Shown: positions 1-45,653 of the stretch, one piece after another
Position numbering within the stretch: position 1 is the stretch's first letter
How the letters are laid out: every line of letters begins with the position of its first letter
From: an uncultured Pelagibacteraceae bacterium
Lineage (GTDB): Bacteria > Pseudomonadota > Alphaproteobacteria > Pelagibacterales > Pelagibacteraceae
Direction: 5' to 3'
Assembly: GCA_902597895.1 (NCBI GenBank)
Contig: CACJZM010000006.1
Location: 1 to 45,653, forward strand
DNA: 45,653 nucleotides
Program-made: the position numbers and the translations under genes
The notes under the pieces: generated by a model
The model's input: only the letters and a program-made list of their open reading frames with translations
The model's database searches: none
Told to the model about the DNA's origin: nothing

Positions 1-800
1 GTTAATTCAATATATTTTTTAATATTAGAAAAATTTGAATTGAATTTTTTAAGTAAAATTAAAAGATCTTTGTTTGCCTTTAAAAATATAGAGTTGAAGC
101 CTATATCTACTACATTAAATAAAGATAATTTATAAATTTTTTTTGTATTATATTTATTTTTCTTTAGAAAATTTTTAATAGTTACGTATCTATCATAATC
201 AATATCAAGTGGCCTATATTTGGGGTTAACAACTTTAATATCACCTCTTTTGTACTTTAAGTTTTTTTCAAGTTTTACTTTATTCATTGGTATATCCCAC
301 AAAGGTGAATTGTCATATCCACTTTCCCAAGGATGAAGAATTGAAACTAAACCTGTCTTATTTGGATCTCTAAATTTTATAAACCATTCATGATATCTTT
401 TTAGATCTTGAATAATTTTAATTACTTTTGATTTTTGTTTTTTGTTAAATTTATTTTTGTCTACAATCTTTTTTAATATACTTGCCATTATTGGTGGTTG
501 GGTTATTCCTGATGAGCTAATTTTGTTACCACAATTCCATACCGAATAATTAGGATAATAATTGGTATTTTTATCATGGAAAAGAATATGTGGAACCATG
601 CCATCTTTCCATTGGCCCCTCAATAAAGTACTGATTTCATCTAAAGCAAAATTCAAATTAAAATAAGAATAACCTAATGCAATAAATGCAGAGTCCCAGT
701 TCCATTGAGCAGGATATAATTTGTTATTTGTGGGCAAGGTATAACCATTCCGTCTGTTACCTAATAAAACTTTTTTTGCTTTTTTTATATATTTGGTCAC
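1..800 (-). CDS. GH63/MGH1-like glycoside hydrolase, 3' part outside window
   Basis: Partial gene; about 266 N-terminal codons are visible and the frame stays open to the window edge. The start is a GTG at 800-798 that overlaps the TAG stop of the upstream permease gene (TAGTG), which suggests translational coupling. Visible motifs are WNWDSAF near residue 32, a Q-P-P segment near residue 88, and HPWESGYDNSPLWD near residue 140. These are typical of the (alpha/alpha)6-barrel GH63/mannosylglycerate-hydrolase-like family, where the Asp of the second block is the usual general acid. No signal peptide is seen, so it should act in the cytoplasm on an imported glycoside. The exact substrate (glucosyl- or mannosyl-glycerate, trehalose, another alpha-glycoside) cannot be read from this fragment. 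The family call is firm; the specificity is inference. Confidence 0.8.
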   Translation of the reverse strand, partial: MTKYIKKAKKVLLGNRRNGYTLPTNNKLYPAQWNWDSAFIALGYSYFNLNFALDEISTLLRGQWKDGMVPHILFHDKNTNYYPNYSVWNCGNKISSSGITQPPIMASILKKIVDKNKFNKKQKSKVIKIIQDLKRYHEWFIKFRDPNKTGLVSILHPWESGYDNSPLWDIPMNKVKLEKNLKYKRGDIKVVNPKYRPLDIDYDRYVTIKNFLKKNKYNTKKIYKLSLFNVVDIGFNSIFLKANKDLLILLKKFNSNFSNIKKYIEL

Positions 801-1993
801 TAACCCTTAACACTTCCTGCAGTTAATCCACTAACTAGATACTTTTCAAAATAAACAAATATAAATAAAACTGGCAATGTTACAATGACTGAGCCAGCCA
901 TTAAATATTGTCTTGGTGTTTCAGCATCTCCACTTAAATACTGTATTGCTCTAGACAATGTGAAAGAATTTGGATTATCTAAAAACATTAACGAGAATAA
1001 AAACTCATTCCAAGCTATCATAAATACGTAAAGTGCAACGGATGAAATTGCTGGGATACTTAATGGCAATATAATCTTAATAATAATTCCGAACCAGCTT
1101 AGTTTATCTAATATCGCTGCCTCTTCTAGCTCTTTGGGTATACTTTTAAAATATCCTTGTAGCATATAAATAGCAACTGGGAGAGTCGTTGCTGTATAAA
1201 CAATGAGTAATCCGGATATTGAATTTCTTAAACCTAGCTGACTAAAAACAGTATAAAGTGGTATTACTAAAACAATCGCTGGAAACATATATATAATTAA
1301 AATTGAAGTAGACAAAAAAGTTTTACCAAAAAAATTTAATCTGGCAATTGCGTATGCAGCAGGAATAGCAAATAATAGGGTAATAAAGACTGTTCCTAAA
1401 GATACAATGGTACTAGTTAAAATATATTTTCCAAATTTATATGATTTAAAAATTACAAAATAAGATTTAAATAAATCTTTAAGATCTTGTCCAAAATTTA
1501 TAGAGAAATCTAAAGGATTAACAAGTAAAGCTATTTGGGTTTTAAAACTTGTCACTAACATCATATAAAATGGAAATAAAATAACAAAGGAGAATAGAAC
1601 TATTCCAAACAATGTGAGAAAATCAAATATTATTGTTTGTGTAGAATGCTCATTAACAAAAAAATTATTATTATATTTTTCAATTTTAACAAAATATAAA
1701 TAAATTATTAAAAAATTTCCTATGTTATACCAAACCGGTAAAGACTGAATTAAAAATCCATCAATATATATAAAAATGGATGCAAATATTAAAAATCTAA
1801 TTATTAAATTAACTTTATTAGAAATCATTGTATTTAATAAAGTTATAAAGAATCCTATAAAAAAAATAATTTGAATATTTAAACTATTTAATTTTATACC
1901 TTGCAAAGTCGAAAGGATTTTCCAAATAGCAATTAAACTTACTAGTAGTAAAGAAGAAATAATAGAAAATATAATTATATTTTTAACTTTCAT
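800..1993 (-). CDS. MalG-type carbohydrate ABC transporter permease with extended N-terminus
   Basis: Inner-membrane permease of the binding-protein-dependent transport (MalG) family, 397 aa against a usual 270-300. The core begins near residue 120. The EAA cytoplasmic loop, which docks the ATPase, reads KELEEAAILDKLSWF. Residues 1-105 are an additional stretch with about four hydrophobic segments (roughly 5-28, 41-57, 63-83, 87-103) that normal MalG proteins lack. The gene overlaps the end of the MalF-type gene by 11 bases and its stop overlaps the GTG of the glycosidase gene. It probably forms a heterodimer with the MalF-type partner and uses the 4782-5837 ATPase. The transport role is secure from family membership; the substrate is inferred to be a glycoside from the neighbouring hydrolase. 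Confidence 0.9.
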   Translation of the reverse strand: MKVKNIIIFSIISSLLLVSLIAIWKILSTLQGIKLNSLNIQIIFFIGFFITLLNTMISNKVNLIIRFLIFASIFIYIDGFLIQSLPVWYNIGNFLIIYLYFVKIEKYNNNFFVNEHSTQTIIFDFLTLFGIVLFSFVILFPFYMMLVTSFKTQIALLVNPLDFSINFGQDLKDLFKSYFVIFKSYKFGKYILTSTIVSLGTVFITLLFAIPAAYAIARLNFFGKTFLSTSILIIYMFPAIVLVIPLYTVFSQLGLRNSISGLLIVYTATTLPVAIYMLQGYFKSIPKELEEAAILDKLSWFGIIIKIILPLSIPAISSVALYVFMIAWNEFLFSLMFLDNPNSFTLSRAIQYLSGDAETPRQYLMAGSVIVTLPVLFIFVYFEKYLVSGLTAGSVKG

Positions 1994-3242
1994 TTACCCT
2001 CTTTCCTAAAAGTTTAAAATAGAAAAACATGAATAAAAGTAAAAGAATTACAATTACAATTGAAACAGCTGATCCCATTCCAATATCAGATATTGCAAAC
2101 CCCTGTTGATATACATTTATTGGTAAAGTTCTTGTTCCTGATGCTCCCCCAGTAAGTAAAAATACATCTTCAAACTTATTGAAGTTCCAAATAAATCTAA
2201 TCATGAAGAGTATAGAGATTACGGCTGTTATTTGAGGGAGAGTTATTTTAAAGAATTTTTGGAAAGGACTAGCTCCATCGACATCCGCAGCTTCGTATAA
2301 TTCTTTTGGGATTGCTTGAAGTCTTGCAAGAATAAATAGAAAAGCTAAAGGAAAATATCTCCATATTTCAAATATTATTACAGTAGTTAGAGCAAGTCTT
2401 AATTTTAAATCAATACCCAAAATATTGATATCTATATACTTTTGACCTAACAAGTTAATTGGGGTTTCAATTATCTGATAATTTAACAATAAACTATTTA
2501 AAGTTCCACTATTTGGATCAAGAAGAAGTTCCCATGTATAAGCTAAAGCTACAACTGGAGCAACATACGGAAATAACAAAACACTTCTCATAAATGTTCT
2601 ACCATAAAATTTTTGATTAACCATTTGTGCAGTCAATATCCCAAAAACAATAGAACCTACAGTTCCAAAAAATGTATAATAAAATGTAGTAAGTAATAAA
2701 TCTAAAAATTCATTTTCAAAAATAACTTTTTTAAAATTTTTTAAAGTAAAATTAGTATTTAATAATATATTATCTGAATCCCCATCTAATTTAGGCTTTA
2801 TAGATTTAAGTTCTTTTTTATTTATTGTTGAATTATCTGTTATCTCAAAAATGATCTCAAAATTTTCTTTATACTTTGCTGGCCAAGTACCAAAATCACA
2901 TTTTATCTTGTTTTTTTTATATATACATCTTTGATCTAAATCTAATGGTTTTAAATTATTTGTGTATTTATCTTCGAATTTTACATTTCTTATTTCTTGT
3001 AATAATGAACTATTTCTTAATTTGTAAAGGAATTTTATTTTGTTATCTTCGCCAGAAATAGATTTAACAATTTTTTTTGCTCTAGGTTCTGGAATTCTTA
3101 TATCTTTTAACTCAACCTCTTTAAAACTTATCCAAATATTTGCAAATATTGGAAATAATATTATTGCAAATACTAAACAAACTGCTGGAAGAGTTAATAG
3201 ATAAGCAGTCCTCTTTTCAGTGGATGATAATTTATTTTTCAT
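1983..3242 (-). CDS. MalF-type carbohydrate ABC transporter permease with periplasmic insert
   Basis: Inner-membrane permease, 419 aa. The first membrane segment is at about residues 14-40. It is followed by a long hydrophilic stretch (about 43-165) before the second membrane segment near 181-203, analogous in position to the periplasmic P2 loop of MalF. That insert has a Cys pair (C106, C115) that could form a disulfide. The EAA loop near the C-terminus reads KELYEAADVDGASPF. The ATG lies only nine bases (all T) after the hairpin at 3252-3273, so no Shine-Dalgarno sequence is present. It pairs with the MalG-type protein encoded just downstream. The family call is strong; the insert's function (binding-protein docking, as in MalF) is inference. 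Confidence 0.9.
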   Translation of the reverse strand: MKNKLSSTEKRTAYLLTLPAVCLVFAIILFPIFANIWISFKEVELKDIRIPEPRAKKIVKSISGEDNKIKFLYKLRNSSLLQEIRNVKFEDKYTNNLKPLDLDQRCIYKKNKIKCDFGTWPAKYKENFEIIFEITDNSTINKKELKSIKPKLDGDSDNILLNTNFTLKNFKKVIFENEFLDLLLTTFYYTFFGTVGSIVFGILTAQMVNQKFYGRTFMRSVLLFPYVAPVVALAYTWELLLDPNSGTLNSLLLNYQIIETPINLLGQKYIDINILGIDLKLRLALTTVIIFEIWRYFPLAFLFILARLQAIPKELYEAADVDGASPFQKFFKITLPQITAVISILFMIRFIWNFNKFEDVFLLTGGASGTRTLPINVYQQGFAISDIGMGSAVSIVIVILLLLFMFFYFKLLGKRVNES

Positions 3243-3243
3243 A

Positions 3244-3281
3244 AAAAAAAAGCGGATAAAATATATTATCCGCTTTTTTTA
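3244..3281 (-). terminator. Hairpin between binding-protein and permease genes
   Basis: Inverted repeat GCGGATAA (3252-3259) and TTATCCGC (3266-3273), loop of six bases. The arms are extended by A-runs on one side and T-runs on the other, so the structure could terminate transcription in either direction. On the minus strand the stem is followed by nine T and then directly by the ATG of the MalF-type gene. It most likely acts as a partial terminator and 3'-end stabiliser, making binding-protein mRNA more abundant than permease mRNA. Confidence 0.8.
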
Positions 3282-3294
3282 AAAATTTAAATTA

Positions 3295-4620
3295 TTAGAA
3301 TTTAGCTAATTCAGCATTAATTTTATCAACTGCTTCATCAACAGAAATTTGATCGTCTATATATTCTCTAGCGATTCTGTTTATAAACTGAGCGTTAATA
3401 ATTTTTGATGCTCTTGATAGCTCTCCTTCTTTAACACCCCATCTACTTGCAGTATCTAATCCTGCTACTATGTTATTAATAACATCTGAAGAGTATAGAT
3501 CTGTTAAAGGAGCTTTTCTATCAACTCCAACAGGTAATTTACTCCAAGCTTTTGTAAATGCATTTGCATCACTTGAATTTCCTCTTCTCACAGGAAATTT
3601 ACCCTCAGGTGCTATAGATAAAGTGCTCGTGTAACCTTCGTCCATTGAATACATGATGAATTGTTTTGCTTCATCTGTATCTGCATCAGCAGTAATTCCA
3701 AAGTATCTAATATCTGCCCAAGCTGCTCCTTTTTTATTATTAGGACCACTAAAATTGGTAATAAAACCAGTTTTTTGAGCTAATTCATTTGATGTTGGAT
3801 CAACGTTGAAAGTCGGTGGCGCTGAGTCTCTTAATCCTGCTAATTCATCCATGATAAATGGTGACCAAATTATCATTGGTGTACGTCCTGCAAAATATAG
3901 GGCTCTCGATTGTTTCCAGTAAAGTTCTCCTGGAGGACTTGCTTTTGCTAATACTTTATAAAATTCAAGTGAATTTTTTAAAGCTTTACCTTGTTTTTTT
4001 GTTCCACCTTTTTTTACTATATTTACACCATTTGCTAAAAGCACGTGCTCTAAAACCTGACTCATAAAATTTTCGTCAGTTTTTGTAGCTGCTACAAATC
4101 CATACATATTATCACTTGATAAAGTTTGTATTGCTTTAGTGATATTCGCATAATTTGTTGGTGGCTGTAAACCAGCTGCCTCGAAAAGATCTTTTCTATA
4201 CACTACCATCTGTGTCCAACCATCAACTGGAACAGCTGCAATCTTTGATCCTTTTTTAGCCATGTTTAATGCACCAGGTGCAAATGTTTTTTTACCTAAT
4301 TCTTTTACAACATCATTATTTGCATCGACATCTAGTATTCCAGCTTCTGCCCATGGTAATACGTATTGCAAAGTATGGTAAATTACATCCGGTAGATCTC
4401 CAGCAGCTGCGGCAGCAGTTGCTCTAGTTCCTAAATCTTTTTCCTCTATTGGAATTACTTCAACTTTAATTCCTGTTTTTGCTTCAAAAGATTTGGCCAT
4501 CTCTTCTTGTTTAGCCATTCTGGCTGGCTGGACCTCTGTAGTCCAGAATTTAATATCTGCGTAAACAACACTTGAAAATAAAAATGCTATTACACTAAAT
4601 ATTGATATTATTTTTCTCAT
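3295..4620 (-). CDS. Sugar ABC transporter substrate-binding protein (family 1)
   Basis: Periplasmic binding protein, 441 aa, with a signal peptide (residues 1-21, cleavage after VVYA). The mature protein starts DIKFWTTEVQPAR and continues with a typical family-1 (MalE-like) lobe, including LPDVIYHTLQYVLPWAEAG and a central VPVDGWTQMVVYRKDLFEAAG. It delivers the sugar to the MalF/MalG-type permeases encoded after the hairpin. The gene has its own 161-bp upstream gap, so it may carry a promoter separate from the ATPase gene. Its ligand cannot be read from sequence; the downstream GH63-like hydrolase points to a glycoside rather than a free monosaccharide. Confidence 0.9.
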   Translation of the reverse strand: MRKIISIFSVIAFLFSSVVYADIKFWTTEVQPARMAKQEEMAKSFEAKTGIKVEVIPIEEKDLGTRATAAAAAGDLPDVIYHTLQYVLPWAEAGILDVDANNDVVKELGKKTFAPGALNMAKKGSKIAAVPVDGWTQMVVYRKDLFEAAGLQPPTNYANITKAIQTLSSDNMYGFVAATKTDENFMSQVLEHVLLANGVNIVKKGGTKKQGKALKNSLEFYKVLAKASPPGELYWKQSRALYFAGRTPMIIWSPFIMDELAGLRDSAPPTFNVDPTSNELAQKTGFITNFSGPNNKKGAAWADIRYFGITADADTDEAKQFIMYSMDEGYTSTLSIAPEGKFPVRRGNSSDANAFTKAWSKLPVGVDRKAPLTDLYSSDVINNIVAGLDTASRWGVKEGELSRASKIINAQFINRIAREYIDDQISVDEAVDKINAELAKF

Positions 4621-4673
4621 ATATCCCCTCTTTTTTTAGTGTCTACTCTTTTAATTCTTAATTAAATAATAAA

Positions 4674-4688
4674 TGAGAATGATTTTCA
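4674..4688. promoter_or_regulatory. Fur-box-like dyad upstream of the binding-protein gene
   Basis: TGAGAAT-g-ATTTTCA matches the 7-1-7 Fur box core (TGATAAT-n-ATTATCA) at 12 of 14 positions and is nearly palindromic. In DNA this AT-rich about one such match per window of this size is expected by chance, and a sugar operon is an unusual Fur target, so the assignment is weak. Confidence 0.2.
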
Positions 4689-4781
4689 ATAAAAGAAATC
4701 GATTAGTTCAAAGTAAATTTCTAAAGTTAGAAACATTATAAAATAACAAATAATTTTATAAATAGTCAATTTTTAGTTGTA

Positions 4782-5837
4782 TTAAGATCTTATCCTTTTA
4801 CCATTTTCATCAAAAATAAAGACATTTTTAAGAGAAAAACCGAACGATTTATTAATTTCAATTTCACTTGAAATTTTTGCACTTAATTGATGTTCATCCA
4901 CTGTCATATATATAATCTTTTCGTTTCCAAGATTTTCAATTAATTCAATTTTAGGTGAAAATTTATATTCAGAATTATCACCTAGATCAAAATTTTCTGG
5001 TCTAATGCCAATAAAATATTTTTTTTTATCAAAATTTAATTCTTTATATGATATTTCATTTCCTAATACTTTTAAGATGTTATTAGATAAAACATTTTTA
5101 GGTTCAATTTCTAAAATATTCATTTTTGGAGTTCCAATAAATTGGGCAACAAAAATATTGTCTGGATCCCTATAAATTTCATCGGGAGTACCTACTTGCT
5201 CAATATTACCTTTGTTCAAAATAACTATTCTATCAGCCAAAGTCATAGCTTCTATTTGATCGTGGGTTACATAGATCATGTTTGTTTTTATTTGTTGATG
5301 TAGTTTTGATATCTCTACTCTCATTTCAGCTCTTAAAGCTGCATCTAAATTAGACAAAGGTTCGTCAAATAAAAAAATTTTAGGATTACGAGTAATAGCT
5401 CTTCCAATTGCAACCCTTTGTCTTTGTCCTCCTGATAATTCCTTTGGTCTCCTCTCAAGAAGTTCTTCTATTTTAAGGATCTTTGCGGCATTTAAAACCT
5501 TATTTTGTATTTCTTCTTTTGATTTTTTTTCTATTTTGAGTCCAAAAGACATATTCTCATATACATTCATATGAGGATATAATGCATAAGATTGAAAAAC
5601 CATAGCGGTTTGTCTTTTAGATGGATGAAGATCGTTTATTATCTGATTATTTATTTTAATTTCTCCTTCATCTATCTTTTCTAATCCTGCTATCATTCTT
5701 AGTAAGGTTGATTTTCCACAACCAGAGGGACCTACCAATACTAAAAATTCATCTTCTTTTCCTTTTAGATTAAAATCAGTTATAATCTTATTTTTTCCAA
5801 AAGACTTATTAAGATTTGAAAACTCAATATTAGACAT
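4782..5837 (-). CDS. MalK/UgpC-type ABC transporter ATP-binding protein
   Basis: Cytoplasmic ATPase of the carbohydrate-uptake CUT1 class, 351 aa. Walker A GPSGCGKST is at residues 36-44, the Q-loop at VFQSYALYPHM (80-90), signature LSGGQ at 134-138, Walker B IFLFDEP at 154-160 and the switch His in THD at 192. The C-terminal third (about 235-351) is the OB-fold/TOBE regulatory domain usual for MalK, including GIRPENF. It energises the MalF/MalG-type permeases encoded downstream. The gene lies 34 bases after the LysE-type gene and before the binding-protein gene, an order that puts the ATPase first. All catalytic motifs are intact. Confidence 0.92.
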   Translation of the reverse strand: MSNIEFSNLNKSFGKNKIITDFNLKGKEDEFLVLVGPSGCGKSTLLRMIAGLEKIDEGEIKINNQIINDLHPSKRQTAMVFQSYALYPHMNVYENMSFGLKIEKKSKEEIQNKVLNAAKILKIEELLERRPKELSGGQRQRVAIGRAITRNPKIFLFDEPLSNLDAALRAEMRVEISKLHQQIKTNMIYVTHDQIEAMTLADRIVILNKGNIEQVGTPDEIYRDPDNIFVAQFIGTPKMNILEIEPKNVLSNNILKVLGNEISYKELNFDKKKYFIGIRPENFDLGDNSEYKFSPKIELIENLGNEKIIYMTVDEHQLSAKISSEIEINKSFGFSLKNVFIFDENGKRIRS

Positions 5838-5871
5838 AAATATTTATCTTATTAATTTACCTATGTTGATG

Positions 5872-6486
5872 TCAAACTAAATCTATAATATCTAAAAATA
5901 CATAGCTAGATAAAACAGTCATAAATATAACAATAAAAAAATTTATTGTTTTCCATGTTTTTGAATCAATCAAGTAATTAGAAAAAAACTTTGCTAAATA
6001 TCCTAAAGAGAAAAAAAACAAGAAGGATGCTAATGAAGCACCTAAACCAAAAAGAACCTTATTATTTATTACAAAGTTTTTAGAGAAATTGCCTAAAAAA
6101 AATACAGTATCTGAATAAACATGTGGATTTAGATATGTAAATCCTAAGGTCTTAATTATTGTATGTTTTAAAGATAATATATCACTACCAAAGTTAAGAT
6201 TAGATCTTTTGTAAAGTGATATTATTTTATTATAAATAAAATAAATTAAGAAAATAAATAATAATATATTAAAAATCAGCTCAACGTTTTTTGTAAAAAA
6301 TACTTTAAAGTATTCAAATAAAAATATTCCAAAAAAAATTAAGATTAGATCTGATATAGAACAAATTAAACAGACTAAAAAAATATATTGTTTTTTTAAA
6401 CCTTGCTCCATTACAAATATATTTTGAGCTCCAATAGCCAAAATTAGACTTAAACCCGTCAAAAAACCAAGTACTAAAAAGTTCAT
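5872..6486 (-). CDS. LysE/ArgO-family amino-acid exporter
   Basis: Polytopic membrane protein, 204 aa, the usual length for LysE family exporters, with about six hydrophobic segments. The N-terminus has the family hallmark GLSLILAIGAQNIFVMEQGL, and a PH-V-SDTV segment lies near residue 120 as in ArgO-type members. The start ATG overlaps the stop of the MFS gene by four bases (ATGA), so the two are translationally coupled. Known relatives export basic amino acids or other small metabolites; the substrate here is not determinable. Its place upstream of a sugar importer may be a simple operon merger rather than a functional link. Confidence 0.85.
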   Translation of the reverse strand: MNFLVLGFLTGLSLILAIGAQNIFVMEQGLKKQYIFLVCLICSISDLILIFFGIFLFEYFKVFFTKNVELIFNILLFIFLIYFIYNKIISLYKRSNLNFGSDILSLKHTIIKTLGFTYLNPHVYSDTVFFLGNFSKNFVINNKVLFGLGASLASFLFFFSLGYLAKFFSNYLIDSKTWKTINFFIVIFMTVLSSYVFLDIIDLV

Positions 6487-7652
6487 TTATTTTTTTTACT
6501 TAGAATATCTGCCCTTAATGATGTTAAAATAATTAAAATCATTAAAGGTATACATATAATGTTCATAGTCTTCCAATTTGAAAGTGCTATTAAAATTCCA
6601 GCTGACAAACTTCCTGTAGCATGGATAGAATATACAATAAAATCATTCAATCCTTGGGCTTTGAATTTTTCTTCCTCCCTATAAGTTAAAACAAGCAAAC
6701 TCGTTCCTGATATAAATAAAAAATTCCATCCCAATCCTAAAAAAATTAACGCAAACATATAATTATTAAAAGTTTGCTCAAAGAAACTAGCTATTATTGT
6801 AATGCTATAAAGAAATACTCCTGCATACATTATTTTACTATGGCCAAATTTTTTAACTAGATGACCAGTTATTAAGGAGGGCAAAAACATTGAAGCAACA
6901 TGAAATTGTATAACAATGCTTGTTTTGCTTAGACTCATATTATCCATTACATGCATACTTAAAGGGGTGGCCGTCATCAAAAACGTCATTATTGCATAAC
7001 CAAATGCTGCTGCCACTATTGCTTGTAAAAATCTTGGTTGTGAAATTAATTCAAAATAACTTCTTCCTGAGTTTGTAACATTAGATACTACTTTTGAAGT
7101 ATTCTCATAAAACATAAAGAAAATTACTGGAAAAATTGTTAAAATTGAAAGTGCAAGATAAGATCCAACATATAAATTTTCACTTACAATATCTTTGGCA
7201 TAATTTGCAATTCCTGGTCCTAAAAACGCTGATACAATTCCACCTAATAATATTATAGAAATTGCTTTGGGTACTTTATCCTTTTCTACACTTTCAGCTG
7301 CAGCAAAACGATATTGGTGTGTAAATGCCATACCAACACCAATAAAAAAATTTGCAAAGCAAAATAAATAAAAACTCTGTTGTAGTATCGCAAAGGCAGC
7401 TATTAATGAAGTTACAGAATTTCCTATAGACGCAGATATAAATCCAGCTTTTCTTCCAATCAAACTCATTACCTTAGTGGCAAATATAGCTCCTATTGCT
7501 ATACCAACAACAGATATAGACATTGGTAAAGTTGATAATGATTGCAATGGACTGATTTGAGAACCAATGATTCCACTTAAAAAAACTGTTACTGGTGCAG
7601 CTGTAAAACTAAAAATTTGACTCAAAGTTAGTATAATTAGGTTTTTATTCAT
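6483..7652 (-). CDS. MFS transporter
   Basis: Major facilitator superfamily permease, 389 aa with about 12 hydrophobic segments. The cytoplasmic loop between segments 2 and 3 reads KVMSLIGRKAGF, matching the family's G-x-x-x-D/G-R-x-G-R/K pattern, and there is a related HLVKKFGHSK loop at the start of the second half. It is the first gene of the long minus-strand run ending at position 1 and has a 138-bp upstream gap facing the divergent racemase-like gene. Relatives with this look are generic drug or metabolite exporters. No substrate can be inferred. Confidence 0.85.
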   Translation of the reverse strand: MNKNLIILTLSQIFSFTAAPVTVFLSGIIGSQISPLQSLSTLPMSISVVGIAIGAIFATKVMSLIGRKAGFISASIGNSVTSLIAAFAILQQSFYLFCFANFFIGVGMAFTHQYRFAAAESVEKDKVPKAISIILLGGIVSAFLGPGIANYAKDIVSENLYVGSYLALSILTIFPVIFFMFYENTSKVVSNVTNSGRSYFELISQPRFLQAIVAAAFGYAIMTFLMTATPLSMHVMDNMSLSKTSIVIQFHVASMFLPSLITGHLVKKFGHSKIMYAGVFLYSITIIASFFEQTFNNYMFALIFLGLGWNFLFISGTSLLVLTYREEEKFKAQGLNDFIVYSIHATGSLSAGILIALSNWKTMNIICIPLMILIILTSLRADILSKKNK

Positions 7653-7790
7653 TCACTGATCTATACTCCTTTTTATAGCCTTTGATAACTTTAATTAGGT
7701 AGATAGATACATAATAGTAATTAATCGTTGATTTTAATGTTAATAAATTGGATATATATTTTTTAACTTATTTAAATAATTTATCGATTT

Positions 7791-8489
7791 ATGATTGGAA
7801 TTTTAGGAGGAATGGGAACACAAGCAGGTTTAGATTTTTGTAATAAGCTTGCAAAATTGAATAGAGGAAAAATGGATCAAAAGTATCCTATGTTTATACT
7901 TTATAACAAATCTAACACACCTAAAAGACCAGAAAACTTAAAAAAATATACAAATGTTTTAAAAGAACTAGTAGCTGGTTGTAAAATGTTGCAAAAAAAT
8001 AAATGTAAATTTATTGTCATGCCATGTAACACAGCTCACTACTGGCACGCTGATATACAAAGAAAAATAAATGTTCCACTGATCAGTATGCCAAAAGAGG
8101 TTTATAATTACACAAGCAAAACATGTAAAAAAAATTCAAAAATTGGAATTTTATGTACAGAAGCTACTTTGAAAACGAAAATTTATAACAACTATTTTGA
8201 TAAAAATTTTCAATTGATAAGTCCTAGTAAAAATATTCAAAAAAAATCAGTAAATAAAGCAATTAAATTGGTTAAAATGGGAAAAGTTAAAGATGCTGAA
8301 AAAGCTATCAAATCTTCTGTAAACTTTTTAATAAGAAAAAAATGTAAAAAAATAATCCTTGGATGTACAGAGCTACCTATAGCGATATTTGCATACAAAT
8401 CTTTTAAGAAAGCGAAGGAGTCAAAGACTTTTATTGATCCAAACTTACTTTTAGCTGAAATTTGTATGAAAAAATATAAATCTACTTAA
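7791..8489 (+). CDS. Aspartate/glutamate racemase family protein
   Basis: Cytoplasmic enzyme, 232 aa, cofactor-independent racemase family. The N-terminus reads GILGGMGTQAGLDF. The two catalytic cysteines are both present, C79 in MPCNTAHYW and C192 in LGCTELPI. Aspartate and glutamate racemases of this family supply D-amino acids for peptidoglycan or allow use of D-amino acids; related hydantoin racemases and maleate isomerases share the fold. The GCTELP block and length fit aspartate racemase/YgeA-like proteins best. It converges with the methyltransferase gene, with the stop codons overlapping by four bases. Confidence 0.85.
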   Translation: MIGILGGMGTQAGLDFCNKLAKLNRGKMDQKYPMFILYNKSNTPKRPENLKKYTNVLKELVAGCKMLQKNKCKFIVMPCNTAHYWHADIQRKINVPLISMPKEVYNYTSKTCKKNSKIGILCTEATLKTKIYNNYFDKNFQLISPSKNIQKKSVNKAIKLVKMGKVKDAEKAIKSSVNFLIRKKCKKIILGCTELPIAIFAYKSFKKAKESKTFIDPNLLLAEICMKKYKST

Positions 8490-9142
8490 TTATTTTTTTT
8501 ATTTACTACAAAGTAAAGTTTTCTTGGAAAATTACCTTCGTCAAATTGCTCTAATATTAAATTATCAAAGTCACTTAACAGGCTATTTATTTTATCTTTT
8601 GTAAAAAAATGAACAATAAATCCATTTGCTTCATACATATCTTCTCCTCTATGTATACCATTTTTATAATCTCCATCGATGTCATTTCTCACAGTATAAA
8701 TATTCAATCCTCCTGTCTTTAAAACTCTATTAATTTCAGCATTTATTTTAATTAAATCAGAAGTTGATAAAGCCATGCAATAAAGCATATGAGAATAGCA
8801 AGCATCAAAAAATTTATTATTTATTTTAAATGTGTCTCTAATGTCAAAAATTTCTGCTGTAATTAAATGATCTAAATTATATTTTTTAGCCTTTTCTTTT
8901 ATTACTTTTATACCTGAAGGACTATAGTCAAGAGCATGAACTTGAATAGAGTTTTGAGCAAAAAAAATTGTATCTCTTCCAAGACCTGCTCCAAGCTCTA
9001 ATATATTTTTAATTTTATTTTTTTTAAAAATTTCTAACGATTTTTTGGCAGATAGACTTGGCTCTAAACCAAACATCTCAGGCTTATTTGAGAAATTTTT
9101 TTCCCAATGCTGAGATTGTTGGTTTAAAACTTTTGTATCCAA
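8486..9142 (-). CDS. Class I SAM-dependent methyltransferase
   Basis: Rossmann-fold methyltransferase, 218 aa. Motif I ILELGAGLGRD is at residues 47-57, the acidic end of strand 2 is HALDYSP near 72-78, and motif IV-like DACYSHMLYCM follows near 115-125. The N-terminus, with QHWEKNFSNKPEMFG, resembles methyltransferases of the thiopurine/tellurite-resistance type, but the substrate is not assignable. The gene starts two bases after the peroxiredoxin gene on the same strand, so the two are likely cotranscribed. It might take part in detoxification of thiols or metalloids; that is inference from context alone. Confidence 0.8.
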   Translation of the reverse strand: MDTKVLNQQSQHWEKNFSNKPEMFGLEPSLSAKKSLEIFKKNKIKNILELGAGLGRDTIFFAQNSIQVHALDYSPSGIKVIKEKAKKYNLDHLITAEIFDIRDTFKINNKFFDACYSHMLYCMALSTSDLIKINAEINRVLKTGGLNIYTVRNDIDGDYKNGIHRGEDMYEANGFIVHFFTKDKINSLLSDFDNLILEQFDEGNFPRKLYFVVNKKNN

Positions 9143-9143
9143 A

Positions 9144-9806
9144 TTATTTTTGTGGATCTGGAACTTTTCGTAAATAAGGTTTTACTGTTTCCCAACCATC
9201 TGGATAAATTTTCTTTGCTTCCTCATTGGTAACTTTGGGTATAATAATAACCTTTTCCCCTGGTTGCCAATCTGCAGGAGTAGCAATTTTATGCTTAGCA
9301 GTTCTCTGCATTGAGTCTATTGCTCTCAAAATTTCCGCAAAATTTCTTCCAGTTGTCATTGGATAGGTCAAAAATAGTCCAATTCTTTTATCTGGTCTAA
9401 TAACATAGACTGTTCTAACAGTTTCGTTATCTACAGCAGTTCTACCCATTGATGTAACACCTGCATCTCCTTCTAGCATATTATAAAGTTTTGCAACTTC
9501 TAATTTCTCATCTGCTATTATTGGATACTCAGGTTTCATTCCACAAACATCAGTAATATCGTTTAACCATTTTACATGGTCATCTACTGGGTCTACGCTT
9601 AAACCAATTACTTTAACATTTCTTATGTCAAATTCTGGTTTCATTTTTGCTAATGCTCCAAGTTCAGTAGTACAAACTGGTGTGAAATCTTTTGGATGTG
9701 AAAATAAAACACCCCAGCTATCGCCCAACCATTCATGAAAAGAAATATCGCCTAGTTGAGTTTTGGCTTTAAAGTCAGGTGCCATAGTATTAATTTTTAA
9801 AGTCAT
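9144..9806 (-). CDS. 1-Cys peroxiredoxin (Prx6-type)
   Basis: Cytoplasmic thiol peroxidase, 220 aa. The peroxidatic Cys is C45 in the invariant context PKDFTPVCTTELG, and the rest matches the Prx6 subfamily: GLSVDPVDDHVKW, RTVYVIRPDKRI, PMTTGRN and a C-terminal extension ending in YLRKVPDPQK. No resolving Cys sits at the 2-Cys position. A second Cys (in DVCGMKPEYP, near residue 88) is typical for some bacterial members. It reduces H2O2 and organic peroxides. The start is supported by a good ribosome site (AAGGAG about eight bases upstream). It is divergent from the sulfide oxidation genes. Confidence 0.95.
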   Translation of the reverse strand: MTLKINTMAPDFKAKTQLGDISFHEWLGDSWGVLFSHPKDFTPVCTTELGALAKMKPEFDIRNVKVIGLSVDPVDDHVKWLNDITDVCGMKPEYPIIADEKLEVAKLYNMLEGDAGVTSMGRTAVDNETVRTVYVIRPDKRIGLFLTYPMTTGRNFAEILRAIDSMQRTAKHKIATPADWQPGEKVIIIPKVTNEEAKKIYPDGWETVKPYLRKVPDPQK

Positions 9807-9931
9807 TTAATTCTCCTTTTTTTTAGAATGATTATAAATAATTAGCTAAATTTATCAACGATATTTGAAAATCAAAGACAACTATTAGGATGTATATCTA
9901 TTATTTATAAAGATGGTAGAATTTTATTATT

Positions 9932-11164
9932 ATGGAACACTCAAACGTTCTTATTGTTGGTGGTGGTTGTGCAGGGATATCAGTTGCTTCAAGAATTAAT
10001 AGTTTAAAATCGGATTTAAGTATTTCAATAATAGAACCTTCAGAAAAATCATTATATCAAGCAGCCTGGACCTTGGTTGGAGCAGGAGCTTATGATGTAG
10101 GTAATACAATAAAACCAATGTCTGAAGTAATGCCTAGTTATGTTAAATGGATTAAAGAACATGCAGAAGAGTTTATGCCTGATTCAAACTCAGTTAAAAC
10201 AAACAGCAATACTTATACGTATGATTATTTAGTTGTTTGTCCTGGTTTAAAATTGAATTTTGATGGTGTTGCAGGGTTAAAAGAAAGTCTTGGTAAAAAT
10301 AATGTATGTACAAATTATTCTGCTGAAATGGCAACATATACTTGGGAATGTTTAAAAAATTTAGATGGTGGTACGTTATTGTTTACTGAGCCACCAATGC
10401 CAATTAAATGTGCTGGAGCTCCACAAAAAATTGCATATTTAGCTGCTGATCATTTAAAGAAAAAAGGTAAACTTAATGATAGCCATTTAGAATTTCTTTG
10501 TGCTAAACCAGTTATATTTGGAGTACCACACTTTCAAGGTCCACTTAATGAAATATGTGACTCTTATGGAATTCAAAGAAGTTTCCAACATAATTTAATT
10601 TCTATAGATGGACAAGCGAAGGAAGCTGTATTTAAGCAATCTGATAAAGATGGCAACTCTAAAGAAGTAACTAAAAAATTTGATTTTATACATGTTACAC
10701 CTCCACAAACTTCTCCAGATTTTATTAAAAACAGTCCTTTAGCTGATGCTGGAGGTTGGGTTGATGTAGATCATAAAGTTGGAACTTTAAGACATACAAA
10801 ATACGAAAATGTTTATAGCTTAGGTGATGTTATGAATGCACCAAATGCAAAAACAGGCGCAGCTGTAAGAAAACAAGCTCCTATAGTTGCTCACAATATT
10901 GTCAAAGATATTAATAAATCTTCTGAAGATTATAGAAATTATGATGGTTATGGGGCATGTCCTTTGACTGTAGCTTATGGAAAAGTAATGTTAGCTGAAT
11001 TTTGTTATGGTGGTAAAGTCACACCTAGTTTTCCATTTGATCCTACAAAACCTAGCTCTTTATATTGGCAGATGAAATCTAAACTTTTTCCGTGGTTACA
11101 ATGGAATGTAATGTTTAAAGGAAAAGAGTGGGCAAAACCAAATCATAAATCTCTTGAAAAATAA
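9932..11164 (+). CDS. sqr: Sulfide:quinone oxidoreductase, type II (SQRDL-like)
   Basis: Flavoprotein of 410 aa. The N-terminal FAD-binding motif is VLIVGGGCAGISVASRI (6-22). The two redox cysteines of the mitochondrial-type enzyme are present: C160 in PIKCAGAPQK and C343 in YGACPLTV. The second dinucleotide-contact block YSLGDVMNAPNAKTGAAVRKQ is near residue 295-315. It oxidises sulfide to persulfide and passes electrons to ubiquinone at the inner face of the membrane; the C-terminal hydrophobic/aromatic stretch LYWQMKSKLFPWLQW is a likely membrane contact. It is first in a four-gene run with a persulfide dioxygenase and the cysteine biosynthesis pair. Family and both active-site Cys are seen directly. 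Confidence 0.93.
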   Translation: MEHSNVLIVGGGCAGISVASRINSLKSDLSISIIEPSEKSLYQAAWTLVGAGAYDVGNTIKPMSEVMPSYVKWIKEHAEEFMPDSNSVKTNSNTYTYDYLVVCPGLKLNFDGVAGLKESLGKNNVCTNYSAEMATYTWECLKNLDGGTLLFTEPPMPIKCAGAPQKIAYLAADHLKKKGKLNDSHLEFLCAKPVIFGVPHFQGPLNEICDSYGIQRSFQHNLISIDGQAKEAVFKQSDKDGNSKEVTKKFDFIHVTPPQTSPDFIKNSPLADAGGWVDVDHKVGTLRHTKYENVYSLGDVMNAPNAKTGAAVRKQAPIVAHNIVKDINKSSEDYRNYDGYGACPLTVAYGKVMLAEFCYGGKVTPSFPFDPTKPSSLYWQMKSKLFPWLQWNVMFKGKEWAKPNHKSLEK

Positions 11165-11187
11165 TCTTAGGTAAATAATATTACCTT

Positions 11188-11883
11188 ATGATATTCGAAC
11201 AACTTTTTGATAACAAATCATCAACTTACACTTATGTAATTTCAAGTGGCAAAGGAAGAGAAGCATTAATTATTGATCCGGTTATTGATAACGTAGAAGA
11301 TTATACAAATTTACTTAACAAATTGGATCTTAAGTTAGTTAAAGTTATTGATACTCATATACATGCTGATCATATTACTGCAATGAACGAATTAAATAAA
11401 AGAACTAATTGTTCAAGAATAATGGGTGAAAAATCTAAATCTGAGGTCATTGATATTAAAATTAAAGAGGATGATGAGATTGAAGTAGAAAATATAAAAC
11501 TTAGAGCTTTGTATACTCCAGGTCATACCGACTGTTCATATAGTTATTTAATGAATGATAGAGTGTTTACTGGTGACACACTCCTAATAAATGGGACAGG
11601 AAGAACAGACTTTCAAAATGGAAATGCATATGATGCTTATAATTCATTATTTAATAAGTTGTTAAAACTGCCAGAAAAAACCTTAGTTTATCCAGCTCAT
11701 GATTATAATGGTAAAAAATTTTCAAGTATCGAGAATGAGAAAAAAAATAACCCAAGATTACAAGTATCCTCGCCAGATCAGTATGCAGAAATAATGGATA
11801 ATCTTAATTTAGCAAATCCTAAAATGATGGATGTCGCAGTACCAGCTAACGTAAAAGGTCTCACTTTAGATCAAATAAATTAG
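11188..11883 (+). CDS. ETHE1-like persulfide dioxygenase (metallo-beta-lactamase fold)
   Basis: Non-heme iron enzyme, 231 aa. The metal motif THIHADH is at 56-62 (H57, H59, D61, H62). The other ligands are H113 in TPGHTDCS and D130 in FTGDTLLINGTGRTDFQNGN, the block that distinguishes ETHE1/persulfide dioxygenases from glyoxalase II. R139 in GRTDFQ corresponds to the conserved Arg of ETHE1. It would oxidise glutathione persulfide to sulfite with O2. It follows the sulfide:quinone oxidoreductase gene after 23 bases, the classic pair in sulfide detoxification. No rhodanese domain is fused. Confidence 0.9.
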   Translation: MIFEQLFDNKSSTYTYVISSGKGREALIIDPVIDNVEDYTNLLNKLDLKLVKVIDTHIHADHITAMNELNKRTNCSRIMGEKSKSEVIDIKIKEDDEIEVENIKLRALYTPGHTDCSYSYLMNDRVFTGDTLLINGTGRTDFQNGNAYDAYNSLFNKLLKLPEKTLVYPAHDYNGKKFSSIENEKKNNPRLQVSSPDQYAEIMDNLNLANPKMMDVAVPANVKGLTLDQIN

Positions 11884-11919
11884 GTTTAATTTTTTAAATA
11901 AATCACTATATAAACCGTC

Positions 11920-12495
11920 ATGAACAGCTACTTACAATCTATTATTGATAGAGATCCTGCAGCAAGGTCAAAGCTAAGTGTAATTCTCACTTACCCAGGG
12001 GTTAAGGCAATTTTTTTATATAAGATTGCTAATTTTTTTTCTGTAGCAAAATTTTATCTAGTGGCAAGAATGATTTCTCAGTTAGCAAGGTTTATTACTG
12101 GGATAGAAATACATCCTGCTGCAAAAATTGGGAAAAATTTATTTATAGATCATGGAATGGGAGTTGTGATTGGAGAAACTTCAGATATTGGAGATAATGT
12201 AACTATTTATCATAATGCTACACTAGGTGGAATTTCACCAAGTATAAATTCAAATGAACAAAGGCATGTAAAAAGACACCCAACTTTAAAAGATAATGTT
12301 GTAGTTGGTTCTGGTGCACAAGTTTTGGGTCCAATTGAAGTTGGAAAGAATGCAAAAATAGGATCAAATGCTGTTGTAACTAAAGATGTTCCTGAAAATG
12401 CAGTTATGATTGGTATACCTGCAAGAAATGTTGGAACCACAACTGAAGAATTTAAACCTTACGCTGTAACTGAAGAAAGTAAGGAAAGTGATTAA
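11920..12495 (+). CDS. cysE: Serine O-acetyltransferase
   Basis: Acetyl-CoA:serine acetyltransferase, 191 aa, the short form. A helical N-terminal domain (1-60) is followed by a left-handed beta-helix of hexapeptide repeats. Active-site histidines are H78 in FIDHGMGVVIGET and H98 in IYHNATLGG; the acetyl-CoA end block GSNAVVTKDVPENA and IPARNVG are present. It makes O-acetylserine for cysteine synthase encoded directly downstream, with which its stop overlaps by one base (TAATG). The C-terminus ends TEESKESD without the usual terminal Ile that inserts into cysteine synthase, so a classic bi-enzyme complex is doubtful. Confidence 0.93.
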   Translation: MNSYLQSIIDRDPAARSKLSVILTYPGVKAIFLYKIANFFSVAKFYLVARMISQLARFITGIEIHPAAKIGKNLFIDHGMGVVIGETSDIGDNVTIYHNATLGGISPSINSNEQRHVKRHPTLKDNVVVGSGAQVLGPIEVGKNAKIGSNAVVTKDVPENAVMIGIPARNVGTTTEEFKPYAVTEESKESD

Positions 12496-13496
12496 TGAAA
12501 AAATATCATAACGATTTTTTACAATCGATAGGTAATACACCACTAATAAAACTTAAAGCAGCCTCTGAGATAACAGGTTGTAATATTTTTGGTAAAGCAG
12601 AATATTTAAATCCTGGTGGATCAGTGAAAGATAGAGCGGCACTTGCGCTTATAAAGGATGCAGAAAATAAAAAATTAATATCTAAGGGTGGAACTATTGT
12701 TGAAGGAACAGCTGGTAATACGGGTATAGGTTTATGCTTACTTGGCAACTCACTTGGTTATAAAACAATTATTGTAATGAATGATAATCAAACACAAGAA
12801 AAAAAAGATACTCTAAAAAATATTGGAGCAGATTTAAGATTAGTGCCTGCAAAGCCTTATAAAGATGATGGTAATTATGTAAAAGTTGCAGGAAGACTAG
12901 CTGAAGAATTAAAAAGTTCTAATAACCATGGTGTCGTTTGGGCAAATCAATTTGACAATACTGCTAATGCTAAAGGTCACTATGAAACAACTGGGCCTGA
13001 AATATGGGAACAAACTGATGGTAAAATTGATGGTTTTGTATGTGCATCAGGAACAGGAGGAACAATTGGAGGAATAAGTTCTTACCTAAAAGAAAAAAAT
13101 AAAAACATTAAAATATATTTATCTGATCCAACTGGTTCTGCACTTTATAATTACATTCAAAACGGTGAATTAAAATCTGAAGGAGGTTCTATTACTGAAG
13201 GAATAGGATCAAGCAGAATAACAAAAAATTTTGCTGAAGCAAAAATAGATGGCGCTTTCTCTATTAGTGATCATGAATCATTACCAATATTATATGATCT
13301 AATTCAAAATGAAGGTTTAAGTCTTGGTACAAGTTGTGGTGTTAATATTGCAGGTGCTATTAAATTGGGTAAAGAGCTAGGTCCTGGAAAAACTATTGTA
13401 ACAATTCTTTGCGATAAGTCAGATAAATACAACTCTAAGATGTTCAATAAATCCTTTTTAAAAGAAAAAGGCCTTCCTTATCCTGATTGGATATAA
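12495..13496 (+). CDS. cysK: Cysteine synthase (O-acetylserine sulfhydrylase)
   Basis: PLP enzyme of fold type II, 333 aa. The Schiff-base Lys is K45 in NPGGSVKDRAAL; the substrate loop EGTAGNTGIGL and the phosphate-binding loop ASGTGGTIGG are intact. It condenses O-acetylserine with sulfide to give cysteine. The start ATG overlaps the cysE stop by one base. The C-terminus extends beyond typical CysK with a segment holding CDKSDKYNSKMFN and ending LPYPDWI, a form seen in the eukaryote/cystathionine-synthase-like branch of the family. Its position beside sulfide oxidation genes implies that sulfide is both a nutrient and a toxicant for this cell. Confidence 0.92.
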   Translation: MKKYHNDFLQSIGNTPLIKLKAASEITGCNIFGKAEYLNPGGSVKDRAALALIKDAENKKLISKGGTIVEGTAGNTGIGLCLLGNSLGYKTIIVMNDNQTQEKKDTLKNIGADLRLVPAKPYKDDGNYVKVAGRLAEELKSSNNHGVVWANQFDNTANAKGHYETTGPEIWEQTDGKIDGFVCASGTGGTIGGISSYLKEKNKNIKIYLSDPTGSALYNYIQNGELKSEGGSITEGIGSSRITKNFAEAKIDGAFSISDHESLPILYDLIQNEGLSLGTSCGVNIAGAIKLGKELGPGKTIVTILCDKSDKYNSKMFNKSFLKEKGLPYPDWI

Positions 13497-13511
13497 TTAC
13501 GCATACCTGAC

Positions 13512-13540
13512 TTGTAACAAATACGTTACAAATTTATGAT
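13512..13540 (+). promoter_or_regulatory. Putative promoter with overlapping operator dyad
   Basis: TTGTAA (13512-13517) as -35 and TATGAT (13535-13540) as -10 are separated by 17 bases. A perfect dyad, TTGTAAC-N6-GTTACAA (13512-13531), covers the -35 and most of the spacer, the position of a repressor operator. The predicted start of transcription is about 33 bases before the ATG at 13580, which has a strong ribosome site AAAGGAG at 13567-13573. The dyad might instead form a weak hairpin after cysK, but it has no T-tract. Confidence 0.55.
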
Positions 13541-13579
13541 ACATTTAAATAGATTAAATTTTCGATAAAGGAGAAAAAA

Positions 13580-13870
13580 ATGGAAAAAGAAATGTTGGTA
13601 TATGTTGATTTAAAAGAAGGTAAGTTAGAAAAATTCATGGGATGGATGCAATCTGATGAAGGAATGAGCGTAAGAAAATCCGCTGCCTATCCAGAAAAAA
13701 CTATTGGAGCAGTAACACCTGATAAAGGTGGAATAATGTTTAAAGTGCATGTTCATAATGTCGATGTAATGAAACAGTTGATATCTGGATCACATCCAGT
13801 TGGAAAATCAGTTTATGACGAGTGTGTAAACAGTATGACTGCTTGGGAATTATCAAAGGTGGAGATGTAA
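13580..13870 (+). CDS. Unrecognised 96-aa protein, first gene of small-gene operon
   Basis: Family not recognised. It is a small soluble protein with no signal peptide, no membrane segment, and a single Cys near the C-terminus (DECVNSM). Alternating beta-like and helical stretches (MLVYVDLKEG, IMFKVHVHNVDVMKQLI) would suit a small ferredoxin-like or dimeric alpha/beta-barrel fold, but that is only an impression. The start has an excellent Shine-Dalgarno sequence (AAAGGAG). Its TAA stop overlaps the ATG of the next gene by one base. Being first after the dyad-bearing promoter, it sets the reading of the whole operon to 16736. Confidence 0.8.
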   Translation: MEKEMLVYVDLKEGKLEKFMGWMQSDEGMSVRKSAAYPEKTIGAVTPDKGGIMFKVHVHNVDVMKQLISGSHPVGKSVYDECVNSMTAWELSKVEM

Positions 13871-14247
13871 TGAAAAAATTATTATTTATTATTTTATCAA
13901 GTTTATTTTTATCAAACATCGCATTAGCGGGTATGTCAGATGCTGACAAAACTAAAGCATGGGATTGCGTGGGTATTTATATGGCTAACTACTTTCTACC
14001 TCCTGGTGAAGAGTTTGAATATGGCATGAAAGAGAAATCTATCTCATCAGCAAAGGTTCTTAAAGAATATGCTCTAGAAATAGGTATCCTAGAAAAAGAT
14101 TGGGATCCTGGAGCTAACAAGGCGGTTGACAAGCATTATGGCTCTAAGTTTGATGAAGCAAAAACAGAGGATTGTCATAAATTTGTAAACTCTACAGTCC
14201 CTAATGGTGAGGAAAGAGTAAAAAAAGTAATACAAACTTTATATTAA
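13870..14247 (+). CDS. Secreted small protein of unknown function with two Cys
   Basis: 125 aa from the ATG at 13870; a longer reading from 13822 is rejected because the coupled ATG directly precedes a clear signal peptide (residues 1-20, ending NIALA). The mature part is about 105 residues with exactly two cysteines, C33 in AWDCVGIY and C102 in TEDCHKFV, plausibly one disulfide. It is otherwise helical and charged, with no recognised domain. It is predicted periplasmic. Translation is coupled to the 96-aa gene (TAATG). The kappa-GST/DsbA-fold protein of the same operon lacks a signal and is not an obvious partner. Confidence 0.8.
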   Translation: MKKLLFIILSSLFLSNIALAGMSDADKTKAWDCVGIYMANYFLPPGEEFEYGMKEKSISSAKVLKEYALEIGILEKDWDPGANKAVDKHYGSKFDEAKTEDCHKFVNSTVPNGEERVKKVIQTLY

Positions 14248-14270
14248 ATATTAAATTTAAAGGAGAAAAT

Positions 14271-14591
14271 ATGTCTATGTTGGAAAAGTACAGTGCTGCT
14301 TTAGCGAATAAAGATGAGGCAGCGATGAATGATCTTTTGCATGATGATTTTAAATTCACGATGCACAAATCAGGAAATGTTTTAACCAAAGGTGATGTTA
14401 TTAAATGGGCGATGAGTGGTGATATTAAACAAGATAAAACAAGAATTGTTTACGAAAACGATGAAATCGGAATACATCATGCATTTGTAACATTCGATGA
14501 TGGAAACGTTGAGGCAGTAATGGCAGTTTATAAATATAAAGATGGAAAAATTGCAAGTTTGGAGACAGGCGCTACTCCAATGCCTAAGTAA
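14271..14591 (+). CDS. NTF2-like/SnoaL-like protein
   Basis: 106 aa, cytoplasmic, no signal. The layout is that of the NTF2-like cone fold: an N-terminal helix (SMLEKYSAALANKDEAAMNDLL) followed by HDDFKFTMHKSG and a beta-sheet half with HHAFVTFDDGNVEAVMAVYKYKDGKI. Members act as small isomerases, hydrolases or ligand carriers; the specific role is unknown. The start is supported by AAAGGAG five bases upstream. It is third in the operon, 23 bases after the secreted protein gene and six bases before the TPR gene. Confidence 0.75.
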   Translation: MSMLEKYSAALANKDEAAMNDLLHDDFKFTMHKSGNVLTKGDVIKWAMSGDIKQDKTRIVYENDEIGIHHAFVTFDDGNVEAVMAVYKYKDGKIASLETGATPMPK

Positions 14592-14597
14592 ATACTT

Positions 14598-15161
14598 TTG
14601 AGAATTAGAATTCAACAATTAATTTTTTTTTTATTAATTATATCTTTTGGAATGACTGGTATCTCTCAGTCAGACCAAAAGAGAGAGTTAGATATTTTAT
14701 TTAAAAATCTAAAATCCATTGGAAGTAGAGCTGCTGCAATGGAAATAGAACAAAAAATCTGGGATATTTGGATCACTCATCCTTCTGATAGGAAACTCAC
14801 TGAAATGTTATCAAAAGGATCAAGCTATATGTCTCAAAATAGATTGGGTGATGCTTATATTATTTTTACAGAAATAATTTCATTAGATAAAAATTGGGCT
14901 GAAGCATGGAATAAGAGAGCTACTGTTCTATATTTAATGGGTGAATTTGAAAAATCTCAAAAAGATATAGATAAAGTTTTAAGTCTAGAAAAAAGACATT
15001 TTGGGGCTTTGTCAGGACAAGGTCTTGTTCAAACAGCCCTTGAAAATTATCAAAAGGCTATTGATAGTTATATAGAAACGCATAAGATATATCCTGCAAT
15101 GGAAACACCTTTGATGATGATAGAAAGATTGAAAATAAAAATTAAAAAAGAAAGTATATGA
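14598..15161 (+). CDS. Exported TPR-repeat protein
   Basis: 187 aa starting at a TTG (no ATG fits the hydrophobic leader). The first 20-25 residues (RIRIQQLIFFLLIISF) are a signal peptide or membrane anchor. Residues about 70-170 form three tetratricopeptide repeats, for example NRLGDAYIIFTEIISLDKNW, AEAWNKRATVLYLMGEFEKS and FGALSGQGLVQTALENYQKA. It probably serves as a periplasmic protein-protein adaptor. Its stop overlaps the start of the next gene (ATGA). The start assignment is moderately sure; TPR identity is clear. Confidence 0.8.
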   Translation: MRIRIQQLIFFLLIISFGMTGISQSDQKRELDILFKNLKSIGSRAAAMEIEQKIWDIWITHPSDRKLTEMLSKGSSYMSQNRLGDAYIIFTEIISLDKNWAEAWNKRATVLYLMGEFEKSQKDIDKVLSLEKRHFGALSGQGLVQTALENYQKAIDSYIETHKIYPAMETPLMMIERLKIKIKKESI

Positions 15162-15547
15162 GCAAAGTTATAAGCTTTGTGATGGTTGGAACAAATGATC
15201 TTGAAAAATCTACTTCGTTTTATGATAAAATTTTAGCAGTTCTCGGACTTAAAAAAGTAACTACAACAGAAAGATATGTTGGATATTCTAATTCTGATGA
15301 TCCAGAAGAAGTAAAATTTTATATAACTAAACCTCACGATAAAAAACCTGCTTCTGTTGGAAACGGAACTATGGTTGCTTTATTGGCTGATACAAATGAA
15401 ATTGTGGACAAATTTCATAAAACCGCTTTAGATTTAGGAGCAACCGATGAGGGAACGCCAGGTATTAGATCTGATGGAAATTACTATGGTTATGTTAGAG
15501 ACCTTGACGGTAATAAGATAACTGCTAAATGCATAGTTTCAAAATGA
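15158..15547 (+). CDS. VOC/glyoxalase-fold protein
   Basis: 129 aa, one vicinal-oxygen-chelate module of two beta-alpha-beta-beta-beta repeats. It opens VISFVMVGTNDLEKSTSFYDKIL and closes DGNYYGYVRDLDGNKITAKC, the usual pattern of bleomycin-resistance/lactoylglutathione-lyase-like proteins. The position normally held by the first metal His is M7/V8 (FVMVGTND), so metal binding as in GloA is uncertain; the C-terminal Glu of typical members (GNKIE) is replaced by T in NKITAKC. Substrate unknown. Coupled to both neighbours by four-base ATGA overlaps. Confidence 0.82.
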   Translation: MSKVISFVMVGTNDLEKSTSFYDKILAVLGLKKVTTTERYVGYSNSDDPEEVKFYITKPHDKKPASVGNGTMVALLADTNEIVDKFHKTALDLGATDEGTPGIRSDGNYYGYVRDLDGNKITAKCIVSK

Positions 15548-16140
15548 GCAATATAGATTTTTATTTTTCAATTGGAAGTACTTACACTTATTTAACTGTA
15601 ACTAGAATTTTAGACGTAGAAAAAAAACATGGAATTAAGTTTAATTGGAAGCCATTTAGTGTAAGAGCAATTATGAAGGAAATGAACAATATTCCATTTC
15701 CAAAAGATAAAAAAAATAAAGTTGATTACATGTGGAGAGATATTGAAAGACGTGCTGAAGGATATGGTTTTTTTGCAAAAACACCAGTGGCCTACCCACT
15801 GACAGAATTCGATTTAGCAAATAGACTTGCAATTCTTGGAATGAAAGATGGCTGGGGTATTGACTATGTTAGATTAACTTACAAAAGATGGTTTCAAGAA
15901 GGTAAAGAACCAGCGACAGAACCTAATATTTCAGAAATATGTACAGAGCTAAAAATTGACAAAGACTCCGTCATATCAAAAGCAAATGAAGATGATATTG
16001 GAAAAGAATACGAGTCTAATACAAATAGTGCTAGAGATCACAAGATATTTGGAAGCCCATCGTTCATAGTTGGTAGTGAAATCTTCTGGGGGGATGATAG
16101 AATGGAAGATGCTATAACTTGGTCGAAAAAAAATGGGTAA
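15544..16140 (+). CDS. DsbA-fold 2-hydroxychromene-2-carboxylate isomerase/kappa-GST-like protein
   Basis: 198 aa from the ATG at 15544, which overlaps the preceding TGA by four bases; an upstream ATG at 15529 is less likely. A thioredoxin-fold strand (NIDFYFSIGSTYTYLT) carries Ser rather than a CxxC, as in kappa GSTs and HCCA isomerases. An alpha-helical insert follows, then the family's cis-Pro block IFGSPSFIVGSEIFWGDDRMED. These enzymes use glutathione, so together with the glyoxalase-fold neighbour it hints at glutathione-conjugate chemistry. Actual chromene substrates are unlikely in this context; the function is inferred only at family level. Confidence 0.88.
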   Translation: MSNIDFYFSIGSTYTYLTVTRILDVEKKHGIKFNWKPFSVRAIMKEMNNIPFPKDKKNKVDYMWRDIERRAEGYGFFAKTPVAYPLTEFDLANRLAILGMKDGWGIDYVRLTYKRWFQEGKEPATEPNISEICTELKIDKDSVISKANEDDIGKEYESNTNSARDHKIFGSPSFIVGSEIFWGDDRMEDAITWSKKNG

Positions 16141-16468
16141 TTATTCAGCTTATTTAATTTTAATCTTAGCTGTCATATTAGGAACAGCTTCAAACGGTTT
16201 CGCAAAGAGTGCTCAAGGTTTTACTATTCTAGTTCCTAGCATTCTAACCGCGATCACTATCGTCGGATGTATGTACACTCTTTCATTAGTAATGAAAACA
16301 CTGCCAGTAGGAATTACTTATGCATCATTTGCAGGACTGTGTATAGTTGCCACATCATTAGTTGGAGTTTATAAATTTAAACAAATACCTGATTTATATA
16401 CCATAATTGGTTTGGCTCTTATTATTGCAGGTGTGTTGATTGTTAACTTGATTGGCAATACATCTTAA
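16133..16468 (+). CDS. SMR-family membrane protein lacking the essential Glu
   Basis: 111 aa, four membrane segments, clearly related to EmrE: position-for-position agreement includes ILA at 11-13, GT at 17-18, Q-G-F at 28-30, P-x-G-I-T-Y near 58-63 and the ending AGVLIVNL. The membrane Glu that binds proton and drug (EmrE E14) is Val here, and the whole protein contains no Glu. With a three-residue insertion after residue 18, EmrE Y60 is conserved as Y63 and W63 is replaced by F66. A proton-coupled drug pump is therefore doubtful; a subunit of a heteromeric SMR pair or a repurposed membrane protein is possible. Overlaps the previous gene by eight bases. Confidence 0.85.
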   Translation: MGNYSAYLILILAVILGTASNGFAKSAQGFTILVPSILTAITIVGCMYTLSLVMKTLPVGITYASFAGLCIVATSLVGVYKFKQIPDLYTIIGLALIIAGVLIVNLIGNTS

Positions 16469-16490
16469 GTATAAGTATAGAGTAGACATA

Positions 16491-16736
16491 ATGTTTAAAA
16501 TAATAATATTTTACGAATTGGTTTTTGTAATTTTCTGGAATGTTTTATATTTCGCAAATGGTGATTTTAATTCTTGGGTTGGAAATCAATTCTTAACAGC
16601 AGCATACACATTTTTAGCAACAATGGCCCTAGGTCTAACAATTGTTTATGTAATGTATATAACTGCAAAATTGTCTGGTTTCTTAGATAAAATTAAAAAT
16701 GTAAAAGATCCTAGAAAAGACGTTGGAAATCAGTAA
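16491..16736 (+). CDS. Small two-segment membrane protein, function unknown
   Basis: 81 aa from the ATG at 16491 (an upstream TTG at 16452 would add 13 residues inside the SMR gene). Two hydrophobic segments: about residues 2-19 (FKIIIFYELVFVIFWNVLY) and 32-56 (FLTAAYTFLATMALGLTIVYVMY). A charged cytoplasmic-type tail follows (DKIKNVKDPRKDVGNQ). No family recognised. It follows the Glu-less SMR gene by 22 bases and could be its partner. Its 3' end overlaps the convergent DUF952 gene tail-to-tail by 26 bases. Confidence 0.7.
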   Translation: MFKIIIFYELVFVIFWNVLYFANGDFNSWVGNQFLTAAYTFLATMALGLTIVYVMYITAKLSGFLDKIKNVKDPRKDVGNQ

Positions 16737-17031
16737 TTTCTTTTTCATCCACTACATTATCAATACTTAAAGTTGAATATAAATGGGGAAACTTTTCTCC
16801 GTTACCTATATCTTCCCAAATAAGTTTTTCTAATTTATTAGTTTTAATTTTTAGAAGGACTAAATTTTTTTGATCTGAATAATATTTTTTTAAAGTTTCC
16901 TCAACCTGATCTTTATTTGAAAAATGTATAAACCCGTCCTCAATATCTTTTTTTGTTCCTTGCCAAAGTTTTATTTCTTTTAAATTGTACCATTCACTTT
17001 TAGTGCAAATTTTATATACAAAATCCATCAC
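16711..17031 (-). CDS. DUF952 family protein
   Basis: 106 aa, soluble. Signature stretches of DUF952 are present: VYKICTKSEW near the N-terminus, DGFIHFSNKDQVEETL in the middle and WEDIGNGEKFPHLYSTL near the C-terminus. The biochemical role of the family is not established. The start overlaps the stop of the AhpD-like gene by four bases (ATGA), so it is the last gene of the peptide-transporter run. The first two codons are both ATG; either may be the true start. Confidence 0.85.
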   Translation of the reverse strand: MMDFVYKICTKSEWYNLKEIKLWQGTKKDIEDGFIHFSNKDQVEETLKKYYSDQKNLVLLKIKTNKLEKLIWEDIGNGEKFPHLYSTLSIDNVVDEKEITDFQRLF

Positions 17032-17420
17032 TTATAGATTTCATCAATCTCTACACCATAAGCTTCTACTAATTTATTATTTTGATTAGCTACACCCATA
17101 ACATCAATCATTTCTTTAATCATTTCATCTGTTGCTCCTTTTTTCTTTGCAGCAGCAGAATGGGACTTTGTGCAATACTCACAGCTATTTGTCATTGAAA
17201 CTGCAACATAAATTAATTCTTTAGTTACAGCGTCTAATGCACCTGGTTTCATAACTTGTGATGTTGAATTCCAAGTTCTTTCTAAAGTTTCTGGGCTATT
17301 AGCAATATACTTCCAAAAATTTGGAACTTTTGTTATTTTTCTTACATTTTTTATCTCATCAAAAATTTCTTTAACTTTTCCTATAGCTTCATTTTCTGAG
17401 ATTGGTTTAAACATTGGCAT
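17028..17420 (-). CDS. Carboxymuconolactone decarboxylase/AhpD-like protein
   Basis: 130 aa, all-helical CMD fold. The peroxidase-type CxxC-x3-H centre is at C80, C83 and H87 in NSCEYCTKSHSAAAKKKG, as in AhpD-like proteins rather than in true decarboxylases. It would use these thiols for redox chemistry, possibly with an electron donor such as dihydrolipoamide. It starts nine bases after the fused ABC ATPase gene and is coupled to the DUF952 gene. A link to peptide or opine catabolism is suggested by position only. Confidence 0.85.
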   Translation of the reverse strand: MPMFKPISENEAIGKVKEIFDEIKNVRKITKVPNFWKYIANSPETLERTWNSTSQVMKPGALDAVTKELIYVAVSMTNSCEYCTKSHSAAAKKKGATDEMIKEMIDVMGVANQNNKLVEAYGVEIDEIYK

Positions 17421-17429
17421 TTTTCCTCC

Positions 17430-19112
17430 TTAGTTATAAATAGTTTCAATTTTTGGCATTAGTGTTAATAATTCTTTTGTATAATTGTGAGATGGATTTT
17501 TAAACAATTCTTCAGTTTTTGATATCTCACAAAGTTTTCCATTTTTTAAAACAGCAATTCTATCACACATTTGTCTTACAACAGGTAAATCATGGCTAAT
17601 AAATAAGATTGTCAAATTTAATTGCTCCTGTAAATCTTTTAATAAATTTAATATTTGAGCCTGGATACTGACATCTAATGCAGAAGTTGGTTCGTCACAA
17701 ACAAGCAATCTTGGCTGAGTAGCAAGAGCTCTAGCAATTGATATTCTTTGTCTTTGACCTCCAGAAAATTCATGAGGATATCTCTCAGCTGATTGTTGGG
17801 TTAATTCGACAGACTCTAATAAATCATAAATATAATTATCTATATCTTTTGAACTAATAGAAGGATTGTGAAGTTTAATAGGCTCTGAAACTATATCTTT
17901 AACTTTTAATCTTCCATTTAATGAAGAATAAGGATCTTGAAAAATCATCTGAATTTGTTTTCTGAATTTCATCATTTCTTTATTATTTTTAATTTTTGTT
18001 ATACAGACATTATCAAAATCAATATCCCCAGCACTTGGGCTATACAAATTTACTATCATTTTTGCTATTGTTGATTTACCACTTCCACTTTCACCTACTA
18101 AACCAAAAGACTCACCTTCTTTTATATTAAATGACACATCGTTTACTGCCATTACAGAGTTTTTAGAACTTTCTGTAAAAAAATTATCATCAAACGTTTT
18201 ACTTAAATTTTTTACTTTAACTAAGTCCTGATCAATAATTTCTTTTTTTGTCCATCTATTTAAAATTTTAATATTGGTTTCACTTTGAGTTTTGTTTTCC
18301 TTTTCAATAATTTTAAACCTATTGATTTTTTTATTTGTCGGAGGAACTGAGCTTACAAGTGCTTTCGTATAAATTTCTTTTGGATTGGTTAATATTTCTT
18401 TTGTTGGACCAATTTCTACTAGGTCCCCATTTTTCATTACAGCTACTCTGTTTGTTGTCTCAGATATTACACCCATGTCATGAGTAATTAAAATTACAGC
18501 TAAATTTCTTTCTTTAGTTAATCTTTTTATCAAATCTAAAATTTGCGACTGAATTGAAACGTCGAGAGCAGTCGTTGGTTCATCAGCTATAAGAAGTTCT
18601 GGCTCACAACAAAGAGCTAAAGAAATAACAACTCTTTGCCTCATTCCTCCAGAAAATTGATGAGGATAATTGTTAAATCTAATTTCAGCATCTTTTATTC
18701 CAACTTCTTTTAACAAATTAATTGCCTTATGTTTTGCATCCTCTTTAGTTAACTTTAAATGGGTTTGAATTGTTTCAATTAATTGTTCTCCTATTGTAAG
18801 TATTGGATTTAAAGATGTTTGTGGATCCTGAAAAATAAGACCTATTTTTTTTCCTCTTAGTTTTAAAATATTTTCAGGATTTTCATAAATATTCACCCCA
18901 TCAACTATTATCGATCCACTCGATACTTTACCTGGTTCATCTATAAGATTGATAATAGCGTTACCGACTGTACTTTTTCCAGATCCAGACTCTCCAACTA
19001 AACCAAGAATTTCACCTTTCTCAACAGTAATATTTACTTCTTTTGCTGCGTGTACAGTTTCTCTACGCATTTCATAATTTACACTAAGGTTGTTTATTTT
19101 TAAAAAACTCAT
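17430..19112 (-). CDS. Fused dipeptide/oligopeptide ABC transporter ATPase (DppD-DppF type)
   Basis: 560 aa with two complete ATPase domains in one chain. Domain 1 has Walker A GESGSGKST at 40-48, signature FSGGM at 153-157 and Walker B LLIADEPT near 173-180. Domain 2 has Walker A at 340-348, signature FSGGQ at 449-453 and LLVCDEPTSALD near 469-480. A linker of about residues 258-298 separates them, after the oligopeptide C-terminal block PPTNKK. Fused forms occur in YejF- and GsiA-like systems. The start overlaps the permease stop by one base. All motifs of both domains look active. Confidence 0.93.
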   Translation of the reverse strand: MSFLKINNLSVNYEMRRETVHAAKEVNITVEKGEILGLVGESGSGKSTVGNAIINLIDEPGKVSSGSIIVDGVNIYENPENILKLRGKKIGLIFQDPQTSLNPILTIGEQLIETIQTHLKLTKEDAKHKAINLLKEVGIKDAEIRFNNYPHQFSGGMRQRVVISLALCCEPELLIADEPTTALDVSIQSQILDLIKRLTKERNLAVILITHDMGVISETTNRVAVMKNGDLVEIGPTKEILTNPKEIYTKALVSSVPPTNKKINRFKIIEKENKTQSETNIKILNRWTKKEIIDQDLVKVKNLSKTFDDNFFTESSKNSVMAVNDVSFNIKEGESFGLVGESGSGKSTIAKMIVNLYSPSAGDIDFDNVCITKIKNNKEMMKFRKQIQMIFQDPYSSLNGRLKVKDIVSEPIKLHNPSISSKDIDNYIYDLLESVELTQQSAERYPHEFSGGQRQRISIARALATQPRLLVCDEPTSALDVSIQAQILNLLKDLQEQLNLTILFISHDLPVVRQMCDRIAVLKNGKLCEISKTEELFKNPSHNYTKELLTLMPKIETIYN

Positions 19113-20038
19113 TAATTTAATTTTGGATTAAGAGTATCTCTCATCCAATCTCCTAATAGGTTAATTGAAAATGCTAATAAAACCAAAAACATTGCTGGAA
19201 AAAAAGTTATCCACCATTCTCCAGAAAATAAAAAATCGTTTCCAAGTCTAATTAGTGTCCCTAAAGAAGGAGTTGTTGGAGGAACTCCTACACCTAAAAA
19301 ACTAAGTGTAGCTTCAGCTATTATTGCAAGCGCAAGTCCTATTGTCCCAATTACTAGAACTGGCCTCATTATATTTGGCAATATATGCTTAAACATAATA
19401 ATTATATTTGAAACACCAATAATTGTTGATGCAGAAACATAATCTTTATTTTTTTCAACTAATGTAGCTGCTCTTGAGACTCTAGCAAACTGTGGCCACT
19501 CTGAAATACCAATTGCAAAAATTAAAACATATATTGCCATTTCATCATGCATTTCTCTAGAAATAATTCCACGAGCAATTCCATCTACTAAAAGAGCCAT
19601 TAAGATACTTGGTACAGTTAATTGTACATCTGTTAATCTCATAATAATCATTTCATATTTTCCACCAAAATATCCAGCGCTTAATCCTAAGCCAACTCCT
19701 AATATTAAGGCAAATATAACCGCTGAAAAACCAACAATTAAGGAAATTCTTGATCCGTAAAGAATTGTGGATAGCATGTCTCTACCCTGACCGTCTGTTC
19801 CTAAAATAAATTTTGAAAGACCACCCTCTGTCCATGAAGGTGGTGTAAATGCTTCCATTAAAGATAAAGAAGATGGATCAAATGGATTATATGGTGTTAC
19901 TAATTCTACAAAAAAAGAACAAAAGAATATTATTACTAGTATTACAGTAGAAATTATAGCTGTTGGTGATTTTATAAAACTAAAGTAAATATCACTTTCT
20001 TTTATTCTATTTAATAATGTGAGCTTATGGTTATCCAC
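19112..20038 (-). CDS. Peptide ABC transporter permease (DppC type)
   Basis: Inner-membrane permease, 308 aa. It has the DppC/OppC N-terminal layout: one early membrane segment (about 27-49), a periplasmic loop beginning VTPYNPFDPSSL and containing LGTDGQGRDMLSTILYGSRISL, then five more segments. Before the C-terminal segments lies the conserved ATLSFLGVGVPPTTPSLG. It starts inside the end of the DppB-type gene (overlap of eight bases) and ends at the ATPase start. It forms the channel with the DppB-type protein. Confidence 0.93.
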   Translation of the reverse strand: MDNHKLTLLNRIKESDIYFSFIKSPTAIISTVILVIIFFCSFFVELVTPYNPFDPSSLSLMEAFTPPSWTEGGLSKFILGTDGQGRDMLSTILYGSRISLIVGFSAVIFALILGVGLGLSAGYFGGKYEMIIMRLTDVQLTVPSILMALLVDGIARGIISREMHDEMAIYVLIFAIGISEWPQFARVSRAATLVEKNKDYVSASTIIGVSNIIIMFKHILPNIMRPVLVIGTIGLALAIIAEATLSFLGVGVPPTTPSLGTLIRLGNDFLFSGEWWITFFPAMFLVLLAFSINLLGDWMRDTLNPKLN

Positions 20039-21014
20039 TAATAGCCTCCGCTTTAACTCTTATTCTTGGATCAATGAAGTAATACAAAATATCCACAATG
20101 AAATTTATCATTACAAATACAAATGCTATAAAAACTAAGTAGGCTGACATAATTGGTATATCAACAAACTGAACTGCTTGAATAAATAAAAATCCCATAC
20201 CTGGCCATTGAAAAACAGTTTCTGTAATTATTGAGAAAGCAATTAAGGTACCAATATTTATTCCTGCGATTGTAATTACAGGTATTAATCCATTTTTTAA
20301 AGCATGCTTATAATGTATACTTTTTTCATTAATTCCTCTTGCTCTTGCAAACTTAATATAATCTGTTTGCAAAATTTCCATCATTTCTGCGCGAACTAGC
20401 CTTATTATATAAGTCATTTGAAAAAGACTTAAAGTTACAGAAGGAAGAATTATAGCCTTAAGACCAGATAAAGTTAAAAAACCTGTAGTCCAATAACCTA
20501 AGCTAACAACTTCTCCTCTACCAAATGAAGGTAATATTCCTAATATTACAGCAAAAAGATAAATAAATAATATACCAATTACAAATGTGGGGAGAGATAC
20601 ACCTAACAACGAAATGGCTAATATTATATCGCTTAAAAAACCTTTACGATTTATACCAGTATAAACCCCTAATAAAGTACCAGATACTAGTGCAATTAAT
20701 GCAGAAATAAGAACAAGCTCAATTGTTGCTGGCAACCTTTCAGAAATTAATTCAGAAACAGGTCTTTTTAATTGGTAAGAAATTCCAAAATTTCCTTTTG
20801 AAGCATTTCCTACAAATCTTGAAAATTGAATATATATAGGATCTGTTAAACCTAGAGTCTCTCTAAGTTCAACCCTTTCCTCATCTGATGTTTCTTCTCC
20901 AACCATATTATTTATTGGGTCACCTACAAAATTGAATAATGAAAAAGAAACAAAGGCAACAACAAGCATCACCATTGCTGATTGAAACAGACGCTTGAAA
21001 AAATATTTTATCAA
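20031..21014 (-). CDS. Peptide ABC transporter permease (DppB type)
   Basis: Inner-membrane permease, 327 aa, DppB/OppB family. The first segment is followed by the periplasmic block GDPINNMVGEETSDEERVELRE with LGLTDPIYIQF, and the EAA-like loop reads DYIKFARARGINEKSIHYKH. The C-terminus ends DPRIRVKAEA as usual. The start is a TTG at 21014; no ATG fits. It lies 16 bases after the stem of the hairpin at 21031-21062 and has no Shine-Dalgarno sequence, so its translation may be weak or dependent on leader structure. Confidence 0.92.
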   Translation of the reverse strand: MIKYFFKRLFQSAMVMLVVAFVSFSLFNFVGDPINNMVGEETSDEERVELRETLGLTDPIYIQFSRFVGNASKGNFGISYQLKRPVSELISERLPATIELVLISALIALVSGTLLGVYTGINRKGFLSDIILAISLLGVSLPTFVIGILFIYLFAVILGILPSFGRGEVVSLGYWTTGFLTLSGLKAIILPSVTLSLFQMTYIIRLVRAEMMEILQTDYIKFARARGINEKSIHYKHALKNGLIPVITIAGINIGTLIAFSIITETVFQWPGMGFLFIQAVQFVDIPIMSAYLVFIAFVFVMINFIVDILYYFIDPRIRVKAEAISG

Positions 21015-21030
21015 TTTTCGAAAATTTTAG

Positions 21031-21062
21031 TTACAAGCCCTTTAATTAAAAAGGGCTTGTAA
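21031..21062 (-). terminator. Hairpin between peptide-binding-protein and permease genes
   Basis: Perfect 13-base arms TTACAAGCCCTTT (21031-21043) and AAAGGGCTTGTAA (21050-21062) with a six-base AT loop. On the minus strand it is followed by only a short mixed AT stretch (CTAAAATTTT), so it may be a partial terminator or an mRNA 3'-end protector for the binding-protein message rather than a full stop. The downstream permease genes have no other obvious promoter. Confidence 0.75.
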
Positions 21063-21071
21063 TAAGTTAAA

Positions 21072-22631
21072 TTATCTTACGTTAGAAAAACGGAATAATG
21101 GTTCATTATTCGGTCTTATAGGAACATCAACACTTCTTTTTGATGCCCAAGAAATTACTTGGTGGTGTAAAGGTAGATAAGCAATGTTATCTTTTACTAT
21201 TTTCCAAGCGTCTGCTATCGCAGCATTTCTTTTGTCTAAGTTGACTTCACCTTCCATTACTCTAATTGCAGCATCGACATCAGCATCACTAAAGTTAACT
21301 TTATTCCAGCTTGCGCCTGTCTCATATAAATAATGAAATACATAATGACTGTCTAAAGTAGGAACACCCCAACCTAGCATGTAAAAGTCTCCTTGGTTGT
21401 CTTTAAGTTCCTTAAAGTGTTTACTTTTAGTTTGAGCAAATAAACTTACATTAACACCAATTTTACCTAACATTCCAACTACAGCAGTACAAATTGCTTC
21501 ATCATTGACGTATCTGTCGTTAGGGCATCTAAGTTCTACTTCAAAACCATCTGGATAACCTGCGTCAGCTAATAACTGTTTTGCAGCATCAACATCATAA
21601 GGTAATCTTTCATCAAGTTCTTTAGTATATCCTGTAACACCAGGAAAAGTAATTATTCCTGCAGGCTCACTCAAACCTCTCATAACTTTTGCTTTAATAG
21701 CTTCAATATCAATAGCTTGATATAGTGCTTGTCTTACTTCTTTTTTCTTAAATGGATTGTCTCCTGTGTTACCAGTTCTAAGTTGGTCAGCAGCTTGATC
21801 CATTCCTAAAAAGATTGTACGCATTTGTGGTGTACTTTGAACTTTGTGTGCACCAGATGCTTTTATACGACCTAGGTCCTGCACTGGAGCATCTGTCACT
21901 ACATCTATTTCTCCAGATAAAAGAGCAGCGACTCTTGTAGCAGCATTTTTTATTGGAAGTAAATGTATTTCAGTTAAGTTATGTTCAACATTACCCCACC
22001 ATTTATTATTTTTTTTAAAAACAGTTTTTGTATTTGGCTCTCTTAAAGTAATTTTAAATGGACCAGTTCCCATTGAGTTAGTCGCAGAAAAAGTTTCTTG
22101 TCCTGCATCCCAATTTTGTGGAGCCATTGCAAAATTCTTCTCACACCACTTCTTAGACATTACAAAAATATTTGATAATTGGTTCAAAAGAATTGGATTT
22201 GGTTCTCTAGTTTGAATCTCAATTGTATAATCATCAAGTGCTTTAACAGAAGTAATAGTACTGATATATTCTTTAAAGTCAGACGTTCGTTGTTGAGCTC
22301 TTAAGATACTAAAAACAACATCTTCTGATGTCATAGGTGTTCCATTACTAAACTTTACATCTTTTCTTAGATTAAAAACCCATGTAGTCGGATTTGTTGT
22401 TTTCCAGTCAGTAGCTAACTGAGGACCTATAGACATATCTAAACCTCTAGTAACAAGTGCTTCATATATTTGTCTTGATACCATTGTAGTTGGTCCTTCA
22501 TTTTGAGCATGCGGATCAAGTGTTAAACTATCACCCTGCATAGACCATTTAATTGTTTTTGCAAATGATTGAGTTGATGCAAAAACAAAAAAAATTGCTA
22601 TCAAAAATTTAAATAAATTTTTAGATTTCAT
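21072..22631 (-). CDS. Peptide/opine ABC transporter substrate-binding protein (family 5)
   Basis: Periplasmic binding protein, 519 aa, with a signal peptide of about 24 residues ending TQSFA. The mature start KTIKWSMQGDSLTLDPHAQNEG and the segment YEALVTRGLDMSIGPQLATDWK are typical of family 5, as is WVFNLRKDVKFSNGTPMTSEDVVFS. It should bind di- or oligopeptides, or a related ligand such as glutathione or an opine; family sequence does not separate these. It leads the operon with its own upstream gap and a good ribosome site (AGGAGGGG). Confidence 0.93.
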   Translation of the reverse strand: MKSKNLFKFLIAIFFVFASTQSFAKTIKWSMQGDSLTLDPHAQNEGPTTMVSRQIYEALVTRGLDMSIGPQLATDWKTTNPTTWVFNLRKDVKFSNGTPMTSEDVVFSILRAQQRTSDFKEYISTITSVKALDDYTIEIQTREPNPILLNQLSNIFVMSKKWCEKNFAMAPQNWDAGQETFSATNSMGTGPFKITLREPNTKTVFKKNNKWWGNVEHNLTEIHLLPIKNAATRVAALLSGEIDVVTDAPVQDLGRIKASGAHKVQSTPQMRTIFLGMDQAADQLRTGNTGDNPFKKKEVRQALYQAIDIEAIKAKVMRGLSEPAGIITFPGVTGYTKELDERLPYDVDAAKQLLADAGYPDGFEVELRCPNDRYVNDEAICTAVVGMLGKIGVNVSLFAQTKSKHFKELKDNQGDFYMLGWGVPTLDSHYVFHYLYETGASWNKVNFSDADVDAAIRVMEGEVNLDKRNAAIADAWKIVKDNIAYLPLHHQVISWASKRSVDVPIRPNNEPLFRFSNVR

Positions 22632-22702
22632 TTCCCCTCCTATAATTTATAAGTAAAAATGTAACCCAATCCTTATTGAAACAAAAGAAGAATTAAATAT
22701 TG

Positions 22703-22716
22703 AAATTGATCAATTT
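22703..22716. repeat. Perfect 14-bp palindrome at phosphatase gene end
   Basis: AAATTGATCAATTT is a perfect palindrome overlapping the TGA stop of the phosphatase gene and lying about 70 bases upstream of the peptide-binding-protein start. It could be an operator for that operon, or chance in AT-rich DNA. Confidence 0.25.
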
Positions 22717-23510
22717 GAAACAGGTTTTAATAGTTTTAACATTCTTTTATGGTTTTTAATGTTATTCGAGACCAATATATTTCCAGCAAGCTCGGCTTCC
22801 CTATTATTCCAAGTAGTTATAACTGCACCTGCTGATCTGAGTATAGGTATTATAGGATGAATATCCCAAATTTTATTTGAACATTGAATAACTATATCTA
22901 ATTTTCCCTCTGAAAGATGAGTGTAGCTCAATGCATCAAAACATGGAAACTGCATTAATTTTAAAACTTTTGGAATTTTTTTTTGTTTTTGTATGGAAAG
23001 CCAACCGTGGAAAGCTCCTGCTACCTTAGCATTAGAAAAATTAATTTTTTTAGCCACACTTAATAATCTTTTTTTTCCATTTTCATATACATATGATTTT
23101 TTATCATTAACATTCAAATAATATTTTTTGAGTTTGGGAAAATTTGCAAGACCTAAAACTGGCTTACCTTTGTAATTTAAGGCTACAAGATTACTCCATG
23201 TTGGGTTTCCAATGACGTAAGATCTTGTTCCGTCTATTGGATCTATTACCCAGGAAAAATCACTTTTCCTTTTTTTGTATCCAAATTCTTCACCTATTAT
23301 TTGATGTGAAGGAAATTTTTTTTTTATTTTTAATCTTATAAATTTTTCAAAAGCTTTGTCTGAACTAGTTACTGGATCATACCCTCTTCCCTTTAACTTG
23401 TTTGAAACTTTAAAAGGTTTGTCTAATTTCTTATAATAAAATCTCGTCAAATCTTTAGCGAGAGTGTTTAAAAAAGTATGGTAAATCTTATAATTTTTGA
23501 ATTGCGTCAT
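22710..23510 (-). CDS. Inositol-monophosphatase-family phosphatase (HisN-like)
   Basis: 266 aa, Mg-dependent phosphomonoesterase. Metal and catalytic motifs: GEEFG near residue 76, DPIDGTRSY near 92-100 and the C-terminal WDIHPIIPILRSAGA. The last motif is nearer the histidinol-phosphatase branch (WD-x-x-x-L/I-x-x-I) than canonical inositol monophosphatase (WDxAAG), with His where Ala is usual. Possible roles are histidinol-phosphate, inositol-1-phosphate or 3'-phosphoadenosine phosphatase. It is alone, 78 bases before the peptide transporter operon, so context does not decide. Given the inositol genes 15 kb away, an inositol phosphate substrate remains possible. Confidence 0.82.
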   Translation of the reverse strand: MTQFKNYKIYHTFLNTLAKDLTRFYYKKLDKPFKVSNKLKGRGYDPVTSSDKAFEKFIRLKIKKKFPSHQIIGEEFGYKKRKSDFSWVIDPIDGTRSYVIGNPTWSNLVALNYKGKPVLGLANFPKLKKYYLNVNDKKSYVYENGKKRLLSVAKKINFSNAKVAGAFHGWLSIQKQKKIPKVLKLMQFPCFDALSYTHLSEGKLDIVIQCSNKIWDIHPIIPILRSAGAVITTWNNREAELAGNILVSNNIKNHKRMLKLLKPVSN

Positions 23511-23561
23511 TGGATATCTCTTACTATTTAATTTCTCTTGATTAAAGCTAAATTTTAAATA

Positions 23562-24677
23562 ATGCTCAGTATAATGAAGATTGAATTAAACGAAAATAAA
23601 ATACTATTCAATAACGGAACTTCTTCTAAAGAAATTCACCCCTTTTGGTTAAGAGAAAGAGTGAATAATGAAGAATATTTAGACAAAAAAACTCAGCAAA
23701 GAAAATTTGACCCAACATCTCTTGAAACGAATATAGAAGTTAAAAGTGCAAAAATTACTAAGGATATTTTAGAAATTAATTTTAATGATGGTGTAAATTC
23801 AAAACTAAAAATTGAAAAAATTATTGAAGAATTTTCCAAAAATGATTTTTTGATTCAATCTATTAAAAGAGAAAAGTGGGACTCAAAGTTAAAAAATGTT
23901 CATAAATTTGAATATTTAGATGATATTTTTGAGAGTAGAGAAATGTATGATTTGCTGATTAAATTTTATAAATATGGTTTTATTATATTTAAAAACGTCC
24001 CTACAGAAGAGAATTTTATTGTTAAATTTGCAAATCAAATTGGAAGTGTAAGAAGAACAAACTTTGGCGAATACTTTAATGTAAAATCTGTTCCAAACCC
24101 AAATGATTTAGCTTATACATCTTTAGCTCTTGCTCCACATACAGATAATCCATACAGAAATCCCGTCCCTTGTATCCAACTTTTGCATTGTATTACTAAC
24201 GATGTAGATGGTGGTCTATCAACTTTAGTTGATGGTTATAAAGTGACAGAAGATCTTAAAAAAAAATTTAAAAAATATTATGATGTTCTAACAAGAGTAA
24301 AAGTTAAATTTAAATTTATTGATAAGGATGTAGTGCTAGAGAATTGGTCAGAACTTATCAAATTAGATGAAAATAAAGAACTAAAACAAGTTAAATTTAG
24401 CCCAAGGCTAGATTTTGTTCCAATTTTAGAGAAAAAAGAATTAGATTTATATTACCGAGCTAGAAACAAAATTTCTGAAATGTATAATTCTGATAATTAC
24501 AAAATTGAATTTAAACTAGTTCCAGGTGATTTAATGATGATGGATAATTATAGATTATTACACGGAAGAACAGCTTTCGACTTAAATGAAGGAAGTAGAT
24601 ATTTACAAGGTTGTTATATTGATTATGATAGTACTGAAGGAAAACTCAGACATTTAAAAAGAAAATTTGATATCTAA
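23562..24677 (+). CDS. Gamma-butyrobetaine dioxygenase-like 2-oxoglutarate/Fe(II) oxygenase
   Basis: 371 aa. The N-terminal part (about 1-105) matches the DUF971-like Zn-type domain in position, including EIHPFWLRERV, but its usual Cys cluster is missing. The catalytic TauD/TfdA domain has iron ligands H193 and D195 (APHTDNPYRNP) and H334 (RLLHGRTAF), and the 2-oxoglutarate Arg is probably R346. The family hydroxylates gamma-butyrobetaine to carnitine or trimethyllysine. In a marine heterotroph it may prepare quaternary amines for catabolism. Starts at 23562 or at the ATG at 23574 are possible; no ribosome site decides. Overlaps the convergent reductase gene by four bases. Confidence 0.85.
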   Translation: MLSIMKIELNENKILFNNGTSSKEIHPFWLRERVNNEEYLDKKTQQRKFDPTSLETNIEVKSAKITKDILEINFNDGVNSKLKIEKIIEEFSKNDFLIQSIKREKWDSKLKNVHKFEYLDDIFESREMYDLLIKFYKYGFIIFKNVPTEENFIVKFANQIGSVRRTNFGEYFNVKSVPNPNDLAYTSLALAPHTDNPYRNPVPCIQLLHCITNDVDGGLSTLVDGYKVTEDLKKKFKKYYDVLTRVKVKFKFIDKDVVLENWSELIKLDENKELKQVKFSPRLDFVPILEKKELDLYYRARNKISEMYNSDNYKIEFKLVPGDLMMMDNYRLLHGRTAFDLNEGSRYLQGCYIDYDSTEGKLRHLKRKFDI

Positions 24678-25255
24678 GATATGTTTTCAATTTGTTTTTC
24701 TGCATCTTTAATAGACTTTTCATAATCTAAGGACATCTGATCAGCACTAATTATATCTATTTTCTCAATTCCAAAAAAATTTAATATAAACTTTAACCAA
24801 GGTGTTAAAAAATCTTCTTTACTGTTTAGTTTAGTGCCACCTGAAGTAATTACCAAGTAGGCTCTTTTGTTTTTTAACAAACCTTCCCTTCTCCCATTTT
24901 CTTTAAAGCGAAAAGTTTCTCCTACTCTTGCAGCAAGATCTGACCATGCTTTTAATGTTGCTGGTGGTCCATAATTATAAATTGGGGCGGATATAATAAT
25001 TATATCGCTTTCTTTTAATTCTTTTACAAGTTTATCTGATAATTCAAACATTTTTTTATGATGTTCAGTTTGATCTTTTTTATCAATTTTCATTCCAGAC
25101 TCTGTTAAGCCGGTAACAAAAACCATTTCATCATCTAAATCTCTATAAATAATTTCATCATCTGGTTTTTTAATTTTTTCTAAAAGTTTTTTTGCTAACG
25201 CTCTTGAAGAAGAGCCTTGTTTTCTTGCACTAGAGTCTATCTGATAAATTTTCAT
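24674..25255 (-). CDS. FMN-dependent NAD(P)H reductase, AzoR-like flavodoxin fold
   Basis: 193 aa, cytoplasmic. The N-terminal phosphate loop IDSSARKQGSSSRAL and the FMN-contact block IIISAPIYNYGPPATLKAWSDLAARVGETFRF are those of the NAD(P)H dehydrogenase/azoreductase (AcpD) family. These enzymes reduce quinones or azo compounds by two electrons. It lies nine bases after the CcdA gene on the same strand. A quinone-protective role is inferred from family behaviour. Confidence 0.88.
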   Translation of the reverse strand: MKIYQIDSSARKQGSSSRALAKKLLEKIKKPDDEIIYRDLDDEMVFVTGLTESGMKIDKKDQTEHHKKMFELSDKLVKELKESDIIIISAPIYNYGPPATLKAWSDLAARVGETFRFKENGRREGLLKNKRAYLVITSGGTKLNSKEDFLTPWLKFILNFFGIEKIDIISADQMSLDYEKSIKDAEKQIENIS

Positions 25256-25264
25256 TAACTATTC

Positions 25265-25969
25265 TTATCCGAAATTTTGAAGAAATGGAAAGGTATTTAA
25301 AATGTAATATCCTAAAGTTTGAAGTTGATTTGTTAAAATTAAAACCCCAGTTATCAACAATACACATCCACCTATTTTGGAGACTAAATTAATATTTTTT
25401 CTAAAATTCTTAGAAAAAATTAAAAATTTTTGAATTAAATATCCTGAAATTATAAATGGAATTGCTAATCCCATTGAATAAACTGATAAGAGTAAAATTC
25501 CTTTATTAATACTCTCTTCTGTTGAAGCTAGAACCAAGATAGAGCCTAATATAGGTCCAATACAGGGTGTCCAACCAAATGCGAATGCCATACCTATAAT
25601 TATTGGGCTATAAAAGTTTTTATTATTATTAGTTTGTATTCTCTTTTCGTAATTCAAGAAATTTAAATTAATCAAACCTATTATTTGCAATGAAAAAATT
25701 ATTATTACTATTCCAGCAAATACTCTTAATTCAAAAGAATTTTGAAGCAATGTTTGACCTAAAAAAGTTGATGCAGCTCCAAAAATTATAAAAATAATCG
25801 AAAATCCAAAAGTAAAAAGAATTAATGGTAATATATTTATATTTTTTTTTTCAACTAATTCATTTAGTGAGCTATTAGAAATATAAGATATATAACCAGG
25901 TATAAGAGGTAAAACGCAGGGTGATAAAAAACTAATTAGTCCTGCACCAAAAGCTAAAAAAAGTTCCAT
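25265..25969 (-). CDS. ccdA: CcdA-type thiol-disulfide membrane transporter
   Basis: 234 aa with six membrane segments. The two redox cysteines sit in SPCVLPLIPGYISYI (first segment) and GWTPCIGPILGSIL (fourth segment), the signature of CcdA/DsbD-beta domains. It carries reducing equivalents from cytoplasmic thioredoxin across the membrane for cytochrome c maturation and periplasmic thiol repair. No thioredoxin-like domain is fused. It begins three bases after the PEP carboxylase stop, so it belongs to that transcript. Confidence 0.9.
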   Translation of the reverse strand: MELFLAFGAGLISFLSPCVLPLIPGYISYISNSSLNELVEKKNINILPLILFTFGFSIIFIIFGAASTFLGQTLLQNSFELRVFAGIVIIIFSLQIIGLINLNFLNYEKRIQTNNNKNFYSPIIIGMAFAFGWTPCIGPILGSILVLASTEESINKGILLLSVYSMGLAIPFIISGYLIQKFLIFSKNFRKNINLVSKIGGCVLLITGVLILTNQLQTLGYYILNTFPFLQNFG

Positions 25970-25972
25970 AAC

Positions 25973-28663
25973 TTAGCCTGTATTTTTCATAGCAGCAGCA
26001 ATTCCTGCTATCGAGGTCATCATTGCATCTTCTAAATTTTTTTTATGATTTTTGCTTATATTTTTTTTTAATAATTTTTTCATAACTGCTGCTTGTAAAA
26101 TATTTAAAACCTCTGAATAAATATTTCTGACAAATGTATTTGTTCTAAATTTATTTCTTTGATATGTAATTTCATTCGGAGTTATAAGATTGTTGAACTT
26201 TTTTACAATATTAAATTCATTTCTTAATTTATTACCAACATTCTTAAGATTATTATCTGCAAGACCATTTTCGTAGACTTTAGATATTTCGGGGTCAACT
26301 TTTGAAATAACCATATCTAAAATATCCATTGTAGAATTAAAGAAAGGCCAGTTCTTTTCCATATCTATCAAAATTGATTTATTATTTTTTTTTGAAGAAT
26401 ACTTAAGCGCATCCCCTGTTCCTAGCCATGCTGGAAGCATAAGTCTTATTTGTGTCCATGCAAAGACCCATGGAATAGCTCTAAGACTTTTAATGTTATC
26501 TACATTTTTCCTTTTAGATGGTCTAGAACCTATTGATAACTTTCCTAATGCTAGATGGGGCGTAACTGTTTTAAAATATCTGATGAAGTCTGAATTTTCT
26601 TTAATATTTTTTCTATATGACAATGTCGATATATTTGTCATATTTTCAATTAGTTGCCTCCATTTATCTTTTGGTTGAGGAGGTGGATTAAGCGTAGCTT
26701 GCATTACTGCACCTATATAACTACAAAGATTATAATTTGCGATTGGCTCATAACCATATTTTTGTTGTATCATTTCTCCTTGATCTGTAATTCTTATTTT
26801 GCCATTTACTGATCCTGGTGGTTGTGATCTAAGAGTTGATTGTATAGGTCCCCCTCCTCGTCCTGCTGATCCACCTCTTCCATGAAAAAATGTGACATCT
26901 ATTTTAAATCTTTTTGCTAATTTAATTATTTCCTCTTGAAGTTTGTATTGATGCCAACTTGCAGACAATTTACCCGCATCTTTGCTAGAGTCTGAATAAC
27001 CTATCATTATTTCTTGTTTATTTTTAATCATCTTTCTGTACCAGTTGAGTGAGAATAAATTTTCCATAATAGATTTTGCGTTTTTTAAATCCTGTAAAGT
27101 TTCGAATAATGGAATTACTCTTAATTTTCTCTTTATTTTGGCTTCTTTTTGCAAGAAAGAAACCGTCAATATGTCCGAAGCTGTCGCGGTCATGGATATA
27201 ATATAGCCTCCTAAACATTCTTCAGGTTCATCAGCCAAAACTTTAAATGTTGACCAAACTTCTGAGTTTTCTTTAATTTTAAAAATAAAATTTTTTATTA
27301 AATTTTTCTTAGACCTAATAGACTTGGATAAAAATTGAATTTTCTCATTTTCAGTAAATTTTAAATAATTTTTATTTAATTTTGTTTTTAATAATTCATT
27401 AATTAGCTGTGTATGCCTAGAAGACTCTTGTCTTATATCTAATTTAGCTAAATTTATTCCAAAACATTTTGCTCTTCTCATTAAGTCTAATAGATCGCCA
27501 CTAGCAATATTTTCACTTTGATTGTTTTCTAAAGATTCTCGAACTATACGTAAAGGTTTTAAAATTTCTTCTTTTGAGGATAAAATTTTTTTTCGATTTA
27601 GAGGTTTGTTTCGTACGAGATGGTTTTCGATAGCTCTGTGTGTATATCTCATTTTATTTCTCAAGGGTCTTAGATAAGCCCTATATGGTTCATACGATTT
27701 CCCAATAACTCTAGTTATTTTATTTGAACATTTTTCCATAGAATATGATCTAATTAATTTGGTCAATGCTTTTTCATAAAGCTTTGCTGCTTCCCACCTT
27801 GACAATAATATAACTTCCTTAGTTACTTTATGTGTAACGTTCGGGTTACCATCCCTATCTCCCCCCATCCACGATCCAAATTCAATTGGGTTAAAATTTT
27901 TAGGTAAATTTTTTCCCATATTTTTTAAAAAAATTCCATTTAATCTTCTATAAACTTTAGGAATAGTTTCCCATAAACTGTCTTCGATAACAGCTAATCC
28001 CCAACGTGTTTCCTCTGAAGGAGTAGGTCTAAATCTTTTAAGATCATCTGTATTCCAAATAATTGTAAATTCATCATATAATTTTTTTTCTAAAGTTTTA
28101 ATTTTTGAACTATGATTTTTCATTAATTCTCGTTGCTCCATAATTTCAGTAATTGTATGATACTTTTGAATTAATGTTCTTCTTTTCACTTCAGTTGGAT
28201 GAGCTGTTAAAACGATGCCGATATTTAAATTTTTAGCAAAATTGTAAATCTTATTTGATGAAATCTTTTTATTTTTAAAAAGATTTTCAAATATTTCATC
28301 AATAAAAATATTTTTATTGTTATTCTTGATTTTAGAATTTTCAAATTCGTCCAGTTTTCTAGATGTATCAAGTGCTTCTGATAAATTTAAAAAATTCATA
28401 AAATGAGTAAAAGCTCTTGATAACTTAAATATTTTTTCGGGACTTAACTTATAAATTTGTTTTTCTATTTTTTTAAATCTATTTTTGTTATCTTTATTTT
28501 TGATATTTGCCTTAGATAATAAACGAATTTTCTCGACTAAATTAAAAAACCTATCACCTTCTTGTGTTTTAATTACTTTTCCTAAAATATTTCCTAAGAG
28601 TCTAACATCATTTCTTAGAGATTTAGTCGGAATTCTTTCGTAATATAAGTCTCTTTTTATCAT
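25973..28663 (-). CDS. ppc: Phosphoenolpyruvate carboxylase
   Basis: 896 aa, full-length bacterial type. The catalytic His is H155 in VLTAHPTEVKRR. The bicarbonate/PEP region has GYSDSSKDAGKLSASW, the mobile loop reads FFHGRGGSAGRGGGP, and the C-terminus ends AAMKNTG like the invariant allosteric/catalytic tail. It makes oxaloacetate from PEP and bicarbonate to refill the TCA cycle. Long AT-rich linkers with Lys and Asn are streamlining features. It follows the FAA-hydrolase gene after a 63-base gap and precedes ccdA. Confidence 0.97.
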   Translation of the reverse strand: MIKRDLYYERIPTKSLRNDVRLLGNILGKVIKTQEGDRFFNLVEKIRLLSKANIKNKDNKNRFKKIEKQIYKLSPEKIFKLSRAFTHFMNFLNLSEALDTSRKLDEFENSKIKNNNKNIFIDEIFENLFKNKKISSNKIYNFAKNLNIGIVLTAHPTEVKRRTLIQKYHTITEIMEQRELMKNHSSKIKTLEKKLYDEFTIIWNTDDLKRFRPTPSEETRWGLAVIEDSLWETIPKVYRRLNGIFLKNMGKNLPKNFNPIEFGSWMGGDRDGNPNVTHKVTKEVILLSRWEAAKLYEKALTKLIRSYSMEKCSNKITRVIGKSYEPYRAYLRPLRNKMRYTHRAIENHLVRNKPLNRKKILSSKEEILKPLRIVRESLENNQSENIASGDLLDLMRRAKCFGINLAKLDIRQESSRHTQLINELLKTKLNKNYLKFTENEKIQFLSKSIRSKKNLIKNFIFKIKENSEVWSTFKVLADEPEECLGGYIISMTATASDILTVSFLQKEAKIKRKLRVIPLFETLQDLKNAKSIMENLFSLNWYRKMIKNKQEIMIGYSDSSKDAGKLSASWHQYKLQEEIIKLAKRFKIDVTFFHGRGGSAGRGGGPIQSTLRSQPPGSVNGKIRITDQGEMIQQKYGYEPIANYNLCSYIGAVMQATLNPPPQPKDKWRQLIENMTNISTLSYRKNIKENSDFIRYFKTVTPHLALGKLSIGSRPSKRKNVDNIKSLRAIPWVFAWTQIRLMLPAWLGTGDALKYSSKKNNKSILIDMEKNWPFFNSTMDILDMVISKVDPEISKVYENGLADNNLKNVGNKLRNEFNIVKKFNNLITPNEITYQRNKFRTNTFVRNIYSEVLNILQAAVMKKLLKKNISKNHKKNLEDAMMTSIAGIAAAMKNTG

Positions 28664-28726
28664 TCAAATCCACGCATATATTACAATAATTTGAGTTAAA
28701 TAAATTATTAAATTATCGCAGTTAAC

Positions 28727-29572
28727 TTATATCTCTTTAGAAACTTTGGTCTTTTGTTCACCTAAATAGTCTACTTTAAGTTTCATTTCATCTCCCTCTT
28801 TTAAATAGTCTGGTGGGTTCATTCCCATACCCACTCCAGCGGGGGTGCCTGTAGTAATTAAATCACCTGGCATTAAGGTTATAAATTGTGTTATGTGAGA
28901 TAAGAGAAAATTAAAATTAAATATCATTAAACTAGTATTACCATCCTGTCTTCTTTTGCCATTAAGATCTAATTTTAAATTTAAGTTAAAAGGATCATTA
29001 ATTTCATCTTTTGTAACTAAATATGGTCCGAGTGGGCCAAATGTATCTCCTGATTTTCCTTTAACCCATTGACCTCCTCTATCTTTTTGCCACTCCCTTT
29101 CGCTAATATCATTACATATACAATAACCTAGTATATAATTTTGAGCATCTTCTTCGTTTACATATTTAGCTTTTTTTCCAACTATTAATGCAATCTCAAT
29201 TTCATGATCTAGACACTTAGAATTTTTTGGTATTATTACATCGTCATAAGGACCTATTATACAATGTGGTGATTTATTAAACACAATCGGTTCTTTTGGT
29301 GATGCTGAATTTGTCTCCTCTGCATGTGCTTTATAATTTAATCCAATAGCTAGAAAGTTAGAAGGATTTTTTATACAAGACCCTATCCTCTCGTTTTTAT
29401 TTAATATAGGAAGAGAGTTTAAGTCTAGATCTTTTAATTTTTCTAAAGTATTAAAATTTAAATTTTGAGGATTTAAATCATCTATTATTCTCGATAAATC
29501 CCTAAAATTGTTATCTTTATCTAATAATGCTGGAACTTCTTTTTCTTTTTTTCCAACTCTAAGCAATTTCAT
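28727..29572 (-). CDS. Fumarylacetoacetate-hydrolase-family enzyme
   Basis: 281 aa, single FAH domain with a short N-terminal cap. Seen are FLAIGLNYKAHAEE, the metal-binding acidic motif CLDHEIEIALIVGKKA, and the C-terminal TTGTPAGVGMGMNPP. Family members are C-C hydrolases or decarboxylases, e.g. ureidoglycolate lyase, 2-keto-3-deoxy-sugar-acid hydrolases (as in L-fucose and L-rhamnose routes) and acylpyruvases. Its start overlaps the ROK kinase stop by one base, inside a sugar operon with a FucU-type mutarotase. A 2,4-diketo-3-deoxy sugar acid hydrolase role is therefore plausible, but unproven. Confidence 0.88.
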   Translation of the reverse strand: MKLLRVGKKEKEVPALLDKDNNFRDLSRIIDDLNPQNLNFNTLEKLKDLDLNSLPILNKNERIGSCIKNPSNFLAIGLNYKAHAEETNSASPKEPIVFNKSPHCIIGPYDDVIIPKNSKCLDHEIEIALIVGKKAKYVNEEDAQNYILGYCICNDISEREWQKDRGGQWVKGKSGDTFGPLGPYLVTKDEINDPFNLNLKLDLNGKRRQDGNTSLMIFNFNFLLSHITQFITLMPGDLITTGTPAGVGMGMNPPDYLKEGDEMKLKVDYLGEQKTKVSKEI

Positions 29573-30459
29573 TAATATTTTACTAGACTACCCAGTCTTG
29601 CGGCTCCTCTCACACCACTTGCATCTCCATATTTTGCTTTAACAAACTTAGTATTCAAATTTTTTAACTCCATATTTTTCATTACTAAGTTCTTTATTTC
29701 TTTAAGTGATTTAATTTCATTTGATAATCCACCTCCAAAAACAAAAATATCCGGGTCTATGGTATATATCAAATTTACTAAAGCTCTTGCTAGCCGTATT
29801 TTAAAATGTTTTAAAAATACCGATTTTGTAAATTTATCTGATCTGTCAAATATTTCTCTAGCTGTAATTTTTTTGTGATATAGTTTTTCAAGACCTTTAC
29901 CAGAAGTAAATTTTTGAACTTGCATCATCGATATTTTTTTTTTGATAAATTTTTTATCATTTAATTTTCCAAAAATAGGTAATGGAAGGTGTCCCCATTC
30001 CCCTGTTAGGTAATTTGAACCTTTTAAAATCTGTTTATTTATAACAACTCCTCCACCAGTTCCAGATCCAATAATTATCCCAAAAACAATGCTGTGTTTT
30101 TTAGCTGCACCATCTATAGCTTCTGATAAAGCAAAGCAATTTGCATCATTTTCACAAATTACTTTTCTCTTTAAAGCTTTTGATAAATCAACATTTAGTC
30201 TTTTATTATTTAATTGTTTTGCATTGATAGAATTTTTTAACAATCCTGTTTTGTAATCTATTGATCCCGGATGGCATACTCCAACTTTAAATTTTTTACT
30301 ATATTTTTTATCTAAATAAAAAACAATTTCAGAAATATCATCGATTATTTTATTATAATTTTTTGAGCAAGGAATCCTATATCTTCCTAATTCTTGTCCA
30401 TTTTTTTTTAAAATAACACTTTCAATTTTTGTTGCTCCAATGTCAATTCCTACTTGCAT
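29572..30459 (-). CDS. ROK-family sugar kinase without the zinc Cys motif
   Basis: 295 aa. The ATP-phosphate motif is GIDIGATKIESV near residue 4, the catalytic Asp sits in CENDANCFALSEA, and the glycine-rich GIIGSGTGGGVV follows. The signature GEWGHLPLP is present with its His, but the following CxCGxxGCxE zinc site of ROK kinases is gone; that stretch reads FIKKKISMMQVQKF with no Cys. Some ROK members lack the zinc site, so activity may persist. It probably phosphorylates fructose, glucose, mannose or a deoxy sugar. It sits between the aldo/keto reductase (one-base gap) and the FAA-hydrolase gene (one-base overlap). Confidence 0.87.
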   Translation of the reverse strand: MQVGIDIGATKIESVILKKNGQELGRYRIPCSKNYNKIIDDISEIVFYLDKKYSKKFKVGVCHPGSIDYKTGLLKNSINAKQLNNKRLNVDLSKALKRKVICENDANCFALSEAIDGAAKKHSIVFGIIIGSGTGGGVVINKQILKGSNYLTGEWGHLPLPIFGKLNDKKFIKKKISMMQVQKFTSGKGLEKLYHKKITAREIFDRSDKFTKSVFLKHFKIRLARALVNLIYTIDPDIFVFGGGLSNEIKSLKEIKNLVMKNMELKNLNTKFVKAKYGDASGVRGAARLGSLVKY

Positions 30460-30460
30460 A

Positions 30461-31486
30461 TTAATATGAACTAGATTGTTTCCAAATATTTATATTTCCA
30501 TCTTTTGCATTTTTATTTATATTCTTTATCTCGTCTTTTGAAAAATATAAATTATCTAAACTTTTTAAATTTTCCTTTAATTGACTTAAATTTTTAACTC
30601 CAACCAATGAAGAGGTAATTGTTTCATTATACAATGTCCATGCTATTGCCATTTGAGATAAAGTTTGACCCCTTCTGAGGGCTAATTTATTTAATTCAGA
30701 TATAATTTTAATATTTCTTTTTGTAATTAAAGACTTGTCTAAATAAGAAGTTTTATCATTTGCCCTTGAATTAACTGGTATGTTTTTTAAATATTTGTCA
30801 GAAAGCATCCCTTGGGCTAAGGGTGAAAAAACAATACATCCTATCTTCAGTTTTTTGATTGTTTTGATCAAATCTTTTTCTATCCAACGATTTATAAGCG
30901 AGTAAGAAGGCTGATGAATAAATAGATTTATTTTTTTTGATTTTAAGATTCTATAAATTTGCAATGTTTTCTTTGACGAATAAGATGATATTCCTATATA
31001 TAAAGCTTTCCCAGATCTATATATTGATTCAAGTGCATCAACAGTTTCTTCTAAAGGTGTATTGGGATCAAATCTATGCGAATAAAAAATATCTAAGTAA
31101 TCAAGTTTCATCCTTTTTAAACTTTGGTCGCAACTTGCTATTATGTGTTTTTTAGATCCCCATTCTCCATATGGTCCTTCCCACATGTCATAACCAGCTT
31201 TTGAAGAAATAATTAATTCATCTCTATATTTTTTTAAATCTTTACTTATAATTTTTCCAAAATTTGTTTCTGTACTTCCATAAGGCGGTCCGTAATTATT
31301 AGCCAGATCAAAATGGGTGATGCCTTTGTCAAAAGCGTAAAATAGAATTTTTTTAATCTTTGATAAACTAATATTGTTTCCAAAATTATGCCATAAACCC
31401 AAACTAATCAAAGGCAATGAAATACCACTACTTCCACATTTCCTATAAACCATTTGACTATATCTTTTAGATGAAGCGAAATACAT
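30461..31486 (-). CDS. Aldo/keto reductase, YghZ-like
   Basis: 341 aa, NADPH-dependent (beta/alpha)8 barrel. The N-terminus YSQMVYRKCGSSGISLP followed by LGLWHNFG is that of the YghZ/GprA group, which reduces L-glyceraldehyde 3-phosphate and other aldehydes. Catalytic residues appear in order: Asp and Tyr in DLANNYGPPYGSTE, Lys in IISSKAGYDMWEG and His in DIFYSHRFDPNTPLEET. The N-terminal alignment with YghZ supports the ATG at 31486 over the internal Met at residue 12. It lies one base after the ribokinase gene and two bases before the ROK kinase gene. Sugar-aldehyde reduction in this operon is inferred. Confidence 0.9.
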   Translation of the reverse strand: MYFASSKRYSQMVYRKCGSSGISLPLISLGLWHNFGNNISLSKIKKILFYAFDKGITHFDLANNYGPPYGSTETNFGKIISKDLKKYRDELIISSKAGYDMWEGPYGEWGSKKHIIASCDQSLKRMKLDYLDIFYSHRFDPNTPLEETVDALESIYRSGKALYIGISSYSSKKTLQIYRILKSKKINLFIHQPSYSLINRWIEKDLIKTIKKLKIGCIVFSPLAQGMLSDKYLKNIPVNSRANDKTSYLDKSLITKRNIKIISELNKLALRRGQTLSQMAIAWTLYNETITSSLVGVKNLSQLKENLKSLDNLYFSKDEIKNINKNAKDGNINIWKQSSSY

Positions 31487-31487
31487 A

Positions 31488-32402
31488 TTAGTATTTTTCT
31501 ATTTCATTTAATCTTGGCATTGAATTAGCTGCACCAAGTTTAGTGGTAGAAATCGCAGCAACTTTGTTAGCGAATTCTAATGCATATTTAAATTTATAGT
31601 CATTTGCAAGTGCGAATGCAAATGCACCATTAAAAGCATCTCCAGCACCAGTTGTATCAACTACTTTATTATTAAGTTTAAACGTATCTACAAAATACTT
31701 TTCTTGAGCGTTTGCAAAATATAATCCTTTTTCACCAAGCGTAATTATAATATTTTTAATACCTTTATCTAAAAAATCTTTAGCTGCACTTTCTATATCG
31801 CTTTTACTTTTTAAATCTTTTTTTAAATAATAACCAGCTTCAATTTCATTTGGTGTAAAAAAATCAATACTAGAAAATAATTTTTGATCTATATCTGTTG
31901 CAGGTGCTGGATTTAAAATTGTGATACAGCCATTATCTTTTGCTTTTTTAAGAGCATATAATGTTGTTTTTATAGGAGTTTCTAATTGAGTTAAAAAAAT
32001 ATTTGATTTAACAAATATGTCTTTAAAATTATCAATATCTTCATTTTTAATTGTACCTGCAGCTCCAGGAACAATAGTAATTGCATTTTCACCTGAGGTC
32101 TCACTTACAAATATTCCAGCAACGCCTGTATTTAAAGTTTTATCTTGAATAATATATTTAGTTTTTACTCCACTATCTTGAAATGTGGCTAAAGCCATAT
32201 CTGAGTAGTTATCTTTTCCAATTTTAGTAATAAATTGTACATCTCCACCAAGTCTTGCAGCAGAAATAGCTTGATTTGATCCTTTGCCTCCAGGTCCAAT
32301 TATATGATTGTTTCCTTTTATAGTTTGGCCAGAAAGTGGTATTTGTTTACTAAAAAAGCACAAATCAGCTACAAAAACTCCGAACACAATTATAGTTTTC
32401 AT
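31488..32402 (-). CDS. rbsK: Ribokinase (PfkB family)
   Basis: 304 aa. The N-terminal substrate block is GPGGKGSNQAISAARLGG, the ribokinase form of the PfkB signature 1; signature 2 is VVDTTGAGDAFNGAFAFAL with the catalytic Asp in GAGDA. It phosphorylates ribose, or a related sugar, at the 5-position. As IolC of inositol catabolism is also a PfkB kinase, this gene could substitute, though the sequence looks like RbsK. It follows the FucU/RbsD-type gene by seven bases. Confidence 0.88.
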   Translation of the reverse strand: MKTIIVFGVFVADLCFFSKQIPLSGQTIKGNNHIIGPGGKGSNQAISAARLGGDVQFITKIGKDNYSDMALATFQDSGVKTKYIIQDKTLNTGVAGIFVSETSGENAITIVPGAAGTIKNEDIDNFKDIFVKSNIFLTQLETPIKTTLYALKKAKDNGCITILNPAPATDIDQKLFSSIDFFTPNEIEAGYYLKKDLKSKSDIESAAKDFLDKGIKNIIITLGEKGLYFANAQEKYFVDTFKLNNKVVDTTGAGDAFNGAFAFALANDYKFKYALEFANKVAAISTTKLGAANSMPRLNEIEKY

Positions 32403-32409
32403 TGATTAA

Positions 32410-32871
32410 CTACTTCCAAACTTTTCCATTTGGTAAAATAACCCCTTTGGTCAATATAAAACAACCATATGGTCTAGCATCACTTGTTGAAACAATACAG
32501 TAAGCTTTTTTTGCAATAGTGTAAAATTCTTCTCTGTCAATTGATCCAACTTTCCAGTTTTTTCCTGAAACCTTCTTAACAATTTTAATAAATTCTTTAT
32601 GTGTTTGTGTTAACTTTTTTGGTTGATTATCAACTTCCATCCTATAGGCAGAAAAATTTCCATTCTTTACAGAAAAACTATCTAGAGGAAAAACTGAGAG
32701 TATAGCCTCTGCAGCTTCTGGGATATTTACACCATCTAAACGTATGATGTTTTTATTATATTTGTTAGATGGAAAATTAGCATCAGCTAAAATTAATTGT
32801 TCTCCATGACCCATTGATCTTAGATGAAATAATAGGTCAGGACTTAAAGTGGGACTTATATTAATTAACAT
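32410..32871 (-). CDS. Sugar mutarotase of the FucU/RbsD family
   Basis: 153 aa. The N-terminus ISPTLSPDLLFHLRSMGHGEQ with catalytic-type His in MGHGE, then LILADANFPSN, and the C-terminus IVSTSDARPYGCFILTKGV identify FucU more than RbsD. It interconverts anomers of L-fucose or D-ribose so that the kinase and dehydrogenases receive the right form. It is the first gene after the terminator-like hairpin and has no Shine-Dalgarno sequence before its ATG. Confidence 0.88.
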   Translation of the reverse strand: MLINISPTLSPDLLFHLRSMGHGEQLILADANFPSNKYNKNIIRLDGVNIPEAAEAILSVFPLDSFSVKNGNFSAYRMEVDNQPKKLTQTHKEFIKIVKKVSGKNWKVGSIDREEFYTIAKKAYCIVSTSDARPYGCFILTKGVILPNGKVWK

Positions 32872-32893
32872 TTCAAATTTATATTAAATAAAA

Positions 32894-32920
32894 AAGGGTG
32901 GAATATAAAATTCCACCCTT
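32894..32920 (-). terminator. Rho-independent terminator after ribose-type binding-protein gene
   Basis: Ten-base arms AAGGGTGGAA (32894-32903) and TTCCACCCTT (32911-32920), seven-base loop. On the minus strand the stem is followed by TTTATTTAAT, a usable U-tract, 20 bases after the binding-protein stop. Probably partial, since the mutarotase gene follows on the same strand. Confidence 0.85.
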
Positions 32921-32938
32921 AATTTTAATTACTAACTT

Positions 32939-33862
32939 TTATTTAAAGTCGTTAGCATTCTTTTTAGTAACTAACTGAGTTCCAGTATCAATGTTTGGAT
33001 CAATACTTCCCCCATTAGCTAGTTCCAAAGCATATTTAACTCCATATGCTCCCATGTTATATGAGAATTGAGCAATAGTTGCTGTCATCTCTCCTGCTAA
33101 AATACTTTTAGCAGCATCAGGAGTCGCATCAAATCCAACAACAATTACGTCATTCATATCTGCATCTTTAAGTGCTTGCATCGCACCTAAGCCCATGTTG
33201 TCGTTTGAAGCAAAAATTGCTTTGATATTTGGATTTTTTAAAATTATTGACTCAGTTACTGATCTTCCTTTTGCTGTATCCCACTCTGCTGTTTGAGTAG
33301 CAACAATTTTTAAACCACAGTTTTTAAACCCTTTAATTGCTCCATCTCTTCTAAGCAAGGCAGTAGATTGAGACTCAATTCCAGTAAGTATCGCTACATC
33401 AGATCCTTTTGGAGTTTTATCACATATAAAATTAGCAGCTAACTCTGCACCATTCATATTATTTGTTCCAATAAATGTTACACCTTCATTGATACCTTTT
33501 GTATCCACGAATACAACTGGTACTCCACTTTTGATTGCATCATCTACAATTGGAGCAAATGCATTAGGATCACCTGGTGCTAATGCAATTGCATCAACTC
33601 CTTTTGCAAGTTGGTCTTCAACTTGATTGATCTGCGCTTGTACATCGCCCTCTTGAGGTGGTGCAACTAAAACAAGATCTACTCCAAGTTTTGCAGCCTC
33701 CTCTTTAGCTCCTTTTTCTACAGACGCCCAAAACGGGTTTCCAGATCCAGGACCTTTAATGCTAAATAATATTCTTTTATCAGCATTAGAAGAAGTGGTT
33801 ACACTTAATAGAAGAAAGATAGATGCAGTAAATACACCTAATAATTTTCTTAATTTATTCAT
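32939..33862 (-). CDS. Sugar/cyclitol ABC transporter substrate-binding protein (RbsB type)
   Basis: 307 aa, periplasmic binding protein of the type I fold, with a signal peptide of about 27 residues ending TSSNA. The mature start is DKRILFSIKGPGSGNPFWASVEKGAKE, and hinge/ligand blocks include VDAIALAPGDPNAFAPIVDDA, FASNDNMGLGAMQAL and VVGFDATPDA. Such proteins bind ribose, fructose, xylose or myo-inositol. The iolD and Gfo/Idh genes upstream in the same run favour inositol, while FucU and ribokinase downstream favour a sugar. A good ribosome site (AAAGGGG) precedes the ATG, and the 112-base gap before it may hold a separate promoter. Confidence 0.92.
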   Translation of the reverse strand: MNKLRKLLGVFTASIFLLLSVTTSSNADKRILFSIKGPGSGNPFWASVEKGAKEEAAKLGVDLVLVAPPQEGDVQAQINQVEDQLAKGVDAIALAPGDPNAFAPIVDDAIKSGVPVVFVDTKGINEGVTFIGTNNMNGAELAANFICDKTPKGSDVAILTGIESQSTALLRRDGAIKGFKNCGLKIVATQTAEWDTAKGRSVTESIILKNPNIKAIFASNDNMGLGAMQALKDADMNDVIVVGFDATPDAAKSILAGEMTATIAQFSYNMGAYGVKYALELANGGSIDPNIDTGTQLVTKKNANDFK

Positions 33863-33974
33863 ATTTATTTCCCCTTTAACAATTAATTATTAAAAAATTA
33901 ATTTAATAAAATTTTTTCTCAAAATTCAACAGTTTATAAAAATTGAGATAACTATATGCAACTATCAAGGGAAT

Positions 33975-34988
33975 TTATTTTCTTGTTCCTAGGTCTCTTC
34001 GTAAAACATCAACATAAACAGCTAGTACAATAATTGATCCTATTAAAACTTGTTGCCAAAAAGAACTAACATCCATTAAATTAAGTCCATTCCTAAGAAT
34101 ACCCATAATCATAACACCTGCAAATACACCTAGAACTGTACCTCTTCCTCCAAAAAAACTGGCTCCCCCAATTATACATGCTGCTATAGCATCCAACTCA
34201 GATTGTAAACCAGCATTAGGATACCCTGAGTCCGCTCTTCCTGCTAGGATTAGTGCACCTATTCCAGATAAAAATCCACACAACGAATATACTATAACCA
34301 AAATTTTATTTACATTCACTCCTGATGCTCTTGCCGCATTAGGATTTCCACCTATCGCGTAAATCCATTTGCCAGTGCGGGTATGATTCATAAATATCCA
34401 AAAAATAATATAAACAATTGCTATCAAGACTAAACTCACTGGAAGGTATTGTGATTTTTCGAGACCTAACCATGTTAAATCAATACGACCATGACCAAGA
34501 TATCTTACTTCATCGGTAAAACCACTTATTGGAGTTCCGCCAGAAATAAGATTACCTGCACCTCTAAAAATATAAAGTGTTCCAAGAGTCATAATAAATG
34601 GGTGTGGCATCCGTAATAGTGTAATACCCATTCCATTAAACAATCCACAAAGAAAACCAGCAACAAGAGGAGTTAATACAACAATAAACCAAGGGGCCCC
34701 TGCCTTTGCGACAATTGCTAAAATCATAAGTGACAGCATCATTATAGATCCAACAGATAGATCAATACCTGCAGTTACAATTACCATGAATACACCAAGA
34801 GCAAGCATAGATTGCCATGATATTTGTTTAAAAATATTTGTTACGTTTCTCCATGATAAGAATACATCTGGCTGAAGAAAGTGCATAACTACTATCATTA
34901 TTAATAGTAATAATAAAATTCCATATCTATCGAAATAAGGAATCAATTTAAGATATAAAGAATTTTTTTCTTGGTCTTTATTTTCCAT
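33975..34988 (-). CDS. Sugar/cyclitol ABC transporter permease (RbsC type)
   Basis: 337 aa if begun at the ATG at 34988, two bases after the ATPase stop; an upstream ATG at 35012 would add eight residues and overlap the ATPase gene by 22 bases. Eight to ten membrane segments are present, with family motifs VTAGIDLSVGSIM, PHPFIMTLGTL and GGASFFGGRGTVLG. It transports the ligand of the binding protein encoded next. The family is clear; the start is uncertain. Confidence 0.9.
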   Translation of the reverse strand: MENKDQEKNSLYLKLIPYFDRYGILLLLLIMIVVMHFLQPDVFLSWRNVTNIFKQISWQSMLALGVFMVIVTAGIDLSVGSIMMLSLMILAIVAKAGAPWFIVVLTPLVAGFLCGLFNGMGITLLRMPHPFIMTLGTLYIFRGAGNLISGGTPISGFTDEVRYLGHGRIDLTWLGLEKSQYLPVSLVLIAIVYIIFWIFMNHTRTGKWIYAIGGNPNAARASGVNVNKILVIVYSLCGFLSGIGALILAGRADSGYPNAGLQSELDAIAACIIGGASFFGGRGTVLGVFAGVMIMGILRNGLNLMDVSSFWQQVLIGSIIVLAVYVDVLRRDLGTRK

Positions 34989-34990
34989 AA

Positions 34991-35740
34991 TTATTTTTTT
35001 CCCATTATCCATCCGATTACTTCGTCTCTAGATGTGTTTGATAATTCAGATTCAGCAAAATTCGTTCCCTGAAATAATGCCATAACACGATCACATACTG
35101 CAAAAATATCATCCATCCTGTGACTAATTACTATTACTCCAACACCAGTTTTTTTTAAGCTATTGATTAAGTCCAAAACTTTTCCAACTTCTTTTATTGC
35201 TAAGGCTGCTGTAGGTTCGTCCATAATGACCACTTTAGCATTAAATGCTGTTGATCTAGCGATTGCTACAGCTTGTCTTTGACCTCCCGAAAGTTCTTCA
35301 ACTTTTTGGTCTGCACTTTTAACATTAATTTTTAATTTTCCAAGATGCGCATCTGTAAGTTCTTTTATTTTTTTAAAATCTAAAAGTTTAAATAATCCAA
35401 GATTTCTTGTGGGCTCTCTTCCCAAAAAAATATTTTCTCCTATTGGAAGGTTTCCTGCTAGTGCTAAATCTTGATAAACCATTTCTAAACCTAGATTTTG
35501 TGAATCTTTTGGACTTTCAAGGACCTGCTGTTTGCCATCAAAAAATAAAGAGCCGCTACTTGGTTTATAAAGTCCTGACAAAACTTTCATTAATGTAGTT
35601 TTTCCAGCTCCATTATCGCCTACAACACCAAGACATTCTCCTGCATGAATTTTTAAATTTACATTTTCTAATGCAGTTATTGTTCCGAAATATTTGGTCA
35701 CTTCTTTTGCCTCTAACAGAAGTTGATTTGATGTTGACAT
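34991..35740 (-). CDS. Single-domain sugar ABC transporter ATPase (FrcA-like)
   Basis: 249 aa with one nucleotide-binding domain: Walker A GDNGAGKTT near residues 42-50, Q-loop VYQDLALAGNL, signature LSGGQRQ, Walker B VVIMDEPTAAL and switch His in VISHRMDD. E. coli RbsA and XylG have two such domains in tandem, while FrcA-like alphaproteobacterial systems use one. The protein must therefore act as a homodimer. It precedes the permease gene by two bases. Confidence 0.92.
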   Translation of the reverse strand: MSTSNQLLLEAKEVTKYFGTITALENVNLKIHAGECLGVVGDNGAGKTTLMKVLSGLYKPSSGSLFFDGKQQVLESPKDSQNLGLEMVYQDLALAGNLPIGENIFLGREPTRNLGLFKLLDFKKIKELTDAHLGKLKINVKSADQKVEELSGGQRQAVAIARSTAFNAKVVIMDEPTAALAIKEVGKVLDLINSLKKTGVGVIVISHRMDDIFAVCDRVMALFQGTNFAESELSNTSRDEVIGWIMGKK

Positions 35741-35762
35741 AAATTATGAAAATATAAAAAAT

Positions 35763-36785
35763 TTAATTAATTGCAACAGGTTTTGATGCTAAAAGTCTTA
35801 CTGTTTTTGCTCTAGCCTGTTTGCAGAATTTTGGTGGTAAGTTTTTAGATATGAGATTCATGTCTTTTAAAACTATTTCTCCCATATTATAAAACGCTGT
35901 TTTTAAAGCTCCAGCTCTGTGAGCTGAAAATAAAATATTTTTTAGTTTTCTAATAGGGTCTTTTTTTTGAACCGGTTCATTAGGAAATACATCTGTTGCA
36001 ACATAAATATCGCCTCTTTTTAATCTTTTAACTAAATCTTTAAAATTAACGATTGCTGCTCTACTCATCAAAACTAAAATTGAATTTTGTCTCATTTTAT
36101 TTATTAGTTTTTTATCAATTAAATTTTTGTTTTCTGTTGTAATTGCTGCAAGAACATAAATTATTTCACATTCCTTGAACATTTCATTTAAACCAACTGA
36201 TTTAAAACCTAATCGACTTATTTGTTTTTTTGGAACCCATGGATCATATACATTTATTTTTTTAGAAAAAGGAAGTAGTAAAGGGTATAAAGCTTTTGCT
36301 AAGTCACCAAAACCTAATAACCCTATTTTCTTGTTAGTTAATAGCGATGATTTCATATTGCTTTTAAGACCATAAATTTCTTTACCCTTTATAAAATCAA
36401 AATGAGAATTATGAATATTCCTTAATAAAGATAATGTCATGCCTAAAGCAATTTCAGCAACTGGTATTGAAAAAACAGGTGATGTAGCAATTATATGAAT
36501 ATTTTTTTTGAAACAATACTCATAATCAACATTATTCATAAAATTACTTTCAACATTTATAATACACCTTAATTTTTTAGCTTTAGATAAAAGTTTTTTT
36601 TTAAGATCTGGTTGACCCATAATAAAAGTTGCATTATGAATATTTTTTTCATAAAATTTATCTTTATTTCTTTTTGGAGCGACAATTAACTTATATTTTC
36701 GTTTTAATTCTTTTAGTTTTTTTTTTGTAAAAATTAAATCTAACTCTCTTGGAAATGGATCTGAAATTACAATCGGTTTTACCAT
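35763..36785 (-). CDS. D-isomer-specific 2-hydroxyacid dehydrogenase
   Basis: 340 aa, NAD(P)-dependent. The cofactor loop is GLLGFGDLAKAL; catalytic Arg lies in LMSRAAIVNFKDL, Glu in VFPNEPVQ and His in FSAHRAGALK, so the triad is complete. The substrate may be hydroxypyruvate, glyoxylate, tartronate semialdehyde-derived glycerate or a sugar-derived 2-keto acid. The gene begins directly at the end of the Gfo/Idh gene (no gap) and precedes the transporter genes. A role in the same catabolic route is inferred. Confidence 0.88.
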   Translation of the reverse strand: MVKPIVISDPFPRELDLIFTKKKLKELKRKYKLIVAPKRNKDKFYEKNIHNATFIMGQPDLKKKLLSKAKKLRCIINVESNFMNNVDYEYCFKKNIHIIATSPVFSIPVAEIALGMTLSLLRNIHNSHFDFIKGKEIYGLKSNMKSSLLTNKKIGLLGFGDLAKALYPLLLPFSKKINVYDPWVPKKQISRLGFKSVGLNEMFKECEIIYVLAAITTENKNLIDKKLINKMRQNSILVLMSRAAIVNFKDLVKRLKRGDIYVATDVFPNEPVQKKDPIRKLKNILFSAHRAGALKTAFYNMGEIVLKDMNLISKNLPPKFCKQARAKTVRLLASKPVAIN

Positions 36786-37940
36786 TTAATTCATCAACTT
36801 TTTAATTTCCTGCTCTGTAAATTTTTTTGGTTTATCACATGTTGTTTTAATTTTTTGTGGTGTACCAGTTATTGCAGCTTTCATTGTTGATTCTATAATA
36901 TCTAAAACATGTAAAGATAGTTCGCCATTACACCTATGTTTCTTACCTTTTTCTATTGCATAAAGCATTTCAGACATTCCTACACTTCTATAATTTGCAT
37001 TTGTTGGTGACTCGTTTGATCTGCCACTTAAGGACGTAATATTAATTTTACCTAATTGCATTTTATCTGTTTTATGTTCTCCCCATCTTCCACCTTCAGT
37101 AACCGATATATAAACAGAACCTCCAAACATATTTGGGTCAGGTACAATTATTGAACCCTTTGTACCATATAGTTCCATATGATTTCTTTGATGATTTATA
37201 ACATCAAATGAAATTGTAATCTGGATTATTGCACCATTATGAAATTGAACTGTTGCTAAATATGTAGTTGGAACCTCAACTTTGAAAGTTTTTCCTTTTT
37301 TAGGTCCTGCACCATAAATTCTTCTTTTAAATGCAGTAAGTGTTCTTCCTTGAACCTGTTTAGCTGGACCAAGTAAATTTACTAATGTTGAAAAAAAATA
37401 AGGTCCCATATCAATTACTGGACCTCCTTGTTTTCTATACCATGACTCAGGTGTTGGGTGAAAAGATTCTACCCCTGGAAAAGCAAAAATTGCATTCCCC
37501 AATTTAATTTCTCCAATTAAATCAGAGTCGATAAGTTCTCTTGCCTTTTGACCCCCTCCTCCTAAAAAAGTATCAGGAGCATTACCTATGTAAAGTTTTT
37601 TTCTTTTAGCTAAATTAACTAATTCTTTTCCTTTTTGAAATTGAGTTGCTAGAGGTTTTTCTGAATAAACATGTTTTCCAGCATTCAGAACTTTTTTAGA
37701 TACTGAGTAATGAGCTTGGGGTATGGTTAAATTCAAAATTACTTCAATTTCTTTGTCTTTTAGAAGTGATCTAACTGATGTAGATTTAATATTATAAAGT
37801 TTAGCACATCTATCGGCTGCTTTTTGGTTTATATCTGCGCAAGCAACTATTTTAAAATTGTTAAAATACTGATGCCCTCTAAAATATGTTTCTGCTATAT
37901 GACCACATCCAATTAAACCTACTTTGAATACTTTATTCAT
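36786..37940 (-). CDS. Gfo/Idh/MocA-family dehydrogenase
   Basis: 384 aa, NAD(P)-dependent. N-terminal Rossmann motif VGLIGCGHIAETYF, the family's EKP motif in VYSEKPLA, and in the C-terminal domain GGPVIDMGPYFFSTLVNLLG, which includes the conserved D-x-x-x-Y/H-type catalytic area (here Asp and Tyr). Such enzymes oxidise myo- or scyllo-inositol (IolG, IolX, IolW) or other sugars. Its place nine bases after iolD makes an inositol dehydrogenase the best guess, but the usual IolG His is not obvious. A keto-sugar oxidoreductase remains possible. Confidence 0.88.
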   Translation of the reverse strand: MNKVFKVGLIGCGHIAETYFRGHQYFNNFKIVACADINQKAADRCAKLYNIKSTSVRSLLKDKEIEVILNLTIPQAHYSVSKKVLNAGKHVYSEKPLATQFQKGKELVNLAKRKKLYIGNAPDTFLGGGGQKARELIDSDLIGEIKLGNAIFAFPGVESFHPTPESWYRKQGGPVIDMGPYFFSTLVNLLGPAKQVQGRTLTAFKRRIYGAGPKKGKTFKVEVPTTYLATVQFHNGAIIQITISFDVINHQRNHMELYGTKGSIIVPDPNMFGGSVYISVTEGGRWGEHKTDKMQLGKINITSLSGRSNESPTNANYRSVGMSEMLYAIEKGKKHRCNGELSLHVLDIIESTMKAAITGTPQKIKTTCDKPKKFTEQEIKKLMN

Positions 37941-37949
37941 TTACTAAGT

Positions 37950-39794
37950 TTAAACGCCTTGTCTTTGTTTAGATTTACCCTCTAAATGCAATTTTAATGC
38001 TTCTTTATTTTCTTTAGTCTTAGGTAATTCTAATGTCGGACTTTCCCAATAAGCTGAACCTTCAAGCCATTGATATGAGTGGGTTTTAATAGATATAACA
38101 TAAGTTCCTTTCGCTTTTTTTGCCCTTTTAAAAGCTTCTTCAAGTTCCAAAATTGTTGTAACCTCCTCTGATTTGGCTCCCATGCTTTCAGCATGCTTAG
38201 CGAAATTTACCCCTACTAAATTATTAACTCTTGAACTTTCAAATAAACAATTGAATTCCTTGCCGCCTTTAAATAATTGCAATCTATTTATTACTGCATG
38301 ACCACCATTATCACATACAATAATAATAAGTTTATTATTTGTTATTACTGAAGAATAAATATCAGAATTATTAAGTAAATATGATCCATCACCAACAAAA
38401 GTAATAACCTCTTTATTAGGGTTAGCCATTTTAATACCAAGCGCACCTGAAATTTCGTAACTCATACAACTAAATCCCCACTCTGTCTCATGTGTATTAA
38501 GTTCTTTAGGTCTCCATATCTGCACAACTTCTCCTACTAAACCTCCTGCAGCTGTTACTGCTATATCAGTTGGATCTGAGTTTCTATATATTGCCCCAAC
38601 TGCGTGAGCATAACTCGGAAGTTTTTGATTTGTAGGACCACTTTCTTTATCAACATACTCATTCCAAGATTTAAGTTCTTTCCTGGATTTTTGATACCAA
38701 TCATCTGATGCTTTCCAATTTCCTAGGGCCAATGAAAGTTCATTTAGTGAAACTTTTGCATCTCCAACGATAGACTGAGACATATGTTTATTTGCATCAA
38801 ATCTCGCAACATTAATTGAAACCAATGAAAATTTTGGATTTTCAAAATTAGCCCACGATCCTGTTGTAAAATCTCCTAGTTTAGTTCCAACAGCAATAGC
38901 TAGATCTGTTTTTTTTGCAAAATTGTTCGCAGCTTTTCCTCCAAGTCCTCCTATAGGTCCTAAAAAATGAGAATGATCTCTTTTCATGGTTGAATAACCC
39001 ATTACGGTTTGAGTTACAGGTATGTTGTGCTTAACTGCAAAATTTGAAAGATCCTCCATTGCATCTGAATAAAATACTCCTCCTCCTGAAATAATAATTG
39101 GATTTTTTGAGTTTTTTATTTTCTCTACTGCTTCCTTAACCTGGAAATCATCTGGTTTTGGTCTTCTTATATTATGGACCTTTTCTACAAAAAAATCCTC
39201 TGGGTAATCATATGTTTCACCCTGTATATCTTGACATAAAGAAATACACGCTGGTCCACAATCAGCAGGATCAATCATAGTTTGGATTGCCTGAGGCAGT
39301 GAATTTAAAATTTGTTCTGGTCGAGTTATTCTATCAAAATATCTTGTTACAGGTTTAAAAGCATCGTTTGCTGTGATACCAGGATTATTAAAATGTTCAA
39401 CTTGTTGAAGCACTGGGTCAGGCATTCTGTTTGAGTATGTATCTCCAGGTAAAAAAAGAATTGGTAATCTATTACTCATTGCAACTGCTGATGCGGTGAC
39501 CATATTTGTGGAACCAGGTCCTACTGAACTAGTTGCTATAAAAATTTGTTTTCTTCTTTTTGCTCTAGCATAAGCTATTCCTGTTAAGGCCATATTTTGT
39601 TCATGATGACCTCTATAAGTTGGAAGTTGATCTTTGTTTTCCTCTAATGCTTGACCTAAACATGCAACATTGCCATGACCAAATATACCAAATGCACCTG
39701 CAAATAATGGTTCTTTTTTACCATCGATAAGAATTTTTTGGGCTATTAGATATTTAATAATAGCATGAGCACATGTAAGCTTTATTTTTTTCAT
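37950..39794 (-). CDS. iolD: 3D-(3,5/4)-trihydroxycyclohexane-1,2-dione acylhydrolase
   Basis: 614 aa, thiamine-diphosphate enzyme that opens the ring of diketo-inositol to 5-deoxy-glucuronate. IolD-specific blocks are FAGAFGIFGHGNVACLGQAL near residue 30, TYRGHHEQNMA with the catalytic-type Glu, SSVGPGSTNMVTA, and RMPDPVLQQVEHFNNP. The C-terminal cofactor motif is GDGSYLLNNSDIYS with a distal N. Length equals the family's usual 610-640. It is first of the minus-strand run, divergent from the aldehyde dehydrogenase gene across 54 bases. This is the clearest marker of inositol catabolism here. Confidence 0.94.
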   Translation of the reverse strand: MKKIKLTCAHAIIKYLIAQKILIDGKKEPLFAGAFGIFGHGNVACLGQALEENKDQLPTYRGHHEQNMALTGIAYARAKRRKQIFIATSSVGPGSTNMVTASAVAMSNRLPILFLPGDTYSNRMPDPVLQQVEHFNNPGITANDAFKPVTRYFDRITRPEQILNSLPQAIQTMIDPADCGPACISLCQDIQGETYDYPEDFFVEKVHNIRRPKPDDFQVKEAVEKIKNSKNPIIISGGGVFYSDAMEDLSNFAVKHNIPVTQTVMGYSTMKRDHSHFLGPIGGLGGKAANNFAKKTDLAIAVGTKLGDFTTGSWANFENPKFSLVSINVARFDANKHMSQSIVGDAKVSLNELSLALGNWKASDDWYQKSRKELKSWNEYVDKESGPTNQKLPSYAHAVGAIYRNSDPTDIAVTAAGGLVGEVVQIWRPKELNTHETEWGFSCMSYEISGALGIKMANPNKEVITFVGDGSYLLNNSDIYSSVITNNKLIIIVCDNGGHAVINRLQLFKGGKEFNCLFESSRVNNLVGVNFAKHAESMGAKSEEVTTILELEEAFKRAKKAKGTYVISIKTHSYQWLEGSAYWESPTLELPKTKENKEALKLHLEGKSKQRQGV

Positions 39795-39848
39795 AATTGT
39801 AGATATATTCCCTTAAAATTTCACTTAATAAACCATAAAATAAAAATT

Positions 39849-41291
39849 ATGTATAGTAAATTTGGACAGTTCATTGATGGTAAATGGCAACAAGCAGAAA
39901 AAAAGGAAACTTACGAAGTAATCAATCCTGCTACTGAGGAAATAATTGGGAAAGCTTCAAAAGCTTCGTCATTAGATGTGCAGAAAGCTTTAAAATCTGC
40001 AGAGAAAGGATTGCAAGTTTGGAAAAATACTTCTCCATGGAAAAGATCTTATATTCTCAGAAAAATAGCAGATTTAATGAGAGAAAAACAAGATGTGTTA
40101 GCAAAATGGTTAACAATAGAAGTAGGTAAACCTTTAGCTGAGGGAATTGGAGAAACAGGTGGTGCCGCAGATATATTTGAATGGAACGCAGAAGAAACAA
40201 AAAGAATTTATGGACAAACAGTTCAAAGTAGGTTTCCAGAAACTAGGGTTCATGTTTATTATCAACCAGTAGGAGTAGTCGCAGCATTAGTACCTTGGAA
40301 TTTTCCATTAGTTTTAGCAGCTAGAAAAATATCTACTGCTTTAGCAGCTGGATGTTCTGTGATTTGTAAACCAGATGTAATAACCCCTGGAACAGTTATG
40401 GAATTAGTAAATATTTGCAAAGAGGCTGGCGTTCCGCCAGGTGTAGTAAATCTTTTGTCAGGAGACCCTGAGAGCATTTCAAACGAACTATTAGAATCTG
40501 ATATCATTAAAAAAGTTTCAATAACTGGATCTACAAGAGTAGGTAAATTAATATTGAAAAAAGCAGCAGATAAAGTTCAAAGAGTTACTATGGAACTTAG
40601 TGGACACTCACCTTTTATAGTTTTTGATGATGTTGATATTAATAAGGTTGCTGACATGGCAATTACTGCAAAATTTAGAAATAATGGACAAGTGTGTATT
40701 TCACCAAACAGATTTTACATTCAGGAAAAAAGGAAAGAAGAATTTATAAAAGCATTCATAGATAAAACTAAAAAACTTAAAATTGGCAACGGATTAGATG
40801 AAGATGTTCAATTAGGTCCTTTAACTACTGCAAAAAGATTATCAGAGGTTGAAGCATTAGTAGAAATAACAAAAAAAGAAGGTGCCAAAGTGTTACTTGG
40901 TGGAAAAAGACCATCTGGATTTAATAAAGGATATTTTTATGAACCAACAATATTTGATGATGTTAAAGATAATTTTACAATTATGAAAGAGGAACCATTT
41001 GGACCATTAGTTCCGATGTTATCTTTTAAATCATTTGAAGAGGTAGTTGACAGAGCAAACAATAATGATCTTGGTTTATGTAGCTATATATATACAAATT
41101 CAATGGACCAAGCTAATAGAGCATCAGAGTTAATGGAAACTGGAACTGTTGCAGTAAATACAGCTGCTGTCGCAGTTGCAGAGGCACCTTTTGGTGGAAT
41201 CAAACAAACTGGATATGGCCGAGAAGGTGGTTCATCTGCAATAAAAGATTACTTAAATGTAAAATATACACATCTAGGTTTAAAAATATAA
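39849..41291 (+). CDS. NAD(P)-dependent aldehyde dehydrogenase
   Basis: 480 aa from the ATG at 39849 (an ORF start at 39765 inside iolD is rejected, as the homologous region begins YSKFGQFIDGKW). Catalytic Glu is in TMELSGHSPFIVFDD and catalytic Cys in NNGQVCISPNRFY; the cofactor motif is TGSTRVGKLI. It resembles succinate-semialdehyde or 2-oxoglutarate-semialdehyde dehydrogenases. It is not a methylmalonate-semialdehyde dehydrogenase of the IolA type by length and motifs. The stop overlaps the next gene's ATG by one base. Probably oxidises the aldehyde released by the neighbouring aldolase. Confidence 0.92.
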   Translation: MYSKFGQFIDGKWQQAEKKETYEVINPATEEIIGKASKASSLDVQKALKSAEKGLQVWKNTSPWKRSYILRKIADLMREKQDVLAKWLTIEVGKPLAEGIGETGGAADIFEWNAEETKRIYGQTVQSRFPETRVHVYYQPVGVVAALVPWNFPLVLAARKISTALAAGCSVICKPDVITPGTVMELVNICKEAGVPPGVVNLLSGDPESISNELLESDIIKKVSITGSTRVGKLILKKAADKVQRVTMELSGHSPFIVFDDVDINKVADMAITAKFRNNGQVCISPNRFYIQEKRKEEFIKAFIDKTKKLKIGNGLDEDVQLGPLTTAKRLSEVEALVEITKKEGAKVLLGGKRPSGFNKGYFYEPTIFDDVKDNFTIMKEEPFGPLVPMLSFKSFEEVVDRANNNDLGLCSYIYTNSMDQANRASELMETGTVAVNTAAVAVAEAPFGGIKQTGYGREGGSSAIKDYLNVKYTHLGLKI

Positions 41292-42082
41292 TGAAAATTA
41301 ACAAGATTAAAAAATTGATGAATGAGGGAAAGCCAATAGTAAATGGTTGGTTGCAAATTCCTAGTTCTTTTTCAGCCGAGGTTATGTCTTATCAAGGTTG
41401 GGACTCTTTAACAATAGATATGCAGCATGGCGTGATAGACTATCCTAATGCATTGCAAATGCTTCAAGCAATTTCATCCACAGATGTTACACCATTAGCT
41501 AGGGTAAATTGGAATGAACCTGGTCAAATTATGAAAATTTTAGATGCGGGCTGTTATGGAGTTATATGCCCGATGGTAAGCAATAAATTTGAAGCTGAAA
41601 AATTTGTACAAGCATGTATGTATCCACCGAAAGGCTACAGGAGCTATGGTCCAATTAGAGGTTTAATTTATGGCGGTTCAGATTATGGGGACCATGCAAA
41701 TGATGAAATTTTAAAAATAGCCATGATAGAGACTAAAGAGGCTTTAGATAAATTAGATGAAATAATGAGTACTACAGGTATTGATGGCATTTATATTGGT
41801 CCAGCTGACTTGAGTTTAGCTATTGGTGAAAAACCTGCTTTTGACAATCCAGAAGGTAGTCCAACATATGAACAGATTGTAAATATTTTAAATCATGCAA
41901 AAAAAAATAAAATTTTTTCTGGTATTCATAATGCTACACCTGAATATGCCCAAAAAATGATTGATCTGGGATTTAATTTAGTCACTATCGGTTCAGATCA
42001 AAGGTATATGAGTGCAGGTGCAAAAAATGCAGTTTCAAAATTAAAATCTGTAAAAAATAAAGAAGACTCAAAAGCATATTAA
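41291..42082 (+). CDS. HpcH/HpaI-family class II aldolase
   Basis: 263 aa (beta/alpha)8 barrel. Key blocks are WDSLTIDMQHGVIDYPNA with catalytic His, VICPMVSNKFEAEKF, and IDGIYIGPADLSLAIGE where metal and pyruvate are held. Family members split 4-hydroxy-2-oxo acids, or 5-keto-4-deoxy-glucarate (GarL), to pyruvate and an aldehyde. The start overlaps the aldehyde dehydrogenase stop (TAATG) and a hydroxyacid dehydrogenase gene follows, forming an aldolase-plus-aldehyde-handling trio. Substrate inferred to be a sugar-derived keto acid. Confidence 0.92.
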   Translation: MKINKIKKLMNEGKPIVNGWLQIPSSFSAEVMSYQGWDSLTIDMQHGVIDYPNALQMLQAISSTDVTPLARVNWNEPGQIMKILDAGCYGVICPMVSNKFEAEKFVQACMYPPKGYRSYGPIRGLIYGGSDYGDHANDEILKIAMIETKEALDKLDEIMSTTGIDGIYIGPADLSLAIGEKPAFDNPEGSPTYEQIVNILNHAKKNKIFSGIHNATPEYAQKMIDLGFNLVTIGSDQRYMSAGAKNAVSKLKSVKNKEDSKAY

Positions 42083-42087
42083 AATAA

Positions 42088-43053
42088 GTGTCTAATAAAA
42101 AAAAAATTTTAGTCATTCAACCTATTCATAAAGCTGGAATTGATTTATTAGAAAAGCATCCTAAATTTGACTTTGAGGTAATTGAGAATTTAGATGCATC
42201 AAATATTAATTCAAAAATATCAGAATGTGATGCACTTTCAATTAGAACTGCAAAATTATCAGCTGCACTAATAGAAGAAGCAAAAAATCTTAAAATAATA
42301 TCAAGGCATGGTGTTGGGTATGATAATATTGATACAGAGGCTTCAAAAAGAAAAAATATAACTCTAACAATTACTGCCAATTCAAATGCCGTAGCAGTAG
42401 CAGAACATGTAATGTTCATGCTGTTAAATATTTCAAAAAGAAAAGAAATGTATGACTCAAGTGTAAAGTCTGGAAGATTTGATGAAAGAAATAAACTTCC
42501 AAAAACAATAGAACTTTGGAATAAAAGTATTTTAATTGCAGGGTTTGGAAGAATTGGTCAATGTTTAATTAAAAGATGTAAAGGTTTTGAAATGAATGTT
42601 TTTGTTTATGATCCTTATATATCAAATGAAATAATTGAAAATTTAGGTGGAAAAAAAGTTGACAATTTAGCTGAAACTATAAAAAGTATGGATGCAATTT
42701 CTTTACATATACCATTAAATAATGAAACAGAGAATTTGATTAATTATGATTTATTAAAAACAATGAAAAAAAATTGTATAATAATAAATGCTGCTAGAGG
42801 TGGAATTATTAATGAAGAAGATTTAAATAAAGCACTGAATGAGAATTTAATTTTTGGTGCTGGCTTAGATGTATTTACAATAGAACCTCCCAGTAAAGAT
42901 AATCCATTATTAAATAATCCTAAGGTTATGTTAAGCCCTCATACCGCAGCATTTACAGAAGAATGTATGACGAGAATGGGAAAAGAAACTATACAAAATA
43001 TTATTGATTTTTTTGATGAAAAATTAGACAAATCAAAAATAATTAAACTTTGA
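42088..43053 (+). CDS. D-3-phosphoglycerate dehydrogenase-like 2-hydroxyacid dehydrogenase
   Basis: 321 aa, starting at GTG five bases after the aldolase gene. The cofactor loop is IAGFGRIGQCLIKRC, catalytic Arg is in NAARGGIINEEDL, Glu in VFTIEPPS and His in LSPHTAAFTEE. It lacks the C-terminal ACT domain of biosynthetic SerA. Function is probably reduction or oxidation of a small 2-hydroxyacid such as glycerate or tartronate-semialdehyde product from the aldolase reaction. Confidence 0.88.
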   Translation: MSNKKKILVIQPIHKAGIDLLEKHPKFDFEVIENLDASNINSKISECDALSIRTAKLSAALIEEAKNLKIISRHGVGYDNIDTEASKRKNITLTITANSNAVAVAEHVMFMLLNISKRKEMYDSSVKSGRFDERNKLPKTIELWNKSILIAGFGRIGQCLIKRCKGFEMNVFVYDPYISNEIIENLGGKKVDNLAETIKSMDAISLHIPLNNETENLINYDLLKTMKKNCIIINAARGGIINEEDLNKALNENLIFGAGLDVFTIEPPSKDNPLLNNPKVMLSPHTAAFTEECMTRMGKETIQNIIDFFDEKLDKSKIIKL

Positions 43054-43056
43054 TTA

Positions 43057-43557
43057 ATGAAAATTAGTTTTAAAAATTTTGGTCTTTTACAAGCATTGGT
43101 TTTAATATCATTAATTTATGTAATAGGTATGCTAATATGGACCGCGAGTACAAGACCTGCTATAGAAGCAAAAGCAAACTTGGTTAAAGAAAATCATCAA
43201 AAGGTTGTTGATTTTTTAAATAACGAAGTAAACAAATGTGGTAATTCTGATGAAGGTTCAATTACCTTGTGGGGTGATCCTTGTAATGGTGAATGGATTG
43301 CAGAGAAAGTAGTAACTTATATCAATAATAATCTAGAAATAGAAAATCCATTTTCTGATGATTCTAAAGTTAAAACAGATCCCGATCCTAGAATAAAAGC
43401 TGAGGGTAAAGCAGGACAATCTGTAGAAATGGGTGTTATATTTCTTATGTCCTCAAATTTTTTGCCTGATCCAGGTTCTGAGTGGATTATTGGAACATGT
43501 TTTAAATCGCCTTGTGTAGCTGCTGGTAACAATGAATTAACATCAATCTACAGATAA
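43057..43557 (+). CDS. Anchored periplasmic protein of unknown function
   Basis: 166 aa. A hydrophobic segment (about residues 9-29) follows a short basic N-terminus, then a likely helix (ASTRPAIEAKANLVKENHQK), giving an N-in anchor or uncleaved signal. Four cysteines, C61, C76, C148 and C153, could make two disulfides. The overall plan (long N-terminal hydrophobic helix and Cys-bearing globular tail) is reminiscent of a type IV pilin-like subunit, but the conserved prepilin Glu is absent, so this stays a guess. It starts four bases after the hydroxyacid dehydrogenase gene. No domain recognised. Confidence 0.72.
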   Translation: MKISFKNFGLLQALVLISLIYVIGMLIWTASTRPAIEAKANLVKENHQKVVDFLNNEVNKCGNSDEGSITLWGDPCNGEWIAEKVVTYINNNLEIENPFSDDSKVKTDPDPRIKAEGKAGQSVEMGVIFLMSSNFLPDPGSEWIIGTCFKSPCVAAGNNELTSIYR

Positions 43558-44460
43558 TTAATTTTGATATATCTGAATATTAGTTTTTCCTAAAGTACTA
43601 CTTAAATACTTAAAACCTTTTATTGCATACTCTAAAGGATTAGCTTTTGCTGGATCTTGTTCAGCCTCAACAACCAACCAACCTGAATAATTATTTTTTT
43701 TTAAAACTTCAAATAAGGGTTTGTAATCAATACACCCATCTCCAGGCACTGTAAAAGCACCCTCTAAAAAAGCTTGTCTAAAACTCAAATCTTTGGACAA
43801 TGACTTCTCTAAAATATTTTTTCTAATATCTTTACAATGAACATGTTTTAGTCGAGTTTTATAATCCTCTATAATTTTGATAGATTCACCTTTTGCAAAT
43901 AGCATGTGTCCTGTATCTAATGTTAATTTTACACTTTCATGTGTATTATCTAAAAGTCTTTCAGTGTCCTTTTGCGTTTCAATTATTGTACCCATATGAT
44001 GGTGGTAAGCCAAAGGCATTCCTTGGTCCTCTAAGTATTTTCCCATTTCAGAAATTTTATGACAGTATTTTTTCCATTCATCGCTTTCCATCTGAGGTCT
44101 TGTAGATAATCTTCTATTAGGATCGCTTTGAATTGAACCCGAAACTTCTGCAAAAACTATACATGGGGCTTGACAATCTTTAAAAAGTTGCAATTGCTCC
44201 TTAATCAACTTCTTTTCATCTTCAACTGAATTTTTTCTTAAATTTGCGCCATACCACCCTGAACAAAGCTTTAAATTATACTTCTCTAATTTTGGAATTA
44301 ATTCTGAAGAACTTTTTGGAAATTTGCCACCACTCTCAATACCAATATAGCCAGCCTGGCTAGCTTCCTCTAGACATTGCTCTAAAGTAGTATCTCCTCC
44401 TAACTCAGGCATATCGTCATTACTCCAAGCAATTGGTGCTACTCCTAATTTTACTGGCAT
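43558..44460 (-). CDS. iolE: Inosose dehydratase
   Basis: 300 aa, xylose-isomerase-like TIM barrel. IolE blocks are seen throughout: LGVAPIAWSNDDMPELGGDTT at the start, AYHHHMGTIIET in the middle, LTLDTGHMLFAKGE, GAFTVPGDGCIDYKPLFEVL and VVEAEQDPAKANPLEYA near the end, holding the metal ligands. It dehydrates 2-keto-myo-inositol to the diketone used by IolD. Stop codons abut those of the convergent unknown gene, and its start faces the next Gfo/Idh gene across 31 bases. Confidence 0.93.
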   Translation of the reverse strand: MPVKLGVAPIAWSNDDMPELGGDTTLEQCLEEASQAGYIGIESGGKFPKSSSELIPKLEKYNLKLCSGWYGANLRKNSVEDEKKLIKEQLQLFKDCQAPCIVFAEVSGSIQSDPNRRLSTRPQMESDEWKKYCHKISEMGKYLEDQGMPLAYHHHMGTIIETQKDTERLLDNTHESVKLTLDTGHMLFAKGESIKIIEDYKTRLKHVHCKDIRKNILEKSLSKDLSFRQAFLEGAFTVPGDGCIDYKPLFEVLKKNNYSGWLVVEAEQDPAKANPLEYAIKGFKYLSSTLGKTNIQIYQN

Positions 44461-44491
44461 TATATTTTTTTATTTAATAAACTATATCTTG

Positions 44492-45637
44492 ATGAATGCA
44501 ATGCGATCAAATAAAATATTTTTTGGAATTGTTGGTGGTGGACCAAATTCTTGGATTGGGCATGTTCATAGAATAGCTGCAAGATTTGATAATAGATACA
44601 CCTTGTGTGCAGGAGTATTTTCAAGAAATAAAAATATTTCTATGAAATTCGGAGCTAGTCTTGGTTTAGATCCAAACAGATGTTACTCAAATTACGTTGA
44701 AATGGCGTTAAAAGAGGCAAAAAGGAAAGATGGCATTAAAGTTGTAGCAATCATGACTCCCCCATCAAGTCATCAACGGATTGCAGAAAAATTTATTGAA
44801 AAAAATATTAACATTATTTCAGATAAACCTTTTGCTGGTGACATTTTGCAGGCTAAAAAATTATACAAAAAAATTAAATCAAATAAAAAAATTAAATATG
44901 CTCTAACTCATAATTACTCTGCTTATCCAATGGTTAGAGAAGCAAAAAAGATGGTTGAGTTAGGTAAAATTGGTAAAGTTGAATACTTAAATGTTGAATA
45001 TATACAAGATTGGTCTGAAGGAGAACAAATCACATCAAAGAATGCAAAAAGAATTCTTAAATGGAAAATGGACAAATCAATTGTAGGATGTTCAGCAGTG
45101 CTTAATGAAATAGGATCTCATGCTTACCACTTAGCAATATATATATCAGGCCAAAAAGCAAAAAAAATTTACGCAGATATAGAGCAAATATCTAAAAAAA
45201 TTAAATGTGATAAAAATGCTAGAGTTCTTATGAATTTTGATAATGGAGCAAAAGGCCAACTTTGGACAAATGTTTTAGCAAAAGGAGGAGTTTATGGTCT
45301 AAGAATTAGAGTTTATGGTAGCAAAGGAAGTTTGGAGTGGATACAAAATGATCCTAATTACCTAAAATTTAATCCTTCAAAGGGTGCAGTCATCTTAAAA
45401 GAAAGAGATTTTTATTTCTCAAAATTTTCTAAAAAATTTTCAAGAGTTAAATATGGTCATCCAGAGGGATACTTAGATGCTTTTGCAAATATTTACAAAG
45501 AATTCGCAGATTTTTTAAATAATAAATCAAAAAAGAAATTTTTCTTTCCAAATGAAGATGAAGGATTAGAAACAGCTAAATTTATAAATGCTTGTAAAAT
45601 TTCCTCAAATAAAAAAAAATGGGTAGAAGTAAAATAA
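44492..45637 (+). CDS. Gfo/Idh/MocA-family dehydrogenase (IolG/IolX-like group)
   Basis: 381 aa from ATG at 44492 (TTG at 44489 and ATG at 44501 are alternatives). It has the Rossmann motif GIVGGGPNSWIGHVHR, which follows a form found in larger inositol or sugar dehydrogenases, a DKP version of the EKP motif in ISDKPFA, and NEIGSHAYHLAIYISG with the conserved His of the family. Divergent from iolE, so an inositol dehydrogenase role is favoured. The 3' end has an overlapping ORF start. Confidence 0.87.
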   Translation: MNAMRSNKIFFGIVGGGPNSWIGHVHRIAARFDNRYTLCAGVFSRNKNISMKFGASLGLDPNRCYSNYVEMALKEAKRKDGIKVVAIMTPPSSHQRIAEKFIEKNINIISDKPFAGDILQAKKLYKKIKSNKKIKYALTHNYSAYPMVREAKKMVELGKIGKVEYLNVEYIQDWSEGEQITSKNAKRILKWKMDKSIVGCSAVLNEIGSHAYHLAIYISGQKAKKIYADIEQISKKIKCDKNARVLMNFDNGAKGQLWTNVLAKGGVYGLRIRVYGSKGSLEWIQNDPNYLKFNPSKGAVILKERDFYFSKFSKKFSRVKYGHPEGYLDAFANIYKEFADFLNNKSKKKFFFPNEDEGLETAKFINACKISSNKKKWVEVK

Positions 45638-45653
45638 ATATAGCACTTTTTGG
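45619..45653 (+). CDS. Possible start of next gene, Gfo/Idh-like N-terminus
   Basis: An ATG at 45619 opens a frame that reads MGRSKINIALFG and leaves the window. The INIALFG stretch looks like the first beta strand of a Rossmann fold. It would overlap the preceding gene by 19 bases. Only 11-12 residues are visible, so identity is a guess. Confidence 0.35.
   Translation, partial: MGRSKINIALF

Follow-up and report, generated by a model that had tools for sequence, protein, structure and literature searches.

A conserved promoter element with a dyad core precedes a variable operon of small genes in a SAR11 genus

Introduction

What acts at the palindromic site between cysK and the eight-gene operon behind it, and what does that operon respond to? 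The question arises in a stretch of 45,653 nucleotides from an uncultured Pelagibacteraceae bacterium, which we call the window. The available parts of PMC13198564 describe SAR11 genomes as having few transcriptional regulators. A rare element that is conserved in a genus before a changing operon is a handle: purifying whatever protein occupies these roughly 30 bp would reveal both the regulator and the signal to which a set of uncharacterised small proteins answers. The locus is made up as follows.

12495 to 13496, forward strand: cysK (PALP family), upstream of the element
13501 to 13509, forward strand: upstream block GCATAnCwG, here GCATACCTG (element columns 0-8)
13512 to 13531, no strand assigned: dyad TTGTAAC-N6-GTTACAA (genus core TGTAAy-AAA-N3-rTTACA)
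13535 to 13540, forward strand: -10 box proposed earlier, TATGAT, good in this genome and less conserved
13540 to 13545, forward strand: conserved -10 box, TACATT (genus TAnnnT; columns 39-44)
13551 to 13553, forward strand: probable transcription start region, about 7 nt past the conserved -10 box and placed from it
13580 to 13870, forward strand: operon gene 1, 96 aa, no Pfam match
13870 to 14247, forward strand: operon gene 2, encoding a small protein whose start resembles a signal peptide by eye, no Pfam match
14271 to 14591, forward strand: operon gene 3, DUF4440/SnoaL-like (Pfam)
14598 to 15161, forward strand: operon gene 4, TPR protein (Pfam)
15158 to 15547, forward strand: operon gene 5, glyoxalase family (Pfam)
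15529 to 16140, forward strand: operon gene 6, DSBA-like (Pfam), which we take to be of the 2-hydroxychromene-2-carboxylate isomerase type
16133 to 16468, forward strand: operon gene 7, small multidrug resistance family (Pfam)
16452 to 16736, forward strand: operon gene 8, small, membrane-like by eye, start uncertain, no Pfam match

Results

The dyad in the window

An earlier note on this DNA had described a perfect dyad between the cysteine genes and the operon, and both points hold: the dyad TTGTAACAAATACGTTACAA occupies 13512-13531, within the 83-nt intergenic region that separates the cysK stop at 13496 from the ATG of operon gene 1 at 13580. The exact sequence occurs once in the window and once in the 1,009,563-base, 83%-complete assembly.

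On its own the dyad is not beyond chance. Perfect dyads with 7-bp arms and spacers of 0-12 bases number 189 in the window as compared to 120.7 expected from a first-order Markov model (sd 15.3), 18 of the 189 have a spacer of 6, and shuffling the 83-nt intergenic region yields a 7+7 dyad in 16% of cases. The dyad pattern at up to three mismatches gives 7 window matches vs 5.2 expected. The search for further genomic copies that the note had proposed returned no exact copy elsewhere, and at up to two mismatches the genome holds 6 matches vs 8 for the reversed control. In 101 genus genomes, too, matches with two mismatches or fewer did not exceed those of the reversed control, and a genome-wide regulon defined by the dyad alone was rejected. 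What exceeds chance is conservation: we judge the dyad genuine because it is conserved across the genus.

Conservation of the element in the genus

The dyad is the core of a longer element in Pelagibacteraceae (SAR11), GCATAnCwG-N3-TGTAAy-AAA-N3-rTTACATTT...TAnnnT, whose copy in the window spans 13501-13545. We identified cysK in 75 of 101 genus genomes and read 74 of these loci, leaving out one partial match at a contig end (G078). In 48 of the 74, window included, the element stands immediately 3' of the cysK stop, 47 times at three mismatches or fewer from the pattern GCATAnCnG-N3-TGTAAnAAA-N4-TTACA and once (L130) at five; this last locus is counted among the 48, but its genome was scored as element-free in the 47-genome tests below. 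A second set of Pelagibacteraceae cysK loci, from genomes partly overlapping the first, carried the element after cysK in 66 of 80 cases (one of the 80 had no readable stop).

Anywhere in the genome, the pattern at up to three mismatches was found in 80 of 159 genus genomes and in none of 35 genomes from other genera of Pelagibacteraceae; another family of the order gave a single poor match, with three mismatches, in 53 genomes (the three group sizes were counted from the result table). The full element is rare, with one match in most genomes. Pooling the copies with up to four mismatches from 110 loci of the two partly overlapping sets gave 80 distinct 46-mers with the consensus GCATAcCaGnnnTGTAAtAAAannnTTACATTttTannnTAnaaT. 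In the upstream block C1, A2, T3 and C6 are invariant in 46 of 46 distinct copies, and the AAA within the dyad and the TTT behind its right arm are conserved and asymmetric. The conserved blocks together span about -51 to -22. This pattern of conservation identifies the sequence as a genuine genus-level promoter element. We found no description of it in the open-licence literature, including the available parts of PMC9731502, PMC9491525, PMC5069961, PMC9275681, PMC13198564, PMC10538546, and PMC2704228.

The element and the operon behind it

The element is missing directly after cysK in 26 of the 74 loci. In five loci where other genes lie between cysK and the operon, a related copy directly precedes the operon and none follows cysK; these copies differ from the dyad-plus-minus-10 pattern at two (L088), three (L138), or four positions (L092, L099, and L139). 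Because four-mismatch matches turn up elsewhere as well, as in L095, the copies in L092, L099, and L139 lean on their position. A further copy with three mismatches precedes the operon in L373. In L182 there is no cysK upstream, and the copy lies between a gene of the metallo-beta-lactamase fold and the operon. On the other hand, 11 of the 26 loci (L094, L095, L109, L113, L114, L118-L121, L123, and L125) have the operon and no recognisable copy, and in L275 and L288 the first operon gene begins within about 50 nt of cysK without the element. An association with the operon, and not with cysK, has support that is not strong. The earlier note would be refuted by a lack of conservation before orthologous operons, and such a lack is seen in part of the genus: the element stands directly after cysK in 48 of the 74 loci and a related copy before the operon in the five displaced loci, and no copy was recognised in the 11 loci just listed. 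The claim of a promoter control site is borne out by three observations: the element is kept ahead of the orthologous operon in many genus members, related copies remain at the operon when cysK has been separated from it or lost, and three genomes have copies before other genes.

In L109 (the genome of L017), L114, L118-L121, and L125, a reverse gene separates cysK from the operon and another conserved motif, like GCATAnCTGTCGCG-TATAAAC, precedes the operon. TGTAACA stands downstream of this motif in several of the loci.

Behind the element the gene content changes. Of 61 genomes searched for operon gene 1, 21 gave a match, its own among them. The first gene behind the element belongs to one of five families over 47 loci (22, 15, 5, 3, and 2 loci), and the small-gene families occur in 36 orders among 48 loci, some of which are cut by contig ends. 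The families include SnoaL/DUF4440, DUF1330, cupin, DUF3764, glyoxalase, DSBA-like, and small multidrug resistance proteins. By our own grouping, which includes a GYD-like family, the operon at 13580-16736 and its relatives draw on 17 or more small gene families, reshuffled behind a constant promoter.

Copies before other genes

Three genomes (G245, G512, and G113) carry copies of the element before other genes. In G245 (L327:2039-3996) and G512 (L361) the extra copy lies between a gene whose product has two winged-helix-like segments, which it immediately follows, and a BASS transporter gene. Both copies read TGCAAy..rTTGC, a symmetric change at columns 14 and 27 that may be one event; neither keeps the outermost pair, and G245 has lost the innermost as well. 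The G113 copy (L158/L372, C3:42256) is away from cysK, ahead of a formyltransferase-like gene that neighbours an FkbM-like one, both named by eye.

A looser pattern matched 180 of 399 genus genomes, 12 of them at least twice. We read the context of the extra matches in seven of the 12 (G023, G097, G405, G468, G512, G519, and G560), as well as the surroundings of seven matches from further genomes; the extra matches of G337, G342, G394, G498, and G549 were left out. No additional regulated gene appeared in the contexts read. Judged from context, matches between gltD and uppP (L365-L369, L374), between sufA and glnA (L362-L364), and within coding DNA (L370, L371, L375) are unrelated. The gltD/uppP matches, from G023, G097, G118, G252, G405, and G468, mark a recurrent ATGCA/ATGTA...TTGC site between divergent gltD-like and uppP-like genes.

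Promoter geometry

The earlier note had placed the dyad in a good sigma-70 promoter with 17-base spacing. In this genome TTGTAA-17-TATGAT does agree with the sigma-70 consensus at 9 of 12 positions, but the conserved -10 box sits five bases downstream of the one proposed and lacks a good -35 partner. Columns T39, A40, and T44 of the conserved box occur jointly in 69 of the 80 distinct copies, while columns 34-39 (13535-13540) fit TAnnnT in 46 of 80. When -35 hexamers were sought upstream of the conserved -10 box over spacers of 15-19 bp in the 80 copies, the best mean was 2.4 of 6 matches, at spacer 17; in the TTGTAA frame the mean over copies was 3.3 of 6. Because the conserved -10 box lies at 13540-13545, the dyad would cover the -35 position, at about -39 to -22 if the start lies 7 nt after the -10 box.

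Two-fold symmetry

All six positions of the 6-bp arms pair in 45 of the 80 distinct copies, and five or six pair in 58. Pair-state parsimony on a tree built from the cysK of 103 loci gave, at columns 17/24, TA to CG twice, once on the branch of the window, and CG to TA once, amounting to three pair-keeping double changes; columns 16/25 changed jointly from AT to GC once (0.06 expected). When columns 17 and 24 were reconstructed separately, both changed on one branch only (0.44 expected), and column 17 co-changed with several unpaired columns on 2-4 branches. Pair-breaking changes numbered 11 vs the 3 doubles and 3 restorations. In a column-permutation profile test the best inverted centre was 20.5 (p 0.05), and direct repeats of 9-12 bp were not significant in the same test (p 0.35). 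We take these results, with the symmetric change in the BASS-linked copies, as modest support for two-fold recognition of the element.

Candidate regulators

The earlier note had stated that the window encodes no regulator. This stands for most of the window: a Pfam scan (E <= 0.001) found no DNA-binding regulator family in 49 of the 51 open reading frames of at least 90 aa, although four of the 49 had no Pfam match at all and are hence not excluded; the two unscanned frames lie opposite larger genes.

In many relatives the tandem winged-helix gene that adjoins the BASS-linked copies shares a contig with cysK, at a distance of some 16-26 kb; in the assembly of the window it is on another contig. 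As the regulator it was rejected: a match was found in at least 72 of 101 genomes, and among the matches listed in 35 of 47 with the element vs 20 of 27 without (p 1), in a search that weak homologues may have escaped. The protein evolves fast, with 27-82% identity.

The genome of the window also encodes OmpR-type regulators. A PhoB gene closes pstSCAB-phoU-phoB, and there are three more, one of them short and one beside a MarR-type gene. Going by context, we take the one beside the MarR-type gene to be PetR-like and presume another to be ChvI-like. PhoB, PetR-like, and ChvI-like proteins were separated by score class, and all presence counts are among the matches listed.

PhoB occurs in at least 55 of 101 genus genomes. 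Among the matches listed, 27 of the 47 element genomes have it and 20 lack it, as compared to 15 and 12 of the 27 element-free genomes (Fisher p 1), and the 20 absences exceed the 8.7 expected from incompleteness (P 6e-5). G109, 97% complete, carries a zero-mismatch element and has no PhoB among the matches listed, and the element score does not differ between genomes with and without PhoB (p 0.51). PhoB therefore seems not to be required for the element, although another OmpR-family regulator may be involved. The absences are consistent with a patchy distribution of pst-phoB across the 101 genus genomes. The PetR-like protein was absent in 15 of the 47 element genomes among the matches listed (P 0.016), and was set aside as a candidate for this reason. 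The ChvI-like protein was present in 39 of the 47 and absent in 8 among the matches listed; 8.7 absences are expected from incompleteness, and this result says little.

Discussion

A proposed operator of a dimeric regulator

The explanation that we favour, tentatively and at somewhat less than an even chance, is that the dyad is the operator of a homodimeric regulator encoded elsewhere, lying over the -35 position of the promoter that drives the small-gene operon, with the regulator probably a repressor. The homodimer would bind TGTAAy-N6-rTTACA two-fold symmetrically at about -39 to -22, and thereby cover the place of the -35 box just upstream of the -10 box at 13540-13545. Binding would most likely block RNA polymerase, and a ligand linked to the job of the operon would relieve the block. 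The operon content (SnoaL-, cupin-, glyoxalase-, and DUF1330-type proteins and a small multidrug-type exporter) suggests the handling of small reactive or foreign molecules. Conservation, the fixed spacing to the -10 box, and the rarity of the full element are direct observations; the dimeric protein, repression, and the class of ligand are inferred, and repression is preferred to activation from the position of the site alone.

Dimeric repressors of the MarR, TetR, and XRE types can have operators over the -35 position. The element is like these in having two inverted arms of 6-7 bp and a 6-bp spacer, and it differs from them in having no recognised regulator gene adjacent to it. Rare sites usually adjoin their regulator gene. 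In favour of an operator are the conservation of the element, the copies before the operon where cysK is displaced or gone, the pairing of the arms, and the symmetric change in the BASS-linked copies. One point against it is that the conserved -10 box has no good -35 partner, which would fit an activator better than a repressor. Others are the asymmetry of the conserved AAA and TTT, the broken pairs, and the 26 loci that lack the element after cysK. The operator reading is further weakened by the separately reconstructed columns, and because the sequence argument against PhoB, given below, is partly built in.

The earlier note had suggested that the operon perhaps responds to sulfur or redox state; nothing that we found points to either. 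In the available parts of PMC5069961, cysK and cysE are not upregulated in sulfur-limited HTCC1062, an observation on cysK and cysE and not on this operon.

Alternative explanations

A tandem box for a regulator of the PhoB/OmpR family is a close rival to the dimeric operator, and we consider it a serious possibility, if not a likely one. The regulator could be PhoB, the ChvI-like or PetR-like protein, or the short fourth, binding half-sites TGTAAyA and nRTTACA 11 bp apart and activating from -35, with the palindrome incidental; the lack of a good -35 box would suit it. The pstS promoters of the genus carry tandem TKTAAyA half-sites in the form of TGTAACA/TTTAACA direct repeats. Among 36 pstS upstream stretches, 30 fit a class A or class B pattern, and the 13 of class A (TGTAAnAAAnnTTTAAC-N10-TAnnnT) have the same spacing from the first half-site to the -10 box as the element. 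A matrix made from pst-locus sites alone ranked the window element 1st of 91,264 positions, whereas none of 200 column-permuted matrices put it in the top 10, and 22 of 23 distinct genus elements ranked in the top 5 of their own loci. Some copies read TGTCATA (L085, L099), and several displaced copies break the palindrome, their second half-site having AACA or AGCA. Yet it is half-site 1 that carries the pst match (rank 5), whereas half-site 2 alone ranks 2,772 of 91,264. The element has TGTAAyA at the same distance from the -10 box as the class A pstS promoters do, and departs from the pst promoters in a second half-site, rTTACA, that scores poorly in the window. All 80 elements have T at column 26 where the 26 pst training sites have A, a contrast that is partly built in, as those sites were gathered with patterns requiring A at this column. 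The direct-repeat periodicity is not significant, as noted above. The absence of PhoB among the matches listed from 20 of the 47 genomes that keep the element, together with the poor half-site 2, weakens PhoB as the regulator, and the PetR-like absences count against that protein. As for ChvI, a ChvI-like gene is among the matches listed in 39 of the 47 element genomes, but the motifs in the available parts of PMC9731502 and PMC10538546, TTGC-N3-GCAA in Caulobacter and GCC repeats in S. meliloti, are unlike the element. Box 2 of Brucella omp25, in our own reading of the printed sequence, has TGTCA repeats at a spacing other than that of the element.

Two further explanations are less likely. 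The element could be a plain strong core promoter with accidental symmetry, which we regard as improbable. The -10 box is conserved in 69 of 80 copies, shuffled intergenic regions produce such dyads at the frequency given above, and, reconstructed separately, paired columns co-change no more than unpaired ones; but the conserved blocks reach from about -51 to -22 without a sigma-70 -35 match, and a symmetric change is common to both BASS-linked copies. An RNA hairpin, either a weak cysK terminator or a leader element, is very improbable. Its arms could pair ahead of a T-rich stretch, and a fold of -6.7 kcal/mol is obtained for the single copy in the window, but the 80 copies have no consensus fold (0 kcal/mol), no Rfam match rises above the cut-off of a family, and 13300-13700 contains no terminator-like site. 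Nor would a hairpin account for the -10 box that follows at a fixed spacing, for the five loci with a copy before the operon and none after cysK, or for the copy where cysK is gone. With no conserved fold, terminator-like stem, or Rfam family found, it was rejected.

A possible cassette array, and the pst promoters of the genus

If the element is the operator of a dimeric regulator, that regulator might be dedicated to an essentially single target, with the operator fixed, some seventeen or more small gene families shuffled behind it, and the whole forming a cassette array for small-molecule detoxification. We consider this extension rather unlikely. If true, it would be an operator-anchored gene cassette array in one of the most streamlined genomes of the ocean.

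The genus holds two diverged pst-phoB types (L192 upstream of 871; L193-L231), whose PhoB proteins are 60-69% vs 82-100% identical to that of the window's genome. They also differ in the layout of the Pho box, which consists either of two half-sites and a -10 box or of three tandem half-sites. A near-perfect tandem TGTAACA occurs near the end of pstS and the start of pstC at L193:1940, L194 (-) 1866, L195:1893, and L196:1890 (0-based). With its position at the pstS/pstC junction taken from the length of pstS, this is possibly an internal Pho promoter.
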